From positions 2,852,001-2,916,000 of the forward strand of contig NZ_CP041360.1 of the NCBI RefSeq assembly GCF_006965485.1: DNA of 64,000 nt, written 5' to 3'. How positions within the stretch are numbered: position 1 is the first letter of the stretch; every line of letters begins with the position of its first letter. The translations under genes were made by a program, and so were the position numbers. Under the pieces are notes generated by a model. It had not been told where the DNA came from. It did no database searches and saw nothing but the letters and a program-made list of their open reading frames with translations. Positions 1 through 64,000 of this stretch are shown here, piece after piece. The stretch comes from Spirosoma sp. KCTC 42546. Lineage in GTDB: Bacteria; Bacteroidota; Bacteroidia; Cytophagales; Spirosomataceae.

Positions 1-1636
1 TTTTACGAGCTGTATTGATCACGTTGACACCGTTGAAGCGAGCGGTTGCGCTACCGTGTGAAACGGCGCTCGACTGCGAGGGTTGGCCTTTTCCATCGTT
101 GAAAGCACCACCCAACCGGTAATCGCTCTGGTCACAAACAGCAGCGCAGGAATTCCAGAATTCACGGGTATTGGCCTGATAGGCAACATCTTTCAGCATG
201 CCCACGATCTGCCCGTCTTTAATTTCGTAGAACAGCTGACCACCGAACTGGAAGTTATACCGTTGCTGGTCAATAGAGAACGACCCATCGCCAATAATAT
301 AAATGCCTTTTTTGACATCTTTAATCATTTGATCTACCGACAAGGGCGTTTTTCCAGCCTCCAGCGATACATTGGCCATCCGCTGGAACTGTACCGAACT
401 CCAGTTATCGGCATAGCAGCAACCCTGCGACTCTTTCTCGCCGATGATGTGAACCTGATCCCGAATGGCCTGGTAGTTTACCAACGTACCGTTTCTGACC
501 AAATCCCATTTCTTCGTCTTCACACCTTCATCGTCCCAGCCAACTGCGCCCAGCGAACCCACCTGTGTTTTGTCGGCCACCAGGTTTACCTCTTTACTAC
601 CATACGCGAAGTCTTTTGACTTCCATTTATCGAGGGTGACGAAGGACGTACCGGCGTAGTTTGCTTCATAACCCAATACACGATCCAGTTCGAGGGGGTG
701 ACCAACCGATTCGTGGATAGTGAGCCAGAGGTGGGATGGATCGAGAACAAGATCATATTTGCCAGCCTCTACCGACTTCGCAGTCAGTTTCTCTTTGGCT
801 TGTTTAGCCGCTGCGGTGATGTCTTCCATCATATCATAACCCTTGTTATACCGGGTTGTGATGCCACCTACTTTGTCACTTGGGTTGACCTGCAAATAAT
901 CGTAACCCATGCCCATGGGTGAACTCAATGAGTTACGAGTAGCAAATTTGCCACTTTGCGTATCAACCGCCGTCACCGTAAAGCTCGGTCCAATGCGGTG
1001 AATGTCCTGATCGGCGTAGGTGCCATCGGTGGAAGCAAAATACTTTTGCTCATTCACCTGGAACAATACGTTATTCACGAAGTTCGCGCCGTTTTTCATG
1101 GCCTCCGCGTTGGCTGCCAGTAGCAAATCCACCTTTTCCTTGATGGGCACTTCAAAGGCATTTTTCTTAATAGGGGCTTTCCAGCTTACTTCACCGAAGC
1201 CTTTCTGAGGGGCCAATTGTACCGGTTCCGTCAAGAGCCGGGCGTTGGCTTTTGCAATCTGTACAGCTGTTTCGGCTGCTTTTGCAACGACGGCCTCATC
1301 ACGGGCATCGCCTACAGATGCAAATCCCCAGCAACCATTGGCAATCACCCGAACGCCAACACCGTAGGACTCGGTATTGATAATCCCCTGCACTTTGTTC
1401 TCGCGGGTGAGGACGAACTGATTCAGGTACCGGCCAATGCGCACATCGGCGTAGGTAGCACCTTTCGATTTGGCTGCGTTCAGAGCCGCATCGGCCAGCC
1501 GTTTCTTCATAGAAACATCAAGGCCGGGTTCCAGCAGGGCTTCGGGCGTAACAGAGCGGGAAAAAGCGGGCAGAGAGGGCATCAAAATGCCGGCTGTCCC
1601 CATGCTTAGTAATTGGTTAAAATCTCGACGATTCAT
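1..1636 (-). CDS. TldD-like metallopeptidase with Tat-type signal, 3' end cut by window
   Basis: Member of the TldD/PmbA (U62) family, whose TldD subunits are zinc proteases acting on unfolded or peptide substrates with a PmbA/TldE partner. The protein starts MNRRDF followed by a hydrophobic stretch, a twin-arginine-like signal, so export is likely. The metal motif HESVGH (HExxxH) begins at H308. The ORF is open to the left window edge; comparison with the paralogue at 3584-5242 (ending NVINTGRKI) shows that only one or two codons plus the stop are missing. It lies downstream of the PmbA-like gene and is separated from it by a GxxExxY cassette. Family assignment is firm; substrate unknown. 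Confidence 0.9.
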   Translation of the reverse strand, partial: MNRRDFNQLLSMGTAGILMPSLPAFSRSVTPEALLEPGLDVSMKKRLADAALNAAKSKGATYADVRIGRYLNQFVLTRENKVQGIINTESYGVGVRVIANGCWGFASVGDARDEAVVAKAAETAVQIAKANARLLTEPVQLAPQKGFGEVSWKAPIKKNAFEVPIKEKVDLLLAANAEAMKNGANFVNNVLFQVNEQKYFASTDGTYADQDIHRIGPSFTVTAVDTQSGKFATRNSLSSPMGMGYDYLQVNPSDKVGGITTRYNKGYDMMEDITAAAKQAKEKLTAKSVEAGKYDLVLDPSHLWLTIHESVGHPLELDRVLGYEANYAGTSFVTLDKWKSKDFAYGSKEVNLVADKTQVGSLGAVGWDDEGVKTKKWDLVRNGTLVNYQAIRDQVHIIGEKESQGCCYADNWSSVQFQRMANVSLEAGKTPLSVDQMIKDVKKGIYIIGDGSFSIDQQRYNFQFGGQLFYEIKDGQIVGMLKDVAYQANTREFWNSCAAVCDQSDYRLGGAFNDGKGQPSQSSAVSHGSATARFNGVNVINTARK

Positions 1637-1658
1637 GTGTTTTTAGTTGGGTCACAGA

Positions 1659-2084
1659 GATGCACAAAGACGCACGGAGATTCACAGAGAAAAATTTGTA
1701 AATCGTTTAATGCCATCGCGCAACATCTTGACGCGGAAATTAATAAGTAAGCCTAATCGGTAATTTCCAAATTTTAAGTAGGTCAGTAATTGAGCCATGT
1801 GTAAGTCGTTCAATTCCTCAACGGTTTTGAGTTCGACAACTAACTTATTTTCAATCAATAGGTCCAACCGATAACCATGTTCTAAAACGACGTCTTTGTA
1901 AACAATAGGCATTGGTTTCTCTCGCTCAACATAAAGGCCGGAGACCTGAAGTTCATAAAACAAACATTCCTGATACGCTGATTCAAGTAGGCCCGGCCCT
2001 AGTGCTCGATGTACCTCAATAGCTTTTCCAATTGTAATGGTTGCCAAATGATCCTCTGTGGTTCTCTGTGCGTCTCCGTGCATC
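1659..2084. mobile_element. GxxExxY cassette bounded by 31-nt imperfect terminal inverted repeats
   Basis: Left arm 1659-1689 and right arm 2054-2084 both read inward as GATGCAC..AGACGCAC..AGA..CACAGAG and match at 26 of 31 positions. They enclose one gene, and the cassette sits between two tld-family genes on the same strand with about 22 nt on either side. The right arm supplies the start codon and first codons of the enclosed gene. No transposase is present. Whether it moves as a unit is inference; CACAGAG-type word repeats beside GxxExxY genes are, as I recall, seen in other genomes too. Confidence 0.4.
1682..2083 (-). CDS. GxxExxY family protein (PDDEXK-like nuclease fold)
   Basis: 133 aa. 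The signature GLLESAY (G31, E34, Y37) defines the GxxExxY family. Downstream, RLDLLIENKLVVELK supplies a D and an ExK arrangement typical of PDDEXK-type nuclease folds, so a DNA-acting role is plausible but not shown. The first dozen residues (MHGDAQRTTEDH) are translated from the right inverted repeat, and the C-terminus reaches into the left repeat, so the gene fills the cassette completely. Family members often begin near the 'I..A..VH..LGPG' segment, so an alternative start inside the ORF is possible, but no ATG is better placed. Confidence 0.85.
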   Translation of the reverse strand: MHGDAQRTTEDHLATITIGKAIEVHRALGPGLLESAYQECLFYELQVSGLYVEREKPMPIVYKDVVLEHGYRLDLLIENKLVVELKTVEELNDLHMAQLLTYLKFGNYRLGLLINFRVKMLRDGIKRFTNFSL

Positions 2085-2107
2085 CGCTTCGGCGGTCCGA
2101 TCTGTGG

Positions 2108-3442
2108 CTATACCGCGTCTGACAAGCTAGTAAAAGTAAAGTCTCGGATTTTGAGTGGCGGTACCAGATTACCCCCGATACGAACAGATTTTCCCATTGC
2201 TTCGAGGTTATTGAGCATGATAACCGGACTTTCATTGAACCGGAAATTCTTGACCGGAAACTTGATCTGCCCGTTTTCGATGTAGAACGTCCCGTCGCGG
2301 GTAAGGCCGGTGTACAGCAGCGTTTGCGGATCGACCGGGCGGATGTACCACAGACGCGTTACCAGAATACCTTTCTCCGTACTTTTAATCATGTCGGCCA
2401 GCGACTGGGTGCCGCCTTCCATAATGAAGTTGCCGCCTGGAGGAGTGGCATGTACGCCTTTCTTTTCGGCCCAGTACCGGGAGTAAGGCATGTTTTTTAC
2501 CACACCCTTTTCGATCCATGTTACTTTTTCCTGCGGCCGGCCGTCCCCACTGAAGGCACCATTGGGTACTTCGGGATTGGTTGGATCGGAGTAAATGGTG
2601 ACGCGTTCATCGAAGAGTTTTTCGCCGAGTCGGGTGCCACCGCCTTTCTTACTCAGAAACGAACGGCCTTCATCGGCATTCCGCGCATCCATGGATCGAA
2701 CCAACGCCACCATGAGGGATGCATCGACGTTCGAGACCAGGGCGGCAGGTTCAAGAATAACCGTGTACTTGCCAGGCTCCAACGCGCGGGCACTTGCCGA
2801 TGCCAGCGCTTTTTGCATGGCGACTTCGGTCATGTTTTTGGTACTCAGTTTCGATACGTCGGTAACGTCCTGCGTCGCGTATCCTGAACCTAAACCGTCA
2901 GCCGTACGGACGGTGATGGAAAATTCAACGGATGTTTCGCGATTATAAGCCGATAACCCTTTGCTGTTGCCGATTGCATTGAAGCGGGTTGAATCTTCCA
3001 TATACCCAGCCGCCGTCAGGTTCTTTTTCCGGCAGGGGTCAAGGCTCTCGAAGGTAGCCTGTGCCCGGAAGTCGGGGGTCATTTTAGCGGTACTTTCGGC
3101 ATAGGGGTCTGTCGACAGATACGTCTGTGGCCCCAGCATCGGCATATACTCTGGGTTCTCTGGGGCCAGTTTGGCAATTTCTTCGGCCCGCCGAACGGTT
3201 TTTTCCAGCGACGCATCATCAAATTCGTTGATAGTAGCTGTACCGGATCGTTTGCCGAAAACGGATGTTACCCCGATAGAAAGATTCGTGCTTTCGCCAC
3301 TGGTCGAGACCGAGTTACGGGCATAGCGAATATTTCCCGTGCGCCCTCCCGACAGATTGACACTCGTCTCATCCGCTTTCGCGTAGGAAAGCACTTTGTC
3401 AATTATCTTTTTTGCTTCTTCTTTGGTTAGGATGGTTGCCAT
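2108..3442 (-). CDS. PmbA/TldE-like protein of the TldD/PmbA family
   Basis: 444 aa, soluble, without signal peptide. The sequence follows the TldD/PmbA fold (N-terminal 'RYARNSVSTSGESTNLSIG' type segment, C-terminal 'TFYIENGQIKFPVKNFRFNES'). It has no HExxxH motif, as expected for the non-catalytic PmbA/TldE-type partner. The known pairing of TldD with TldE suggests it forms a complex with one or both flanking TldD-like proteins. However, those carry Tat-type signals and this one does not, so their cellular compartments may differ. It follows the TldD gene at 3584-5242 across a 141-nt spacer filled by an inverted repeat. Confidence 0.85.
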   Translation of the reverse strand: MATILTKEEAKKIIDKVLSYAKADETSVNLSGGRTGNIRYARNSVSTSGESTNLSIGVTSVFGKRSGTATINEFDDASLEKTVRRAEEIAKLAPENPEYMPMLGPQTYLSTDPYAESTAKMTPDFRAQATFESLDPCRKKNLTAAGYMEDSTRFNAIGNSKGLSAYNRETSVEFSITVRTADGLGSGYATQDVTDVSKLSTKNMTEVAMQKALASASARALEPGKYTVILEPAALVSNVDASLMVALVRSMDARNADEGRSFLSKKGGGTRLGEKLFDERVTIYSDPTNPEVPNGAFSGDGRPQEKVTWIEKGVVKNMPYSRYWAEKKGVHATPPGGNFIMEGGTQSLADMIKSTEKGILVTRLWYIRPVDPQTLLYTGLTRDGTFYIENGQIKFPVKNFRFNESPVIMLNNLEAMGKSVRIGGNLVPPLKIRDFTFTSLSDAV

Positions 3443-3465
3443 TTTTCTTAGTGTATTAAGTGCAG

Positions 3466-3580
3466 TTGGTGGAGTTGGTGTATTAGTGCATTAGGTGGAG
3501 TAAGTGAAGTGAGTGGAGTAAACCCACTACACCAATTTCACTTACTAAACTCACTACACCTACTTCACGAACTCCACCAA
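3466..3580. repeat. Intergenic inverted repeat built from GTGGAGT-like words
   Basis: The purine-rich left arm (about 3466-3520) iterates words such as GGTGGAGT, GTGTATTAGTG and AAGTGAAGTGAGTGGAGT. The right arm (about 3524-3580) is its approximate reverse complement (CACTACACC, TTCACTTAC, CTCCACC). It fills nearly the whole gap between two co-directional tld genes. It is not a classical terminator: long, imperfect, low in complexity and without a U-tract. Confidence 0.6.
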
Positions 3581-3583
3581 TGA

Positions 3584-5242
3584 CTATATTTTCCGTCCGG
3601 TGTTGATTACGTTGACGCCGTTGAATCGGGTGGTTGCGCTACCGTGCGAAACGGCGCTGACCTGCGAAGGCTGGCCTTTCCCATCGAAGAAGGAACCGAA
3701 GGTGCGGTAGTCGTCTTTGTCGCAAAGCTGGGCGCAGGAGTTCCAGAATTCCTGCGTATTGGACTGATACGCTACATCATCGAGCATACCCACGATTTCG
3801 CCATTCTTGATTTCGTAGAACAATTGCCCGCCGAACTGGAAGTTATAGCGTTGTTGATCAATAGAATACGAACCCCGACCAATGATATAGATTCCTTTGT
3901 CAACCCCTTTGATCATATCGAAAACCGAGCGTTTTTCTGTACCGGGTTGCAAGGATACGTTGGGCATCCGCTGAAACTGCACTGAATCCCAGTTATCGGC
4001 ATAGCAACATCCGTTCGATTCTTTTTCGCCCAGAATAGCCGCCTGATCGCGGATGGCCTGGTAATTGACCAGTATCCCATCTTTAATCAAATCCCATTTT
4101 TTGCAGGGAACGCCTTCATCGTCGTAGCCAACGGTTCCCAAGGTATATGGCTGGGTTTTGTCTGCGACGATATTTACTAATTTACTGCCGTAATTGAAGT
4201 TTTTCGTCTTCCACTTGTCTAAGGTGGCGAAACTGGTTCCGGCATAGTTGGCTTCGTAACCGAGTACGCGGTCGAGTTCAGTAGGGTGGCCAACCGATTC
4301 GTGGATGGTTAGGCCCAGGTGATTGGGGTCGAGTACGAGGTCGTATTTGCCCGGCTGGACGGTCTTGGCGGTTAGTTTTTCCTTCGCCTGTTTAGACGCC
4401 ATAATGGCATCCTCGACCATATCGTAAGAATTTCGATAGCCGACAAGGCCGTTTGGCGCCTTGATTTTCTCCGAATCCAGACCCTCCAGGTATTCATACC
4501 CCATACCCATGGGTGAGCTGATGGCATCGCGGGTTTTAAATTTCCCGGCGGCCCGATCAACAACGGATACCGTAAAGGTTGGCCAGATCCGGTGAACATC
4601 CTGATCAATGTAAGAGCCATCGGTGGAGGCAAAGTATTTTTGCTCGTTGATGAAAAACAGGTTCGACGTAACGAAGGCGGCTCCATTTTTCATGGCTTCG
4701 CCGTTCACGTTCATCAGCAAGTCGATCTTCTGCTGAACCGGGATCTCGAAGGCATTTTTCTTGATCGGCGTTTTCCAGGTTACTTCGCCAACGCCCTTTT
4801 GGGGAGCCAGTTGAACGGGCTCGGTTTGGAGTTTGGCATTCGCCTTGGCAATGGCTACGGCTGTTTCGGCACATTTGGCAATGGCATCGGGCGTAACGAT
4901 GCTGGTGGCGGCAAAGCCCCAGGTTCCATTGGCAATAACCCGAATACCGACCCCAAAGGATTCGGCACTGGTAATGTTCTGCACCTTCGTCTCGCGTGTA
5001 AACACGAATTGCTGAAGGTATCGGCCAATACGGACGTCGGTATACGTAGCTCCTTTGCTTTTGGCCGCGTTAAGGGCAATGTCGGCTAATCGTTTCTTGG
5101 CGGCTGTGTCGATGCCAACACCCCGGCCACTGGCTTCACGCAGGTATTCAGGAGATACTGCATTGCCAAATACCGGAACACCAGCTGTCAGCAGGCCACC
5201 AACGCCTAAGCCAGACAACTGGATAAAATCTCGTCTTTGCAT
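3584..5242 (-). CDS. TldD-like metallopeptidase with Tat-type signal
   Basis: 552 aa, full-length paralogue of the gene at 1-1636 and similar to it along its whole length. It begins MQRRDFIQLSGLG and continues into a hydrophobic segment, a twin-arginine motif (RRDFIQ) predicting Tat export. The zinc motif HESVGH starts at H314. The C-terminal region ends in the same NVINT.RK sequence as the paralogue. First gene of a probable three-gene tld operon read leftwards; its 5' flank (5243-5457) holds any promoter. Family call firm, substrate unknown. Confidence 0.92.
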   Translation of the reverse strand: MQRRDFIQLSGLGVGGLLTAGVPVFGNAVSPEYLREASGRGVGIDTAAKKRLADIALNAAKSKGATYTDVRIGRYLQQFVFTRETKVQNITSAESFGVGIRVIANGTWGFAATSIVTPDAIAKCAETAVAIAKANAKLQTEPVQLAPQKGVGEVTWKTPIKKNAFEIPVQQKIDLLMNVNGEAMKNGAAFVTSNLFFINEQKYFASTDGSYIDQDVHRIWPTFTVSVVDRAAGKFKTRDAISSPMGMGYEYLEGLDSEKIKAPNGLVGYRNSYDMVEDAIMASKQAKEKLTAKTVQPGKYDLVLDPNHLGLTIHESVGHPTELDRVLGYEANYAGTSFATLDKWKTKNFNYGSKLVNIVADKTQPYTLGTVGYDDEGVPCKKWDLIKDGILVNYQAIRDQAAILGEKESNGCCYADNWDSVQFQRMPNVSLQPGTEKRSVFDMIKGVDKGIYIIGRGSYSIDQQRYNFQFGGQLFYEIKNGEIVGMLDDVAYQSNTQEFWNSCAQLCDKDDYRTFGSFFDGKGQPSQVSAVSHGSATTRFNGVNVINTGRKI

Positions 5243-5457
5243 GTACTAAAAAGAAGATGTTCGTTGATGATTGTACAGATTGCACGCTCAGTAAAAGCAC
5301 GAATATGGCTAAAAAAGACGAACAGATTTATATTGGTGTTTTAATTTGTGACAAACGGTAGAGGGGAAGGGCTCCATTCTGCCCAATAATATTCGGTAAA
5401 AATGCTTATAAGCAATTGATTCCTTAAAAGGTGAACAAACCGCTACAAAACGTACCT

Positions 5458-5673
5458 ATGACTACCTATACGCAACAGCTGGAAGACTTTATTCAGGATG
5501 TGCTGATTACTATACACGCCAATATTCGCGATCTGGAAGAGAAACGGACTTTTGCCGATCCTGAAGAACACAATTGCATTGATGGCCGACTGTTTAGTTA
5601 CGTGGAGATGCTGGCTATCCTGCGAGCCTCTGCGCGGGACACAGGTCTTGATCCGAAGCAGTTAGGATTTTAA
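5458..5673 (+). CDS. Small hypothetical protein
   Basis: 71 aa from the ATG at 5458; an in-frame GTG at 5431 would add nine residues. Acidic and mostly helical in appearance (MTTYTQQLEDFIQDVL...), no signal peptide, no membrane segment, ends ...LDPKQLGF. I do not recognise the family. It is divergent from the tld operon and stands alone before the membrane protein at 5904. Confidence 0.6.
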   Translation: MTTYTQQLEDFIQDVLITIHANIRDLEEKRTFADPEEHNCIDGRLFSYVEMLAILRASARDTGLDPKQLGF

Positions 5674-5903
5674 AAGACTGGTGATAAGTACTCAGACAAA
5701 TAAATTTTCGTCAATTAGTTCTTACCGCACTGCGGCTCCTCCTATTTTGCCTTCGCTGCCTACTAACCTCCAGCCCGGTAGTTTGCCATTTTTTACCGTT
5801 CAGTAAGCGGTAGTATAGGCTTTATGTATGAATACGTCATTTTTGCGCCTGGGTGCTTTCAGTAGCGCGGAAACAGTTCAGAAGTCTTAGTTACCATTCA
5901 CAG

Positions 5904-6989
5904 ATGTTTGCATATAGTTTCTTTTTTATAACGGCCTTTTTTTACATTGGCCTGGGCTTGTTTACTGCGTCAAAACCCACACTGGTTGGCGACAGTGCCA
6001 TGGGTTATGGTCTGGGCCTGGCATTTTTGGGTGTCGGTTTTGCGATAAGCAGTTTGGTACTGACAATTAGTGTTCATGCGAAAGGTGGATTTGACTGGGT
6101 TGGGCCAGAAACGGGTATACGCACAACGCTGGTCATTTTATCCTGGCTGCTGGTAGCGTTAGCAACGTTCTTTTGTGCGGCTTTCAAATGGGAATGGCAT
6201 ACTGACACCGTATATCCCCAGTTTTTACATTGGTTAGCCGTACACCATGGCCAATTGTGGATACCCTTACTATGGCTGACGGCGTGTTTTTTCTCACTGA
6301 ATGCAGGCTTACAATCGACCGTTTCACCTCATGCGTTTACCATTCCGTTTTGGGTGGGTTTGGGTAGTAGTGCCGTGTTTTGTACGGGCTTACTTGTTGG
6401 CTATTTCCGGGATACATTAAAGACTGTTGAGACCGAAGTGGCCAGCCAAAACAGACAGCAAGACGAGTGGCACCAGAAAAATTTAGAGACGATTGCCGCT
6501 CATAAACCCGAAGACCCTATTTTCAATCTCCTGAGCTATTCAACTCAATACCGACCTGAAGATATAAAGCGGGCTGCGCTCGCCAAAATTAAAGCTAAGC
6601 CAAACTGGGAAACCGAACTTCTGGAGTTGCTAACGAATAAAAATACTTATCAGGAAGTGTATTATTTCCTGGATGGCAATCGGGTGGAGCATCCTGAGCA
6701 GTTTGCCGAACCGCTGAACCAAAGCATTTTATGGTTATCGGCAACTATAATAGATGATATTAAGGATAGTAATAACTTACAACACTGGAGTTTTGATATG
6801 TACGGAATAGATCGACTATTAAGAGCTATTGACGATCAGTTTCTGGATCAGCGTGTTGATTTTTACCCAAATGTGGTCAGGCTAAAACAAGCGCTGGATA
6901 CCCCACCACCTGAGCGATTCAAAGGGGTTCGTTTTTCTATAACCGGAGTAGTGAATACGTGGCTGAAAGAGCATAAAAAGATTAACTAG
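5904..6989 (+). CDS. Membrane protein, four predicted TM helices plus cytosolic helical domain
   Basis: 361 aa from ATG 5904; a GTG at 5853 in the same frame would add 17 residues, and neither has a clear ribosome site. The N-terminal half contains about four hydrophobic segments (FAYSFFFITAFF..., GLAFLGVGFAISSLVL, TTLVILSWLLVALATFF, HAFTIPFWVGLGSSAVF). It is followed by a charged linker (TVETEVASQNRQQDEW) and about 170 soluble, mostly helical residues. No catalytic motif or family recognised. A hairpin terminator follows at 7011-7060. Function unknown. Confidence 0.7.
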   Translation: MFAYSFFFITAFFYIGLGLFTASKPTLVGDSAMGYGLGLAFLGVGFAISSLVLTISVHAKGGFDWVGPETGIRTTLVILSWLLVALATFFCAAFKWEWHTDTVYPQFLHWLAVHHGQLWIPLLWLTACFFSLNAGLQSTVSPHAFTIPFWVGLGSSAVFCTGLLVGYFRDTLKTVETEVASQNRQQDEWHQKNLETIAAHKPEDPIFNLLSYSTQYRPEDIKRAALAKIKAKPNWETELLELLTNKNTYQEVYYFLDGNRVEHPEQFAEPLNQSILWLSATIIDDIKDSNNLQHWSFDMYGIDRLLRAIDDQFLDQRVDFYPNVVRLKQALDTPPPERFKGVRFSITGVVNTWLKEHKKIN

Positions 6990-7010
6990 CCGGTTCAGGG
7001 CTGTTCAGGT

Positions 7011-7060
7011 AAAACTCCCCGAATAGCTAGACGGGTACGCCTGACCATTCGGAGAGTTTT
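7011..7060. terminator. Bidirectional hairpin terminator
   Basis: AAAACTCCCCGAAT at 7011-7024 pairs with ATTCGGAGAGTTTT at 7047-7060 (13 of 14). The A/T-rich stem bases give a U-tract in both directions. It lies between convergent genes ending at 6989 and 7079. Confidence 0.75.
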
Positions 7061-7078
7061 TATCGTAATTTTCGTCAC

Positions 7079-8164
7079 TTATTTCTTGCCTTTCTTCGGC
7101 TTATCCTCTTTTGCTTTCTCGGCTTTAGGTGCCTTTTCAGCTTTAGGCGCTTCTTCCGTTTTAGCACCTTTCGTCGACTTTGTTTCTTTAGCTGGAGTTA
7201 CTGGCTCCTGACTCATCACCGATCCACGCACGAACGTTCCCCAGGTTAGATTATTTGTCCCTTTCTGTGCTTTTTTGGCCCGATCAATGGCCATATTGGC
7301 AGCTGCTTCCACTACCCAATCAAAATTTGCCTGTCCAACCGAATGTACGTCGGCATCAGGAGCGGGATTACAGAAGTCAATCGCGATGGGGATGCCATCA
7401 CGTACCGCAAACTCAACCGTGTTGAAATCATACCCAAGGCCATGATTTAATTTCAGTACATAGTCGGTCATAGTGGCCAGTAATTTCTTACCTGCATCGC
7501 CGGTGGTTTGCATCTGGGCAGCATAGCGTAGGTGATGCGGGTTACGTGGTTCGTAGGGCATAATGAGCACATCTTTACCACCAATGCAGTAGCACCGGAA
7601 ATAATCGGTAAAATCAATGGCTTCCTGATACAGCATGACTAACTGGCCCGTTTCGTCATAGGCTTTAAACATCTGCTCGGGGTTGTCTACTTTATAGACA
7701 CTTTTCCAGCCACCTCCGGCATGGGGTTTCATAAAGGCAGGGAAGCCAATGTGCTGAAAAATTCCATCCCAGTTCATGTGCTTCAGATTGCGGAACGAGT
7801 TATGATTGGTATCGTCAGGCCGTTCCTTTGAGGGCAGTAAAATGGTCTTAGGAACCGGAACACCAAGTTGAACGGCCAGCGCATTGTTAAAAAACTTCTC
7901 GTCGGCACTCCACCAGAAAGGATTGTTGACAACGGCCGTACCCGTCAGTGCTGCATTTTTAAGAAAGGCCTTGTAAAACGGCACATCCTGGGAAATACGG
8001 TCGATAATAACCGCGTAATCTGTAGGGACGCTTTGCTCAACCTGATCAATACTAACAAACTCAGCCAGAAATGTACTTTGCTTTTCGTTTACTCGATCAA
8101 CAAACGCTTGCGGAAACGTATTTTCCTGGCCAAAGAGGATACCTATTTTTGATTTTGTGCTCAT
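7079..8164 (-). CDS. ATP-grasp domain protein with Lys/Ala/Glu-rich tail
   Basis: 361 aa. The layout fits a RimK-type ATP-grasp ligase: an N-terminal pre-ATP-grasp region (KIGILFGQENTFPQAFVDRV), a nucleotide-binding loop around residues 140-155 (FMKPHAGGGWKSVYKV), a central YQEAIDF segment, and a late metal-binding-like region (VEFAVRDGIPIAIDFCNPAPDAD). ATP-grasp enzymes join a carboxylate to an amine or thiol; the substrates here cannot be inferred. The last about 35 residues are a repetitive basic/acidic tail (APKAEKAPKAEKAK), probably disordered. Single-gene unit between two terminators. Confidence 0.8.
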   Translation of the reverse strand: MSTKSKIGILFGQENTFPQAFVDRVNEKQSTFLAEFVSIDQVEQSVPTDYAVIIDRISQDVPFYKAFLKNAALTGTAVVNNPFWWSADEKFFNNALAVQLGVPVPKTILLPSKERPDDTNHNSFRNLKHMNWDGIFQHIGFPAFMKPHAGGGWKSVYKVDNPEQMFKAYDETGQLVMLYQEAIDFTDYFRCYCIGGKDVLIMPYEPRNPHHLRYAAQMQTTGDAGKKLLATMTDYVLKLNHGLGYDFNTVEFAVRDGIPIAIDFCNPAPDADVHSVGQANFDWVVEAAANMAIDRAKKAQKGTNNLTWGTFVRGSVMSQEPVTPAKETKSTKGAKTEEAPKAEKAPKAEKAKEDKPKKGKK

Positions 8165-8275
8165 AATGAATTAGTTAAGTGCTGAGTAAAGCAATGTTGA
8201 TAAAATGATAGATGACCAACCTGATAGGTTGATACTCAATTAACCGGAGCAAGTTGCAGTTGTTAGGCCAGAAAA

Positions 8276-8311
8276 ACAAAAAGCCCTGTTAGAGATAACA
8301 GGGCTTTTTGT
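8276..8311. terminator. Perfect 16-bp stem terminator
   Basis: Arms 8276-8291 and 8296-8311 are perfectly complementary around a GAGA loop (core AAAAAGCCCTGTTA), with T/A runs on both sides, so it can work in both directions. It lies 112 nt upstream of the ATP-grasp start. The gene it serves is unclear, since the neighbour at 8570-9016 also reads leftwards and would end before it. Confidence 0.75.
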
Positions 8312-8569
8312 GGAATTTGACTACCATCAATTATACAATAATGAGCAGACATAGCTGCTCAAAACGAGCCCGTGATCATTATGCCGTTGGACATACATAT
8401 GCAAACCATTCGCCGTTGGGCGAAAATTTGGACGGACTAGTGTAAATGTTAGCATGACACAACTTTGAGTTTAAGGTGAGATTGTATACTAAATTCAATA
8501 AGTGGAACTAGTTAATGCTACTAAGTTAGGTAAATTGATTAAAAAAATAGATATAAATAGAGTTGAAGT
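8312..8569. other. Intergenic stretch without recognised gene
   Basis: Together with 8165-8275 this makes a roughly 400-nt gap around the 8276-8311 terminator. It becomes AT-rich towards 8500-8569. I see no ORF with coding character, no RNA gene and no repeat in it. Confidence 0.5.
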
Positions 8570-9016
8570 TTATAATAAATTTTTTAAATGGTGTTCTAGA
8601 TGAACAATATAATCTTCAATAAGCCAGGCTAATGATTTTTGTTCTATAAAGTCACTGAATTGTTTAATTTGAATCTGTGAGTCTAAAATCTCGGCCGGAA
8701 TTGCTTCTACAACCGCTAAAATCTGCGTGTTTAAACTAGCCCAAAGTGTTAGTAAGTGGAAGAGGGGGAGGCTCTGGTATTGATTGACAACAACTAATTG
8801 ATCCTGCTGGTAGGGTTGAATCAAATACGGACCATCGGCAACTTGCGCATCGGTAAATCGCTTCAGGTTATTAATAGCAGAGTCAATCAAATGCCCAAGG
8901 ATCTGTTTTCGAGACCATTTGCCAGGGGCATGTTGTGTGAGTTCGTGTTCCGACAGGGTTGTCAGATGGGCAGGCACTTCGACAAGATGGTTGCGAAGGC
9001 GACTGAGGGCATTCAT
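8570..9016 (-). CDS. DinB-like (DinB_2 type) putative metal-dependent protein
   Basis: 148 aa from ATG 9016. Four-helix DinB/YfiT-type features: an early WSRKQILGHLIDSAINNLKRF segment with the first His, and a C-terminal DYIVHLEHHLKNLL supplying the remaining His ligands. Family members are metal-binding bundles, often thiol transferases or of unknown function. The longer reading frame to 9106 should be ignored: its extra 30 residues are the translation of the inverted repeat at 9023-9096. Downstream of the esterase at 9103-9891, same strand. Confidence 0.8.
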   Translation of the reverse strand: MNALSRLRNHLVEVPAHLTTLSEHELTQHAPGKWSRKQILGHLIDSAINNLKRFTDAQVADGPYLIQPYQQDQLVVVNQYQSLPLFHLLTLWASLNTQILAVVEAIPAEILDSQIQIKQFSDFIEQKSLAWLIEDYIVHLEHHLKNLL

Positions 9017-9022
9017 AGAGAG

Positions 9023-9096
9023 GATGTATGATGTATGATATTGGATATATGGTGTAGGGTTGAGATAAATACATCTTACATCCAGTATCATACATC
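9023..9096. repeat. Inverted repeat, GATGTATGAT word family, copy 1
   Basis: The left part carries GATGTATGAT twice and then ATATTGGAT. The right part, read on the other strand, gives GATGTATGATACTGGAT then GTAAGATGTA. It fills the 86-nt gap between the esterase stop (9103) and the DinB start (9016). The same word forms the repeats at 29326-29377 and 43803-43942. Confidence 0.7.
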
Positions 9097-9102
9097 TTTT
9101 AA

Positions 9103-9891
9103 TCAAATCATACTTAAATACCGTGGAAACTGGTCTTTCCAGACTGGCCAGTCATGGTTACCCCAAGGCGTTACGTCTAGTTGGTGACGGATACCTTTAC
9201 GGCTCAAAATACCTGACATCTGGTAGTTGTCGTCTTTGCAGAAGTCATACTCCGAAGTGCCCAGTACAATATTCATGCGATGAAACTCATTATTCTGAGC
9301 ATTGGGCATGAAATCGGGTGGATTATTGAAATAAACGTTATCATCATAATACCCACTCAGGAAGGATCGGATATTGAAGGCTGCTCCCATGGTTAGCAAA
9401 TGCCCTACCTGTTCTGGATGCCGGAATGCAAAGTTCAGGGCATGATACCCTCCGAAAGAAGCGCCTGACACCCCAATTTTCTGAACATTACACTCCCGCT
9501 GAATGCCCGGCACCAATTCTTCATGCAGAAACCGGTCATATAGAACGTGATTCCAGATACGGGCACCAGGGTGGAGGTGTTTCGCATACCAGCTATCGCG
9601 ATCTATACTGTCAATGCAATAAAGCTTTACCTTGCCCGATTCAACGAACCAACGGGCTGTTTCGGTTAAACCGAAGTCTTTATATTCATAATAATGGCCC
9701 ATAGAGGTTGGAAATAGCAAAATGGGATAACCCCAGTTGCCATACACCAACATCTCAATATCCCGGCCGAGATGATGCGAATACCATTTGCGATAATCTT
9801 CCTGCACGATGCTGTCTGGTTGATGAAAACGTTGAAAATTTCGGTTGAAAATAGAACAAATAGGCGGCTCTGACAAAAAAGACCGGGCCAT
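9103..9891 (-). CDS. Alpha/beta-hydrolase esterase, COG4947-like
   Basis: 262 aa from ATG 9891. Alpha/beta-hydrolase fold: conserved beginning YRKWYSHHLGRDIEMLVYG, nucleophile elbow SGASFGGYHA and a C-terminal GNHDWPVW with the probable catalytic His. No signal peptide, so probably cytoplasmic. The frame stays open to 9978, but that start would overlap the divergent esterase at 9922. With the start at 9891 only 30 nt separate the two divergent genes, too few for two free-standing promoters, so promoter elements probably overlap coding sequence. Substrate unknown. Confidence 0.8.
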   Translation of the reverse strand: MARSFLSEPPICSIFNRNFQRFHQPDSIVQEDYRKWYSHHLGRDIEMLVYGNWGYPILLFPTSMGHYYEYKDFGLTETARWFVESGKVKLYCIDSIDRDSWYAKHLHPGARIWNHVLYDRFLHEELVPGIQRECNVQKIGVSGASFGGYHALNFAFRHPEQVGHLLTMGAAFNIRSFLSGYYDDNVYFNNPPDFMPNAQNNEFHRMNIVLGTSEYDFCKDDNYQMSGILSRKGIRHQLDVTPWGNHDWPVWKDQFPRYLSMI

Positions 9892-9921
9892 GAATCGAAA
9901 AAAATACCTACTTTGTCGTTT

Positions 9922-10812
9922 GTGAAGCTTATACTTTTGTTTCTTTTTGTGCTTATGGCTGACCTTATACCAGCTCAAACGTGCGCCGAACCACCCACCG
10001 TAACAGTCCGGCCTGACGATTCATTATACTCTGTTCCACTCAACCGAATCGTTCATTTAGATATCCTGTTACCACCTGGTTATCATGCGTCTACTAAAAC
10101 GTACCCAATTCTATACCTCAACGATGGGCAGGATTTAGGACGGCTGAAAATGACGGCTATATTGGATTCGCTCTACCAGAAGCGAGCTATTCAGCCATTT
10201 GTGCTCGTAGCCATTCACGCAGGCGATCGGATTCAGGAGTATGGAACAGCCGCGCAGGCCGATTATATGAACCGGGGCAGCAAAGCAGGTTTATATACCG
10301 ATTTTGTGCTAACTGAGTTGATTCCGTACATCAAAAAACAATACGCTGTCAGCACAGACCCCGCACAGGCAGTATTTGCCGGATTCTCGCTGGGAGGTTT
10401 ATCGGCCTTCGATATTGTCTTTCACCACCCCGACCGATTTTCCAGGGCAGGCGTATTTTCAGGTTCGTTCTGGTGGCGTAGCAAAAGTACGGCCGATGGC
10501 TACCGCGACGAAACTGACCGGATCATGCACGATCTCGTTCGAAAAGGGAACTTCCATAAACAACTCAAATTCTGGTTTGAAACCGGAACCGAGGATGAAA
10601 CGAGTGACCGAAACAACAACGGCATCATCGACTCCATCGACGATACCATCGATCTAATTGATGAGCTGGTTAAAAAAGGCTACCACTATAACGCCAACGA
10701 TTCTCGATCATCTGACATTCGTTACGTTGAAATCAACGGCGGAAAACATAATCAGGAAACCTGGAGTGCAATTATGCCAGATTTTCTGACATGGGCATTT
10801 CCGGCCCAATAG
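9922..10812 (+). CDS. Secreted esterase (Esterase_D / Fes-like alpha/beta hydrolase)
   Basis: 296 aa from GTG 9922; a TTG at 9913 or ATG at 9955 are alternatives. The start VKLILLFLFVLMADLIPAQ is a signal peptide. The hydrolase domain shows YPILYLNDGQD early, the nucleophile motif GFSLGGLSAFD in the middle and GGKHNQETW near the end with the catalytic His. This resembles the PF00756 group (enterochelin esterase and antigen 85-like acyl hydrolases). A calcium-binding-like, Asp-rich insert (DRNNNGIIDSIDDTID) lies before the last motif. It ends 48 nt before the GH16 gene on the same strand; co-transcription is likely. Confidence 0.82.
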   Translation: MKLILLFLFVLMADLIPAQTCAEPPTVTVRPDDSLYSVPLNRIVHLDILLPPGYHASTKTYPILYLNDGQDLGRLKMTAILDSLYQKRAIQPFVLVAIHAGDRIQEYGTAAQADYMNRGSKAGLYTDFVLTELIPYIKKQYAVSTDPAQAVFAGFSLGGLSAFDIVFHHPDRFSRAGVFSGSFWWRSKSTADGYRDETDRIMHDLVRKGNFHKQLKFWFETGTEDETSDRNNNGIIDSIDDTIDLIDELVKKGYHYNANDSRSSDIRYVEINGGKHNQETWSAIMPDFLTWAFPAQ

Positions 10813-10860
10813 TTGACTTGATCGATATTGTGTGCAAATGAACAGCTAAACCCTTGCCCG

Positions 10861-11685
10861 ATGAAAAACCTTTTGCTGCTGAAGACTTTTGCGATTGCGA
10901 TTTTACTTGCCTGCAAAAGCCCTGATGTGATCATACCGGATGCTAAAACGAATAGTGTCGTGGTGCCCAAACTTATCTGGTCTGACGAATTTAATGTGAA
11001 TGGTCTACCCGACTCAACAAAATGGGGGTATGATGTAGGGGGCAACGGTTGGGGGAATAATGAACTCGAATACTATACCGCGAAACGACTTGAAAATGCC
11101 CGTATTGAAAATGGGAAACTCATTATCGAAGCTCGAAAAGAAGCCTATGAGGGTAAAAATTATACATCGGCCCGTCTGCTGACCCGGGGTAAAGTGGAGT
11201 GGAAACATGGCCGGATTGAGGCCTTGGCTAAGTTGCCTGCCGGGCGCGGTACCTGGCCCGCTATTTGGATGCTGGGTTCTGATATCTCGACAGTAGGCTG
11301 GCCACGCTCCGGCGAAATCGATATTATGGAACACGTTGGTTTCGATGAAGGCGTTGTTCACGGAACCATCCATACCGAAGCTTATAACCACGCTAAGAAA
11401 ACGGAGAAAGGGAAAGCTATATCCATCAAGAATGTGTCAACCGCCTTTCATCTGTATGCCATAGAGTGGACGCCTGATCAGATCGATTTCTTTGTTGACG
11501 ATCAGAAATACTATACTGTACAGAAATCGGTGTTGGGGAGCGAGGTAGCGCAATGGCCTTTCGAGCAGCCATTTTACCTGATCTTAAACGTAGCCGTAGG
11601 TGGTAACTGGGGAGGCCAGAAAGGTGTTGACGAAAGCATCTGGCCGCAGCGTATGGAAGTAGATTATGTACGCGTGTATCAGTAG
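10861..11685 (+). CDS. Glycoside hydrolase family 16 lipoprotein (beta-glucanase-like)
   Basis: 274 aa from ATG 10861. Signal sequence ends in lipobox LLAC (C18), so it is a lipoprotein. The GH16 hallmark GEIDIMEHVG places the nucleophile at E152, helper D154 and acid/base E157. Further GH16 features are WSDEFN near the start, W-rich substrate strands (GRGTWPAIWMLG) and the closing MEVDYVRVYQ. Members cleave beta-1,3/1,4-glucans, agarose or related galactans; the exact sugar cannot be read. Its stop overlaps the convergent CHAT gene by 7 nt. Confidence 0.92.
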   Translation: MKNLLLLKTFAIAILLACKSPDVIIPDAKTNSVVVPKLIWSDEFNVNGLPDSTKWGYDVGGNGWGNNELEYYTAKRLENARIENGKLIIEARKEAYEGKNYTSARLLTRGKVEWKHGRIEALAKLPAGRGTWPAIWMLGSDISTVGWPRSGEIDIMEHVGFDEGVVHGTIHTEAYNHAKKTEKGKAISIKNVSTAFHLYAIEWTPDQIDFFVDDQKYYTVQKSVLGSEVAQWPFEQPFYLILNVAVGGNWGGQKGVDESIWPQRMEVDYVRVYQ

Positions 11686-14438
11686 GGTTGGGGCGGGCGT
11701 TTTCGCCGACGAAACCACCACCAGACACTGCCTAAGGCAATAATAATCAGGCCAATACTCCAGACACGCAGCTTCGGACTCGTTTGTAGTGGAGTAGTAT
11801 TGCCAACCAGTAGCAGCCCTGCCCACCGATTCGGCAACTGACCTGATAAATCAACGTTGGCTAAGTAATCGAGTTTGGCTTGCTGAAGGGCGAGGTCTTT
11901 AGGCAGTCCCTCGGCTAGTTTGGCGTAGAACCGTTCGGTCAGGTCATACGTGGCCTGGCTCTCTACATTCCATAGGGTAGTGAGTATGCTTGGAACGCCC
12001 AGTGAAGCAAAGCCACGAGCCAGACTGAATACGCCCTCGCCCCGCTGGTGGGCACCTACCCCGGTTTTACAGGCCGATAGCCCCACTAATTCAACAGGAA
12101 GTAATTCGGCGCTTGTCAATTCTGACAGCCGAAGTATCGAGTCGGTGAAGAACAGTGCTGGTTCAAGTCCGGTGCTATCAGCTTCGGCATGGGTGAAGAG
12201 CTGAATAACTTGATGATCACGAATCTGTTGCCCGAATGCCTGCCGGGTAGCATCATGCCCAGTAAGTAGGCTGGCCGACGAAAACCGATTGCCAATTCGG
12301 GTAAGGGCCGCATCGGACCCAGCCAGCGGTACCTGATTCAGGTTGGCCGAAAAATGAACGGGAGCCATTCCCAGAAACGACTGTGATCGGCCGAACCAAT
12401 GCCCTGACTGAGAGCGCATTTCCTTGAAGAGCTGATTTAGCGAATAAGCGTAACTAAAAGCATATTGGTGAATTAGAAAATCGGGTCGACTGGCCGATGT
12501 GCTTAAGGCCTCAAATGGTAGCAACACGCCATCAGGCGATACAATAACGCGCCCTGGCACGAGGGCTAACGGTTTTAGTAACTGCTGGTAAAGTTGGTTG
12601 GATACCGTTAGGTAATGCGTAAACTGTTTATTCTGTGCTTCGGAACTGGCATTTAGTGCCAGAAGTTCGCTGGCCTGTTTTGTGTAGACTGCTGCTGACA
12701 GGTGTATCAGTTTTGTGCTGCCTGGGGTGACCCCCAGTGCATACAAACTGCTGTCACCCAAGAAATAGGTTACCAAGGATGCCTTTTGATCCGCCAGATG
12801 CTGCTGTACCTGCGTGAGTGAAATTACATCATTGTTGTATTTATAGCGGTAATAGGCTGGATTGGTGTGCTCTAATTGATGGACAAACGTTTCCTGCGCT
12901 TCCTGTGTGCTATGCAGGCTATCAAGCGCTTTTGTATACGTACTTGTGCCGTGTTTTTCGCCGGATAATTTTGACTGCCAATCAGTTACACGCTGTCGAA
13001 GCCGCTGCTCTTCCGCTACCTGACTGGGGGTAAGCTGTCGGTTGGCACCCAGTTCGTTCAGTTTGTCGTTGAGCAGAACAGCCCGGCTTTTTTCGATGAA
13101 CCGAAATGCACTGGTGGCATCATGGAGCAGAAAACAGGTTTCAATCGCTGATTCATAAAGCCGATGTGTTTTGTCACGCCAGAATAGCTTTGATTGTTGA
13201 CCGGTATGTTCCCAACGCATAAACTCGATCATAGAATCGGCTAAGGCATAGGTTTTCTGGGCATTTCGGAGCCGGTCGGGATTATTGCCTGTGCTTTTGG
13301 CCCATTCGAGCCAGGTATCGGCTTTGTCCTGGACAAGAAGTAGTAGTGAATTTTTTTGGGCTACCTGGCGAATCTTACGTGCGTCAGGTAGCGAACCCAT
13401 AGTAGCACCTTTATAGTCAGGTAATAACGAATTGAATCCCTGCTGATAGAGTCGGTATGCCCGAGAATAGTCGCCAAGTTTTGCATATGTTAACCCTAGG
13501 CGATCGAGAAGGTTAATTTTGCTGAATTGACTTTTGTCGATAGTTAGCCCTTGCTGATAATAGTAAATAGCTTTTTGGTAATTTTTATCCTTAAAGTAGT
13601 GATGCCCAATGCTGTTTAAAAAGTCAGAAAGATTGGCATGCTGATTTTTTTTTGCAATCTGATAAGCTATTTCTAATTCTTTTAATTCGTTGGCAGGCTG
13701 GCCGAGGGCACGTAGAATAGTACCTAAGAGCCGATGCTGATTGGCCACCGAAAACCAAAGCTGGGGGTAATTTTGAAGCAAAGAAATTGCTTTTTCGACA
13801 GCGAGCTGTGCTTCCTGATAGCGATGTAATTCGCTCAATACCTGCGCTTTTTGCTCCCAGATTTTAGCTGAAGTTATTGTATCGTTGACTGACAGGGCCA
13901 AATTACCTCCTACATCAGCATGAAGCAATGCACGCTCAAAATCACCCTTGAGCAAATAGGCGTAGATTAGATATAAATGACTATTGGCTACAAAACGTTT
14001 AGCCTCCTTATTATCCTTGCCAAGCTTAATGGCGCGCTGGAGAAAATATATCGCTTTAGCGCTATTGTCATTGCTGCTATAGTAAACGCCGATCCGGTAA
14101 TAGACTTTGACTAGATCGCTCGCTTTGAGTGCCGTATAAGACTGCCTGTACAGGGGTAGAACCAAGTTGGTTGTGGCTATCGCCTGCGGATATTTCCCCT
14201 CATAAAATTCAGCTAGTCCTAGTTGAATAAGTGCGCTTGCATAGGTTGAGTCCGTTGCCGGATAGCATTTTTTCCAATTAATTAACCAATTGTGCAGAGC
14301 AGATTGTTGCTGATTAACGGGTTGCCTGGCTGATATTTTTTGTAATAACTCATAAAAAGAACTTCTTTCGGGGCATTGCGCCCTGCTGGATGCCCCGAAA
14401 GAAGTACACAAAATGAGTAACCAACCCCAGCGAATCAT
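11679..14438 (-). CDS. TPR-CHAT caspase-like protease with C-terminal membrane anchor
   Basis: 919 aa. N-terminal signal-like segment (MIRWGWLLILCTSFGASSRAQ), then roughly 400 residues of tetratricopeptide repeats (for example NSIGHHYFKDKNYQKAIYYY) and a coiled linker. The C-terminal CHAT domain has a catalytic dyad readable as H750 (QLFTHAEAD) and C790 (LSACKTGVG). A hydrophobic segment and RRRKR patch at the very end look like a membrane anchor with a short cytosolic tail. CHAT domains are caspase/separase-fold cysteine proteases. Last gene of the sigma/anti-sigma/subtilase/CHAT operon, 8 nt after the protease gene. TPRs probably sense a partner. The substrate is unknown; the anti-sigma protein is one candidate. 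Confidence 0.9.
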   Translation of the reverse strand: MIRWGWLLILCTSFGASSRAQCPERSSFYELLQKISARQPVNQQQSALHNWLINWKKCYPATDSTYASALIQLGLAEFYEGKYPQAIATTNLVLPLYRQSYTALKASDLVKVYYRIGVYYSSNDNSAKAIYFLQRAIKLGKDNKEAKRFVANSHLYLIYAYLLKGDFERALLHADVGGNLALSVNDTITSAKIWEQKAQVLSELHRYQEAQLAVEKAISLLQNYPQLWFSVANQHRLLGTILRALGQPANELKELEIAYQIAKKNQHANLSDFLNSIGHHYFKDKNYQKAIYYYQQGLTIDKSQFSKINLLDRLGLTYAKLGDYSRAYRLYQQGFNSLLPDYKGATMGSLPDARKIRQVAQKNSLLLLVQDKADTWLEWAKSTGNNPDRLRNAQKTYALADSMIEFMRWEHTGQQSKLFWRDKTHRLYESAIETCFLLHDATSAFRFIEKSRAVLLNDKLNELGANRQLTPSQVAEEQRLRQRVTDWQSKLSGEKHGTSTYTKALDSLHSTQEAQETFVHQLEHTNPAYYRYKYNNDVISLTQVQQHLADQKASLVTYFLGDSSLYALGVTPGSTKLIHLSAAVYTKQASELLALNASSEAQNKQFTHYLTVSNQLYQQLLKPLALVPGRVIVSPDGVLLPFEALSTSASRPDFLIHQYAFSYAYSLNQLFKEMRSQSGHWFGRSQSFLGMAPVHFSANLNQVPLAGSDAALTRIGNRFSSASLLTGHDATRQAFGQQIRDHQVIQLFTHAEADSTGLEPALFFTDSILRLSELTSAELLPVELVGLSACKTGVGAHQRGEGVFSLARGFASLGVPSILTTLWNVESQATYDLTERFYAKLAEGLPKDLALQQAKLDYLANVDLSGQLPNRWAGLLLVGNTTPLQTSPKLRVWSIGLIIIALGSVWWWFRRRKRPPQPY

Positions 14439-14446
14439 ATAAATTT

Positions 14447-16321
14447 CTAGGTGTAGTGAATGAGCCGACCTTCCTGAATTCCATCGTGCTCAATAGTACC
14501 AGTAAACGTTAGATCTGCCAGCGCCTGTGCTCTGGTAGCTGTCGGATTATTTTTTAGATAGGCAGCCAGTTTGGCCGAAAACAAGGCGGCAGTAAATGAT
14601 GTAGCATGCAAATCTGGGCTTTTAGTCGCATACTTAAAGACATGATCAAAAGGCCCTACTACACCTACATTGACAAAATCTTTTGAGTAATTATGAATTG
14701 CTTCATAAGAAGCTGGCACAATAGTAAAAGCACGCCATGGTATATTCAGCGTATTAAGAATGGCTGTGTGCTTTTGAGGGGTTAAGGGCCAAACTATATG
14801 TTGGCGTTTTTTCGATAATCGATGAATGATTTTATAGGATACCACATGAACGCTTGTGACCGTAATTACATTTAATCCCTTATCGTTACTGAAACAAGCT
14901 GGAAACAAGTTTAACTCTTGATTGTCCATTGGAACAAAACCAGGAGTAAAGTTTACAATTAGTTCCTTACCTCTGTTTCCCGCTGCTGCTATTGCCCAAA
15001 TACCCCTATTGTTAAGGCAAACAAATTTATTACGTAAAATAGAATAAGATTCCTGATGCAAAATCCCGGCGAAACTTAAATTGACTACCTTGATTGAAGG
15101 ACATACCTGGTGGCAATCTAATACATACGTAAGCCCACATAGTACATCAAATAGGGTTCCATTGCCTCCCTGGTTAAAAACCTTTACGGGTAATATTGCC
15201 GTAGTCGAATCAAGGTTATAAGTAGTTGGTGTATCCTCCTGATAAACAGTATACGTATTGCTTTTTTGATTAATAAGGGCAGAAATCGTGGTCCCATGAC
15301 GACCTTTCATCTCATGCTTGTCCTTATATACTTTATGGAGCAAATGATCATCGTAGGGAGATTTCTTAATATCGGTCTTGGTAATTGAAGTAAGAGGGGT
15401 ATACTCTGTAACGTCTACATAAGGACGGTCTTCTGCAACATTTGCCAGCTTAGATTCCTTACTTGCTCGCAAATACTCTGTCACAGAGCAGTAACCTTTT
15501 TTATACTGGTCGTTTCTTGGAACTTCAGCTAGTTTAAGTTTTCTGTTAGAACCAGTTAGAGGGGGATACTCATTGGTAACCGTTATGTTTAGTCTACCAT
15601 TGGCCCGTGAATGATATTCAAACGAGGTTTTTATGCCAGTATCAACCACTGCAATTACAGGATCTGAGCTTGTGCTAAATTGAATATCTCCTTCGGGAGA
15701 GCCAGCACTAAAATCAGTTGTCCGTACACTAAAACCATCTGGAGTTGTGTCTTCGAGCGCAGCAGTAACAGGAGGGCCAGGTTGGCTATAAGGTGGGTCT
15801 TGTATGACAAGATTATCCGTTTGTGATGATGAGACAATGTCTGAGTGGTCAAAACGGCCAAAAGCTGGATTCTGTTTTTTCCATTCGATCAACACCGTAA
15901 CAGTAGGTTCGCCATATTCATCATCAGGGTTATCAAATTCGCAAACGCGCAGTACACGCACATCAATGAGACGTGGAGCTTCTCCGTAAGGAAAAAAAGT
16001 TATCGGAGCGGTATTGCCTTCTGCCGAAAAGTCTGAGCTACTTTTCTTTACAATCAGAATTTTCTGATAAGGAATCGCATATACATTCTTAAATTTAGGA
16101 ATAGATTCCACTGGGGCCCATTGACCTAAGAGCTTCCTCACTTGAAGCCATTTTTCATCAGGAGTATCGGCGACGGAATCAGGTATTGGTTTGGTTTTTC
16201 CAAGAATGTCAATTGGGTCTTTTATTTTGATAGTAATCTTTGTTGGGTCTCCAATCGGTAAACCAGGAATAAGAGGTTTCTGAAATTCATTCAGAATACT
16301 GAAGGATAGATTTTTTGCCAT
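14447..16321 (-). CDS. Subtilisin-like serine protease (S8) without signal peptide
   Basis: 624 aa. Triad readable as D227 (AVVDTGI), H342 (GRHGTTIS) and S575 (ATSFTAAL), with oxyanion Asn in AAAGNRG, so it should be active. The Ser motif is ATS rather than the common GTS. About 220 N-terminal residues precede the catalytic domain and may be a propeptide or sensor. No signal peptide is visible, unusual for a subtilase and suggesting cytoplasmic action or non-classical export. By eye the gene is more AT-rich than its flanks. It sits 23 nt after the anti-sigma gene and 8 nt before the CHAT gene, implying one transcript and a joint proteolytic pathway. Confidence 0.88.
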   Translation of the reverse strand: MAKNLSFSILNEFQKPLIPGLPIGDPTKITIKIKDPIDILGKTKPIPDSVADTPDEKWLQVRKLLGQWAPVESIPKFKNVYAIPYQKILIVKKSSSDFSAEGNTAPITFFPYGEAPRLIDVRVLRVCEFDNPDDEYGEPTVTVLIEWKKQNPAFGRFDHSDIVSSSQTDNLVIQDPPYSQPGPPVTAALEDTTPDGFSVRTTDFSAGSPEGDIQFSTSSDPVIAVVDTGIKTSFEYHSRANGRLNITVTNEYPPLTGSNRKLKLAEVPRNDQYKKGYCSVTEYLRASKESKLANVAEDRPYVDVTEYTPLTSITKTDIKKSPYDDHLLHKVYKDKHEMKGRHGTTISALINQKSNTYTVYQEDTPTTYNLDSTTAILPVKVFNQGGNGTLFDVLCGLTYVLDCHQVCPSIKVVNLSFAGILHQESYSILRNKFVCLNNRGIWAIAAAGNRGKELIVNFTPGFVPMDNQELNLFPACFSNDKGLNVITVTSVHVVSYKIIHRLSKKRQHIVWPLTPQKHTAILNTLNIPWRAFTIVPASYEAIHNYSKDFVNVGVVGPFDHVFKYATKSPDLHATSFTAALFSAKLAAYLKNNPTATRAQALADLTFTGTIEHDGIQEGRLIHYT

Positions 16322-16344
16322 GGTGTAGAGTGGTTAACGTAGGT

Positions 16345-17061
16345 TTATAATTTTTCAATTAGCTCTTTAGCCCCCTTTCTGCCTTCCAGATTCTGATCGA
16401 TTACCGTTTGCAGCAATTGCCGGGCGGTTACTTTATCCGTTGGCTGGCTTCGTTTCAAATAGGCCAGCGCTTCGTAGAACAGGCCGGGGTTTGCCCGTAA
16501 TTCAGTACGTTGACCCAGACGATGGAACTGCACAATGGCTTGGTCGTAATTTCCTTGCCGGAGGGAAACAAGACCTGCTATTTTTAGGAAGTCGGAGTTG
16601 GTAGAGTCGCGCGTTAGCTTAGCTAGTACAATGGCTTCAGCAGCATCAAATTGGCCTTCATTGTACGCTTGCGAGGCTAGTTGCAGACTATCAGGCTGGC
16701 TACCCATCGTTACAGATAGGGTGGTCAGGTGATCCTGAATGTACTGGTTGGCCAGTTGTTTGGTAGAGGGTTGGGGCCAGAACAAAAAGAACCCCAGTAC
16801 TAACAGCACGCAGGCAGCTGCTGCATACGCAATAGGCATCCATACCCGGCGACTGGCCTGAGCTTCCTGTTGTCGCAAGGCAGCCCATTCTGTCTTTCGT
16901 TGATCCAGCGCTTCGGAGCGGGCCATCTGCTTGGCCTGCACATAAAATGAAACGGCTTCGGCCAGATCAGGATCGGCCACAATCTGCTGCTCGAAACGTG
17001 TTTTTTCGACATCTGGTAACTGACCCGCAAAATAGTTTTCAATCGTTTCCAGGTCGTTCAT
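16345..17061 (-). CDS. Single-TM anti-sigma-like protein with C-terminal TPR region
   Basis: 238 aa. Residues 1-50 (ENYFAGQLPDVEKTRFEQQI, DPDLAEAV) match the pattern of anti-sigma N-terminal regions. One TM helix spans about 74-95. The remainder (QAYNEGQFDAAEAIVLAKL, LRQGNYDQAIVQFHRLG) reads as TPR-like repeats on the far side of the membrane. The start codon overlaps the sigma-factor stop (ATGA, 17058-17061), a sign of translational coupling and 1:1 production. Role inferred: hold the sigma factor at the membrane until the outer TPR part or a protease releases it. No zinc-binding HxxxCxxC motif seen. Confidence 0.75.
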   Translation of the reverse strand: MNDLETIENYFAGQLPDVEKTRFEQQIVADPDLAEAVSFYVQAKQMARSEALDQRKTEWAALRQQEAQASRRVWMPIAYAAAACVLLVLGFFLFWPQPSTKQLANQYIQDHLTTLSVTMGSQPDSLQLASQAYNEGQFDAAEAIVLAKLTRDSTNSDFLKIAGLVSLRQGNYDQAIVQFHRLGQRTELRANPGLFYEALAYLKRSQPTDKVTARQLLQTVIDQNLEGRKGAKELIEKL

Positions 17062-17651
17062 TTTTTCGTCAGATTATAAGCTTCCCGCAACCGCTCCAGG
17101 CACCGAAGCCGACTGGTTTTGGCAACCGAAGATGTATTGTAACCCATTCGTTGCGCTATTTCTTCGTCGGAATAACCTTCTCCCCAGGCTAATAGCATTT
17201 GCTGACACTTATCGCCAAGATTACGTAACTGTTGATGAAGCCGCTCCTGCTCAGCCTGCTCCATCAACTGCTGGACAACCGATCGGGCCGGGTCGGGTAG
17301 TTGTAGGAATGTATCGTCAAGTGAAACAGCGTTGTGTACCTGCTGCCGATTAGTCGTTTTTTTTCGGATTAGGTCAACACATTTATTTGTAAAAATCTGA
17401 TAGAGATACGTTTTGAGCTCGGACTTGCCCTCAAAACGCCCATTGCCAATGTGCTCTATTACGGCTAATACTGCGTCCGCATAGGCTGTAGCGCAATCAT
17501 CCTCGGAGAGTTGGTGTTTTCGTACACCGCTACGAATAAAAGAAAGGTATTTTGTATAAAGTCGGTTTTCGGCGGAGGTACGGGTCAATCCACCCAGGCG
17601 TATCCCAGCGATAATGTCGGTATCCGGCAAGTGTCTGGAAAAAAGGCTCAT
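17058..17651 (-). CDS. ECF-type RNA polymerase sigma factor
   Basis: 197 aa. Sigma2 region about residues 27-98 (core SELKTYLYQIFTNKCVDLIRK) and sigma4 helix-turn-helix about 134-190 (GYSDEEIAQRMGYNTSSV). Length and two-domain layout are typical of ECF sigma factors. First gene of the operon and coupled by a 4-nt overlap to its probable anti-sigma. The promoter lies in the 145-nt gap shared with the divergent lipoprotein at 17797. Target promoters unknown; autoregulation is likely by analogy with other ECF loci. Confidence 0.88.
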   Translation of the reverse strand: MSLFSRHLPDTDIIAGIRLGGLTRTSAENRLYTKYLSFIRSGVRKHQLSEDDCATAYADAVLAVIEHIGNGRFEGKSELKTYLYQIFTNKCVDLIRKKTTNRQQVHNAVSLDDTFLQLPDPARSVVQQLMEQAEQERLHQQLRNLGDKCQQMLLAWGEGYSDEEIAQRMGYNTSSVAKTSRLRCLERLREAYNLTKK

Positions 17652-17796
17652 AGCGTGGATTTTGCGGCTGTAAAGTACAAGAAAATTAGGGTTTTCAAAA
17701 AAAAATCAGAAGAAGTGTTTCCGGCAATTCCCAAAGCGCGACTAACAGAACAGAGTCAATTAAAAGCAAAGCTTTCCGCTACTATTCCACCTCTTT

Positions 17797-18264
17797 ATGA
17801 AAATGCATACAATAACGATCCAGTATTTGGAGAAAAATCAACGCAGACTCCATGTTATCCTGTTGTTTATGTTGATTGGTAACTTCTTCTCTGCTTGTAA
17901 ACAGGAAGAGAATACCCCTGTAACCCCCGACCCGCTTGCCAATGCAGCAGGCACGTATACCGGGTCAATGGCCGATAATGGTAAAATCACTCAGGGAGTT
18001 AAAGCTACCGTAACAAAAACAAAAGATAGTTATGGTAAACTCTACATTTCGTCCGTCGGATTTTCGGGTACGAATTACCAATTGGTATTGACCGGAAATT
18101 GTTCTGGCTGTCTTGCTGCGAAACAGAATGGATATGATTACCGCGACGATCAGGCATCTGCCGATGGAAAAACACTGAATGTGCGTGGGCGATATACGCC
18201 AACCGGTTATTGGGACCTTTCCTCAACAATATACCGTGACTTTTCTTTCACCGGTACCCGCTGA
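17797..18264 (+). CDS. Small lipoprotein
   Basis: 155 aa. Basic N-terminus, hydrophobic core and lipobox FSAC (C34), then a TP-rich linker (PVTPDPLAN) and a compact beta-rich domain (AGTYTGSMADNGKITQG). The layout recalls small lipocalin-like Bacteroidota lipoproteins, but I recognise no family. Divergent from the sigma factor, so it could be a target of that regulator (inference from position only). Confidence 0.7.
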   Translation: MKMHTITIQYLEKNQRRLHVILLFMLIGNFFSACKQEENTPVTPDPLANAAGTYTGSMADNGKITQGVKATVTKTKDSYGKLYISSVGFSGTNYQLVLTGNCSGCLAAKQNGYDYRDDQASADGKTLNVRGRYTPTGYWDLSSTIYRDFSFTGTR

Positions 18265-18302
18265 AGTAAAAAAGCGGATTCCTGACCAGGTGTTTGGGAT
18301 AG

Positions 18303-18668
18303 CATCTGGCTGTCGTATATGGGTCACGTGTTAGTAAAGGGACAGAGCTTGTCTATGACTTAACGGGAATGACCTCGGCCCAGGTTACTGGTTCTGCTTT
18401 CTTTACCTATGTCAGAACGGATGTGTCTAATGCCGTATGGATTTCGTTGCCAGGAACCAATCTTTTTTCAGGGCGAACCTACAATGTCGCTGTTAATTCA
18501 AGTACTATACGCTTGTACATCAACCGGACATCGGGAACCGGGTCAGAAACATTCACAGCTACTCGAGTGGTCGTTATTCCTGTTAATGATCTCAGAAACG
18601 GCCGTAAAGCCGCTGTTGACTACACCGACTACGAGACTGTAAAAGCATTCTATCATTTGCCTGATTGA
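18303..18668 (+). pseudogene. Remnant of a secreted beta-domain protein lacking its N-terminus
   Basis: The frame is open from just after a TAG at 18300 to the stop at 18668, and the sequence has good coding character (VYGSRVSKGTELVYDLTGM, then FFTYVRTDVSNAVWISLP). The first ATG (18369) lies in the middle of that continuous stretch, and no start codon or signal peptide precedes it. The simplest reading is a gene that lost its 5' part. An intact 99-aa protein from ATG 18369 is possible but less likely. Confidence 0.45.
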
Positions 18669-18742
18669 TACTCCACAGAAAGCGAGCCTGATTTTTCAAC
18701 AGCTTTTTTATAAGTCTTAACCCTACCTATTTCTACATTTTC

Positions 18743-21700
18743 ATGGAAACGAATGTACTTTCTTACTCTTTCCAGAGCACAACGCTGGCTAATTCAAACG
18801 GTAGTATGGTGGCAGCAGCAACCAATTTACTACAGGTAGCAGGCCCAGGTAATTCACGTTTAGGTGATCGCTCCCAAGCTCTGCGGTTTGGGGTAGGATC
18901 CTGGGCTTCGGTAACGGTTTCCCCAGGGAGTGTCAATCCACAACAATTCTGTGTTCGTGTTTTGTTTAAAGTAACTGCTTCGGTTAGTGGGCGGCAGAAT
19001 CTGATTGAATCAACAGCGTTACCATTTGCTGTTTTTCTGGAGCCGGGACAAGCGCCAAATCCGTTTAACATTGTTGCGGCCATTCAAGATACAACTGTAG
19101 GCTGGGCATATGCCAGTACAGTTAATCGCCTTACGCTAGCACTTAATCAGTGGTATCTGGTTGACGTTATTTACGACCTGGATACACTGGCCGTGCTGGT
19201 TGACGGGACTGTATTGGCTGTAACCGCTTTCCCTAATGGTAATATAGCAGGTGGCAGTGGAGACCGGCTTTTTATAGGAACTTGGGTTGATGGGGTTCGC
19301 TATCAATTTCTGGGTGACATGGCTGGGTTAGAACTCTACTCGGGTATTCCGATGGCCTTGGAAGCGCTGCTTGATGCCAGACGAACTTCGCCCGAATGGT
19401 TCCTTACATTAAAATACAATGCAATTCGACCTCAGTTGAATATGGGAGGCCGTACTGCCGATTTCTATTACGATGCGGCCAGCCGGTGTGTAGTCCAACC
19501 CTTTGAGCATGGTCAGATTATGTTCAATTCGTTGGTAGGTGCAGCCTTTGACATTTATGGCGCTATTTATGAACTCTATAAAAACGACGCCAATTTACGC
19601 TATGCGCTAGGGCCAATAGTGAGTGATGAAATCAATGGAGCGCAGCCTGGAAGCCGAAAGAATTACTTTGAAAAAGGAGCTATTTATTGGTCGGCGGGTA
19701 CGGGAGCACAACCCGTGACCGGTCAATTGTATCTGGATTACGAAGTCCTGGGCGAAGGACGATCCGCTATCGGTTTGCCAATTCGCAAAGCAGAGTTCAT
19801 TCGTGATGGGGTACAGCAAACATTTCAGTCCGGTAAGATGTATGCCAAAGATGGGCTATCTAATGCCTTTGAAGTTCACGGAGATATTCTTGCCAAATTT
19901 GAAGCAACGGGTGGTATAGAACGGTGGGGCTACCCGGTTTCTCATGAATCGGATGTTCGGCAGGGAAATTCCGTGATCGGTAAATTCAGCAGTTTTGAGA
20001 ACTGCACAATTTACTGGAGTCCGGCTACAGGGGCACACGTTGTTTATGGTGATATTCGGGAGACCTACCGTAATCAACTCCAGGGGCCATTGGGGCAGTT
20101 GGGGTTTCCAATTTCATCAGAAGAAGATATTCCTGGTGTGGAGGGCCCAGCCCGGTACAACACCTTTGAGAACGGTTGTATTACCTGGTTTAATGGGGAA
20201 ATTCACATCTGCTATCCGTTTAAAATTGCGCTGGGGAGCCTCGATACGAAAGAAGAAGATCGGGATTGGGCACCAATTGTAGGTGATTTGGATGGTCAAA
20301 ATGATATTTATGCGCAACTCAAGATCAGTACGAATGGACGTACCGTTTTTGAGCGAAAGATTCCGGAAGGAACCACACATTACCCGAGCGCCAATCGGTT
20401 CGATATGAATTACACGATCCCATACAGGATCGTACCAAACGACCCAAATGCGCAGCTAAAATTTGAGACAGTTATCTGGGAAACCGATTCTGGAAACATC
20501 TTTGGAGGAGGAAACACGCAGCTTGGGACGCTAAGCAAAAATCTCTCAATCAGTAACGCATGGGGATTACGGGAAAGTAGAGACGGGCTTTTTTCGGCTG
20601 GCGCTATTGGGCCCTGGGTAAATGACCTCCGTTGGTCGATTAAGCCGGAGCAACTTCCTAATGCCCCCCGTGACTTTTTTGGGGTATCAAATACAGCAAC
20701 ACCAACGGTTGATTCGCATGAGTATGCGGAAGCGTTTTCAGACGTAGATCCCGATTTTGAGATTGGGCTGGATCTGGGTTTTATTGACAATGGTCTTAAG
20801 GCGCTCTATTATGAGTTATTTGTAAAAGGGGCTGCCAGCAAGGGAAATTGTTTTGGTATGTCTCTGGAAGCAATCTATGCTCAGAAAGGCAACAGCCGCC
20901 TTGGCGCTCCACTTAAACGGTTTACAAACTGGAACTCCGTTGAGAACGACTTCAATGTAAAGCACATTTATCAATGTGGGGCCGACCAGATTTACTGGTT
21001 TGTAGGCCAGTTCTTATCCGGTAGAACACACGATCCTGTTTCGGTATTTAATCAGTCGTGGGATTGTTTTAACCGGGGTATGGACCCGGTGATCTCATTG
21101 GCCCAAAATTATGACTTTACGGGAGCACCTCATTGTATTCTACCCATTGAGTGGCGCCGACCGGCTACTGGGAATTGGGAAATCCGTTGTTTTGACCCCA
21201 ATTTTCAGAATTTCATCCAAACGATTTACATTGATCCGGCGGCTAATACGTTCCGATATTCGGCGGGGAATACGTATACAGGTGGGGCATGGAACGGTGG
21301 TCGACTGCACTATACGCCATTTAGTGTATTGAACCACCGGACCCGAACCCCTATGTCTGATCTGTTCTCACTTTTTAAGGGAGCACTTCTAGTTTTTGTT
21401 GGCGATGCCGCTACTACCGTATCTCTTACAGATGAATCAGGTAAGGATATAAATGGCGTCAATGATACATCTGGGCAGATAAAATCACTTAAAAATAAGT
21501 TTGTGTCGTATAAAGGCACCTATGGCTCCGGTGCCTTCCAGGGTGAGTTGTTTCTGCGGCAAATGGAGTCATCATCGGTTCGAAGATTGTTGCCTGCTGT
21601 TGCCAGCGAACAGGTCCTGACCAAGGTTGCGACTTTTTCCCGGAAAGATCTGTCTATACTGTCAAAACATGCTTCACTGGCGTTAAATGCGCCACTTAGC

Positions 21701-22270
21701 CAGGGCATTGGTACGATTGGATCTGTCGTAAACCCTCTTATAACTAGCCGGAATTTTACCCATAATTTCATTGGAAATAAAAATGGAAACCTGGCTTATT
21801 ACCTGAAACAGCCCTTTATGGGCCTGCAATTGAGTAGTGCTATTTCGACAGGTGAGATCGGAAAAATTAACACCAGAGATTTTGGAACAATTGATAATCG
21901 GGTTCTTCTGGAAACCCAGCGGAATAAGCAGGTTATGCTGGAAGCATACAACCAATTAGGTGCCAAAGGTGATGTGCTACGTGTTTCAGTCACAGGCATT
22001 GCTGCTACCACAAATGCACCACTCGAAGTACATCTCGAACCAGGTTTACGACAGATTGACTTCATGGCAGGCGGTGACCCTGTTGAGGCTAAAATTACGG
22101 TTGAATCGATCAGTAACGGACAGAAAAGGCAAACTGCTTTCTCGTCCCGAATCGAAGGCCCCAGCCGGATTATTTTGACGGATGCAATGAATTCCGATCA
22201 GATAAAAATCGGAAAAATCGATTCGTTAATGGGTGGACTACATGATGCAAGAATCATACGGAATCACTAA
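18743..22270 (+). CDS. LamG-like / LGFP-repeat / papain-like cysteine protease multidomain protein
   Basis: 1175 aa. Residues 1-205 look like a concanavalin/LamG domain (LNQWYLVDVIYDLDTLAVLVDG). About 240-490 hold four LGFP-type repeats (LRYALGPIVSDE, GRSAIGLPI, IERWGYPVSHE, LGQLGFPISSEED). About 495-640 is a beta-rich domain. A papain-like catalytic set follows: C703 (GNCFGMSLEAIY), H797 (GAPHCILP) and D818/N820 (CFDPNF). The last 350 residues are beta-rich and unrecognised. No signal peptide. LGFP modules are known from wall- or surface-associated proteins; the protease assignment rests on motif order only. Divergent from and close to the CHAT/subtilase operon. Confidence 0.75.
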   Translation: METNVLSYSFQSTTLANSNGSMVAAATNLLQVAGPGNSRLGDRSQALRFGVGSWASVTVSPGSVNPQQFCVRVLFKVTASVSGRQNLIESTALPFAVFLEPGQAPNPFNIVAAIQDTTVGWAYASTVNRLTLALNQWYLVDVIYDLDTLAVLVDGTVLAVTAFPNGNIAGGSGDRLFIGTWVDGVRYQFLGDMAGLELYSGIPMALEALLDARRTSPEWFLTLKYNAIRPQLNMGGRTADFYYDAASRCVVQPFEHGQIMFNSLVGAAFDIYGAIYELYKNDANLRYALGPIVSDEINGAQPGSRKNYFEKGAIYWSAGTGAQPVTGQLYLDYEVLGEGRSAIGLPIRKAEFIRDGVQQTFQSGKMYAKDGLSNAFEVHGDILAKFEATGGIERWGYPVSHESDVRQGNSVIGKFSSFENCTIYWSPATGAHVVYGDIRETYRNQLQGPLGQLGFPISSEEDIPGVEGPARYNTFENGCITWFNGEIHICYPFKIALGSLDTKEEDRDWAPIVGDLDGQNDIYAQLKISTNGRTVFERKIPEGTTHYPSANRFDMNYTIPYRIVPNDPNAQLKFETVIWETDSGNIFGGGNTQLGTLSKNLSISNAWGLRESRDGLFSAGAIGPWVNDLRWSIKPEQLPNAPRDFFGVSNTATPTVDSHEYAEAFSDVDPDFEIGLDLGFIDNGLKALYYELFVKGAASKGNCFGMSLEAIYAQKGNSRLGAPLKRFTNWNSVENDFNVKHIYQCGADQIYWFVGQFLSGRTHDPVSVFNQSWDCFNRGMDPVISLAQNYDFTGAPHCILPIEWRRPATGNWEIRCFDPNFQNFIQTIYIDPAANTFRYSAGNTYTGGAWNGGRLHYTPFSVLNHRTRTPMSDLFSLFKGALLVFVGDAATTVSLTDESGKDINGVNDTSGQIKSLKNKFVSYKGTYGSGAFQGELFLRQMESSSVRRLLPAVASEQVLTKVATFSRKDLSILSKHASLALNAPLSQGIGTIGSVVNPLITSRNFTHNFIGNKNGNLAYYLKQPFMGLQLSSAISTGEIGKINTRDFGTIDNRVLLETQRNKQVMLEAYNQLGAKGDVLRVSVTGIAATTNAPLEVHLEPGLRQIDFMAGGDPVEAKITVESISNGQKRQTAFSSRIEGPSRIILTDAMNSDQIKIGKIDSLMGGLHDARIIRNH

Positions 22271-22289
22271 TCAGCAAACTCTCACAGCT

Positions 22290-22778
22290 ATGAAACCGCA
22301 GGATTTATTTACACAAAAAGTGCCTTTTTATGTACTGCTAGTGTTTACAGTGGTACTCTCGCAGTGTGTTTGCTGCCCTCCTCTTTCGCGAGAAAAGGTC
22401 TCGTTTACAGGTTGTTGGCAAACAGAATATGCCAGATCAAGGGGGAAGGACGATCCTATCAAAGATGACATAATTAGGAGGGAAATACCGATGCAAATCA
22501 ACGTGAATGCAGACGGTACTATCAGCGGTATATGGTGGGATACTTTAGAAAATACAACGGGAACATTGACTGGGCAGGTAGAAGAAGGTAAACGGGTACG
22601 TGGAAAATGGGGCATTGAACCCGAGCGAGATATAGACTTTCGACTTGCTGAAAGCGGACTAACCTTTACAGGAGAGTATGGGCCTCCAACGGCCTGGGGT
22701 ACGAGTCGACGTTTTTATTGGAACGGTACGAAAATTAGTAATTGCGACTGTCCCAATTCCATTTATACTAAGCCCTAG
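22290..22778 (+). CDS. Small lipoprotein
   Basis: 162 aa from ATG 22290. The hydrophobic stretch ends in a weak lipobox LSQC (C26) followed by a second Cys pair. The mature part is beta-rich (TISGIWWDTLENTTGTLTG, ending NCDCPNSIYTKP). The frame extends upstream into the end of the preceding gene, but that start (22233) gives no signal peptide. No family recognised. Follows the LGFP gene by 19 nt, so likely co-transcribed. Confidence 0.7.
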   Translation: MKPQDLFTQKVPFYVLLVFTVVLSQCVCCPPLSREKVSFTGCWQTEYARSRGKDDPIKDDIIRREIPMQINVNADGTISGIWWDTLENTTGTLTGQVEEGKRVRGKWGIEPERDIDFRLAESGLTFTGEYGPPTAWGTSRRFYWNGTKISNCDCPNSIYTKP

Positions 22779-22867
22779 TCCTAACTGCATTGTACTTGTC
22801 GCTGCCGAAACGAAATTCTTAGTCGCTAGGAATCTATAGAAACGTTAAGCAGGACTTATCTAACTTA

Positions 22868-22939
22868 GATCCTATAGATTCTTTTGATTCTATCGTGTTG
22901 ATAATCAATGCCAATAGGATCAAAAGAATTTATAGGATC
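22868..22939. repeat. Intergenic inverted repeat, ATAATCA family, copy 1
   Basis: Arm 22868-22893 (GATCCTATAGATTCTTTT...) pairs imperfectly with 22914-22939 (...AAAAGAATTTATAGGATC). The inner segment 22877-22931 matches 47419-47483 (TTCTAT..TT.ATAATCA then GCCA.TAGGAT), so this is a repeated element. It lies in the 287-nt gap between genes ending at 22778 and starting at 23066; the rest of the gap shows nothing else. Confidence 0.6.
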
Positions 22940-23065
22940 TGCTAGAATCTATTTTACCAAAGCACTAGTGTAGGAGTGCTATTTTTTAGCTAAAATTACC
23001 AGGAAGCCTCGTTGATACTAGTAAATTCAGTATCTTACCTGCTGACAATCAACCTGAACTTCCTC

Positions 23066-24793
23066 ATGAAATATCCGCTACTCATCTTACTTGGGTTGCT
23101 CTCCGTTGTTGCTATAGCCCAGCCAACTGTAGGCCCTGTTACCTTCTCGGTTACTTTCCCCGCAACACAGTCAACCCAGGCTATCGATGGACGCGTCTTG
23201 CTTATTCTAGCCAAAACCAATAAACCTGAACCCCGTCAGCAAGTCAGTGATGCAGTCGAAACGGCTCAATTATTCGGCATAGATGTCAATGGGCTGAAAC
23301 CTGGACAAGCTACTATAGTCGATGCCAGCGCATTCGGTTATCCGAAACGAAGTTTGAAAGACCTTGTACCGGGTGATTACTATGTGCAGGCGGTTCTGCA
23401 TAAGTATGAAACCTTCAACCGTAGTGATGGTCACACCGTTAAATTGCCGATGGATAGGGGAGAGGGGCAGAACTGGCGCACTGCTCCGGGCAATCTGTTC
23501 AGCAAGCCCCAGAAGATCAACATTAAATCAGGCGCGAAACAGTCGTTCGCTGTAGTGATGGATCAGGTAAACCCAGCCATTCCCGAACCGAAAGACACGA
23601 AATTTATTAAGCACATTAAAATCCAGAGTAAACGCCTGACCGAATTCTGGGGGCGCCCCATGTACGTAGGGGCCAATATTTTGCTACCCGCCGGATTCGA
23701 TGAACATCCTGATAGCAAATACCCACTCTGCTTATTTCATGGCCATTTTCCTGCTGATTTCGATGGCTTTAGTGAAACGCCACCACCTGCCAATATGGAT
23801 ACGACTGATTACATCGAGCGGTTTCATATCCACGGATATAAGAAAATTGTGGCACAGGAAGCCTATGATTTCTATAAAAAATGGACAAGCAAGGAGTTTC
23901 CGCGCATGCTGATTGTCGAAATCCAGCATGCTAATCCGTATTACGATGATTCGTACGCGGTCAACTCCGAAAATCTCGGCCCCTATGGCGACGCCATTAT
24001 GTATGAGCTCCTGCCCGAAATTGAAAAGCGGTTTAGAGGCATAGGGCAGGGTTGGGCACGATTTACTTATGGTGGTTCAACCGGTGGTTGGGAGGCTTTG
24101 GCTGCGCAGGTGTTTTATCCGGACGAGTTCAATGGCTGTTTTGCGGCTTGCCCTGACCCCATTGCGTTCGATGCCTATACGGTATTTAACCTGTATAAAG
24201 ACAAAAACGCGTATTATTCTGAAGGCCCATTTCGACGGACACCGCGCCCTAGCCAGCGTAACTACCTGGGCCAGGTGAAGGTAACCATGGAGGAAACCAA
24301 CCACCGCGAACTGGTGATCGGTACCCATAATCGCTCGGGCGATCAATTCGATATTTGGGAGGCCGTTTACTCGCCTGTTGGTGCAGACGGTTACCCCAAA
24401 CGAGTCTGGAATAAACTAACTGGCGAAATTGATCCAACCGTTGCAGCTTATTGGCGTGAGCACTACGACCTGATGCATATTCTGAAGCGTGACTGGAAAA
24501 CACTAGGTCCAAAAGTGGCCGGTAAGATTCATATTTACTGCGGAGACATGGATAATTATTATCTCAACAATGCAGTCTATTTGATGGAGGATTTTCTGAA
24601 AACTGTTAAAAATCCCTCGGCTGCTAGCGAAGTAGCCTATGGCGACCGGGCCGAGCATTGCTGGAATGGCGACCCTACGCAGCCCAATTACATTAGCCGA
24701 TTACGCTACAATACGATGTACGTAGATAAAATCCTGAAACGTATCGAAGAGTCTGCACCAAAGGGAGCCGACTTAAAAAGCTGGCGGTATTGA
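23066..24793 (+). CDS. Secreted esterase-like alpha/beta hydrolase
   Basis: 575 aa from ATG 23066 with a clear signal peptide (MKYPLLILLGLLSVVAIAQ). An N-terminal beta domain of about 190 residues is followed by an alpha/beta-hydrolase domain: YPLCLFHGHFPADF, MLIVEIQHANPYYDD, and nucleophile elbow GGSTGGWEALA. The late ACPDPIAFDAY and GDRAEHCWNGD segments probably carry the acid and His. Resembles the Esterase_D/enterochelin-esterase group in an enlarged form. Periplasmic or surface hydrolase; substrate not readable. Confidence 0.8.
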   Translation: MKYPLLILLGLLSVVAIAQPTVGPVTFSVTFPATQSTQAIDGRVLLILAKTNKPEPRQQVSDAVETAQLFGIDVNGLKPGQATIVDASAFGYPKRSLKDLVPGDYYVQAVLHKYETFNRSDGHTVKLPMDRGEGQNWRTAPGNLFSKPQKINIKSGAKQSFAVVMDQVNPAIPEPKDTKFIKHIKIQSKRLTEFWGRPMYVGANILLPAGFDEHPDSKYPLCLFHGHFPADFDGFSETPPPANMDTTDYIERFHIHGYKKIVAQEAYDFYKKWTSKEFPRMLIVEIQHANPYYDDSYAVNSENLGPYGDAIMYELLPEIEKRFRGIGQGWARFTYGGSTGGWEALAAQVFYPDEFNGCFAACPDPIAFDAYTVFNLYKDKNAYYSEGPFRRTPRPSQRNYLGQVKVTMEETNHRELVIGTHNRSGDQFDIWEAVYSPVGADGYPKRVWNKLTGEIDPTVAAYWREHYDLMHILKRDWKTLGPKVAGKIHIYCGDMDNYYLNNAVYLMEDFLKTVKNPSAASEVAYGDRAEHCWNGDPTQPNYISRLRYNTMYVDKILKRIEESAPKGADLKSWRY

Positions 24794-24875
24794 ATGAATA
24801 GGGTCCACCCGTGCGGATGAATAATGAATCTAGCGCCAGCATCATTCATCATTCATCATTTATCATTCATAATTC
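24792..24875. repeat. Inverted repeat, ATTATTCATT word family, copy 1
   Basis: Left words GAATGAATA and GGATGAATAATGAAT; right words ATTCATCATTCATC, TTATCATTC. It spans the gap between convergent genes. The TGA stops of both genes (24791-24793 and 24867-24869) are written in the repeat words. Related copies: 36544-36610, 48676-48788, 60271-60349. Confidence 0.65.
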
Positions 24876-25901
24876 TTTTAGAAACGCCATCGTATCTACA
24901 CCATCGGCATAATCGCTTAGGCCAGGACGTTGAGTTTGTCCAAACGAGACACTACCCGGATACCACGCATTTGCTGAGGCTACTACCTGAATCTGATGGG
25001 CATGACGGGTAAGCCAGGCTGATGCATCGGCCTGCGTTTGATACGTCTGAAAGTACAAGACAGAAATAGGGGAGACCAATCCAGCATTTTCGGTCACCAG
25101 TAAAAAGCCATTATCCAGATGGGCAACCCCATTGATGAGGTAAACGGACTTGTTGTAATCGTAGTTGTTCTGGTACTTATGGTTGTTCAGATAAATAGAA
25201 GCCTGTGGCTCCAGGGCTCTTAATAACGGTATGAAGTCATAACCTTCTGGTACGAGTAAAGTCGATACGTTCCGGCAACCAAGCCCGTAATAATCTAAAA
25301 TGTCATGGCCCAGCTTCAGGAATTCGTCTTCATGCTCCTCGCCCATCAGTAAGCCTACCGACGTCCGATTTTTACGTATAATATGCGGTTTTTTGGCAAA
25401 GTAGTATTCAAAATAACGAGCTGTATTATTACTGCCTGTAGCGATATAGGCATCGGCTGCATTCAGTCGTTCTGCTTCCTCAATCCAATTAGTAAATTCA
25501 GGATTAAGCTCTTTTAATTTTTGTATTAAATAGTGAATTAGTACAAAATCCGGTGTACTCAGCTTTGCCAGTAATTTATGGCCACTCATTAGCACACAGA
25601 GTAAATCATGGAAGCCAACAGCCGGAATATTACCGGCCATGACGACACCAATTAAACGGGGTGTAACGTTCAGGGCAGCAGTTTGATCGGGCTGATAGTG
25701 CTGGAACCAGGCTGTAAGTTTGTCGACTGACAGAAACTGGTCGGCAATGGCCCGTAACGCATTTAGGGAATTGTCGGGCGTAAAGAAGTTATTTTTGTGA
25801 TGAGCCCGTTGGGCAATTTCCTCAAGTTCGGGTTGCGCACTGGCGGAGCGAAGAAAGTTGCCCAGGGCCACGAACGTTTGCAGGCGTTCTGATTGAAGCA
25901 T
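24867..25901 (-). CDS. Acyl-CoA reductase (LuxC-like)
   Basis: 344 aa. ALDH-fold, LuxC-type features: VVMAGNIPAVGFHDLL nucleotide-binding segment near residue 85, an ATGSNNTARYFEYYF region, and GLGCRNVS with the probable catalytic Cys. Members reduce fatty acyl-CoA to aldehyde with NAD(P)H. The pathway here is not evident. The gene is divergent from the ferredoxin gene (26035), a pairing that may be functional, since both handle electrons, but this is inference. Confidence 0.82.
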   Translation of the reverse strand: MLQSERLQTFVALGNFLRSASAQPELEEIAQRAHHKNNFFTPDNSLNALRAIADQFLSVDKLTAWFQHYQPDQTAALNVTPRLIGVVMAGNIPAVGFHDLLCVLMSGHKLLAKLSTPDFVLIHYLIQKLKELNPEFTNWIEEAERLNAADAYIATGSNNTARYFEYYFAKKPHIIRKNRTSVGLLMGEEHEDEFLKLGHDILDYYGLGCRNVSTLLVPEGYDFIPLLRALEPQASIYLNNHKYQNNYDYNKSVYLINGVAHLDNGFLLVTENAGLVSPISVLYFQTYQTQADASAWLTRHAHQIQVVASANAWYPGSVSFGQTQRPGLSDYADGVDTMAFLKEL

Positions 25902-25953
25902 GAATTAGATAAACAAATGGAATACACCATCAACTAATGTAATGAAATATTAG

Positions 25954-25984
25954 TTTGCTGTCAACCTTTAAATAGTTATATTTG
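25954..25984 (+). promoter_or_regulatory. Bacteroidota-type promoter for the ferredoxin gene
   Basis: TTTG at 25954-25957, a 19-nt spacer and TATATTTG at 25977-25984 match the Bacteroidota consensus TTTG-N19-TAnnTTTG exactly. The transcript would start near 25991, giving a leader of about 44 nt before ATG 26035. Confidence 0.7.
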
Positions 25985-26034
25985 TTGTTCAATTTAGGAA
26001 GACACATTTTTAGCGTATATAAATCAGACTGCTC

Positions 26035-26385
26035 ATGGCAATCATGATCACCGACGAGTGCATCAACTGTGGTGCCTGCGAACCCGAATGCCCGAACACA
26101 GCCATCTACGAAGGTGGAGTAGAGTGGACCTGGGGTGGAGGAACCGAATTAACCGAAGTCGATTTTGGCGATGGTACAGTTGTGAGCGGTAAAGCTCCGC
26201 AAGCTCCCGTTTCAAACGAATTTTACTATATAGTATCGGATAAGTGTACCGAGTGCATGGGCTTTCATGAAGAGCCTCAATGCGCAGCTGTGTGTCCGGT
26301 AGATTGCTGTGTGCCCGATCCTGAGCATGTAGAAGAAGAGGAAACACTGCTCGCAAAGAAAGCATGGCTGCACGCCGAAGCGTAA
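26035..26385 (+). CDS. 2[4Fe-4S] ferredoxin, Alvin-type
   Basis: 116 aa. First cluster Cys at 9, 12, 15 and 19 ([12 protein letters not shown]). The second cluster has the wide spacing CTEC-x8-C-AAV-CP plus extra C-terminal Cys residues, as in Allochromatium-type ferredoxins, and an acidic C-terminal extension. Soluble low-potential electron carrier. Own promoter at 25954-25984 and own terminator at 26411-26444, so a single-gene transcript. Confidence 0.92.
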
Positions 26386-26410
26386 AATTTTAATAAACGA
26401 GGAATACCTG

Positions 26411-26444
26411 GCAATGCCCGATCAGCGAACTGATCGGGCATTGC
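26411..26444 (+). terminator. Perfect 15-bp stem terminator
   Basis: GCAATGCCCGATCAG and its exact complement surround a CGAA loop and are followed by TGTTTTA. Placed 26 nt after the ferredoxin stop. Confidence 0.85.
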
Positions 26445-26450
26445 TGTTTT

Positions 26451-26738
26451 ATGGACTTTATTACCTTACTATCGCCTGGTTAAGGCTCAAAAAAGGCTAA
26501 CTTAGTATAAGAAGAATATTTGGCAAATCGCTTATACAGCCAAATAAATTAAAAAATTTTATTTTAAGCTATTTTCGGCATTTATAGTGTATTTAATAGT
26601 ATATTTTCAATAATATTGACTGAAAAACACAAAAACAAGTAATTATTTTGGACTATTACTTGCGTGGGATTATTTATATCACAACATTTGCTTCGAAATA
26701 CAACCTGAGTTGGAACATTCACTCGCCAAATTATTAGT
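26451..26738. other. AT-rich upstream region of the porin-amt unit
   Basis: 288 nt, strongly AT-rich from about 26500. TTTTG at 26646-26650 followed 19-20 nt later by TATTTATA at 26671 is a weak match to the Bacteroidota promoter. No ORF with coding character and no repeat seen. Probably holds the promoter of the porin/ammonium transporter pair. Confidence 0.4.
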
Positions 26739-27914
26739 ATGAAAAAAGCAATTTTACTTATTAACTGTTTGTTTCTTGTTTTTGCTGCCCAAGCGCAGGA
26801 TTCCACCACCGCAACACCAGGAAAATTTACGTTCTCTGGTTACATGGATACGTATTATTTCGGCAACTTTAACAACCCTAAAAGCCAGTCGAACTTAGGG
26901 TTGAATGGGTCGAGTGTTGGTAATGCACGAGCGTTTGACCAGAAGGCTGGTCAATTCGGGATTGGCTTGATTCAGGCTAAAGCTGTTTATTCGGCAAGTA
27001 AGGTCGATGCTGTAATGGACCTGACATTTGGGACATTTGCTGACCTGGGCAACTATGGTAACAATGTTGGTTTACTGGGTACACCAGGGTCAACTGCGTT
27101 AGCCATTAAGCAAGCGTACATCGTTTTTAAAGCAACCGACAAGCTATCGTTTACGGCGGGGCAATTTGGTACCCATATTGGCTATGAAGTTATTGACGCT
27201 CCGCTTAACTATAACTACTCGCTGTCTAACCTCTTTAATAACGGACCTTTCTATCACATCGGCCTGAAAGCGCAATATGCCTTCAGCGATAAGGCGTCGT
27301 TAATGTTAGGTCTGGTGAACAACGTTGATAACCTGGTTGACAACAACAAAAAGAAAGGGTTAATCGGTCAGTTCTTCTTCTCGCCGGTTTCTGGCTGGAA
27401 TGTGTACCTGAATGGTATTGTATCGAACGAAGCGTCGAAAGACATCACCAACCCGAATAATAGTGTGGCTGTTGCGGCTGATGATGCGATGTATCAACTC
27501 TTTGACCTGACAACTACCTATCAAATTTCACCAAAGTTTTTCCTTGGCCTGAATGCGGCTACTGGCTCACAGAAGGGTGATTATCAGAACTATGGTGGCC
27601 CTGCTACCTCGAAAAGCTGGGGTGGTGTTGCGGTGTACACGAACTATGCCTTTACCGATAAATTTGGCTTAGGTGCCCGTTACGAAACGTTTGATAACAA
27701 GAACGGTGCCCGTGCCCTGACGGATGCTGCTGGCCTTGGTGCGAGTGTTAACTCGATCACAATTACAGGAAACATTACGGCTGCAGATGGTCATGTGCTG
27801 CTCAAGCCCGAACTGCGGATTGACAGCTATTCAGCTAACAAATTCGAGAAAAATGATGGTTCACTGACAACCTCGCAAGCTACGCTTGGTATGGCTGCCA
27901 TCTTTAAGTTTTAA
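26739..27914 (+). CDS. Outer-membrane beta-barrel porin (BBP2-like)
   Basis: 391 aa. Signal peptide MKKAILLINCLFLVFAAQAQ, then a beginning typical of putative beta-barrel porin-2 proteins (FTFSGYMDTYYFGNFNNPKS) and alternating hydrophobic strands to a C-terminal F (GMAAIFKF), as in outer-membrane barrels. It lies 68 nt before the ammonium transporter on the same strand, so it probably provides the outer-membrane route for the same nitrogen compound (inference from position). Confidence 0.85.
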   Translation: MKKAILLINCLFLVFAAQAQDSTTATPGKFTFSGYMDTYYFGNFNNPKSQSNLGLNGSSVGNARAFDQKAGQFGIGLIQAKAVYSASKVDAVMDLTFGTFADLGNYGNNVGLLGTPGSTALAIKQAYIVFKATDKLSFTAGQFGTHIGYEVIDAPLNYNYSLSNLFNNGPFYHIGLKAQYAFSDKASLMLGLVNNVDNLVDNNKKKGLIGQFFFSPVSGWNVYLNGIVSNEASKDITNPNNSVAVAADDAMYQLFDLTTTYQISPKFFLGLNAATGSQKGDYQNYGGPATSKSWGGVAVYTNYAFTDKFGLGARYETFDNKNGARALTDAAGLGASVNSITITGNITAADGHVLLKPELRIDSYSANKFEKNDGSLTTSQATLGMAAIFKF

Positions 27915-27982
27915 CTAAGCTTTCCCCGTTTTCTTAACCTAATTTCTCAATTAATTCAGTACAACAAAAAACCTCGATTACT

Positions 27983-29317
27983 ATGCAAAAGCCCAGTTAC
28001 ATTCCTTTAGTTCTGTTGGGAATTGTCGCCATTCTCGGTGTAATTCCCGGTTTTAACTCTGTTCCAACGCAAATTGTGACGGAAGGCATCAACTCCGGTG
28101 ATACCGCCTGGATGCTTGTTGCTACAGCTCTGGTTCTGCTGATGACGCCTGGTCTGGCGTACTTCTACGGTGGGATGGTTAACAACAAAAACGTTATCTC
28201 TACAATGCTTCAAAGCTTTGTAGCGATGGGTGTTATCAGTATTTTATGGGTTGTTGTTGGGTTTAGCCTGGCATTTGGAACCTCTATTGGTGGTTTCGTT
28301 GGCAACCCAATGGATCACTTCATGTTTAAAGGAGTACTGGATGGTAAGCCCTGGTCATTGGCTGCTTCGATCCCACTGGTTGTATTTGCTTTCTTCCAAT
28401 TGAAGTTCGCTGTAATTACACCTGCTCTGGTTACGGGTTCGATGGCCGAGCGGATCAATTTCCGTTCGTACGTGCTGTTCATGATTCTGTTTAGCCTGTT
28501 CGTATATGCTCCACTGGCGCACATGACCTGGCATCCAGAAGGTATCCTGTTCAAATTAGGTGTTCTTGACTTTGCGGGTGGAACGGTTGTTCACATGTCG
28601 GCAGGTTGGGCTGCCTTGGCTGGTGCCTTGTATCTGAAACGTCGTAAGTCGCACCTCGAAGCCAGCTATTTCCCACCAGCAAACATTCCGTTTGTCCTGT
28701 TAGGTACGGGTCTGCTGTGGTTTGGTTGGTTTGGTTTCAACGCGGGCTCTGCTGTGGCAGCGTCGCCATTGGCAGCTTCGGCGTTTGCAACAACAAATAC
28801 GGCTGCTGCGGCTGCTGGTCTGGCCTGGGTATTGTTTGATGCAGCTAAAGGCAAGAAAGTATCGGCTCTGGGTTTCTGTATCGGTGCAGTAGTTGGTCTG
28901 GTAGCTATTACGCCTGCCGCTGGTTTTGTAACGATCCCGAATGCTATTTTCATTGGTACGGTCGGTGCAATGGTATCGAACTATGTAGCTCACCTACGTT
29001 CGAAATCTACGCTTGACGATACGCTTGATGTATTCCCTTGCCATGGTGTTGGTGGTATGGTTGGTATGGTTATGACTGGTATCTTCGCTAGCAAAGGTGT
29101 TAACTCGGCGGTTGTTGACGAAGGTCTTGCGTTTGGTCAAACGACGCTGTTCATCAACCACATGATTGCGCTGGTTGCTGTGTCGGTCTTTGCTTTCGTT
29201 ATGTCGTATGCACTACTGAAAGTAACGGATCTGATCCTGCCACTGCGTGTTACGGAAGAAGACGAGAAGTCTGGTCTGGATGTCAGCCAGCACGACGAGT
29301 TCCTCATCGAAGCATAA
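27983..29317 (+). CDS. amt: Ammonium transporter (Amt family)
   Basis: 444 aa, about eleven TM helices after an N-terminal hydrophobic segment. Amt hallmarks: DTAWMLVATALVLLMTPGLAYFYGG, the FDFAGG-type motif as LDFAGGTVVHMSAG (first pore His region), WFGWFGFNAGSA, and DVFPCHGVGGMVGM with the second pore His. Carries NH4+/NH3 across the inner membrane. The short C-terminal tail would contact a PII protein, but no glnK lies next to it in the window. Downstream of the porin, likely one operon. Confidence 0.95.
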   Translation: MQKPSYIPLVLLGIVAILGVIPGFNSVPTQIVTEGINSGDTAWMLVATALVLLMTPGLAYFYGGMVNNKNVISTMLQSFVAMGVISILWVVVGFSLAFGTSIGGFVGNPMDHFMFKGVLDGKPWSLAASIPLVVFAFFQLKFAVITPALVTGSMAERINFRSYVLFMILFSLFVYAPLAHMTWHPEGILFKLGVLDFAGGTVVHMSAGWAALAGALYLKRRKSHLEASYFPPANIPFVLLGTGLLWFGWFGFNAGSAVAASPLAASAFATTNTAAAAAGLAWVLFDAAKGKKVSALGFCIGAVVGLVAITPAAGFVTIPNAIFIGTVGAMVSNYVAHLRSKSTLDDTLDVFPCHGVGGMVGMVMTGIFASKGVNSAVVDEGLAFGQTTLFINHMIALVAVSVFAFVMSYALLKVTDLILPLRVTEEDEKSGLDVSQHDEFLIEA

Positions 29318-29325
29318 ATTAGGTA

Positions 29326-29377
29326 GATGTATGATATAGGATAAAGACTAAACGTCTCGCATCCTATATCATACATC
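29326..29377. repeat. Inverted repeat, GATGTATGAT word family, copy 2
   Basis: Perfect 17-nt arms GATGTATGATATAGGAT (29326-29342) and complement (29361-29377), with an 18-nt loop. It starts 8 nt after the amt stop, where it could act as terminator, but it lacks a GC-rich stem and U-tract. Confidence 0.75.
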
Positions 29378-29566
29378 CTATAAAATACGATTAATAGATC
29401 TCTACAAATAGCTTATAAAAGTAGATCATACATAGTACGTTATACAGCGACAGAGCCACAGGCACCTGTCTGGCATAATACCTGGCAGCTTTATCTGTGG
29501 TTTTGTTGTACTCATGGAGCCGTTCCCATTTGGGAGCGGTTTCCTATTTTATAGAGAGTTGAGTTT
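29378..29566. other. Intergenic stretch after amt
   Basis: No ORF. One weak hairpin at 29520-29539 (CCGTTCCC/GGGAGCGG, ATTT loop) followed by TTTCCTATTTT could be a second terminator for rightward transcription. Nothing else seen. Confidence 0.35.
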
Positions 29567-29974
29567 CTAGATCGCCCGCATCCGATTGTTTTTGGGATTA
29601 TGTTCCAGTTCGGCTAGTCCAAGCGCTTCCATTAATGGGGGCACATACATGCCAAAACGCCCGCGAAGGCCTTTTTTTAGACCATACCATCCTCCAACGG
29701 GATTCTCTGCCGAACGCCCCCAGGCTTCAACCGTTCCTTCTTTGGCGGGCTTCTGTTCGTCGGCAGCTCCCAGGTCCACCCAGTCGCCGTGTTTTTTTAA
29801 CATGTCGTGCAGATCAGTAAGGCAACGATACTCATAGTGCAAAACGGTTTTGCCTACAGTACATACTAAAATTTCGTTACCATCTTTTTCTGCCTTATAC
29901 ATGGTGTACTCGGCCGTACCGGGTGGCGTTTTCAGTTGCCAGGGATTCTCCTTTGTCCCGTCTCCTTGTGTCAT
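29567..29974 (-). CDS. Conserved hypothetical protein
   Basis: 135 aa, soluble. Starts MTQGDGTKENPWQLKTPPGT, followed by EYTMYKAEKDG; the middle DLHDMLKKHGDWVDLGAADE is recognisable as a widely conserved small family of unknown function. Basic C-terminus (KKGLRGRFGMYVPPLMEAL). No catalytic motif visible. Stands alone between the amt region and the DUF1304 gene. Confidence 0.7.
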   Translation of the reverse strand: MTQGDGTKENPWQLKTPPGTAEYTMYKAEKDGNEILVCTVGKTVLHYEYRCLTDLHDMLKKHGDWVDLGAADEQKPAKEGTVEAWGRSAENPVGGWYGLKKGLRGRFGMYVPPLMEALGLAELEHNPKNNRMRAI

Positions 29975-30074
29975 GGCTATCTAATAAAGAAGTGATTAGA
30001 AGAATTAGAGTATATGGCTGGTGTGACCCCGATAGGGTCACACCTAACCCTACATTTCGGTGATCTGCTATAAG

Positions 30075-30437
30075 TTAAGCTAGTAACAAAGCAAGTAAGG
30101 CCAGAATGGCAGGCATTGCCTGCACAAAGAATATGGATTTTTGGGCTGTTAATGCACCAAATATACCGGCAACAAGTACGCAGCCCAGGAAAAATACGGC
30201 AACGTTTATACGCCAGGCGCTATCCTCAATCAGTAAGGACCAGATCAGGCCGGCGGCTAAAAAGCCATTATACAAGCCTTGGTTTGCAGCTAGTGATTTT
30301 GTCGGCTCAAACAGGTCAGGCGGGAAAGATTTGAAGGTTTTCCGTCCTCGGGTGGTCCAGGCAAACATTTCCAGCCATAAGATGTAGATGTGCTCGATGG
30401 CGACAATACCAATCAGAATTTCAGCGATTAATTTCAT
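30075..30437 (-). CDS. DUF1304-type small membrane protein
   Basis: 120 aa from ATG 30437 (a longer frame to 30467 adds ten residues). About four TM helices: KLIAEILIGIVAIEHIYILWL, GLYNGFLAAGLIWSLL, INVAVFFLGCVLVAGIFGAL, and IFFVQAMPAILALLALLLA. The early His/Glu (EHIYILWLEMF) and the NQGLYNGFLA segment match DUF1304. Function unknown. Confidence 0.82.
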   Translation of the reverse strand: MKLIAEILIGIVAIEHIYILWLEMFAWTTRGRKTFKSFPPDLFEPTKSLAANQGLYNGFLAAGLIWSLLIEDSAWRINVAVFFLGCVLVAGIFGALTAQKSIFFVQAMPAILALLALLLA

Positions 30438-30540
30438 ATAGGCAGGAGATAAAAGGTGATTAGGCAATGATTGGAATCAATGAGTTATCTGTTGAACGAT
30501 CAGCTACCTGGTAGGGAAGACAATACGAACAAACGTAAAC

Positions 30541-30567
30541 AAAAAAGGCCGGTAACGATTACCGGCC
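30541..30567 (-). terminator. Intrinsic terminator of mtaB
   Basis: On the minus strand, GGCCGGTAA pairs with TTACCGGCC around a 3-nt loop and is followed by six T residues. It sits just after the mtaB stop (30583). Confidence 0.85.
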
Positions 30568-30582
30568 CAAGTTGCAAAAGAG

Positions 30583-31911
30583 TTAGTGTTTCTCCAACAC
30601 AGGTTCGGCCTCCTCAACTTCCATAAGCCCTTCCGAATTTATTGTAGTCAATCGAACCGGTAAGGTTTCATTTATCAGCAATGGATCATATTGGGCCACC
30701 ACTCGTACATAATTTTCGGTGAATCCCTGCATCATACCGTTTGCTATGTCTTCCTCAAACAATACTGTCGCGTCGCGGCCAATCTGTGAGTCGTAGAAAG
30801 CCCGGCGTTTTTTATCCGACAGAATATGCAGCATCTTCGACCGTTCGGCCCGTACATGACCGGGTACTGTTGGCTTAATACCTATTGCGGTGGTATTGGG
30901 GCGCTCAGAGTACGTGAATACGTGCAGATAGGAAACCGGGAGTTCATTCAGGAACAGGTAGGTTTCCTTAAACTCAGTGTCGGTTTCGCCGGGATGACCT
31001 ACTATTACATCCACACCAATGCAGGCATGGGGCATCAATTCCTTTATTTTTTGTACCCGCTCTGCGTAGAGTTCGCGCTTGTACCGGCGACGCATCAGGC
31101 CCAGTAACCGGTTGCTACCCGATTGCAGAGGGACATGGAAATGCGGCACGAATCGCTTGGATTGCGCAACAAACTCAATAATCTCGTCGGTAAGCAAATT
31201 CGGTTCAATGCTCGAAATACGGAATCGTTCAATGCCTTCAACGTCGTCTAATGCCTGGACTAATTCGAAAAACGTTTCCTGACGCTGGCCATCTATCAAG
31301 CCGAAATCACCGATGTTTACACCGGTTAGCACAATTTCTTTCACTCCCCGGTCGGCAATTTCATGCGCAGCGCGTAGTACGTTGGAAATCGTATCGGATC
31401 GGCTTTTCCCACGCGCCAGCGGAATCGTGCAATAAGCGCAGGGATAATCGCAGCCGTCCTGCACTTTCAGGAATGTACGGGTTCGGTCGTTGAGCGAGTA
31501 GGAAGCGTGGTACTCGATGGCTTCCTCAATGGGCGAGTTGAATACCTGCGCTGGTTGGCCAGTTGGCACTTTCTCAAACGTAGCCATGAGTTCGTGCAGC
31601 CGGAATTTTTCGGAAGCGCCCAAAACAGCGTCGACCCCCGGAATTTCCGAAATCTCTTTCGGTTTCAGCTGGGCATAACACCCCAGAATGGCTACGTAGC
31701 CGTCGGGGTTGATTTTCTGCGCTTCACGGACAATTTTTCGACATTTTTTGTCGGCATTATCCGTCACAGAACAAGTGTTGATGATGAAGATGTCCGGCTG
31801 CTGATTGAACTCCACACGCTCGTAACCATGCTGTTCCATCAGGCGGGCCAGGGTTGAGGTTTCGGAGAAGTTCAGTTTACAACCGAGTGTATAGAAGGCG
31901 ACTTTTTTCAC
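30583..31911 (-). CDS. mtaB: tRNA t6A37 methylthiotransferase MtaB
   Basis: 442 aa. Three-part methylthiotransferase: an N-terminal domain with cluster Cys residues (LGCKLNF at C11, NTCSVTDNADKKC, LGCYAQ), then radical-SAM motif CDYPCAYC (CxxxCxxC), and a C-terminal TRAM region. The motif set and KLN start identify MtaB rather than MiaB or RimO. It converts t6A37 to ms2t6A in ANN-decoding tRNAs using SAM and two [4Fe-4S] clusters. Single gene with its own terminator. Confidence 0.95.
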   Translation of the reverse strand: MKKVAFYTLGCKLNFSETSTLARLMEQHGYERVEFNQQPDIFIINTCSVTDNADKKCRKIVREAQKINPDGYVAILGCYAQLKPKEISEIPGVDAVLGASEKFRLHELMATFEKVPTGQPAQVFNSPIEEAIEYHASYSLNDRTRTFLKVQDGCDYPCAYCTIPLARGKSRSDTISNVLRAAHEIADRGVKEIVLTGVNIGDFGLIDGQRQETFFELVQALDDVEGIERFRISSIEPNLLTDEIIEFVAQSKRFVPHFHVPLQSGSNRLLGLMRRRYKRELYAERVQKIKELMPHACIGVDVIVGHPGETDTEFKETYLFLNELPVSYLHVFTYSERPNTTAIGIKPTVPGHVRAERSKMLHILSDKKRRAFYDSQIGRDATVLFEEDIANGMMQGFTENYVRVVAQYDPLLINETLPVRLTTINSEGLMEVEEAEPVLEKH

Positions 31912-31983
31912 AATGAATCATATATCCTGTAAAATTACAAAAAAATGACGGGTAGGGTTCCGATGGGTACGGTTCTAATAATC

Positions 31984-31991
31984 TACTTTTG
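31984..31991 (+). promoter_or_regulatory. Possible -7 element before rsmE
   Basis: TACTTTTG fits TAnnTTTG, 8 nt before ATG 32000, so the transcript would begin at or very near the start codon (leaderless). No TTTG is found at the expected -33 distance, so the assignment is weak. Confidence 0.3.
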
Positions 31992-31999
31992 TGTTACTT

Positions 32000-32707
32000 A
32001 TGCATTTGTTCTATCAACCCAGCCTGAGTCCGCCCACTGCTGTCGATTTCTTAAGCGAAGATGATTCGCGTCACGCCGTTAAAACCCTGCGTTTGGGAAT
32101 TGGTGAGATTATTGCAGTTACAGACGGACACGGAAACCAACATACTGCCGTTATTACAAAGGCCGATGCCCGACGCTGCACATTTCGGATAACGGATACG
32201 AAAACAACGTCTCCGCGCCCATTCTCCGTTCGAATTTGTGTGGCACCAACCAAAAATCTGGACCGTATCGAATGGTTTGTGGAAAAGGCTGTGGAGGTTG
32301 GTATTGAGCGTATTAGTTTCTTTTTCGGACAGCATTCCGAACGCCGGGTGTTAAAGCTAGAGCGATTAGAAAAGATTGCTGTTTCGGCTATGAAGCAATC
32401 ATTACAATCATTTTTGCCTATATTGGATGAAGCAATTCCGTTTAGTGAACTAGTGAAAACCATTCAAGAAGAGCAACGGTTTATCGCTCATTTACCGACC
32501 GATGGTCCACCTATAAATTTGGCTAAAGCCGCCACGCTCACTGGGAAGTATGCTGTGTTGATTGGGCCGGAAGGAGATTTTTCAGAAAAAGAGATTCAAC
32601 AGGCCGTTGCAACTGGTTTTCAGATGGTGACACTTGGCCCCAACCGATTACGTACCGAAACAGCCGCGCTGACGGCTTGTCAGCTATTGAACTTTATAAA
32701 CGTATGA
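32000..32707 (+). CDS. rsmE: 16S rRNA m3U1498 methyltransferase RsmE
   Basis: 235 aa from ATG 32000, giving the family start MHLFYQP. The N-terminal PUA-like domain carries HAVKTLRLGIGE; the C-terminal SPOUT knot shows AVLIGPEGDFSEKEI and TLGPNRLRTETAAL. Methylates N3 of U1498 of 16S rRNA. The stop overlaps the next start by 4 nt (ATGA, 32704-32707), so the two genes are translationally coupled. Confidence 0.95.
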   Translation: MHLFYQPSLSPPTAVDFLSEDDSRHAVKTLRLGIGEIIAVTDGHGNQHTAVITKADARRCTFRITDTKTTSPRPFSVRICVAPTKNLDRIEWFVEKAVEVGIERISFFFGQHSERRVLKLERLEKIAVSAMKQSLQSFLPILDEAIPFSELVKTIQEEQRFIAHLPTDGPPINLAKAATLTGKYAVLIGPEGDFSEKEIQQAVATGFQMVTLGPNRLRTETAALTACQLLNFINV

Positions 32708-33363
32708 AAAAGCTGCTTATCCTGTTCTTCATTCTCCATTCTTCAGTCTTCATTGCCAAAGCGCAGTATGCTTATAAAATTGCCAAGTTGAAATACAATG
32801 GTGGTGGCGACTGGTATGCCAATAAAACATCACTACCGAATCTGATTAAGTTTGCCAATGCCAACCTTCGAATGAATATTTTCCCGGAGGAAGACATTGT
32901 AGAGCCTGGGAGCCCCGATATATTTAGCTATCCCTTTGTGCACATGACCGGCCACGGCAACATTACATTTAGCGATGCCGACGTACAGAATATGCGCCGG
33001 TATCTGATGTCGGGTGGATTTTTGCACATCGACGATAACTATGGCCTGGATAAGTTTATCCGCCGGGAGATGAAAAAAGTGTTTCCCGAACTCAACTTTA
33101 TTGAGTTGCCTTTTAATCATCCGGTGTATCAACAGAAATTTAAATTTGCCAGTGGCTTACCAAAAGTACACGAGCATGATGGCAAGGCTCCGCAAGGTTT
33201 TGGACTGATTTATCAGGGCAGATTGATCTGTTTTTACAGTTATGAGTGTGATTTAGGGAATGGTTGGGAAGATCAGAGCGTTTACAACGACCCCGAACCG
33301 GTACGTCAACAGGCTTTGCGTATGGGCGCCAATCTGTTACAATATGCCACGACCACAAATTAA
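32704..33363 (+). CDS. DUF4159 secreted protein
   Basis: 219 aa from ATG 32704. Signal peptide MKKLLILFFILHSSVFIAKAQ, then the DUF4159 pattern: KLKYNGGGDWYANKTSLPNL, FVHMTGHGNITFSDAD, GGFLHIDDNYGLDKFIRREM, LPFNHPVY. The fold resembles a glutamine-amidotransferase-like/flavodoxin sheet; function unknown. The coupling to rsmE is probably positional. Confidence 0.88.
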   Translation: MKKLLILFFILHSSVFIAKAQYAYKIAKLKYNGGGDWYANKTSLPNLIKFANANLRMNIFPEEDIVEPGSPDIFSYPFVHMTGHGNITFSDADVQNMRRYLMSGGFLHIDDNYGLDKFIRREMKKVFPELNFIELPFNHPVYQQKFKFASGLPKVHEHDGKAPQGFGLIYQGRLICFYSYECDLGNGWEDQSVYNDPEPVRQQALRMGANLLQYATTTN

Positions 33364-33469
33364 TTAAAGTATTATTTTGAGAAAGAAACCCAAACCGGTC
33401 GGAAAATCGTTAGTTTTGTAGTAATATTCTCAGTGACTCGTCTCGTTCACCTTTTAATTAATCAAGATT

Positions 33470-34282
33470 GTGATTGTACTGGCCGCATTTCTTGGACACT
33501 GGTATCTGTCCCTGTTTTGCCAAACGTTTTTTCTGCACCGTTATTCTGCCCATAAAATGTTCTCAATGAGCAAATTCTGGGAGCGTTTTTTCTATACGTT
33601 GACTTACTTATCGCAAGGCTCATCGTACCTGAGCCCACGGGCCTATGCCGTGCTTCACCGGATGCACCATGCCTTCAGCGATACTGAAAAAGATCCTCAT
33701 TCTCCCCATCATACGAAGAACATTTTTACGATGATGTGGAAAACAAAAGATATTTATAATGCTGTTCTGCACCGCAAACAAGCCATCGAAAAGCAGTTTG
33801 ACCGGAATTACCCCGAGTGGAATTTCATCGAAAAACTAGGTGATTCATGGGTGTCTCGTGCGGGTTGGGGTGTGCTTTATACCGTATTCTATGTCTTTGC
33901 ATTTTTCTACTTAGATATGCACTGGGCATTTTTCTTCCTGTTGCCTGTTCACTTTGTAATGGGACCTGTACATGGCGCTATTATCAACTGGAGTGGTCAT
34001 AAGTATGGTTATTCGAACTTCGATAATCAGGACAAATCGAAAAATTCATTGATACTGGATGTGGTTATGATGGGTGAGTTATTCCAGAACAACCACCACA
34101 AACGCCCGAACTCAGCAAATTTTGGTGCTAAGTGGTTCGAGTTTGATCCTACCTTCCCGCTCATTGGTATCCTCCACAAACTGCATATCGTTCGGTTACG
34201 CCCATCGGCTGAAGCCAAAAAGGCACAATTTGAAGTTGGCCATGATCGTCGGGTTGAGGTTGAAAAGGAAATTGAAGCTTAA
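33470..34282 (+). CDS. Membrane fatty acid / acyl-CoA desaturase
   Basis: 270 aa from GTG 33470. Three His boxes typical of membrane di-iron desaturases: HRYSAH, HRMHH and NNHHKRP, separated by hydrophobic segments. Introduces a double bond into membrane acyl chains using O2 and reduced ferredoxin or cytochrome b5. The start is a little upstream of the first His box, so the protein is shorter than eukaryotic SCDs. TAGTTTTG at 33411-33418 could be a -7 element. Terminator at 34303-34334. Confidence 0.9.
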   Translation: MIVLAAFLGHWYLSLFCQTFFLHRYSAHKMFSMSKFWERFFYTLTYLSQGSSYLSPRAYAVLHRMHHAFSDTEKDPHSPHHTKNIFTMMWKTKDIYNAVLHRKQAIEKQFDRNYPEWNFIEKLGDSWVSRAGWGVLYTVFYVFAFFYLDMHWAFFFLLPVHFVMGPVHGAIINWSGHKYGYSNFDNQDKSKNSLILDVVMMGELFQNNHHKRPNSANFGAKWFEFDPTFPLIGILHKLHIVRLRPSAEAKKAQFEVGHDRRVEVEKEIEA

Positions 34283-34302
34283 TTAAGTCAAATCCCAGCA
34301 AT

Positions 34303-34334
34303 AAAAAAGGCTCCGAACATTCGGAGCCTTTTTT
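34303..34334 (+). terminator. Intrinsic terminator after desaturase
   Basis: AAAAAAGGCTCCGAA and its exact complement, separated by two nt (effective loop ACAT), with a T run. It lies 20 nt past the desaturase stop and could also serve leftward transcription. Confidence 0.85.
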
Positions 34335-34427
34335 CATTTTTTTCATTCTGACTTTAGAAGGAATCTCAAAGTCCATTAAATGCCAAGCTTAATATTACTC
34401 CTAAAATCGGAATGACAAAAAAAGAAA

Positions 34428-34955
34428 CTATAGTAGCACCTTTGCTACATCCTGCCAGGATTTCACGCGCCGGAATTGAGTATCATGCCGATTATGCAAG
34501 GCATCGAACAACAATCCTTCTCCCTGAAATGTATGGAGGTTTCGGGGTAAGTCATCAATCAGATAGTCCGTATTCAGTACGCTCTTGTCGCCCAGAAAAA
34601 TGTAGTGATGCCACGATATTGCTGGAAAATGCTCCTGTAGCCAATCCCATTTTTCACGCAGCGAGTTCGGGAATTCCTGAGCGGCTGAGGCTACGAAAAC
34701 ATCATATTTCTGCATAAGGTCGGAAATCACGTCCTGAGCACCTTCCATGACTGGAATATCACTGAAGAAACCTGGTTCATAGACCCGCTTTGAAATGGCT
34801 TCATATTCATTCTCGTCGAATAATTCGTGAAACGATTTCTCTTTTAATTCCTCAAGCGTGTAGCGAGGCATTTCGCCTTCCAGATAAAGCCGGATAAATT
34901 TGGCGTGGGTGTCGGCCATGACATCATCCATGTCAATAGCAATGCGTTGTTTCAT
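34428..34955 (-). CDS. 5'(3')-deoxyribonucleotidase-like HAD phosphatase
   Basis: 175 aa. HAD motif I IAIDMDDVMAD (DxDxV) at the start, an SAAQEFPNS segment for motif II, and DYLIDDLPRN for motif IV. This matches the NT5C family, which removes phosphate from deoxyribonucleoside monophosphates. Cytosolic. Downstream of the E2 gene, with the inverted repeat 34968-35072 filling the spacer. Confidence 0.88.
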   Translation of the reverse strand: MKQRIAIDMDDVMADTHAKFIRLYLEGEMPRYTLEELKEKSFHELFDENEYEAISKRVYEPGFFSDIPVMEGAQDVISDLMQKYDVFVASAAQEFPNSLREKWDWLQEHFPAISWHHYIFLGDKSVLNTDYLIDDLPRNLHTFQGEGLLFDALHNRHDTQFRRVKSWQDVAKVLL

Positions 34956-34967
34956 AAGGTTGCCTGA

Positions 34968-35072
34968 ACCGGGATTAAGCTGATTTAGGGATTAAACTGA
35001 TTTTTTCTTATGATTCGCTTCGAAGAAGCGCAATCAAAATCGGCTTAATCCCTAAATCGGCTTAATCCCGGT
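34968..35072. repeat. Inverted repeat built from GGGATTAAGC-type words
   Basis: Left arm (about 34968-35006) iterates GGGATTAAGCTGATTTA. Right arm (35036-35072) carries CGGCTTAATCCCTAAAT then CGGCTTAATCCCGG. The centre holds a second hairpin CGCTTC/GAAGCG. It fills all but a dozen nt between the nucleotidase start (34955) and E2 stop (35074). Confidence 0.7.
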
Positions 35073-35073
35073 C

Positions 35074-36528
35074 TCAGATAGTTTGGTTTATATCAAATTT
35101 TTCTAAATAATCGGCGACGCGCCGTACGAATTGGCCACCCAACGAACCATCCACAACGCGGTGGTCGTAGGAGTGGGAGAGGAACATCAATTGCCGGATA
35201 CCGATAAAGTCGCCTTGTGGGGTTTCAATCACGGCTGGCTTTTTTACAATAGCTCCGAATGCCATAATAGCCACCTGAGGCTGCACAATTATAGGCGTAC
35301 CCATGAGGTTGCCGAACGTACCGATGTTCGAGAAGGTATACGTACCACCCGCTAAATCGTCGGCAGTAAGTTTATTTTCGCGGGCACGTTTGGTCAGGTC
35401 GTTTACTTTTTTGGTTAAACCAACAAGGTTATATTGGTCGGCGTTGTGGATGACTGGAACAATCAGATTACCACTGGGCAGCGCCACTGCCATTCCGATA
35501 TTAATTGCTTTTTTTACCAGAATTCGATCACCATCAACTGATATGTTAATAAGCGGAAAATCCTTGATGGCTTTCACAATAGCATCAACCAGAATCGGGG
35601 TATAGGTCAGATTTTCGCCGGTTTGCTGCTTAAATCGATCTTTAATCTTGTTGCGCCATTCCACAACGGGGGTTAAATCGGCTTCCACAAACGAGCTGAC
35701 GTGGGGTGAAATCTGCTTCGACTCCACCATCCGCTGGGCAATCATTTTTCGCATCCGATCCATTTGAATAATATCAGACTGACCGTTTACGGAGCGATGA
35801 GCAGGGGGCTCGATGCTCGGTGCAGGGGGCGCGGAGTTCGGCTGCGAGTCGATCACTCCCTGCCCCCTGCTCCCCGCTCCCTGTTCCCCGCTGATCCTGC
35901 CTTCAGCGCGGTCAATGACGTACGATAGAATGTCTTTTTTCGTCACGCGGTTTTCAGCACCGGAACCGGGAATACGGTCGAGTTCGTCGCGCGAGATACC
36001 TTCTTCTTTAGCAATATTCAAGACTAAAGGAGAATAAAAGCGTGTGTGAAAAACGCCTTCGCTGCCTGCAGGTATCGGCACTGGAGCTGACGTGACCACC
36101 CGGCTGCTCATTGCTGAAATAGTGGCTTCAAGTTCACGGGCTGACTCGGTAACGTCAATGCTTTCTGGTTCGGCCGGAACATTGGCTACATCACCAATGC
36201 CCTTAGGTGTTTGGTCAGGATTATCAGCACTCGTTGCATTAGAATGCCCTCCTGCCACGTCAGGCTCAGTGCCGGATGAAACAGGCTTATCTGCTTCAAT
36301 ACGAGCTATTGGGGCACCCACAGCCACTACATCGCCATCGTTTACCAGTAACTCTTTCAGAATACCATTACAGGGAGCCGGTACTTCCGTATCTACTTTG
36401 TCAGTGGCTACTTCCAGTACTGATTCATCGGCTTCAATACGGTCGCCAGGCTGTTTGAGCCAGGTTATAACCGTGCATTCCATTATACTTTCGCCCATTT
36501 TGGGCATAACCATATCGATGAGAGCCAT
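35074..36528 (-). CDS. Dihydrolipoamide acyltransferase (E2) of a 2-oxoacid dehydrogenase complex
   Basis: 484 aa. Lipoyl domain residues 1-80 with lipoylated K44 (EVATDKVDTEVPAP); peripheral-subunit-binding domain about 165-205 (SPLVLNIAKEEGISRDEL); catalytic domain about 245-484 with H456 and D460 in SYDHRVVDG. The segment at about 213-244 (GEQGAGSRGQGV...) between the last two domains is translated from a GC-rich inverted repeat inserted in frame (35798-35893). Transfers acyl groups from E1 to CoA. Single lipoyl domain suggests a branched-chain or 2-oxoglutarate/pyruvate type; no E1 or E3 gene is adjacent to decide. Confidence 0.92.
   Translation of the reverse strand: MALIDMVMPKMGESIMECTVITWLKQPGDRIEADESVLEVATDKVDTEVPAPCNGILKELLVNDGDVVAVGAPIARIEADKPVSSGTEPDVAGGHSNATSADNPDQTPKGIGDVANVPAEPESIDVTESARELEATISAMSSRVVTSAPVPIPAGSEGVFHTRFYSPLVLNIAKEEGISRDELDRIPGSGAENRVTKKDILSYVIDRAEGRISGEQGAGSRGQGVIDSQPNSAPPAPSIEPPAHRSVNGQSDIIQMDRMRKMIAQRMVESKQISPHVSSFVEADLTPVVEWRNKIKDRFKQQTGENLTYTPILVDAIVKAIKDFPLINISVDGDRILVKKAINIGMAVALPSGNLIVPVIHNADQYNLVGLTKKVNDLTKRARENKLTADDLAGGTYTFSNIGTFGNLMGTPIIVQPQVAIMAFGAIVKKPAVIETPQGDFIGIRQLMFLSHSYDHRVVDGSLGGQFVRRVADYLEKFDINQTI
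35798..35893. repeat. GC-rich inverted repeat inserted in frame in the E2 linker
   Basis: Left words GAGCAGGGGGCTCG and GTGCAGGGGGCGCGGAG; right words CTCCCTGCCCCCTGCTC, CCGCTCCCTG. The arms pair imperfectly. The insert is a run of iterated words much like the intergenic repeats but within a reading frame, coding for a Gly/Gln/Ser/Pro-rich stretch in a flexible linker. Confidence 0.65.
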
Positions 36529-36543
36529 TTCTTTTTAATGTAG

Positions 36544-36610
36544 AATGAATGATGAAGAATGTACAATGAGCAGCTAGTTATTATTCATTTTACATTCTTC
36601 ATTATTCATT
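36544..36610. repeat. Inverted repeat, ATTATTCATT word family, copy 2
   Basis: Left arm AATGAATGATGAAGAATG... (36544-36570); right arm gives AATGAATAATGAAGAATG on the other strand (ending 36610). It fills the gap between cinA and the E2 start (36528) and supplies the TGA stop of cinA (36606-36608). Confidence 0.75.
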
Positions 36611-37859
36611 GGTTAAGTAATTCTTCCCGCAACATGTTGAGTAAATACGTTGTGGTGAGTTGAATATTCTGGTCGCGGTATTGGCCGAGTTTAAGTAGTC
36701 GCGTAACCGTGCGTTGATCGGTTGAGCAGGCAATCCAGATTGTACCGACTGGTTTATCGGGTGTTCCGCCGTCGGGTCCGGCAATGCCACTGGTGGCAAT
36801 GCCTACATTGGTACCAAGCGCCTTCCGAACTCCTTCGGCCATTTGCCGAATCGTTTCTTCGCTTACGGCACCGAATTGGTCAAGCGTTTCGGGTTGAACA
36901 CCCAACTGGGTTACTTTAACTGCGTTGCTATAACTAACAATACTGCCCCAAAAATAGGCCGATGCGCCCGGAACTTTGGTGATTTGTGACGACACATAAC
37001 CGCCCGTGCAGCTTTCGGCTATCCCTAAGGTGAGATTTTTCTCTTTCAGGAGCGTGCCAACTACGTTTTCAAGTTCGTCGTTATCAAAACCATATACGCT
37101 TTTTTCAATCAGGGGCATTACCTTTTCCACCTGCTCCGCTAATTCACGATCGAGTACAGCATTATCATCACCCGTAGCCGTTAGTCGTAGTTTTACACCC
37201 CCAAAGCTGGGTAGATAGGCTAACTTGATATGATCGGGGAGGGCATCTTCCCAGGCTTCAATACGCTCAGCCAGAAATGACTCCCCAATGCCAACCGTCC
37301 GAATCATCTTGTGTTTGATGATCGGCGTTTGGAAGTGTTCGGCCAATTTAGGCAGAAACCGATTTGACATGAGGTGTTTCATCTCAAACGGAACACCCGG
37401 CAGCGATATATACACCCGACCTTCGTGCTCAAACCACATCCCTGGTGCCGTTCCCCAATCGTTCTGGATATAAACAGCGTTGGCTGGTAAATCGGCCTGG
37501 GCCCGATTGAGGTCGGTCATGGCACGGCCACGTTTCTCGAAAAAGCTCGTTACTAGTGCCAGCGCCGTTTCGTTACGAACCATCCCGACACCAAAATAGG
37601 TGCAGAGCGTTTTCTTCGTAATGTCGTCTTTCGTGGGCCCGAGTCCGCCGGTAATAATGATGACATTCGCCCGTTGATGGGCTTCGTGCAGAATTTGCAG
37701 GATGGCATCGGCCTGATCGCCAACGGACGACTTACGAAAAGGGCGGATGCCGATATTGGTTAGTTCGGTTCCAATCCACTGTGTGTTGGTATCGGTGATT
37801 TGTCCGAATAGAATTTCGTCGCCGATGGTAATGATTTCGGCACGGATCGTGTTGGTCAT
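36606..37859 (-). CDS. cinA: CinA-family nicotinamide-nucleotide amidohydrolase / competence-damage protein
   Basis: 417 aa from ATG 37859, a length usual for CinA; the frame to 37967 adds 36 unlikely residues. The N-terminal MoaB/MogA-like domain begins RAEIITIGDEILFGQITDTN and includes IIITGGLGPTKDD. The C-terminal PncC-type amidohydrolase domain has GIAESCTGGYVSSQIT and ATSGIAGPDGGTPDKPVGT. Recycles NMN to nicotinate mononucleotide and may hydrolyse ADP-ribose. Divergent from the DUF4197 gene. Confidence 0.94.
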   Translation of the reverse strand: MTNTIRAEIITIGDEILFGQITDTNTQWIGTELTNIGIRPFRKSSVGDQADAILQILHEAHQRANVIIITGGLGPTKDDITKKTLCTYFGVGMVRNETALALVTSFFEKRGRAMTDLNRAQADLPANAVYIQNDWGTAPGMWFEHEGRVYISLPGVPFEMKHLMSNRFLPKLAEHFQTPIIKHKMIRTVGIGESFLAERIEAWEDALPDHIKLAYLPSFGGVKLRLTATGDDNAVLDRELAEQVEKVMPLIEKSVYGFDNDELENVVGTLLKEKNLTLGIAESCTGGYVSSQITKVPGASAYFWGSIVSYSNAVKVTQLGVQPETLDQFGAVSEETIRQMAEGVRKALGTNVGIATSGIAGPDGGTPDKPVGTIWIACSTDQRTVTRLLKLGQYRDQNIQLTTTYLLNMLREELLNQ

Positions 37860-38003
37860 TCGCGTTACGTGGATCGTACGATCCAGTCTTAAAGTAGCTA
37901 GAACGAGTTCGATTAAACCTTCGTTTCTGGTAGCGGTCAAAAGTACGAAAAAACGATTTAGCGCCATTGACCGTTATAAAATGGCAACCTCATTAATTTA
38001 GTG

Positions 38004-38774
38004 ATGAAAAAAAATGTTCTCGCAGCCGCATTGCTGGCCCTGACCATGAGTCAAACCAGTTTCGCCCAGGATTCAACGGGCCGTCCACAGAAATCTACTG
38101 GTGGCGGGATATTTGGTAAAATTCTGGATGCCGTTTCCCAGCCGTCGGCAGGTACAGCGGGTGGACTTACCAGTAGCGATATTGCAACGGGTTTGAAAGA
38201 AGCCTTGCGTGTTGGTGTAAACAATGGCTCTGCAAAGGCGTCGGCTCTGGATGGTTATTTTAAAAACCCATTGCTGAAAATTGCATTTCCGCCCGAGGCA
38301 CAAAACGTAGCGACCAAACTTCGGCAAATAGGATTCAGTAAGCAGGTTGACCAGTTTGAGTTATCATTGAACCGGGCTGCCGAAGATGCTGCCAAGAAAG
38401 CCGCCCCTGTGTTTGTTAAGGCCATTACATCCATGAGCATTCAGGATGCGGTAGGGATTCTGCGGGGGCAAAATGATGCTGCCACCCAATATCTCCGCCG
38501 GACATCGGGCCAGCAGTTGGTAACAGAGTTTACGCCTATTATTGATAGTACGTTGAAGAAAAACAATGCCACTAAGTATTATGCTGATCTGGTAAATACT
38601 TACAATAAAATACCATTCATCCAGAAGAAAGTTAACCCCAACCTAACGGAGTACGCAACCGGCAAAGCCGTTGATGGACTGTTTGTACTTGTAGCGCAGG
38701 AAGAACAAAAGATACGGGAGAACCCAGCCGCACGGGTAAGTGATATTTTGAAGAAGGTCTTTTCGAAACAGTAA
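38004..38774 (+). CDS. DUF4197 secreted protein
   Basis: 256 aa from ATG 38004 (a GTG lies one codon earlier). Signal peptide MKKNVLAAALLALTMSQTSFAQ. The mature part shows the DUF4197 pattern: SSDIATGLKEALRVGVNNGS, KNPLLKIAFPPEAQNV, MSIQDAVGILRGQNDAATQYLR. All-helical periplasmic protein of unknown function. Ends 26 nt from the convergent haemoglobin gene. Confidence 0.9.
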   Translation: MKKNVLAAALLALTMSQTSFAQDSTGRPQKSTGGGIFGKILDAVSQPSAGTAGGLTSSDIATGLKEALRVGVNNGSAKASALDGYFKNPLLKIAFPPEAQNVATKLRQIGFSKQVDQFELSLNRAAEDAAKKAAPVFVKAITSMSIQDAVGILRGQNDAATQYLRRTSGQQLVTEFTPIIDSTLKKNNATKYYADLVNTYNKIPFIQKKVNPNLTEYATGKAVDGLFVLVAQEEQKIRENPAARVSDILKKVFSKQ

Positions 38775-38800
38775 TATGTAACGTGGACCTCTGGTCCACG

Positions 38801-39202
38801 TTACCCCTCCATATACGAGTCATTATTTAGATACTCGAGCTTACTACTCCAGACGAGCGCAATCTGCGTAGCCCGTTGCCGAACCTGTTCGGCTATTTCG
38901 CCCGTAAAGTTTTCGGTAACCGTTTGGGAAAACAATTGCAACCAGCGCTCAAAATGATCAATGGTGAGGGTGTGTTGCTGATTGACGATCAGATGCGGTC
39001 GGAATGGGTGACCATCATAGGCATTGTTACCCAGAATAATCGACTCCCAAAAAGCGTACATCTTGGGTAAATGCTTTGACCAGTCAACCTGAGCAACGTC
39101 CGTAAAAATGGGACCAATCAGAGAATCAGTCTGTACTTTTTCGTAAAACGAATCCACCAGTAACTTAACATCTTCCGGGGAATCCAATAGCCTTCTGGAC
39201 AT
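38801..39202 (-). CDS. Group III truncated haemoglobin
   Basis: 133 aa, the normal length for TrHb3. Recognisable segments: VKLLVDSFYEKVQTDSLIGPIF, KHLPKMYAFWESIILG, HPFRPHLIV, and the proximal-His region TIDHFERWLQLFSQTV. Heme protein, probably handling O2, NO or redox stress. Upstream of it a hairpin repeat (39223-39286) separates it from the Spx-like gene. Confidence 0.92.
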   Translation of the reverse strand: MSRRLLDSPEDVKLLVDSFYEKVQTDSLIGPIFTDVAQVDWSKHLPKMYAFWESIILGNNAYDGHPFRPHLIVNQQHTLTIDHFERWLQLFSQTVTENFTGEIAEQVRQRATQIALVWSSKLEYLNNDSYMEG

Positions 39203-39222
39203 AGTGATACGATTTTAGTTTT

Positions 39223-39286
39223 CGACAGGATTTACAGGATGAACAGGATTTGATTTCGTATATAGTAAATCCTGTTCATCCTGTCG
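39223..39286. repeat. Inverted repeat built from ACAGGATKW 9-nt units
   Basis: Left arm CGACAGGAT-TTACAGGAT-GAACAGGATTT (39223-39251, three units). Right arm 39267-39286, read on the other strand, gives CGACAGGAT-GAACAGGATTT (two units). So the arms are the same word array with one 9-nt unit more on the left, which suggests copy-number change by slippage. Confidence 0.75.
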
Positions 39287-39298
39287 AGGCACGTCAAG

Positions 39299-39646
39299 TC
39301 AGTTAGAAAATGTTTCAGTATAGGTGTCGGCCTTGAACCCCAGTGCCACGATCTGCCCCGTTGATTCAATCAGGGGACGACGAATTACGGATGGTTTTTC
39401 AATCATCAAAGCGATTGCTTCTTCCGCGTTGGTTGGCTTTTTTTCATCGGGAAGCTGCTTCCAGGTCATTCCTGCCCGGTTTACAAGCTCCTCCCAAGGT
39501 TTCTGGGTAAGCCAGTGTTCAATTGTTTTCCGGTCGATGCCTTGTTTTTTGTAATCGTAAAATTGATAGGCAATACCGTGTTCAGCCAGCCAGGTGCGGG
39601 CCTTTTTTACGGTATCGCAATTTGGAATAGCATATAAGGTGTACAT
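39299..39646 (-). CDS. Spx/ArsC/YffB-family protein
   Basis: 115 aa. Thioredoxin-fold ArsC-like pattern YTLYAIPNCDTVKKARTWL with the single N-terminal Cys, DYKKQGIDRKTIEHWL, PSVIRRPLIES. The single Cys and its length match YffB-type relatives rather than a full arsenate reductase. Probably glutathione- or thiol-dependent, or regulatory; substrate unknown. Confidence 0.88.
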   Translation of the reverse strand: MYTLYAIPNCDTVKKARTWLAEHGIAYQFYDYKKQGIDRKTIEHWLTQKPWEELVNRAGMTWKQLPDEKKPTNAEEAIALMIEKPSVIRRPLIESTGQIVALGFKADTYTETFSN

Positions 39647-39813
39647 ACGTTCAGACTGCTTTGACTGCGAAAGTACCCGGTTTTTTCTGATCGATCAAGC
39701 AAACTGATTACGATCATGTTGTGTTCTCAATCGTCTAAAGAGGTAATTGGATTGCCTCAGTATTCTAATCTACTTACACTATATTTCCCACCCACGTTCC
39801 GTATTTTTGTCCT

Positions 39814-40164
39814 ATGAAAAAATCAGACATTCACTTTTCGGTTGAGCTAGATAATCAGAATATCCCCGAAAAAATCTACTGGGAAGCCACCGACAACCCG
39901 AACGAGGGACTTAGCGATACCCGAGCCATTGCCATTGCACTTTGGGATCACTATCATAACAGCACGCTTAAAATTGACCTCTGGACAAAGGAGATGGAAG
40001 TGATTGACATGAAACGCTTCCTGATTGAAATGATGAGCGGCATTGCCGATACCGCCATTAACGCAACGGGCGATAAGCGCATGGCCACCGACATCGAAAA
40101 CACCTGCCGGGTACTCAGTAAACGACTTGAGGAGGAAATTAAAGAGCAGCAAAAACAGCAGTAG
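39814..40164 (+). CDS. gldC: Gliding motility protein GldC
   Basis: 116 aa. Matches GldC: KKSDIHFSVELDNQNIPEKI, YWEATDNPNEG, ALWDHYHNSTLKIDLWTKEM, MMSGIADTAINATGD. Small cytosolic accessory protein of Bacteroidota gliding motility/type IX secretion. gldB, its usual partner, is not in the window. A TAnnTTTG match (39802-39809) lies 5 nt before the ATG, so the message may be nearly leaderless. Confidence 0.92.
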   Translation: MKKSDIHFSVELDNQNIPEKIYWEATDNPNEGLSDTRAIAIALWDHYHNSTLKIDLWTKEMEVIDMKRFLIEMMSGIADTAINATGDKRMATDIENTCRVLSKRLEEEIKEQQKQQ

Positions 40165-40230
40165 TAGGCACGAAGCCTGGACATTGGCCGTTAATTTGCT
40201 GATGCCTCTTTACCAATGATTTTACGATTC

Positions 40231-41415
40231 ATGAAAAAAATTCTTCTGCTGCTCTTTGTGGCTACGAGTGCCCTTGCGCAAAAGGGAGTTGAGTTTAAGT
40301 CAGTGCCGGTTGAGCAAGTGTTTCAGGAAGCACGTCGGGCTGGTAAACCCGTATTTGTGGAAATCTATTCGCCAACCTGCCATGTTTGCCAGAGCTTTAT
40401 TCCAACGCTGGCTGATATTCGTGTCGGTAAGTTTTACAATAGTAAGTTTATCAGTACCAAAATAGATATCAACCAACCTGCAACGCAGGCCTTCCTGAAT
40501 AGCCGCCGGTTGTTTGTTCCCTCCTTGCCGTTGTTTCTTTACTTTGATCCACAGCAGAATCTGATCCATTTCGCGATGAGTAATAACTCAACGGATGAGG
40601 TCATTCGCCATGGCAACACGGCATTGGATACTAAGGCGCGTAGCCAGACGATGAAGGCACGTTATCAGCAGGGCGAACGGTCTGCAAATTTCCTGATCGA
40701 CTATGCTATGTACAGCCGCGTAACAAAAGATACGGTTGCGAATATGGCGGCTATGACTGATTATGCCCGGCAACAATCCCCGGCAACCTACGCCAACCAA
40801 ACAAATTGGCTGGCCTTGCAAAAACTCGTACTCGATTCTGAGAATCCGATGTTTCAGTATATGGTTGGCCATATGGATGCGTATCGCAAAGCATATGGAG
40901 CCAAGGAAGCACAGATGGTGGCCGAAAATATCATCATGTCATCGTTGTTTAGCGGTCGTGGCGCACAGTTTCCGATTTCTCGAATTTTGCAGATTCGGCA
41001 GGACCTGGTCAAAATTGGAATTGATCCTAAAGTGGCGGCTAACCGAACATTATTACCCGAAGTTAATGCGTACTTCCGGGCTCATCAAACGGCCAAGGCT
41101 GTTGAGCGGATGGATAATCAGGTGAATGCAAATCAGTTAATCGTACCCGAATACATTTATATTACGCACCTTTTTAACCGGGCTAGTCCGGATGCCACTG
41201 ATGCACCAGCGGTTGTGAAATGGGTTAACAAGGGGTTGGCCCTTAAACCTGGCCAAAAAGAACAGGCTGATTTATACTATGAGTTAGCCGAAGCGTATCG
41301 ACGGAGTGGTAAATCGGCAGATGCTCAGAAAGCCGCACAAAAATCGATGGAACTGGCCCAGGCAAGCCACATTGACACTCGCCGGAATGTGGAACAGATG
41401 GGGAAATTGAAATAA
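40231..41415 (+). CDS. Secreted thioredoxin-fold protein with TPR region
   Basis: 394 aa from ATG 40231. Signal peptide MKKILLLLFVATSALAQ. Thioredoxin-like domain with redox motif C50-H-V-C53 (YSPTCHVCQSF) and cis-Pro region VPSLPLFLYF. The C-terminal half is helical and ends in a TPR-like segment (QADLYYELAEAYRRSGKSAD). Probably a periplasmic thiol-disulfide protein. Perfect terminator follows at 41431-41473. Confidence 0.85.
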   Translation: MKKILLLLFVATSALAQKGVEFKSVPVEQVFQEARRAGKPVFVEIYSPTCHVCQSFIPTLADIRVGKFYNSKFISTKIDINQPATQAFLNSRRLFVPSLPLFLYFDPQQNLIHFAMSNNSTDEVIRHGNTALDTKARSQTMKARYQQGERSANFLIDYAMYSRVTKDTVANMAAMTDYARQQSPATYANQTNWLALQKLVLDSENPMFQYMVGHMDAYRKAYGAKEAQMVAENIIMSSLFSGRGAQFPISRILQIRQDLVKIGIDPKVAANRTLLPEVNAYFRAHQTAKAVERMDNQVNANQLIVPEYIYITHLFNRASPDATDAPAVVKWVNKGLALKPGQKEQADLYYELAEAYRRSGKSADAQKAAQKSMELAQASHIDTRRNVEQMGKLK

Positions 41416-41430
41416 AAACTTCCGTCAATT

Positions 41431-41473
41431 GATAAAAAAGGGCGTTCCTGCTGTAGGAACGCCCTTTTTTATC
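41431..41473. terminator. Perfect 19-bp stem terminator
   Basis: GATAAAAAAGGGCGTTCCT and its exact complement around a GCTGT loop, with A/T runs on both sides. Placed between convergent genes (stops 41415 and 41483), so bidirectional. Confidence 0.9.
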
Positions 41474-41482
41474 AACATATCA

Positions 41483-42259
41483 CTACCGATTTATTGTGTT
41501 GGCGTTACCTATTCCATTGATACTAACAGCTTTGGTACCTGTTCCACCCACAACTCCTCTGGCAATAAACGTATAAGAACGACCCGCGTAAGGTTGTAGA
41601 GTAGTGGAGGCTGTTACAGTTGTTGTGCTGGTTGGTCGGACCTGCACGGTTACTGCCGTCGCGTTATAACCAATGGAGGGAATAGCAACAAATGTAGCCG
41701 CTCCTTTTAGCGGGGCAACACCCATTACCACTGGAGATCCGTTAACAAGCAAATCGTAAGTAGCATTCGCATCGTCTCCCGACACAAAGTTCAGAAAACG
41801 AATATAGGCTTTCGTAGGATCAGCAGGCGTTAAATTGTCGGTTAGCGTCAGTGTACTATAGGTTGGCGCCGTGCCGTACAAAAACACCGAATAGTAGGTA
41901 TCAGCCTGAGTTGTCAGATCAGTTGTGGCTATGGTCGCATCTGTTGAGGCTGTTGTGCTGGCTGGCACTACAATTTTTACTTTAACGGTGCCAGGAGTCA
42001 ATATAGCGTAGTCCTGAGCCGGAAACGAATTGGTATAGCTCAATGGAACTGCCACTGCTGGAGGAATCGTGTTGACACCCGAAAATTTCTGGTCGTTTAC
42101 ATAGACGTCAACACCGGCCAAATCTGGAGCCAGATGATAAAATCTCACCCGTGCGCCCGTGGCAGGCGTTACTGAGTCGAGGAAGTTGGCCTTATCACCA
42201 CAGGCCAGTAGGAGCAGCCCGGTGCCGAAAAGCAGAACGTAGTTAATGATATGTTTCAT
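41483..42259 (-). CDS. DUF4397 lipoprotein
   Basis: 258 aa. Lipobox LLAC (C20). The DUF4397 pattern starts ARVRFYHLAPDLAGVDVYVN and repeats once later (KAYIRFLNFVSGDDANATYDLLVNG): two beta-sandwich repeats. Surface or periplasmic lipoprotein, third gene after SusC and SusD in the same direction (18 nt after SusD), so probably part of the same uptake locus. Confidence 0.9.
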   Translation of the reverse strand: MKHIINYVLLFGTGLLLLACGDKANFLDSVTPATGARVRFYHLAPDLAGVDVYVNDQKFSGVNTIPPAVAVPLSYTNSFPAQDYAILTPGTVKVKIVVPASTTASTDATIATTDLTTQADTYYSVFLYGTAPTYSTLTLTDNLTPADPTKAYIRFLNFVSGDDANATYDLLVNGSPVVMGVAPLKGAATFVAIPSIGYNATAVTVQVRPTSTTTVTASTTLQPYAGRSYTFIARGVVGGTGTKAVSINGIGNANTINR

Positions 42260-42277
42260 TGATGAATGACAAAAAAA

Positions 42278-43801
42278 TTATTTCTGAGAAAACCAGGGTT
42301 CAACCGTATGATAATCGAGTGCATTGCCGCCGTATTTATCCAGCGAGGCCCGGTTCCATACATACTCTGAGTTGTAGCGAGGACGTACCCGATAAGCTAG
42401 TTTGCCATTGTTGTCCGGGAAAAGCTGCGTACCGCTTGGTGGGGTGAAGCCAACATAAACGGATGGATCGTAATGATATCGGCGCATGTCTACCCAGCTT
42501 TCAATAATGCCATGACCTACCAGCGAAAGGTATTTCTGCATCATGATATCACTGATTTTTAGCTCACTGGCCGATTGCGCTACCGCAGCACTGGCCAGAA
42601 ACTTCGCTTTGTCGGCTGCGGCTACACCCGCGTAGTCGAGGGCGGCCCCGATGCCTGCCTGATAGGCACTTAGCGCCATTGCTTTATCGCCTTTGATAAA
42701 GGCCGCTTCAGCTTTGATGAACTGAATTTCCGAATACGTCAGAATTGGAAGTGGAACTCCGTCTTTGTACACGTATTTGCCCGGCGTTGTACCGGCTACA
42801 ACCAGGTTCGGCAATTCACCCCATAAGGTCGGAATGCGCTTGGTATTGCCATTTACGTTGTTGGGATCGCCCTGTGTGGGCAGAACACCCCGATAGACGC
42901 CGTCTGGAGAAGCAGTTGCCAGAATTGGCAGGCGTGGATCAGCTACACCGTTAAAGACCCGGCCATCCAGTAAACTCACCAGGAAATCGGTTTGCCGATA
43001 GGTACCCAGGTTGCTACGGGTAGGACCGAAGAAGTTAGCCAGCGCTGAGTTTCCTCCCGCCGTGAACGGCACATTGAAGTTGTCTGCATTACTAGCCAGC
43101 GACTTATTGCAATAATCAATAACGACGTCAGGCTTGTAAGTGGCTTTGTTGTTAATGTGGTTGGCGTTACGAGCCAGTACACCGTATACAAACTTAATCC
43201 ATTTGCTGCGGTCACCCGCATACACCAGATCACCTCGTGCCAGCGATGCCTGCGACACATTCCCATCCGTCCGGTTCAGGTCGGTGAGGGCATCGTTTGC
43301 CAGTTTCTGAACATAGGCATACACTTCTTCCTGAGTATCATAATCGAACACATAACGGTTTGGCTCGAACGCTTCTTTCAGGATGATTTCGCCATGGTAG
43401 TCAGTTGTGGTCTGCCAGCTCCAGGCAAACATGGCTTTGGCAACCCCACTGTAATCCCATTTCTGTTTGGCTGTAGCATCGTCGAGGACAAGCTGAACGT
43501 TTTGGCCCAGGTTCCAATAGTGTACCCGCCAGATCAGCCCGGCATTATCGGAACCAGCATCGTAACCCATCCGATCCCAGGTGCTGTTGGCTGTGGCTTC
43601 ACCCCAGTTCTGGATGTATTTGCCGATAAAACGGGAGTCGAACTGCTCCCCAAATGCCATCTGGGCAATCATTGGCGGCAATAACACGTACCCTTCCGCG
43701 ATCTGCGGATTCGATGGGTCTCGGTTTATATCAAGGTATTTCTCGCAGCTGCTCAGCGTCATCAGGCAGAACAGAAGGGCGAGTATAGTAAGTTGTTTCA
43801 T
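42278..43801 (-). CDS. SusD/RagB-family nutrient-binding outer-membrane lipoprotein
   Basis: 507 aa. Lipobox LSSC (C19) followed by EKYLDINRDPSNP, the standard SusD start; later YSEIQFIKAEAAFIKGD and the C-terminal LPxx/Y-rich ending (YHTVEPWFSQK) are also typical. Binds substrate at the surface as the lid of the SusC channel. No glycosidase or sensor gene adjoins, so the ligand (glycan, peptide or other) is open. The start codon directly abuts the repeat 43803-43942. Confidence 0.93.
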   Translation of the reverse strand: MKQLTILALLFCLMTLSSCEKYLDINRDPSNPQIAEGYVLLPPMIAQMAFGEQFDSRFIGKYIQNWGEATANSTWDRMGYDAGSDNAGLIWRVHYWNLGQNVQLVLDDATAKQKWDYSGVAKAMFAWSWQTTTDYHGEIILKEAFEPNRYVFDYDTQEEVYAYVQKLANDALTDLNRTDGNVSQASLARGDLVYAGDRSKWIKFVYGVLARNANHINNKATYKPDVVIDYCNKSLASNADNFNVPFTAGGNSALANFFGPTRSNLGTYRQTDFLVSLLDGRVFNGVADPRLPILATASPDGVYRGVLPTQGDPNNVNGNTKRIPTLWGELPNLVVAGTTPGKYVYKDGVPLPILTYSEIQFIKAEAAFIKGDKAMALSAYQAGIGAALDYAGVAAADKAKFLASAAVAQSASELKISDIMMQKYLSLVGHGIIESWVDMRRYHYDPSVYVGFTPPSGTQLFPDNNGKLAYRVRPRYNSEYVWNRASLDKYGGNALDYHTVEPWFSQK

Positions 43802-43802
43802 T

Positions 43803-43942
43803 GATGTATGATATGAGATGTAGGATGTATGAAGTAAGATATATGTTGTAGGATGTAAGATATATATTGATTTCGCTGGCCTGCTGCGTTGTCAATTATA
43901 TCATATCGTACAGTATATGTCATCTATCATGCATCATATATA
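43803..43942. repeat. Inverted repeat, GATGTATGAT word family, copy 3, between susC and susD
   Basis: Left part iterates GATGTATGATATGAG, GATGTAGGATGTATGA, GTAGGATGTAAGATATAT. Right part (about 43896-43942) has ATATCATATCGTACAG, TCATCTATCATGCATC. It fills the entire 143-nt gap between the SusC stop (43945) and SusD start (43801). Confidence 0.7.
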
Positions 43943-43944
43943 AA

Positions 43945-46900
43945 TTAAAATCCTACGCGTAGACCAGCTGATAATCCGCGGGGTACCGACAACGTACCAA
44001 AGTCGATGCCACCTGCACCAACGCCACCCGAGGTAGCGGTTGTACCGTTTACGTTCGGGTCAGCACCGGTGTAGTTTGTTAGCAGAAAGAGGTCGGTTCC
44101 GTTCACAAAAACACTGGCTTGCTTGAACACCTTCGATCGGCTTAGTAAGGCTGAGGGAAGTACATAACTGATCGTGACATCGCGTAAACGTAACCAGTTA
44201 ATGTCTTTCTCAACAAACTCCGATTCGGGAATCGAACTGTAATAATCCGTCGAGCGTAGCGACGGAATCACCTGAATCGTGTTCGGTGTTGGCGTGTTGG
44301 AATCTTCTTTTCCATCGCGTAAAATACCTTTGAAAACTACCGGTGTATCACGATCAAGGGTTTTCTTGCTCAACCCGGAACGCCAGAGGTACATAGCCGT
44401 TCCATTGAATACGTCGCCCCCTTTACGGATGTCGAGCAGGAACGATAGACTCAGCGATTTGTACCGGAACGAGTTTGTTAAACCAATCGTAAAGTCTGGG
44501 TTACGATCACCAATGGGCAGGAAGTTGGCGTTCGTGATAGGTAATCCATTGGTTGGATTCACCAGAATATCGCCGTTTTTATTTCGGGCATAGCTATAGC
44601 CACCAATGGCCGTAGCTGACCCACTTCCGCGCTGGTAATAATTGAAATTATAGCTCCGATAGGCTACGTTGGTACTAGGGAAGTAGTCTTGTAGATTACT
44701 CACAAACGCACTGGAACGAGCGTTACCATAAAGCCAGGTATCTGAGTTGTAATATTCCGGTACGTCGGCCGGTAAATTCTTTACGTCAGTTTTTAGCTTC
44801 GAGAAGTTCAGAATCACATCCCACCCAAAATCGGCCTTCTTCACCGGCGATCCCTTTAGCTGAAGTTCGACACCCCGGTTATTAAAGGTGCCACCGTTGA
44901 GCAGACCGAAAATGAAGCCCGTTCCATAGCTAAGGCGCTGGGTAACAATTTGCTGCGATAAGGTCTTGTTGTAATACGCGAAGTCAAGCCCTAACCGCCC
45001 TCCGAAAAACATCAACTCCGTTCCAATTTCATAGCTTTCGCCACGCTCTGGTTTCAGGTTAGGGTTACTGCCGTAGAAATCATAGGCGAACCCCCCGCCG
45101 GTCGAGGTCTGTGGAACCAAAGTTGCAGCCACTTTATAGGGTGGTGCATCCCGGCCTGTTTGGCCGTAGCTGGCCCGGAACTTACCATAATAGAAGGTGT
45201 TCCCACGGGCTTTAAGCGCTGGCAGATCGGAGAAGTTAAAGGCTAATGAAGCCGCCGGGTAGAAGAAACTCCGGTTGGCAGCGGGGAGCGTACTCGACCA
45301 GTCATTCCGGCCGGTCAGGGTCAGAATCAATAACTCGTCGTAGTTCAATGTCAAGCTTCCCAGCACACTTTGCAGGCGTTGTTGCGTCTGGGTGTATTTG
45401 TTGCGCTGGGTCGTTGGGTCCGTGTTGTTGGTCGAATTGAAATCGGGCAGATACAGTTTCTCCCCGTAGGCCGTCGTCACCTTATAATTGCGGTCGTCGA
45501 TGGTGGTACCAAGCAGTAAAGACGTATTCAGCTTGCCAAAATTTTTCTTGACCGTAGCCAACAGATTACCATTCAGCAACTGGCTGTTTTCCAGTGCATT
45601 TTCAACCGAGCCCTTCGTAGAAAAACCACCCAGTGTAACATCCGTTCCCTGCCACGATTCAGGACTCAGGAACAGATTGCTCTGGGTTGAGTACAAATCA
45701 GCGCCGAAGCGTCCAGTCAGGTTCAGCCAGGGTGTCGGGTTGTAGTTCAACTGAAAGTTGGTGATAGTCCGGTTGGTAACGTCACCACTTTTGTTCTTAT
45801 TAACTGAGAAGAACGGGTTGTCCGTTTCGCCCTGGTTAATGCTACCGCCCAAGATCCGGCGCGTACCATCCGGATTGAGGTAGTTCGTGATGTCGTCGTT
45901 GGCAGGCCAGGCAAGTAAACTAATCACAAACCCATAATTTCCCCGGATGGCTTTCGTCACCTGCGAATTCACGTAGTTAAACGAAGTCATCACGTCTAGT
46001 TTTGGGCTAATACGAGCCGTACCCGTTAACCGTACCGACAATCGTTTATAGCCCGTAGTGGGGACAACACCGGTTTGGTTGGTGTAGTTGGTTGATAAGC
46101 GATACGTGGCTATATCACTGCCGCCTTCAAAACCGAGGTTATGCACCTGGGTAAATCCTTTCTGGAAAAAGCTGTGAATATTGTCGTAGAGAGGGGCGTC
46201 TGCTGCGTACTTAGGCCCGAAATAGGCGGGAATCGTAGCCGCACTTGGATTGGCGTAACCCAGGGCACCACGCCCATAGACCGTTTGTACTTCTGGAAAG
46301 CGATAGACTTCTGTACTCTGAAAGCGATTGTCATAGCTCACACGAGCAGCTCCTTTGCTGCCTTTCTTAGTCGTGATAACAATAGCTCCCGATGAGGCAT
46401 CAATCCCATACAGAGCCGCAGCTTCGGGGCCTTTCAGTACCGTAATACTTTCAATGTCGTTCGGGTTAATGTCGGCAGCCCGGTTCAGGTAATCATTGTC
46501 GCGGTTAGGGCGATTAGACACCAGCGCACCCTGATTGAACGTACGGTTATCAATGGGCAACCCATCGACAACAAATAGGGGCTGGTTATTGCCACCAATC
46601 GAACTGGCACCGCGTAACTGAATCATGGCCGATGATCCTGGTGTTCCCGAGGTGGTGGTCATGGTTAGCCCTGCCACGCGTCCCTGCATGCCAACCAGGA
46701 AGTTATCACGCTGCGCGTTGGAAATGTCGGAGCCTTTTACTTCACCTACCGAGTAGCCTAACGCTCGTTTCTCCTGACGAATACCAAGCGCTGTGACAAC
46801 CACCTCGTTCAGTTCAGATTCTGACTCGACTAATGTAACATCAACCTGGCTTTTTGAACCGACCTCAATGGTTTGAGCAACCATACCAATCAGGCTGATT

Positions 46901-47121
46901 ACCAGGCTTGCATTAGGGCCAACAGAGAGTTTATAATTTCCGGCGCCGTCGGTGGTGGTACCACGAGTGGTGCCTTTTAACTGCACGTTTGCGCCGGGTA
47001 GGGCACTGCCGTCTTTGGCTAAGGTAACCTTCCCGGTTATAACCCGATCCTGGGCATACACCTTAGGTAGCATTAGCAAACCGAGCAACAGCAGGAAGCT
47101 ACTGCGTACAAGTAATTGCAT
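43945..47121 (-). CDS. SusC/RagA-family TonB-linked outer-membrane transporter
   Basis: 1058 aa from ATG 47121, which gives a proper signal peptide (MQLLVRSSFLLLLGLLMLPK). The longer frame to 47187 adds 22 residues that spoil it and covers a probable promoter. Carboxypeptidase-like regulatory domain follows (VITGKVTLAKDGSALPGANV), then plug domain with ALGIRQEKRALGYSVGEVKG and SSGAIVITTKKGSKG, then the 22-strand barrel ending GLSAGLRVGF. Energised by TonB-ExbBD; forms the pedal-bin complex with the SusD at 42278. Confidence 0.95.
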   Translation of the reverse strand: MQLLVRSSFLLLLGLLMLPKVYAQDRVITGKVTLAKDGSALPGANVQLKGTTRGTTTDGAGNYKLSVGPNASLVISLIGMVAQTIEVGSKSQVDVTLVESESELNEVVVTALGIRQEKRALGYSVGEVKGSDISNAQRDNFLVGMQGRVAGLTMTTTSGTPGSSAMIQLRGASSIGGNNQPLFVVDGLPIDNRTFNQGALVSNRPNRDNDYLNRAADINPNDIESITVLKGPEAAALYGIDASSGAIVITTKKGSKGAARVSYDNRFQSTEVYRFPEVQTVYGRGALGYANPSAATIPAYFGPKYAADAPLYDNIHSFFQKGFTQVHNLGFEGGSDIATYRLSTNYTNQTGVVPTTGYKRLSVRLTGTARISPKLDVMTSFNYVNSQVTKAIRGNYGFVISLLAWPANDDITNYLNPDGTRRILGGSINQGETDNPFFSVNKNKSGDVTNRTITNFQLNYNPTPWLNLTGRFGADLYSTQSNLFLSPESWQGTDVTLGGFSTKGSVENALENSQLLNGNLLATVKKNFGKLNTSLLLGTTIDDRNYKVTTAYGEKLYLPDFNSTNNTDPTTQRNKYTQTQQRLQSVLGSLTLNYDELLILTLTGRNDWSSTLPAANRSFFYPAASLAFNFSDLPALKARGNTFYYGKFRASYGQTGRDAPPYKVAATLVPQTSTGGGFAYDFYGSNPNLKPERGESYEIGTELMFFGGRLGLDFAYYNKTLSQQIVTQRLSYGTGFIFGLLNGGTFNNRGVELQLKGSPVKKADFGWDVILNFSKLKTDVKNLPADVPEYYNSDTWLYGNARSSAFVSNLQDYFPSTNVAYRSYNFNYYQRGSGSATAIGGYSYARNKNGDILVNPTNGLPITNANFLPIGDRNPDFTIGLTNSFRYKSLSLSFLLDIRKGGDVFNGTAMYLWRSGLSKKTLDRDTPVVFKGILRDGKEDSNTPTPNTIQVIPSLRSTDYYSSIPESEFVEKDINWLRLRDVTISYVLPSALLSRSKVFKQASVFVNGTDLFLLTNYTGADPNVNGTTATSGGVGAGGIDFGTLSVPRGLSAGLRVGF

Positions 47122-47184
47122 AAGCAGATACGTTTTAGAATGAGTGATGAAATGAATTAAAAGGGCATTAAACGGGCAAAGAAA

Positions 47185-47192
47185 CAAAAATA
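47185..47192 (-). promoter_or_regulatory. Possible -7 element of the susCD unit
   Basis: TATTTTTG on the minus strand fits TAnnTTTG. It would start a transcript near 47178 with a leader of about 57 nt before ATG 47121, supporting that start. No clear TTTG at -33. Confidence 0.35.
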
Positions 47193-47418
47193 TAGGCTAA
47201 CTAGGATAAGTGAATTTCTATAAAAAGAAAAAAAGCAAAGGGGGCTAAAATGGGCTATTACTTAGTTGGCTGATAATGAGTTTTGTGAAATTCTAGGTAG
47301 ATAGAGGCCGAACTCACAGAGATATTGATTGGCTATAGAATGTTACCCGATTGATAGAAGGAACTATAGTATGAGCGATCGAATGCACTTTCTGGTGTAC
47401 ATCCGTTAAATTCTAATG

Positions 47419-47483
47419 GATCCTTCTGGTTCTATTTTATTAATAATCAGCGATGAAAACGCCAGTAGGATTACTAGAAGTTA
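47419..47483. repeat. Intergenic repeat, ATAATCA family, copy 2
   Basis: Matches the core of 22868-22939 with a few substitutions and about eight extra nt in the middle (GATCCTTCTGGTTCTAT, ATAATCA, GCCAGTAGGAT). The arms pair poorly here (CTTCTGGT/ACTAGAAG). It lies in the 388-nt gap between the TPR gene (47510) and the SusC start (47121); the rest of that gap holds only the probable promoter. Confidence 0.55.
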
Positions 47484-47509
47484 AAGCAGAAAGGACTGAT
47501 GCTACTTGC

Positions 47510-48064
47510 TTAAGGCCTTTGGTACACTGGCCGGGTAAATGGCGGCAGAAGGAGAATATGAAACGAATTTTCGTCGCCAAGTAAGACGGCCCGGCGGAGG
47601 TCATTTTCGGCCTGGGGAAGTTGGCGAAGCTGAATGCGCGCTAAGGCCCGCCAGCGGTACGCATCAGGCTGTTCATCTCGATAAAACCAGACGGCCTTAT
47701 CAAACTCACGGAATGCCTGCTGAAACTCGTTGGTATAATAAAGCGCAATACCCCGATCCAGATAGCACTCAGCCAGGGTATTGTCACGGCTGATGGCTTC
47801 AGTCAAGTCGTAGATGGCGGAATAGTAATTCTCCTGGGCAAGCTGGCATTTACCCCTATAGGCGTAAGCAATAGCCGACTTGGGATACTGCCGAACAGCA
47901 TCGTCGAAATAAGAATAAGCTTCTGTACTATTTCGATTTTGAACCAGTTCAATCCCTTTTTTAAACCGTTTTCGGTCTTTATCCGATACGGTATCATGGT
48001 CGACCATGAAATACCGGATGGTTAGGTAAATGCCGAAAAGTAGCCCTAATCCTACAACTTCCAT
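47510..48064 (-). CDS. Membrane-anchored TPR protein
   Basis: 184 aa. N-terminal hydrophobic segment (VVGLGLLFGIYLTIRYFMV) as an anchor, then three to four TPRs (AYSYFDDAVRQYPKSAIAYA, YYSAIYDLTEAISRDNTLAE, EFQQAFREFDKAVWFYRDE, LPQAENDLRRAVLLG). A scaffold for protein contacts; partner unknown. Confidence 0.8.
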   Translation of the reverse strand: MEVVGLGLLFGIYLTIRYFMVDHDTVSDKDRKRFKKGIELVQNRNSTEAYSYFDDAVRQYPKSAIAYAYRGKCQLAQENYYSAIYDLTEAISRDNTLAECYLDRGIALYYTNEFQQAFREFDKAVWFYRDEQPDAYRWRALARIQLRQLPQAENDLRRAVLLGDENSFHILLLPPFTRPVYQRP

Positions 48065-48130
48065 ATCTCAGTCTGGGTTTTCTCCCCTTGCGAATTTAAG
48101 TCTTTTAGGTAGTTTGAACAAGCAATACGC

Positions 48131-48481
48131 TCAGATCAGGCCTATTTGTAAAGCCTTCGGCAAACTTTTTTTGACCAGTTCATACGAATGGTCAATCCAT
48201 TCCTGCACGTCTGCCGTTCGCACGCGGCCATCAATCGTAATGGTGTTCCAATGGGTCTTGTTCATGTGGTAACCGGGTGTTACAGCACTATGTTCTTCCC
48301 GAAGTTGAACAGCCCGTTCAGGATCACATTTTAAGTTAATTGTGGTGGGCTGACTCTCTGTAGCCAGCAGGGCAAACATCTTGCCGCCCACCTTAAACAC
48401 CAGGGCATCGCCACCGAAGGGAAATGATTCCGTAACACCCGGTTTGGCAATACAGTAATCGCGTATCGTTTCGGTATTCAT
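48131..48481 (-). CDS. MmcQ/YjbR-family protein
   Basis: 116 aa, normal family length. Pattern: TIRDYCIAKPGVTESFPFGG, LVFKVGGKMFALL, NLKCDPERAVQLREEH, VTPGYHMNKTHWNTI. CyaY-like fold, annotated as DNA-binding although its role is not well established. Its start overlaps the stop of the upstream 62-aa gene by 4 nt (48478-48481), so the pair is coupled. Confidence 0.92.
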   Translation of the reverse strand: MNTETIRDYCIAKPGVTESFPFGGDALVFKVGGKMFALLATESQPTTINLKCDPERAVQLREEHSAVTPGYHMNKTHWNTITIDGRVRTADVQEWIDHSYELVKKSLPKALQIGLI

Positions 48482-48666
48482 CGGACGCAGTGGCGGACGG
48501 TATAGACAATAACGGCAAACAAAAACATAACAATGGAGATCCGATTGATGCCATGCATCATGCGGAGGTTTACACTCGTCGGCTGATTTGGGTCAGGTTT
48601 GCGGAATACCCGCAGGAAATACGAAAAGACAGGCCCAATTTTGAGGTAATCGATGAATCTGTTCAC
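48478..48666 (-). CDS. Small single-TM protein (DUF6728-like)
   Basis: 62 aa. N-terminal amphipathic part (RFIDYLKIGPVFSYFLRVF), a conserved PNQPTSVNLRMMHGIN motif and one TM helix (ISIVMFLFAVIVYTV). I recall similar small Bacteroidota proteins under DUF6728; the number is from memory. Coupled to the MmcQ gene by an ATGA overlap. Its start codon lies 9 nt from the repeat 48676-48788. Confidence 0.7.
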   Translation of the reverse strand: MNRFIDYLKIGPVFSYFLRVFRKPDPNQPTSVNLRMMHGINRISIVMFLFAVIVYTVRHCVR

Positions 48667-48675
48667 GAGGAGAAT

Positions 48676-48788
48676 TAATGGATAATGTAAAATGGATAAA
48701 GAATAATGATACTACTCACCTACATAACAAACATGATTGCCAGAAAATTTTTCTTGGCGACCATTATCCATTTTACATTATTCATTGA
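48676..48788. repeat. Inverted repeat, ATTATCCATT word family, copy 3
   Basis: Left TAATGGATAATGTAAAATG...GAATAATGA (48676-48709); right ACCATTATCCATTTTACATT..ATTCATTGA (48760-48788), separated by about 50 nt. The right arm includes the TAA stop and last Glu codon of ispG. Confidence 0.75.
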
Positions 48789-50793
48789 CTAAGCTGGGTT
48801 CAATCCATCGGTCGTCTTCGCGAATCAGTTCGATTAGTTCATCAACGGCACGATCGGCAGGAACCGATTTTTTGATCACCTGCTGACCCCGGTAGAGAGC
48901 AATTTTATCCCGCCCGATTCCTACATAGCCATAGTCGGCATCGGCCATCTCGCCCGGCCCGTTTACAATACATCCCATAATGCCGATTTTAACCCCTTTC
49001 AGATGATCGGTTCGTTGGCGGATGTGTGCCGTCGTTTCCTGTAAATCGAACAAAGTCCGTCCACAGGATGGACAGGATATATACTCGGTTTTCGTAATGC
49101 GGGTTCGAGCTGCCTGTAAAATGCCAAAGGACAGACTATTTAACGTTTTTAATGTATTGGGTTCGGACTGCCCGGTTGCTGAAAGCATAATCCCATCACC
49201 CAACCCATCAATCAGCAAACCGCCCACATCCGTTGAGGCATAGAGCGGAATGTCTTCCGAAGGTATTTCTGCATAAGCTCGTTGTACAACAACAGGGGTT
49301 GTTAGTCCCTGGTTAATCAGCTCAACAAACAGTCTCCGCAACTCCGGCATGGCGTGTGCATTATCGGTTTTAATGAGTAGCACAACGGTACGGTCGGTGC
49401 GCAGTACGTCAAGCAATTCATCAGACAACTCGGGCAGTGATACCTGAACAAAGTTCAGGCGTACCTGTAATGACCCTTTGTTTACATGACTCTGTAAATA
49501 CGCATCAGCAGTCAGCAACGGAAACGTATTAACCTGGTCAGAAACGGTTTGCCAGGCAGCAAAATCCAGAATCTGTTTCAGACCATTAGGCAACATAAAT
49601 TGCGCCGGTTGCGAACCTGTATAGATGTAATCGGCACCCAAATCATTCATCCGCCACTTGTCAGGCTCGGGCAGATAAAAGTGGCCAATCGGATGGAGAT
49701 CTTTATGTTCTGTAACGAGTGTCTGACTGAAATCAGCAATAACGCGTGGTACATTCTGTCCACCGAAGTTGACCACGTCGTGGGTTGTTCGGCGGGTGTA
49801 CTGAAACGGATTAATGGGGTAATTTTCAATGGCAGGAATAGCTTTGCTTTCAGACGTCCGATGGGTATAGCGATCAATTAACGCCTGAGCAACGGGCGCT
49901 TCCCGCTCCGGTTCTTCCGTCAGCGATACGCGAACCGTGTCACCAATACCATCTTCCAGCAGCGTACCAATCCCCAACGCCGACTTGATGCGCCCGTCTT
50001 CGGCCTCGCCCGCTTCGGTCACGCCGAGGTGCAAGGGGTAGGGTTTCAGTCCTTCTTCGTCCAGCCGTTGCACCAGCAACCGGTAGGCTTGCACCATCAC
50101 CTGCGGGTTGCTCGACTTCATCGACAGGACAATATTGTAATAATTCTCGTCCTCGCAAATCCGTAAAAACTCCAGTGCCGATTCTACCATGCCAACCGGC
50201 GTATCGCCATAGCGACTCAGAATCCGGTCGGAGAGGGAACCATGGTTAGTACCGATGCGCATAGCCGTACCATATTCTTTACAGATACGTACCAGTGGCA
50301 GAAATTTCGCCCGAATCCGATCCAGTTCGGCGGCATAGGCGGCATCGGTATAGTCAATAAATTCAAAGCGTTTACGATCGGCGTAATTACCTGGATTGAT
50401 GCGGACTTTCTCCACGATCCGGGCCGCCAGCTCGGCCGCGTTGGGCGTAAAGTGGATATCGGCCACCAAGGGTGTGGTATAACCCCGGGCCCGTAATTCC
50501 TTACGGATATTCTCCAGGTTCTGGGCTTCCTTCACGCTCGGAGCCGTAATCCGAATGTACTCACAACCAGCCTCAATCATCCGGATACTTTGCGCTACGG
50601 AACCAAGCGTATCCATCGTGTCGATCGTTGTCATCGACTGCACTCGGATTGGGTAACCAGAGCCCATTGGCACATCACCAATATTGACCGTTATGGTTTG
50701 CCGACGGATGTACTGCGTAAGCGAAGGCGTGTAGAGAACGGGAGAAGCAGCCAATGTGGCTGATGAAGAAGGAGTAAGCAGCGAATCGAGCAT
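48778..50793 (-). CDS. ispG: 4-hydroxy-3-methylbut-2-enyl diphosphate synthase IspG (long form)
   Basis: 671 aa from ATG 50793, the Bacteroidota long form with an inserted middle domain. N-terminal TIM barrel: VNIGDVPMGSGYPIRVQSMT, PLVADIHFTPNAA. C-terminal cluster domain with Cys in EYISCPSCGRTLFDL and MGCIVNGPGEMADADYGY. Reduces MEcPP to HMBPP in the MEP isoprenoid pathway with a [4Fe-4S] cluster. The frame runs to 50823, but a -7 element at 50823-50830 argues for the inner start. Confidence 0.95.
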   Translation of the reverse strand: MLDSLLTPSSSATLAASPVLYTPSLTQYIRRQTITVNIGDVPMGSGYPIRVQSMTTIDTMDTLGSVAQSIRMIEAGCEYIRITAPSVKEAQNLENIRKELRARGYTTPLVADIHFTPNAAELAARIVEKVRINPGNYADRKRFEFIDYTDAAYAAELDRIRAKFLPLVRICKEYGTAMRIGTNHGSLSDRILSRYGDTPVGMVESALEFLRICEDENYYNIVLSMKSSNPQVMVQAYRLLVQRLDEEGLKPYPLHLGVTEAGEAEDGRIKSALGIGTLLEDGIGDTVRVSLTEEPEREAPVAQALIDRYTHRTSESKAIPAIENYPINPFQYTRRTTHDVVNFGGQNVPRVIADFSQTLVTEHKDLHPIGHFYLPEPDKWRMNDLGADYIYTGSQPAQFMLPNGLKQILDFAAWQTVSDQVNTFPLLTADAYLQSHVNKGSLQVRLNFVQVSLPELSDELLDVLRTDRTVVLLIKTDNAHAMPELRRLFVELINQGLTTPVVVQRAYAEIPSEDIPLYASTDVGGLLIDGLGDGIMLSATGQSEPNTLKTLNSLSFGILQAARTRITKTEYISCPSCGRTLFDLQETTAHIRQRTDHLKGVKIGIMGCIVNGPGEMADADYGYVGIGRDKIALYRGQQVIKKSVPADRAVDELIELIREDDRWIEPSLVNE

Positions 50794-50822
50794 ACAGATA
50801 GCGGCAGAGCCGTTTGACAACA

Positions 50823-50830
50823 CAAAGGTA
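50823..50830 (-). promoter_or_regulatory. Probable -7 element of ispG
   Basis: TACCTTTG on the minus strand fits TAnnTTTG and would start the message near 50816, some 23 nt before ATG 50793. No convincing -33 TTTG. Confidence 0.4.
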
Positions 50831-51075
50831 CGGAAAAAGCGGCTTTCCGGTTTGGATTATGTGTACTTGGCTAACGTTAGGGTTAAGGTAAATGTTCGCT
50901 TATGGGAGGTAGTATCGAAACACAAATCAGGACTGGTAGTGAGTTCGTTAAATCGAATTCAGCAAACAAAAACACGGGTAAGCGGTTGAATTAACAGTGT
51001 GCCATCCTCACGGTTAATTAACCGGGACGGGTACGCCTAAAAGAAGACACAACCTATTGCTAACTCAAGAACGTT

Positions 51076-51447
51076 ATGAAAACCAAGCTATTGAGTGTAT
51101 TTGCACTCGCTATGATGCTGACTGTTGGTGCCTACGCACAGGACAGTACAGCCATGAGTAAGAAAGAAATGCGGAAGCAGGAAAAGGCCGAGCGGAAAGC
51201 TCGCCTGAAAGATGACCTTAAAAATACAAGCCGGGCTGCCGGTGAAACGACCAGGGAAGTGGGGCAGGGGATCAAGAGCAAAGCAAAAGTTGCCGGTGAG
51301 GCAATTGATACTACCGCTCAGCGAACAGGGCGAGCGGTGAATAGGGGATTAGACAATGCTTCTGATGCCATTTCAACCGAGGCTAGAAAACTGAAAGATA
51401 AACGGGATTCGACCAGAGCCGAGAAAGCCCGTCGGGATTCGTTGTAA
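51076..51447 (+). CDS. Small secreted, highly charged helical protein
   Basis: 123 aa. Signal peptide MKTKLLSVFALAMMLTVGAYAQ, then a Lys/Arg/Glu-rich, Ala-containing helix (KKEMRKQEKAERKARLKDDL) and amphipathic repeats (AGETTREVGQGIKSKAK, VAGEAIDTTAQRTGRAV), which recall apolipoprotein- or LEA-like helices. Such proteins often coat membranes or protect other proteins; function here unknown. Followed by the perfect hairpin 51462-51541. Confidence 0.75.
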   Translation: MKTKLLSVFALAMMLTVGAYAQDSTAMSKKEMRKQEKAERKARLKDDLKNTSRAAGETTREVGQGIKSKAKVAGEAIDTTAQRTGRAVNRGLDNASDAISTEARKLKDKRDSTRAEKARRDSL

Positions 51448-51461
51448 TTCTTTAATAATAT

Positions 51462-51541
51462 CTAAAAACCTCTAAATCCCCTGAAGAGGACTTTACTCTT
51501 GCTTAGATAAAGTCCTCTTCAGGGGATTTAGAGGTTTTTAG
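51462..51541. terminator. Perfect 34-bp stem hairpin between convergent genes
   Basis: Arms 51462-51495 and 51508-51541 are exactly complementary with a 12-nt loop; words are AAAACCTCTAAATCCCC and TGAAGAGGACTTTA. The A/T ends fit a bidirectional terminator, but the stem is far longer than the other terminators here. Similar AAATCCCCTGAAGAGG words occur, as I recall, between genes of other Bacteroidota. Confidence 0.7.
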
Positions 51542-51591
51542 TTGGCTAAAGTGCTAATTTTCAGGCACTTTCATAGAAGTATGACATAGCT

Positions 51592-52464
51592 CTATGTTAG
51601 TTTGGCACCTACTTTGGCATACTTTCCGCGCCAGTGTTTCCAGCGTTTATGGGACCAGAGCCAGTCGGACGGGTGTTTACAGATACTCTTTTCCAATTTA
51701 TTCCTGTAGCTCTCCAGAATGGCTCCTTCCGATAAGCACTTGTACGGTGGTTCGGCAATGAGCGAAAAGGTGCCTTCGTAATAACCCCGGCGCACTCGGA
51801 TTAACTCCAGAAAGAATACGGGCAGGTTCCGGCTCCGGGCCAAACGTTCGGTGCCGGGGTAAAATGGGGTATCGCGGTATAGGAAATCCATCCAGTACCC
51901 CTGCTCGGGTACATCGGGAACCTGGTCTGCCACCAGCGCAATTACACGCGGGATATCTTTGCGCACGACCATCTGACGGGGCAGAAGGTTCATGGGAGTT
52001 GGAACCGCGCCATGGCTGGCCCGCACCTCCTGCATAATTTTCTCCATGTTTGGGCTAGTCAACGGCTTATACACACTGTCGACCGGTATACCAATAACGA
52101 CCGCGGCCGACGGAACCCATTCCCAGTTACATTGATGCGAGCCGGTGCAGATAACAGTTTGACCAGCCGTCAAAAAATCCTTTATTACTTCCGGATTTGT
52201 ATACACAAACCGCTTCTTTAACTCGCAGGGAGAGATACTGGCTAGTTTGATGGTTTCAACGAGAATATCAGTCAAATTACGGTAGAAGTCGTTCGCAATC
52301 AAGCGAATATCTTCGGGAGACTTGTCAGGGAATGAGCGCTTTAAATTTTCCAGAATAACTTGTTCCCGGTATCGAAATACATAACGAATGAAGAAGTATA
52401 AGACATCCGAAATACCATAGAGAACAGGGAATGGCAAATGGGATAAGAGTCGAAAAAAAATCAT
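51592..52464 (-). CDS. LpxL/HtrB-type lipid A acyltransferase, copy 1
   Basis: 290 aa. Catalytic motif H110-xxxx-E115 (GSHQCNWEW), arginine/proline region PVDSVYKPL, and VIALVADQVPDVPEQGYW. The N-terminal hydrophobic segment (LPFPVLYGISDVLYFFIRYV) anchors it in the inner membrane. Adds secondary acyl chains to lipid A or related lipids. The next gene upstream is a tandem paralogue. The last codons (HPSDWLWSHKRWKHWRGKYA) are identical in both proteins. Confidence 0.9.
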   Translation of the reverse strand: MIFFRLLSHLPFPVLYGISDVLYFFIRYVFRYREQVILENLKRSFPDKSPEDIRLIANDFYRNLTDILVETIKLASISPCELKKRFVYTNPEVIKDFLTAGQTVICTGSHQCNWEWVPSAAVVIGIPVDSVYKPLTSPNMEKIMQEVRASHGAVPTPMNLLPRQMVVRKDIPRVIALVADQVPDVPEQGYWMDFLYRDTPFYPGTERLARSRNLPVFFLELIRVRRGYYEGTFSLIAEPPYKCLSEGAILESYRNKLEKSICKHPSDWLWSHKRWKHWRGKYAKVGAKLT

Positions 52465-52600
52465 CTAGGTGAGCAGCCCGAATAGCGAGATAAACCTATT
52501 GGCTGCCCTAAATATAAAAAATACTAATTTAGTTACCGAAAATTATATGGTAAAAGCCTTGAATTGATTCTTCTGGTCTCTGGAAGTCTACTGGTTAACC

Positions 52601-53473
52601 CTACGTCAGTTTGGCGCCTACTTTGGCATATTTTCCACGCCAGTGTTTCCAGCGTTTATGGGACCAGAGCCAGTCGGACGGGTGATTTCGGATGGTGGTT
52701 TCTATTTGATCCCGATAGCGTTCTAAAATAGTACCAGGTGGTAAATCTGTGTAAGGGGGCTCAGCAAGAAGCTTTACGGAAACTTCGTAATACCCCCGAC
52801 GTACACGAACTGGCTCCATATAAAATACCGGCAGGTTCCGGCTGCGGGCCAGCCGTTCTGCACCGGGATAAAATGGAGTATCCCGATGCAGAAAATCAGT
52901 CCAGTAGGCCTGTTCAGGCACATCAGGTACCTGATCCGACATAAGGCCAATCAAGCGGGGAATATGCTTTCGGGCGGCCATCTGCCGAGGTAAGGTATGC
53001 ATTGGGGTTGGAACAGCTCCGAAACTAGATCGGATCTGATACATCACCTTCTCGAAAAATGAATTGGTTAGGGGTTTATAAATGCTGTCGACGGGGATCC
53101 CCTTCTGCACAAAAGCCCCTGGAATCCACTCCCAGTTTCCCTGATGAGATGTCATGCCTATAGCCGTCTGACCTGCGCGTATCTTTTCCTGAACTAACTC
53201 TGGATTAGTGACCCGAACACGTTTCTGTAATTCATCGGGTGAAAGAGCGGGTAACTTGATGATTTCAACAAATAAATCCGCTAAATCCTGGTAAAAACCC
53301 TTCATAATCTGGCGGATTTCGGAGGGGGATTTTTCCGGAAATGAGAACCGTAAATTTTCCAGAACAACTGTACGCCGGTAACGAACTATATGGAGAAGTA
53401 AAAAAGCCAGTACATCAGAAATGCCATATAGTATACCAAGTGGCAGACGCGATAATAGCCGAAAAAATTTCAT
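52601..53473 (-). CDS. LpxL/HtrB-type lipid A acyltransferase, copy 2
   Basis: 290 aa, same length as copy 1 and colinear with it. Motif H110-xxxx-E115 (TSHQGNWEW); PVDSIYKPL and LIGLMSDQVPDVPEQAYW match the family. Tandem duplication is clear; the two may act on different acyl positions or substrates. A 46-nt stretch near the 3' ends is identical at the DNA level (51630-51675 and 52639-52684). A degenerate GATTCTTCTGGT word lies in the spacer after its stop. Confidence 0.9.
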   Translation of the reverse strand: MKFFRLLSRLPLGILYGISDVLAFLLLHIVRYRRTVVLENLRFSFPEKSPSEIRQIMKGFYQDLADLFVEIIKLPALSPDELQKRVRVTNPELVQEKIRAGQTAIGMTSHQGNWEWIPGAFVQKGIPVDSIYKPLTNSFFEKVMYQIRSSFGAVPTPMHTLPRQMAARKHIPRLIGLMSDQVPDVPEQAYWTDFLHRDTPFYPGAERLARSRNLPVFYMEPVRVRRGYYEVSVKLLAEPPYTDLPPGTILERYRDQIETTIRNHPSDWLWSHKRWKHWRGKYAKVGAKLT

Positions 53474-53622
53474 CTGGATAACGTAGAGCGGGCAGAAGCC
53501 GAAAGCACTGCTTTTGCCAAAAATTAAAAAAATACTAAAACTCGTTGGTGGTATTGAATTTTTGCTTTATTTGTGAACGGATACTTAAGTTATCATTGGA
53601 AACGCATTGGTTAGGGTCTCGT

Positions 53623-54249
53623 TTGACCGGTTTAGTAGTTGAATTACACTATTTGCCCTGTTTAGATTATGTGTCGGGGCTAATGCGGTTTGGAGGAGTG
53701 CAAATCGAAGCCCATGAGCATTACCAGAAACAAAGCTATCGAAACAGGTGCTATGTTCGGACAGCTAACAAAATTGATACGCTAACAGTGCCCGTACAGC
53801 AGAGAACGCACCATCAGCCCATTCGTGATCTTCGGATAGCGAACGACCAGGCCTGGCAGATGCACCACTGGCGATGCCTGAAGGCGGGTTATGGGAAAGC
53901 CCCATTTTTTGAATACTATGCGCCCTATTTTGAGCCGGTTTATCAAAAAAAATGGACTTTTTTATTTGACTTGAATCTGGAACTGCTGACAATTTGTCTG
54001 AAATTGATGCAGCTACGGATACCAATAAACCTGACAGAATGGTATGATAAAACAACACCGGTCGGTCTATTTGACGCTCGATCGAGGTTGAATCCGGGAA
54101 ATAGACCGGAAACGTATATATTCCACCAGCCGGTAGAATACCCGCAAAATTTTGGCGTTGAATTTGTACCAAACCTAAGTATTATAGACCTGTTGTTCTG
54201 TCAGGGACCGTCCGCTGCGGACGTGTTAAGGGCTGGCCTACGGGAGTGA
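53623..54249 (+). CDS. WbqC-like family protein
   Basis: 208 aa from TTG 53623, placed so that the protein begins MTGLVVELHYLPCLDY, as WbqC proteins do. The frame is open upstream to a GTG at 53545, but those residues look non-coding and overlap a possible promoter (TTTATTTG near 53564). Conserved parts: HEHYQKQSYRNRCYVRTAN, LTVPVQQ, WQMHHWRCLKAGYGKAPFF. Family often lies in polysaccharide loci; biochemical role not established. Upstream neighbours are divergent lipid A acyltransferases. Confidence 0.82.
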   Translation: MTGLVVELHYLPCLDYVSGLMRFGGVQIEAHEHYQKQSYRNRCYVRTANKIDTLTVPVQQRTHHQPIRDLRIANDQAWQMHHWRCLKAGYGKAPFFEYYAPYFEPVYQKKWTFLFDLNLELLTICLKLMQLRIPINLTEWYDKTTPVGLFDARSRLNPGNRPETYIFHQPVEYPQNFGVEFVPNLSIIDLLFCQGPSAADVLRAGLRE

Positions 54250-54313
54250 ACAAATCCTTAAAACTCTTCGTTAGGCACAGTATAGTAGCTTACCTAAGGA
54301 GACCCTAAAACGA

Positions 54314-56842
54314 ATGGAAGCAAAATTCTCAAACCGCGTAAAGGAAGTCATCACGCTGAGTCGGGAAGAAGCCTTACGCTTAGGCCACGATTATATCGGC
54401 ACAGAACACCTCTTGCTGGGTATGATTCGTGAGGGTGAGGGTGTAGCGGTGGGCTTACTGAAGAAACTCGGTATCTCACTCGACGAACTCCGGGTCACAA
54501 TTGAACAGGCCACGAAAGGAACAGCCACCAACAACGTGAAAAATCTAGCGAATATTCCTCTGACCCGTCAGTCGGAAAAGACGCTGAAAATCACCTATTT
54601 GGAAGCTAAGATTTTCAAAAGCCCGCTCATTGGAACGGAACACCTGTTACTGTCGATTCTGCGTGATGAAGACAATGTCGCCACCCAGATTCTCAATAAA
54701 TTCAATATTAACTACGAAGTCATTAAGGAGATGCTCGAATATCAATCTTCGGGAACCCGCCCGGTGATGGGTCCCGAAACCGACGATGACGACAACGACC
54801 GTGGCATGTTTGGCGGAAGCAGTTCCGGTTCAGGCAAAGATCCAAAAGGTACCGAGAAATCACGGACACCTGTACTGGATAACTTTGGCCGAGACCTGAC
54901 CAAACTTGCCGAAGTTGGCAAACTCGATCCCATTGTTGGTCGCGAAAAAGAAATTGAACGGGTAGCTCAGATTCTGAGCCGCCGGAAGAAAAACAATCCA
55001 ATCCTGATTGGTGAGCCAGGGGTTGGTAAAACGGCTATCGCCGAAGGACTGGCTCTGCGCATTGTGCAGAAGAAAGTTTCGCGGGTGCTATTCGGTAAGC
55101 GTGTTGTTACACTTGACCTTGCATCGCTCGTGGCAGGTACAAAGTACCGCGGACAGTTTGAAGAGCGGATGAAGGCCGTGATGAACGAGCTTGAAAAATC
55201 GCCGGAGGTTATTCTGTTCATTGATGAGTTGCACACGATAGTTGGAGCAGGTGGTGCGTCGGGTTCACTCGATGCGTCGAACATGTTCAAACCGGCATTG
55301 GCGCGGGGCGACATTCAATGTATCGGTGCTACCACACTTGATGAATATCGTCAGTATATCGAGAAGGATGGAGCCCTGGCTCGTCGTTTCCAGATGGTAA
55401 TGGTGGATGCCACATCGATTGACGAAACCATCGAAATTCTGAATAACATCAAGGATAAATACGAAGATCACCACCATGTTGACTACACGAAAGAAGCTAT
55501 CGAGGCTGCTGTGAAGTTGTCAGAACGGTATATCTCGGATCGATTCCTTCCTGATAAAGCTATTGACGTAATGGACGAAGTGGGTGCTCGTGTACACATT
55601 TCAAACATTACGGTTCCTGAAGATATTCTGAGACTCGAAGAGCAGATCGAGAACATCAAGAAGGAGAAAAATCAGGTTGTTAAGAGCCAGAAATACGAAG
55701 AAGCCGCTCAGCTTCGCGATAAGGAAAAACGCCTGATCGACCAGCTTGAGCGCGCGAAACAACTTTGGGAGGAAGACACCAAGAAACGTCGCTATAAGGT
55801 TACCGAAGAAAACGTGGCTGAAGTAGTAGCCATGATGACCGGTATTCCAGTGACGAGCGTATCGAACGATGAAGGCAAGAAACTTGTCAACATGGGCGAT
55901 GAACTGAAAGGCCGTGTAATTGGTCAGCAGTCGGCCATTGACAAACTAGTGAAAGCTATTCAGCGGACGCGTGTTGGTTTAAAAGATCCTAAGAAACCTA
56001 TCGGTTCGTTCATTTTCCTTGGCCCGACGGGTGTAGGTAAAACAGAACTTGCCAAAGTGCTGGCTACTTACCTGTTCGACAAAGACGATGCGCTGGTTCG
56101 TATCGATATGTCGGAATACATGGAGAAATTCAGCGTTAGCCGTTTGGTTGGGGCACCTCCAGGTTACGTGGGTTATGAAGAAGGTGGTCAGTTGACCGAA
56201 AAAATTCGTCGGAAGCCTTACAGTGTCGTGCTGTTGGATGAAATCGAAAAAGCCCACCCGGATGTGTTCAACATCCTGTTGCAGGTGCTTGACGATGGTA
56301 TCCTGACCGACGGTCTGGGTCGCCGGGTTGATTTCCGGAACACAATCATCATCATGACCTCCAACATCGGGGTTCGTGACCTGAAAGATTTTGGTGCGGG
56401 TATCGGTTTCGCAACCAAGAAGAGCGCGGAAACACAGGATGATTTGATGAAGAGCACGATTCAAAGTGCACTGCGTAAAGCGTTCTCGCCTGAGTTCCTG
56501 AACCGTTTGGACGATGTGATTGTGTTTAACTCGCTCTTGCGCGAAGACATCCACAAAATCATTGACCTGATGCTGGGTAAACTGCTGGGCCGTGTTACCA
56601 ACCTGGGTTATACTGTTGAACTGACAGAGAAGGCGAAAGACTTCCTGGCCGAGAAAGGGTATGATCCGCAGTACGGTGCCCGTCCGTTGAGTCGCGCTAT
56701 CCAGCGTTACCTTGAAGACCCCGTTGCTGAAGAAATCCTAAAAGGTGAACTGAAAGACGGCGACGTCATTCTGGCCGACTACAGTGGTGAAGGCGAAACG
56801 CTGACCATTACGGTAAAGAAGCCCGAAGCAGTGGTTGAGTAA
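54314..56842 (+). CDS. clpC: ClpC-type AAA+ unfoldase of the Clp protease
   Basis: 842 aa. Two Clp-N repeats (1-150), first AAA+ module with Walker A GEPGVGKT (K239) and [14 protein letters not shown]-type coiled middle ([16 protein letters not shown]), and second AAA+ module with GPTGVGKT (K576) and [13 protein letters not shown]. Hexameric ATP-driven unfoldase feeding ClpP, with roles in protein quality control. No clpP in the window. Ends 6 nt before the 64-bp palindrome at 56849-56912. Confidence 0.97.
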
Positions 56843-56848
56843 TCGAAA

Positions 56849-56912
56849 ATTGATTTATATAAAGAAGGGGCCTGACGTTCGAACGTCAGGCCCCTTCTTT
56901 ATATAAATCAAT
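56849..56912. terminator. 64-bp perfect palindrome between clpC and a toxin remnant
   Basis: The 32 nt left of the 56880/56881 axis (ATTGATTTATATAAAG, AAGGGGCCTGACGTTC) are followed by their exact complement with no loop. The GC-rich core and AT-rich flanks fit a bidirectional terminator for convergent genes. The length and perfection are unusual. The stop codon of the opposite pseudogene (56908-56910) lies inside. Confidence 0.85.
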
Positions 56913-57235
56913 CAAGTTCAGCAAGGAGTTCGTCAAGTTCCTTTGGGTCTAGATTTTCCTTTTCCGCTTTATCGTAAATGGTTAGTAAAATTATAGTTGT
57001 CTGAACAATGTGTAAATGAGTGATGACTCGTGCACCGCCACTTTTACCTTTGGCTTTACTCTTTATTGCTAACCTTACTTTATAGCAATTTTTTCCTAAC
57101 GATGTCCCTGTATGTTGGATCTTCCTGTAAAGATGTAAACAATGAAGCTACATCTGTTTTTAGGGATGGATACTTTTTCGCTAAGCGTTTTAGGAGTTTA
57201 TCAAATTTCTCAGTACTGAGAATACTATAGCTCAT
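56908..57235 (-). pseudogene. RelE/ParE-type toxin with a single-base frameshift
   Basis: From ATG 57235 the frame gives MSYSILSTEKFDKLLKRLAK and ends at a TAA (57071-57073) after 54 codons. Adding the frame shifted by one base near 57111-57113 yields TGTSLGKNCYKVRLAIKSK, then KGKSGGARVITHLHIV and a normal C-terminus ending at TGA 56908-56910, as in Bacteroidota RelE/ParE toxins. The total is 328 nt, i.e. one surplus base. The gene overlaps its antitoxin by 11 nt. Inactive unless frameshifting or a sequencing error is involved. Confidence 0.8.
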
Positions 57236-57464
57236 TTAAAACCTCCCATGCCGACCGTAGCTGTTTTTTGCCTTTCTTGAATTGATTGACCTCCTCGATA
57301 GCTTCTTTCAAATCAGTTTTCAGCTGTTCTTTAGTTACTGGTTTGTCATCGGCCTGTAGTAAATTGACAAGCTCTTGGCGCTCCTTAGGTGGCAATTGAT
57401 TTCGAATAATACTGGCTAATTCAGCAATGCTTAATCGCGTATTAAAATGGACTGTAACGCTCAT
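57225..57464 (-). CDS. Antitoxin of a RelE/ParE-type toxin-antitoxin pair
   Basis: 79 aa from ATG 57464. Helical, charged (LSIAELASIIRNQLPPKER, VTKEQLKTDLKEAIEEVNQF), ending AWEVLNEL. Position directly upstream of and overlapping the toxin reading frame identifies it as the antitoxin. No obvious DNA-binding fold by eye. Intact while the toxin is broken, as expected for a locus decaying safely. Confidence 0.75.
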   Translation of the reverse strand: MSVTVHFNTRLSIAELASIIRNQLPPKERQELVNLLQADDKPVTKEQLKTDLKEAIEEVNQFKKGKKQLRSAWEVLNEL

Positions 57465-57543
57465 ACAAAACACCGTTAGTTCTAGCCAAATTTACAGAAA
57501 ATACATGTAAAGCGTAACAAGGCCTACAACAATAGCCTTACCA

Positions 57544-59298
57544 TTATATATTCTTCTGCTTCACCTGATCAATCAGATACTCACTCGTCCGCATCGAACT
57601 AGCCAAGATCGTCCAGGTTACGTTTTTATCGCCCTGCGAAACGAAGGGAGCGGCATCAACTACGAACAGATTCTTTACGTCGTGAGCCTGCTGAAACTTG
57701 TTCAGCGCTGACTTTTGTGGGTCGTTTCCCATACGAACCGTACCTACCTCGTGGATAATACGACCGGGAGCTGCCAGTCCGTAACCATGAGCCGTATCAG
57801 GACCAGGCTTTGGGCCCAGTGGAGTGCCACCCATGGCATGAATGATCTCCTCGAACGTATCCTGCATGTGTTTGGCCTGCTTCACTTCATAATCCGACCA
57901 TTTGTAGTGGAAGCGGAGTGTCGGGATGCCGTATTTATCGACTTTATTAGGATCAATTTCGCAGAAGTTCGATTCTAAAGGAACTGGCTCGCCCCGCCCC
58001 GACATGCTAACATAAGCACCGTAGAATCGACGGTAATCATCTTTCAGGCCTGCTCCATACCCGCCAGCGGCTTTTAGTTTGCCATCGCGACCGGGAATCG
58101 AACCGTTCTGAGATTCGATGCCTCCGCCATAGCCAGCACCGGGCATCCCCATACCACCACCGTACTCAATATGGTATCCACGTGGGAAATCTAATTTCTT
58201 ATTATCCAGCCACCAGGGCGTAAACACGTGCATTCCGCCAACGCCATCTTCGTTGTAACGCTTGCGATCCATGAGGGCTGGTATAAAGCCAGATCGGCTG
58301 GCACCCGTCGAGTCATTCAGGTATTTGCCCACTACGCCACTGTTGTTGGCTAATCCATTGGGGAATCGTGGCGATTTAGAGTTCAGTAGTATCCGGGCCG
58401 ATTCGCAGGTACTGGCTCCCAGCATGACTGCTTTAGCCTTTACCGTAATTTCCTCCAGCGTAATGTTATTTACATAGCTCACACCCGTGGCAAGACCTGT
58501 TTTCGAATCAGTAAGCACTTCGCGTACCATGGCACCATTTACAAGAGTAACATTCCCCGTCTTGACGGCGGGAATACAAAGTACCGATGAGGCCGAAAAG
58601 TCGGCATATGCCTGGCAACCCCGATTACACTGACGGCAATAGAAACAGGAGCCCCGGTCTTTATTGATAGGCTTGGTCAGAATACTCAGGCGAGACGGAA
58701 TAACGGGAATGCCAATACTTCTGGCACCTTTCCGAATCATTAGCTCGTGCAAACGAGGCTTTGGTGGAGGCAGAAAAATACCGTCTGGCTCATTGGGGAA
58801 ATTCTCGACTGAGCCAAAAACGCCGATAAGGCGATCTACCCTGTCGTAATAGGGTTTAAGATCATCGTAGCCAATAGGCCAGTCATCGCCAACACCCGAA
58901 AGCGAACGACGCCGGAAATCGTCTGGGCCGAAGCGCATAGAAATACGACCCCAGTGATTGGTTCGTCCGCCAAGCATTCGGGACCGAAACCAGCCAAACT
59001 CGGTACCTGCTTTGGCTGAATAAGGCTCTCCATCAATTTCCCAACCACCCCAGGCCGCATCAAAGTCTCCACCAGAACGGAACTCGGTACTTGCTCCACG
59101 CCGTGGTGATTCCCAGGGCCATTTTAGTTGCGTAATGTATTTGGGATCGGCTGGATCGTAGTAGCCACCGGCTTCAAGCAGAATGACTTTTGCGCCTGCT
59201 TTGGCTAACATGTACGCAGCCATGCCGCCACCAGCACCCGAGCCCACAATAGCTACATCGTAGATTATAGGGTCTTTTTTGATTTGTGGGATGTCCAT
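57544..59298 (-). CDS. GMC-family FAD oxidoreductase
   Basis: 584 aa. FAD-binding VGSGAGGGMAA at about 17-27 and LLEAGG, second FAD region LGGRTNHWGR, C-terminal EVGTVRMGNDP and GDKNVTWTILASS. The CFYCRQCNRGCQ Cys cluster near 215-225 may bind an iron-sulfur cluster. Resembles the catalytic subunits of gluconate/sorbitol-type dehydrogenases, but no small subunit or cytochrome gene follows. No signal peptide. Substrate probably a sugar or polyol. Confidence 0.9.
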   Translation of the reverse strand: MDIPQIKKDPIIYDVAIVGSGAGGGMAAYMLAKAGAKVILLEAGGYYDPADPKYITQLKWPWESPRRGASTEFRSGGDFDAAWGGWEIDGEPYSAKAGTEFGWFRSRMLGGRTNHWGRISMRFGPDDFRRRSLSGVGDDWPIGYDDLKPYYDRVDRLIGVFGSVENFPNEPDGIFLPPPKPRLHELMIRKGARSIGIPVIPSRLSILTKPINKDRGSCFYCRQCNRGCQAYADFSASSVLCIPAVKTGNVTLVNGAMVREVLTDSKTGLATGVSYVNNITLEEITVKAKAVMLGASTCESARILLNSKSPRFPNGLANNSGVVGKYLNDSTGASRSGFIPALMDRKRYNEDGVGGMHVFTPWWLDNKKLDFPRGYHIEYGGGMGMPGAGYGGGIESQNGSIPGRDGKLKAAGGYGAGLKDDYRRFYGAYVSMSGRGEPVPLESNFCEIDPNKVDKYGIPTLRFHYKWSDYEVKQAKHMQDTFEEIIHAMGGTPLGPKPGPDTAHGYGLAAPGRIIHEVGTVRMGNDPQKSALNKFQQAHDVKNLFVVDAAPFVSQGDKNVTWTILASSMRTSEYLIDQVKQKNI

Positions 59299-59415
59299 TC
59301 AGAAAGGAAGAGTTAGGAACGCTATTAAATACTGATTAAAGGAGGGTACGTATGGAGTTTACTGCTTATTGACTCGAAAGGGCTATCTGATGTGAAACAA
59401 CAATACTGAGTAGAC

Positions 59416-60165
59416 CTACCGCATAGCCTCTACACATTCCGCAACTTTATCGGTATTAATAATATCGACCCCTAGTTTCTTCAACTGTTTCCAGCCATTA
59501 GGTGTATCAGGAATTGCCCAGAAACGGATAGACTTGTTATCGCTATGAGCACGTTTGATGACCCGTTTAAGTTTATCACGGTCTGCATCAGGTATATCGC
59601 CAACACCGTCCCAACGGGAATAGGACCGGAAATTATCGCTGATAAAGGCCACTAACCGAAGCGTTTCTTCATCATATACCTCGCTGGGGCGTCCATCGAA
59701 CTGAAGGAGCGGGTAGTCGAAATAGTTCTGGATCTTAGGGCGATCACCACTAATAATAACCTGAACTGCTTTTGCGTTAGCCGCCCGGTTGAAGCAAGTG
59801 AGATTTTCTTCTAATAGTTTTAACAAGATAGGCAGTACGTCGGCAGGACTGGACTTTACGTCAATCACTAAGCCAAACGTGTAATCGCGATCGGGACTTG
59901 GTTTGTCCTTATACTGCTGAAACAGTCGTGCAATAGGTTTCAGATAAAGCGAATCAAGGGTTGGGGAACTGACCGTTGGCTTCTCAGATGAAACGACCAA
60001 CTTGCCGTCCTGTAGCCAAACGTCGGCCTCGATAAAGTCGGCACGCTTTTCGTACGCATTCACAAAAGGCCTGGGTTGTGCATGATCATTGTTGGCATGA
60101 ATTTTTTGGGCAAAAGTGACTGACGCAGTCAGCCAAAGCAAGGTGAGTAGGAAGTAGTAGCGCAT
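59416..60165 (-). CDS. Secreted PI-PLC/glycerophosphodiesterase-fold protein
   Basis: 249 aa. Signal peptide MRYYFLLTLLWLTASVTFAQ. TIM-barrel phosphodiesterase-like beginning HANNDHAQPRPFVNAYEKRA with FIEADVWLQDGKLVV, and the ending RFWAIPDTPNGWKQL, LGVDIINTDK, as in glycerophosphodiester phosphodiesterases. Closest in look to the AIM6/PI-PLC-like branch. Periplasmic phosphodiester hydrolase is the likely role; substrate not shown. Confidence 0.82.
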   Translation of the reverse strand: MRYYFLLTLLWLTASVTFAQKIHANNDHAQPRPFVNAYEKRADFIEADVWLQDGKLVVSSEKPTVSSPTLDSLYLKPIARLFQQYKDKPSPDRDYTFGLVIDVKSSPADVLPILLKLLEENLTCFNRAANAKAVQVIISGDRPKIQNYFDYPLLQFDGRPSEVYDEETLRLVAFISDNFRSYSRWDGVGDIPDADRDKLKRVIKRAHSDNKSIRFWAIPDTPNGWKQLKKLGVDIINTDKVAECVEAMR

Positions 60166-60270
60166 AATGAATGGCTTAATTTTGGGTAAAGTAACGTAGC
60201 TTACGCACTAAACCAAAACCAGTAGCTACCTTGCCGTTTCCGACCAAACTACTAATTTTGATAAAAACAT

Positions 60271-60349
60271 GAATGGATAATGGATAATGCACAACGGATA
60301 ATTAAACGTTTCCTATTTATTATACATTATCCATTTCTCATTATTCATT
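60271..60349. repeat. Inverted repeat, ATTATCCATT word family, copy 4, directly before fabG
   Basis: Left GAATGGATAATGGATAATG...GGATAATTA; right ATTATACATTATCCATTTC, TCATTATTCATT. It ends 4 nt before the fabG ATG (60354), so any fabG leader would contain it and its right arm could pair with upstream RNA. Confidence 0.7.
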
Positions 60350-60353
60350 AAAA

Positions 60354-61100
60354 ATGGATTTACTGAAAGGAAAAGTTGCCCTTATTACCGGAGCCTCGCG
60401 CGGAATTGGGCGGGCCATGGCCCAGAAGTTTGCGCAGGAAGGTGCTCACGTTGCCTTCACCTATTTATCAAGCGTTGAAAAAGGGCAGGCCCTGGAAGAT
60501 GAACTTCGGGCATTTGGCGGTCAAGTGAAAGGATACCGCTCAGATGCATCGGATTATCAGGCTGCCGAGGCCTTAGTTAGTCAGGTCATTGCCGACTTTG
60601 GTAAACTCGATGTGCTCATCAATAATGCCGGGGTTACGCGCGATGGGCTGCTCATGCGTATGTCGGAAGAACAATGGGATACCGTAATTAACGTTAATTT
60701 AAAGTCGGTGTTCAACCTGACGAAGGCGGTTACCAAACCCATGATGAAAGCGAAATCTGGTTCCATCATAAATATTACATCGGTAGTAGGCATCCGGGGC
60801 AACGCGGGGCAGTCTAATTATGCGGCTTCAAAGGCGGGCATCATTGGGTTTACCAAGTCGGTTGCACTGGAATTGGGGTCACGAAATATTCGCTCCAATG
60901 CCATTGCACCAGGATTTATCGAAACCGAAATGACGGGCGAAATCAATGAAAAAGCACTTGAAGACTGGAAACAACAGATTCCAATGAAGCGTGGAGGCCA
61001 ACCCGATGAAGTTGCTAATTGTGCCGTTTTCTTAGCGTCTGATCTTTCCAGCTATATTTCCGGCCAGGTACTTCAGGTAGATGGCGGAATGCTTACCTAA
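60354..61100 (+). CDS. fabG: 3-oxoacyl-[ACP] reductase FabG
   Basis: 248 aa. SDR fold: cofactor motif TGASRGIGRAMA, NNAG at about 88, catalytic S143, Y156 and K160 (SNYAASKAG), ending SYISGQVLQVDGGM. Reduces 3-oxoacyl-ACP with NADPH in fatty-acid elongation. No other fab gene next to it, so it could alternatively be a general SDR, but the sequence is close to true FabG. A purine/pyrimidine repeat separates it from the VWA gene. Confidence 0.93.
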   Translation: MDLLKGKVALITGASRGIGRAMAQKFAQEGAHVAFTYLSSVEKGQALEDELRAFGGQVKGYRSDASDYQAAEALVSQVIADFGKLDVLINNAGVTRDGLLMRMSEEQWDTVINVNLKSVFNLTKAVTKPMMKAKSGSIINITSVVGIRGNAGQSNYAASKAGIIGFTKSVALELGSRNIRSNAIAPGFIETEMTGEINEKALEDWKQQIPMKRGGQPDEVANCAVFLASDLSSYISGQVLQVDGGMLT

Positions 61101-61203
61101 AAAAGGGAGGAAGAAGAAAAGGGAAGAAAGGACGAAGGGAGGATAGCCCATGAACGTTTAATCCCTTCTCTCCCTTTCGTCCCCTTCCTCCTTTTTCTCC
61201 TTC
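61099..61203. repeat. Inverted repeat built from GGGAGGAAG-type words
   Basis: Left arm all-purine (AAAAGGGAGGAAGAAG, GGGAAGAAAGGACGAAG); right arm all-pyrimidine (CCCTTCTCTCCCTTTC, GTCCCCTTCCTCC). It spans the whole gap between fabG and the VWA gene start (61210). Strong R/Y strand asymmetry could also allow triplex (H-DNA). Confidence 0.7.
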
Positions 61204-61209
61204 TAATCT

Positions 61210-63342
61210 ATGACCTTCTTCTTTCAATCTTCGCCCTGGTGGATTTTTGTTTGCCTGCTCGTTGGAGCGGTCTATGCATTTGCCATGTATCAGCCTTTAC
61301 CTCGTTTGGTAGGGAGTGGTGCAACAGTCGGCGGATTCGACAAACGAACAACATATGGGCTTGCCGCACTGCGGTTTGTTGTGGTCAGCTTTCTGTGTTT
61401 TTTGTTGCTGAACCCACTGATCCGCAGCCTCAGAACGCTCACGGAGAAACCCAAAGTTGTATTGGCAGTTGATAACTCGGAGTCGGTGGCGGCTGCTGGG
61501 CGGCCGGCACTCAATAAGGCGCTGACCGGGCTGCAAACACTTCGGCAACAATTGACTGATAAAGGTCTGGACGTAACCGTTCGGACATTTGGAGACAGCA
61601 TTACCGACGCTGACCTTACCCAAATCCCGTTTACCCGACGCACCACCGATCTGTCGGCACTATTATCCGGCATTCGATCCGACTATGAAGGCCGTAATCT
61701 GACAGATGTAGTACTCGTATCGGATGGTATTGTTAATCAGGGCGTTTCGCCCACGTTTGGCCAGTATCCATTTGCTGTACAAACGATTGGATTAGGGGAT
61801 ACAATTCCTAAGAAAGACATTCAATTAAAAGGCATTGTAGCGAACCGAATTGCGTATCTAGGCAATCAATTCCCAGTACAGGCCGAAGTCGTTAGCAATG
61901 GATTTCAGGGCCGAACAGCAACGGTTGTATTGCGCCAGAACGGGAAAGAACTCGGGCGGCAATCGATCAATTTTGGCAAAAATGATACGTTTAATCAGCT
62001 GACCTTTCAGGCGACGGCAACGCAGAAAGGCGTTCAGCATTATGTGGTGGATGTATTGCCGCAGCCTGGCGAATTCAGTACGCTAAATAACCGCCAGGAT
62101 GTGTATTTAGATGTTATCGATGGGAAAGAGAAAGTGTTACTGTTGGCATTAGCTCCTCACCCGGATATAAAAGCAATTCGTAACATTCTGGAACGAAACC
62201 AGAATTATGAACTGGACATTCGCATACTGACCGGAACACCTGCCGAAGCAACCGCGTCGGCGGACCGTCCCCCAGCCGATAAAACCTACGATCTGATCAT
62301 TCTGCATCAGATCCCTGATAATGGAGGCATTGGAAACCCGGTGATTCAGCGGTATCTGGCGAAGAATACGCCGGTCTTGTTTGTGCTGGGTAATCAATCC
62401 GCACTCGGACCATTCAATACATCGAATCCGGTAATACAGGTGGCTGCGCAGCCCAACCAGAGCGACAAAGTAACCGGTGTATTTAACCCTGAATTCAAAC
62501 AACTGAACTTCGATCCGGCCAAGCTTGATATTCTCTCAAAACTGCCTCCTCTGTTAACACCATATGGTGACTACAGATTACAGCCCGGTAGCGAAGTTGT
62601 CCTGTGGCAGCAGGTGGGAAGCATTCGCACAACGAAGCCCTTACTGGCCCTGAACGTAACCAGTCCGCGCAAAACAGCTGTGCTGGCAGGGGAGGGTATA
62701 TGGGCGTGGCGGCTCGAAGAATACGCGCTGACTGATAAGCAGGAAGTGGTGGATGAACTGATCCAGAAAGTAATTCAACTGATTTCGGTAAAAGAAGATC
62801 GGCGCAAACTCCGGGTGTATCCGATTCGGAATGAGTTTATTGCGGGCGAAAAAGTTATTTTCGAGACGGAGCTTTATAATGACATTTACGAGCGACTATA
62901 TGATAAACCCGTTCGCTTGGAAATCAAAGACGAAAAAGGAGTGACTCGTTCATTCAACTACACGCCTACGGCCTCCAACAGCCGTTTTGAGATCAGCCGA
63001 CTACCCGAAGGTGCCTACAGCTTTAAGGCCACCGTAACAGTTAACAATAAGGCTGAGCAATCATCCGGACAGTTTGTGGTTCGTGACCTGCAACTTGAAG
63101 CCCTGAATACGACTGCCGATCACGGCATGCTCCGACAACTGGCCCAGCAAACGGGCGGGCAATTTTTCACCGCAAATCAGACCGACGAACTCGTTCGGAA
63201 GCTGACCGCTCAGTCGCACCCGGCCCGGTTAACGAGCACCGAAGAAATGAATGAGCTAATCAACTGGCGTTGGTTGTTCTTTGTGGTGCTGACGTTAGCC
63301 GCTATTGAGTGGGGGCTACGGAAATTTTATGGCGGGTATTGA
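61210..63342 (+). CDS. VWA-like membrane protein
   Basis: 710 aa. Two N-terminal TM helices (WWIFVCLLVGAVYAFAMY; LRFVVVSFLCFLLLNPLI), then a VWA-type domain (KVVLAVDNSESVAAAG with a DxSxS-like motif, TDVVLVSDGIVNQGV), a long beta-rich region and a final TM helix (LFFVVLTLAAIEWGL). The layout is that of Bacteroidota BatA-like/aerotolerance relatives or uncharacterised VWA proteins. Extracytoplasmic; partner unknown. Confidence 0.85.
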   Translation: MTFFFQSSPWWIFVCLLVGAVYAFAMYQPLPRLVGSGATVGGFDKRTTYGLAALRFVVVSFLCFLLLNPLIRSLRTLTEKPKVVLAVDNSESVAAAGRPALNKALTGLQTLRQQLTDKGLDVTVRTFGDSITDADLTQIPFTRRTTDLSALLSGIRSDYEGRNLTDVVLVSDGIVNQGVSPTFGQYPFAVQTIGLGDTIPKKDIQLKGIVANRIAYLGNQFPVQAEVVSNGFQGRTATVVLRQNGKELGRQSINFGKNDTFNQLTFQATATQKGVQHYVVDVLPQPGEFSTLNNRQDVYLDVIDGKEKVLLLALAPHPDIKAIRNILERNQNYELDIRILTGTPAEATASADRPPADKTYDLIILHQIPDNGGIGNPVIQRYLAKNTPVLFVLGNQSALGPFNTSNPVIQVAAQPNQSDKVTGVFNPEFKQLNFDPAKLDILSKLPPLLTPYGDYRLQPGSEVVLWQQVGSIRTTKPLLALNVTSPRKTAVLAGEGIWAWRLEEYALTDKQEVVDELIQKVIQLISVKEDRRKLRVYPIRNEFIAGEKVIFETELYNDIYERLYDKPVRLEIKDEKGVTRSFNYTPTASNSRFEISRLPEGAYSFKATVTVNNKAEQSSGQFVVRDLQLEALNTTADHGMLRQLAQQTGGQFFTANQTDELVRKLTAQSHPARLTSTEEMNELINWRWLFFVVLTLAAIEWGLRKFYGGY

Positions 63343-63448
63343 TACCGCTAGCTTTGACGCAGTATAGGTTCTTAAACTTTTTCATGTAAAACCAGTGTTT
63401 TCTGCCTATAAGCGGAGACCTTAACTCCTTATTTTCGTCTCAAAACCA

Positions 63449-63628
63449 ATGACTACGATGGAAACGACAACCAAGCCCATGACCGCCCGCGAAAAGATCC
63501 GCAAACTTGTGGAAGTAAAAGAACAGGTGCAACGGGAAGCGCGGGAAAATTATCGAAATAGCCCTGATATTCAGGCCGCTGTTGAAGAACTGAAAAAGAA
63601 AAATGCCCAACGACGCCCCCGTAAATAG
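63449..63628 (+). CDS. Small basic helical protein upstream of DUF6169-like gene
   Basis: 59 aa (ATG 63449; ATG 63458 also possible). Sequence METTTKPMTAREKIRKLVEV, then VQREARENYRNSPDIQAAVE and a basic tail KKKNAQRRPRK. Too short to be matched to a family. Overlaps the next reading frame by 26 nt, an arrangement like that of antitoxin-toxin pairs, but there is no other evidence. Confidence 0.6.
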   Translation: MTTMETTTKPMTAREKIRKLVEVKEQVQREARENYRNSPDIQAAVEELKKKNAQRRPRK

Positions 63629-64000
63629 TTACGAGTTTAGATTTTTTGGTGGAGAACAAAATTCATACTTCTTCACTACCAGACAGGAGATTATCTATCA
63701 AATTAAGTTCGTTCCGTCAGCCTATTTATTTGTAGACTATATTGACGGCCATGTCAATGCTTTTGAAATGGTTATTGCTGTGGCGGATAATCCAACCGGT
63801 GGACGCATCGCTTATGACCCGCTTACAGAAGATACGATACGGGCTATTTTCACAGACTTCTTCTGCTCACTGGATCATGTGATTGTCTATATCTGCGACA
63901 GCTCGGATGGGCGCGAGCAAGCCCGATTCCGGAAATTTACTAGTTGGTATTACAAGGATATGGATGCTATGCCAGCGGATCTATTCAAGATGGATGCCTA
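63603..64000 (+). CDS. DUF6169-like protein, 3' end cut by window
   Basis: At least 132 aa, open at the right edge. Starts MPNDAPVNSYEFRFFGGEQN; conserved-looking parts are EIIYQIKFVPSAYLF, IRAIFTDFFC and the distinctive VIVYICDSSDGREQARFRKF, then WYYKD. I recall the latter from the DUF6169 family (name from memory). Function unknown. Overlaps the small basic protein gene upstream by 26 nt and is thus probably co-translated with it. Confidence 0.7.
   Translation, partial: MPNDAPVNSYEFRFFGGEQNSYFFTTRQEIIYQIKFVPSAYLFVDYIDGHVNAFEMVIAVADNPTGGRIAYDPLTEDTIRAIFTDFFCSLDHVIVYICDSSDGREQARFRKFTSWYYKDMDAMPADLFKMDA

Follow-up and report, generated by a model that had tools for sequence, protein, structure and literature searches.

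ECF sigma factor pathways rank among the main systems of envelope signalling, and what feeds into many of them is unknown. Regulated intramembrane proteolysis (RIP) of the RseA/DegS/RseP type resembles the operon described here in that the operon encodes a candidate one-TM anti-sigma factor with a periplasmic domain, in a genome that contains a site-2 protease; it differs in that the site-1 candidate is not DegS but the operon's own caspase-like TPR-CHAT protein. A TPR-CHAT protease with a His/Cys dyad is also part of the type III-E CRISPR Craspase (Cas7-11, the TPR-CHAT protein Csx29, Csx30 and CASP-sigma). Unlike for Craspase, no CRISPR effector was seen in the window (the whole stretch of DNA analyzed, 64,000 nucleotides from Spirosoma sp. 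KCTC 42546); the CHAT protein of the present system is predicted to be exported and membrane-anchored, its inhibitor candidate is a one-TM protein, and it has in addition a slot gene and a cassette that is exchangeable.

In the DdvS/DdvA system of Myxococcus xanthus an ECF sigma factor is paired with a transmembrane anti-sigma factor and, judged by alignment and by the part of the source that was available, the TPR-CHAT-like part seems to lie within the anti-sigma factor itself, whereas here TPR-CHAT is a separate protein with an intact dyad. According to the available excerpt of their description (PMC8195603), the EACC2-caspase systems comprise a caspase-type peptidase, a variable sensory part, and ECF sigma and TPR (DUF1822) genes; the likeness lies in an ECF sigma gene that adjoins the gene of a caspase-type peptidase whose sensory part varies, but the Pfam scan of the four operon proteins contained no DUF1822, and here the variation lies in the TPR region and in a slot gene of its own. 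DGR-diversified putative antigen sensors, as excerpted (PMC10907252), likewise combine a fixed effector with a highly variable sensor; the variation described below, in contrast, arises by block replacement.

Results

Operon organization and gene products

At positions 11679–17651 of the window, on the minus strand, the genes SIG, ASF, S8 and CHAT are packed with a 4-nt overlap followed by gaps of 23 and 8 nt. An earlier note on this DNA had described four packed genes with spacings of −4, 23 and 8 nt, and the open reading frames, their order and their spacings all agree with it. The features are as follows.

17058..17651, minus strand: SIG, ECF sigma factor, 197 aa (TIGR02937, Sigma70_r2)
16345..17061, minus strand: ASF, anti-sigma-like protein, 238 aa, with N-terminal domain, one TM segment and TPR-like domain (NF052375 under cut-off, hydropathy, alignment)
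16771..16836, minus strand: ASF transmembrane segment, about residues 76–97 (alignment, hydropathy)
14447..16321, minus strand: S8, leaderless subtilase with prodomain-like region, 624 aa (PF00082, invariant triad, AF2 model)
15803..16093, minus strand: S8 prodomain-like region, residues about 77–173 (model aligns through the prodomain and catalytic domain of PCSK9 and pro-subtilisins)
14450..15667, minus strand: S8 catalytic domain, residues 219–624 (PF00082, model)
11679..14438, minus strand: TPR-CHAT protein, 919 aa (PF12770, AF2 model)
14379..14438, minus strand: predicted CHAT signal peptide, about residues 1–20 (N-terminal hydrophobic stretch, the window's own called by eye)
13419..14375, minus strand: CHAT TPR superhelix, residues 22–340
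11799..12605, minus strand: CHAT caspase-like domain, residues 612–880, with H750/C790 (PF12770, alignment)
11700..11771, minus strand: predicted CHAT C-terminal TM anchor, followed by RRRKR (model helix 890–913, hydropathy)
13314..16344, minus strand: exchangeable cassette, S8 plus the TPR half of CHAT (limits inferred from relatives)

SIG matches TIGR02937 with 73.6 bits, over the cut-off, and Pfam Sigma70_r2 with 28.4 over 24, and is 51–72% identical to 19 aligned relatives. Against the type III-E RpoE-like sigma model NF041236 it scores 41.4 bits, below the cut-off of 100, and a PDB sequence search with the SIG alignment gave no match at 1e-3. SIG adjoins a one-TM protein with an N-terminal domain before the TM segment, which is the layout of an ECF sigma factor and its membrane anti-sigma factor. 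This protein, ASF, carries TPR-like repeats beyond the TM, and hydropathy places an internal TM in 66 of 73 ASF proteins. Its resemblance to anti-sigma factors is weak (31.4 bits to NF052375, whose cut-off is 100), and no His or Cys occurs among the invariant or nearly invariant columns of its alignment, so a zinc-type motif is lacking. The anti-sigma label is given because of the sub-cut-off NF052375 match and the gene position, and ASF is a candidate for the anti-sigma factor of SIG.

S8 matches PF00082 with 34.2 bits, and D227, H342, N449 and S575 are invariant in all 59 aligned sequences. In its AlphaFold2 model (pLDDT 79.1), residues 77–173 align within prodomain-containing chains, a similarity seen in the model only, with no Pfam I9 match. 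The CHAT protein matches PF12770 with 143.8 bits, and its model (pLDDT 89.9) consists of a TPR superhelix (22–340), a helical linker and the CHAT domain. H750 and C790 are invariant in 72 of 72 aligned proteins and are also present in L164 and L167–L169. A PDB sequence search with the CHAT half returned a single chance-like match; with the CHAT alignment, the matches listed were TPR proteins. Domain matches, TM prediction and invariant catalytic residues thus bear out the identities proposed in the earlier note: an ECF sigma factor, a one-TM anti-sigma-like TPR protein, a subtilase with full triad and no signal peptide (the window's S8 being of the leaderless kind), and a TPR-CHAT protease with an H750/C790 dyad.

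Tandem CHAT genes lie within one module in L094, L098 and L100; in L109 and L118 (Aquimarina) CHAT is present as two adjacent ORFs, reflecting a split gene or a frameshift. The genome of the window contains six matches to the CHAT domain, two of them about 4 kb apart (C1:5533618-5538728).

Predicted topology of the CHAT protein

Hydropathy analysis of 91 CHAT proteins, a few of them fragments, gave an N-terminal hydrophobic stretch in 84, a C-terminal TM in 80, and both in 75; all 80 proteins with the C-terminal TM have a net positive tail after it. The N-terminus of the window's CHAT scores 1.7, with the threshold at 1.9, and its signal peptide was called by eye. The predicted signal peptide and C-terminal TM anchor together place the TPR and protease parts of CHAT in the periplasm, facing the TPR domain of ASF, and make CHAT a plausible site-1 protease for RIP.

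Gene order and genomic setting

The S8 search covered 79 genomes, the window's own included, and found matches in 21; 20 loci from other genomes were read over 18 kb. The four genes are collinear in 18 of these 20, which indicates that the arrangement is more than chance; in L031, SIG-ASF is divergent from S8-CHAT, and L044 ends at a contig edge. A CHAT scan of GTDB contigs provided 79 loci from the best 80 of 159 matches, 11 of the 79 sharing genomes (by contig) with loci from other locus sets. Among these best matches, SIG-ASF-S8-CHAT is found in 43 of 79 loci, a count that includes six in which SIG scores only 1e-9 to 1e-17, and L113 and four Larkinella loci with intervening extra genes. 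Another nine (L088–L092, L094, L098, L108 and L123) have SIG-ASF-CHAT without S8, and the remaining loci have missing parts, contig-edge ends or SIG-ASF otherwise arranged; in L070 and L075, neither SIG nor ASF adjoins CHAT. Loci labelled Spirosomataceae, Cytophagaceae, Flectobacillaceae, Cyclobacteriaceae and Chitinophagaceae have the full order, and Saprospiraceae, Flavobacteriaceae and Marinifilaceae loci a looser arrangement. Conservation of the gene order in Bacteroidota, which the earlier note had put forward as a check, therefore holds across several families. Within the genus, 19 of 36 genomes have the module as judged by S8, and 6 of the 17 others as judged by the sigma alignment at 1e-40, giving 25 of 36. 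ASF matches of at least 100 bits, counted from the matches listed, occur in 36 of 390 genomes drawn evenly from the order.

In some members of the genus the module is flanked by an M50 site-2 protease gene on one side and an exonuclease (oligoribonuclease-like) gene on the other. Among 27 loci read, 10 have M50 directly beside SIG or separated from it by one gene (L029, L030, L032, L037, L039, L040, L042, L164, L165 and L166), the call resting on a Pfam scan for L029 and on N-termini for the other nine. Of 10 genomes that lack the module, 9 likewise have the M50 gene, and in 6 of the 10 the M50 and exonuclease genes are convergent neighbours 0.1–2.4 kb apart. M50 was thus rejected as a module component, since it occurs without the module. 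That the flanking genes are neighbours in module-less genomes indicates that the whole module has been gained or lost at that site, and that the nearness of M50 is owed to the site. In the window the module occupies another site, beside a GH16 gene, with the M50 gene of the same genome elsewhere.

Several other arrangements were observed. In the Larkinella loci L059, L060, L061 and L063, two ASF genes with a minus-strand gene between them lie upstream of S8-CHAT. Some Spirosoma loci have a 7TMR-DISM histidine kinase gene just upstream of SIG (10963–12336 in L042, and alike in L041 and L030). A longer CHAT gene, with weak ASF and SIG relatives divergent beside it, is found in L110, L111, L112 and L125 (Aquimarina, Saprospiraceae, Flavobacteriaceae). 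Near the operon in the window, on the other strand, positions 18743–22270 encode a protein of 1175 aa that has LGFP repeats and a laminin-G-like domain.

PADLOC was used to evaluate the defence context. Among the four operon proteins, the best match of CHAT is BovA (15.2 bits), SIG scores 14.5 and 14 against CARF models, and S8 and ASF have none. The 34 further window proteins searched (from about 170 aa upwards, with nearly all non-overlapped ORFs of at least 200 aa among them) include no cas protein and no Cas7-11 (gRAMP); the only matched neighbour, at 54314–56842, is a ClpB/ClpC-like AAA+ protein by Pfam. The defence-island setting considered in the earlier note is therefore not borne out by PADLOC within the window.

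Block replacement of S8 and the TPR half of CHAT

We compared all pairs in an unselected table of 46 loci that have the complete set of four genes and a clear motif at which CHAT is split into a TPR half (CHAT_N) and a protease half (CHAT_C); 15 of 61 S8 loci were not used, and the table holds 1035 pairs. SIG is at least 85% identical in 20 of these: 10 pairs keep S8 and CHAT_N, 10 change both, and none is mixed. The 10 changed pairs share 29–35% identity in S8 and 25–34% in CHAT_N, with 68–89% in ASF and 61–87% in CHAT_C. The 10 kept pairs share 50–93% in S8, and no pair falls between 35 and 50%. Selecting instead for CHAT_C identity of at least 70% gives 11 pairs that keep, 13 that change both, and 0 of 24 mixed; at looser cut-offs, mixed pairs number 4 of 117 (at least 60%) and 8 of 337 (at least 50%). 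The thresholds for keep or change (S8 40%, CHAT_N 38%) were set post hoc, and the pairs are not independent.

Eight locus pairs were compared at the DNA level, the replaced ones having been picked after the trees were seen. Homology is continuous in L049/L083 and L055/L056, and interrupted in six pairs: Runella limosa–R. defluvii, Dyadobacter LHD-138–D. diqingensis, Dyadobacter CY356–3J3, Fibrisoma montanum–F. limi, S. luteum–S. spitsbergense and S. endophyticum–S. fluviale. In the interrupted pairs, homology stops within a stretch that reaches from 77 nt upstream of the ASF stop codon to 81 nt downstream of it (at the codon or within 7 nt of it in the Runella and both Dyadobacter pairs) and resumes at CHAT codons 364–405, patchily in the Fibrisoma and S. 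endophyticum pairs. The flanking genes of five of these pairs, all but S. endophyticum–S. fluviale, are 64–100% identical, and at least 85% identical in 34 of 39 comparisons. At the protein level, CHAT identity in four pairs (30-residue bins, window numbering) is 10–43% up to residue 360 and 40–58% in the next bin, with a step near residue 375, after which it is 66–100% (last bin 28–75%) in three pairs and 23–100% in Fibrisoma; in a distant pair compared alongside, the N half of CHAT is also lower than the C half. Identities of SIG/ASF/S8/CHAT_N/CHAT_C are 96/89/29/27/87% for the Runella pair, 95/79/32/29/61% for the Fibrisoma pair and 90/81/32/25/83% for Dyadobacter frigoris–3J3. S8 and the TPR half of CHAT are thus replaced together, as a block.

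The partial rank correlations follow the same division. S8 correlates with CHAT_N (0.39, 0/1000 locus permutations) and not with CHAT_C (0.00, 506/1000), and its values with ASF and SIG are 0.085 (22/1000) and −0.07; CHAT_C correlates with ASF (0.38) and SIG (0.52; 0/1000 each), and CHAT_N with CHAT_C at 0.05 (199/1000). The values are much alike without near-duplicates and inside Spirosomaceae. At 45% mean identity, the 46 loci form 28 S8 and 29 CHAT_N classes, as against 3 classes each of SIG and CHAT_C. Four groups of the SIG+ASF tree (support 99–100), namely Dyadobacter (5), the window with L028 and L047, two Runella, and four Runella-like, are rejected by S8 with AU p values of 3e-8, 2e-7, 3e-35 and 1e-74; a fifth group (one Dyadobacter and two Runella) is recovered as a clade by S8, and SIG+ASF rejects it (p 2e-4). 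The groups were named once both trees, of a quick kind, had been seen. The bimodal S8 identities and the AU tests largely reject S8 as merely a fast-evolving orthologue. S8 does drift faster than the backbone where it is not replaced (4 of 10 kept pairs have S8 at 50–61% with SIG at 86–92%), and over all 1035 pairs the median identity is 27% for CHAT_N and 47% for CHAT_C.

As for the origin of the cassettes, S8 identity exceeds that of both ASF and CHAT_C by more than 5 points in only 1 of 1035 pairs, and that pair is no transfer case; the donors are mostly unseen. S8 of L044 (a Spirosoma MAG) is 73% identical to that of L065 (Fibrisoma montanum), with CHAT_N at 58% and CHAT_C at 59%, which hints at S8 transfer between genera. 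GC contents in the window are 48% (SIG), 50% (ASF), 40% (S8), 43% (CHAT_N) and 51% (CHAT_C). Among 47 loci, 41 have a lower value in CHAT_N than in CHAT_C, and 37 have a lower one in S8 than in both ASF and CHAT_C; amino-acid usage may add to the low cassette GC.

Slot proteins

The slot between ASF and CHAT holds proteins of several kinds: leaderless subtilases, as in the window, exported subtilases, and small non-proteases. Leaderless S8 proteins, the window's included, make up 36 of 61, and 25 of 61 have a signal peptide, lipobox or TM; the calls are from hydropathy corrected by eye (L107 added, L032 removed), with some starts unsure. The leader state requires three changes on the S8 tree versus nine on the CHAT tree. 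One genome (G004, locus L169) is 75%, 66% and 72% identical to the window in SIG, ASF and CHAT_C, and has a lipoprotein-like S8 (24%) with CHAT_N at 29%. Two others (G019 and G021, loci L167 and L168) encode a 155–156 aa protein with no S8 match in place of S8; a bare S8 prodomain was considered for it and not established (hhalign probability 28% and 15%). Small ORFs fill the ASF-CHAT gap in eight loci without S8 (L088–L092, L094, L098 and L108, four of them named Chitinophagaceae). One TM peptide is alike across L088, L092, L094 and L098, another is found in L089 and L090, and L091 and L108 have secreted or lipoprotein-like ORFs; these come from a mechanical ORF scan, with the two TM peptides supported by their likeness between loci.

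S8-related genes also occur in other surroundings. In L170 (G026:C8, 360–7182), two leaderless S8-like genes (448–449 aa) come after a second, divergent relative of SIG; a diverged CHAT gene lies on the strand opposite to these, and there is no ASF match. In L068, L075, L076 and L078 (Arcicella and kin), S8-CHAT pairs lack adjoining SIG and ASF, and S8 has an N-terminal TM.

Discussion

We tentatively propose that the operon encodes a membrane-spanning proteolytic switch, in which a constant sigma/anti-sigma/caspase output is coupled to an exchangeable ligand–receptor input, a reading we hold at somewhat less than even confidence. SIG would be held by the cytoplasmic part of ASF, which would cross the inner membrane. 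CHAT, exported and anchored via its C-terminal TM, would cut ASF in the periplasm as a caspase-like site-1 protease, after which a general site-2 protease, for which the genomic M50 protease is a candidate, and cytoplasmic proteases would free SIG. The slot protein, here an S8 zymogen, and the CHAT TPR superhelix would form a matched pair: the TPR would read the slot protein, or what the slot protein has bound or cut, and set CHAT activity, and cassettes would be swapped as a block with the rest of the operon staying. In such a switch CHAT may cut ASF and S8 may touch the TPR, and the signal could perhaps be phages, competitors or non-kin.

Several observations weigh against the switch. A leaderless S8 should be cytoplasmic and the TPR periplasmic, and the predicted topology leaves a direct contact unexplained. 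S8 and CHAT_N are adjacent in the DNA, and their co-replacement could reflect linkage; the CHAT_C correlations with ASF (0.38) and SIG (0.52) are also expected from vertical descent. The weak S8-ASF correlation (0.085, 22/1000), the drift of S8 and the lower CHAT_N medians over all pairs, the CHAT loci without SIG and ASF (L070, L075), the anti-sigma call below curated cut-offs and the absence of any donor seen count against it as well. A variant we consider possible, with about a third of our belief, is a polymorphic recognition locus, in which the constant output would read exchangeable allele pairs of slot protein and TPR receptor, and a cell would respond to a foreign or tampered own slot protein meeting its TPR; the exchangeable allele pairs would then liken it to allorecognition and antigen-receptor loci.

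The slot gene may instead encode the effector, with TPR-CHAT recognizing its own slot protein and cleaving it into an active form, S8 perhaps being cut in the low-confidence linker that joins its prodomain to the catalytic domain; sigma and anti-sigma would then only control operon expression, and the TPR, as the substrate-docking part, would change with the slot protein. The subtilase-with-prodomain model of S8, the differences in kind among slot proteins (small TM proteins, the 155–156 aa non-protease) and the covariation of S8 with the TPR and not with CHAT_C are consistent with this, but by prediction the membrane separates a leaderless S8 from the periplasmic CHAT, and no sign of slot-protein toxicity was seen; we regard it as rather unlikely. 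Another reading is an envelope-stress sigma system of the usual sort, in which exchange or drift of the S8/TPR part has no role in recognition; it would suit a chromosomal gene set that occurs, with ordinary neighbours, in 25 of the 36 genomes from this genus, and S8 drift in unreplaced pairs too. The high flank identity of five pairs (64–100%), however, indicates that such replacement is not general, and together with block edges near gene and domain borders and the count of 0 mixed pairs in 20 it renders that explanation improbable. The model of the earlier note was that CHAT or S8 cuts the anti-sigma factor and switches on a phage-defence regulon, as in type III-E CRISPR but without CRISPR. 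The logical parts are indeed those of Craspase, and variable sensors with fixed proteases have been proposed as conflict systems in the excerpts available (PMC10907252, PMC8195603). PADLOC, however, gave no defence neighbours (one AAA+ chaperone-like match) and marginal scores for the operon proteins (14–15.2 bits), and the match of SIG to the III-E sigma model (41.4) stays below the cut-off of 100; we consider a phage-defence regulon quite improbable. That note's proteolytic signalling module is supported in part, with CHAT predicted to be periplasmic and facing ASF; nothing was found linking the operon to phage defence. The CHAT signal peptide, its TM anchor and the mosaicism of the operon are additions to that account.

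A search of titles and abstracts of openly licensed papers (topics CHAT, ECF, anti-sigma, subtilase, Csx29 and DdvA) found no description of the operon or its mosaicism, and the operon was not found in the available portions of PMC8103513 and PMC7159879. The parts and the logic are known separately; the search yielded neither the operon nor an exported CHAT nor, most notably, a slot-plus-TPR cassette that is replaced as one. A caspase-like protease seems to be wired to an ECF sigma pathway outside CRISPR. To our knowledge, no other ECF pathway has a cassette-exchangeable input, and this would be the first if the reading is true. Natural variants of the cassette exist, and if the S8-TPR pairing is real, it would represent a bacterial receptor reprogrammed in nature by cassette and open a direct route to what the variable receptors sense, be it phage, competitor or kin.
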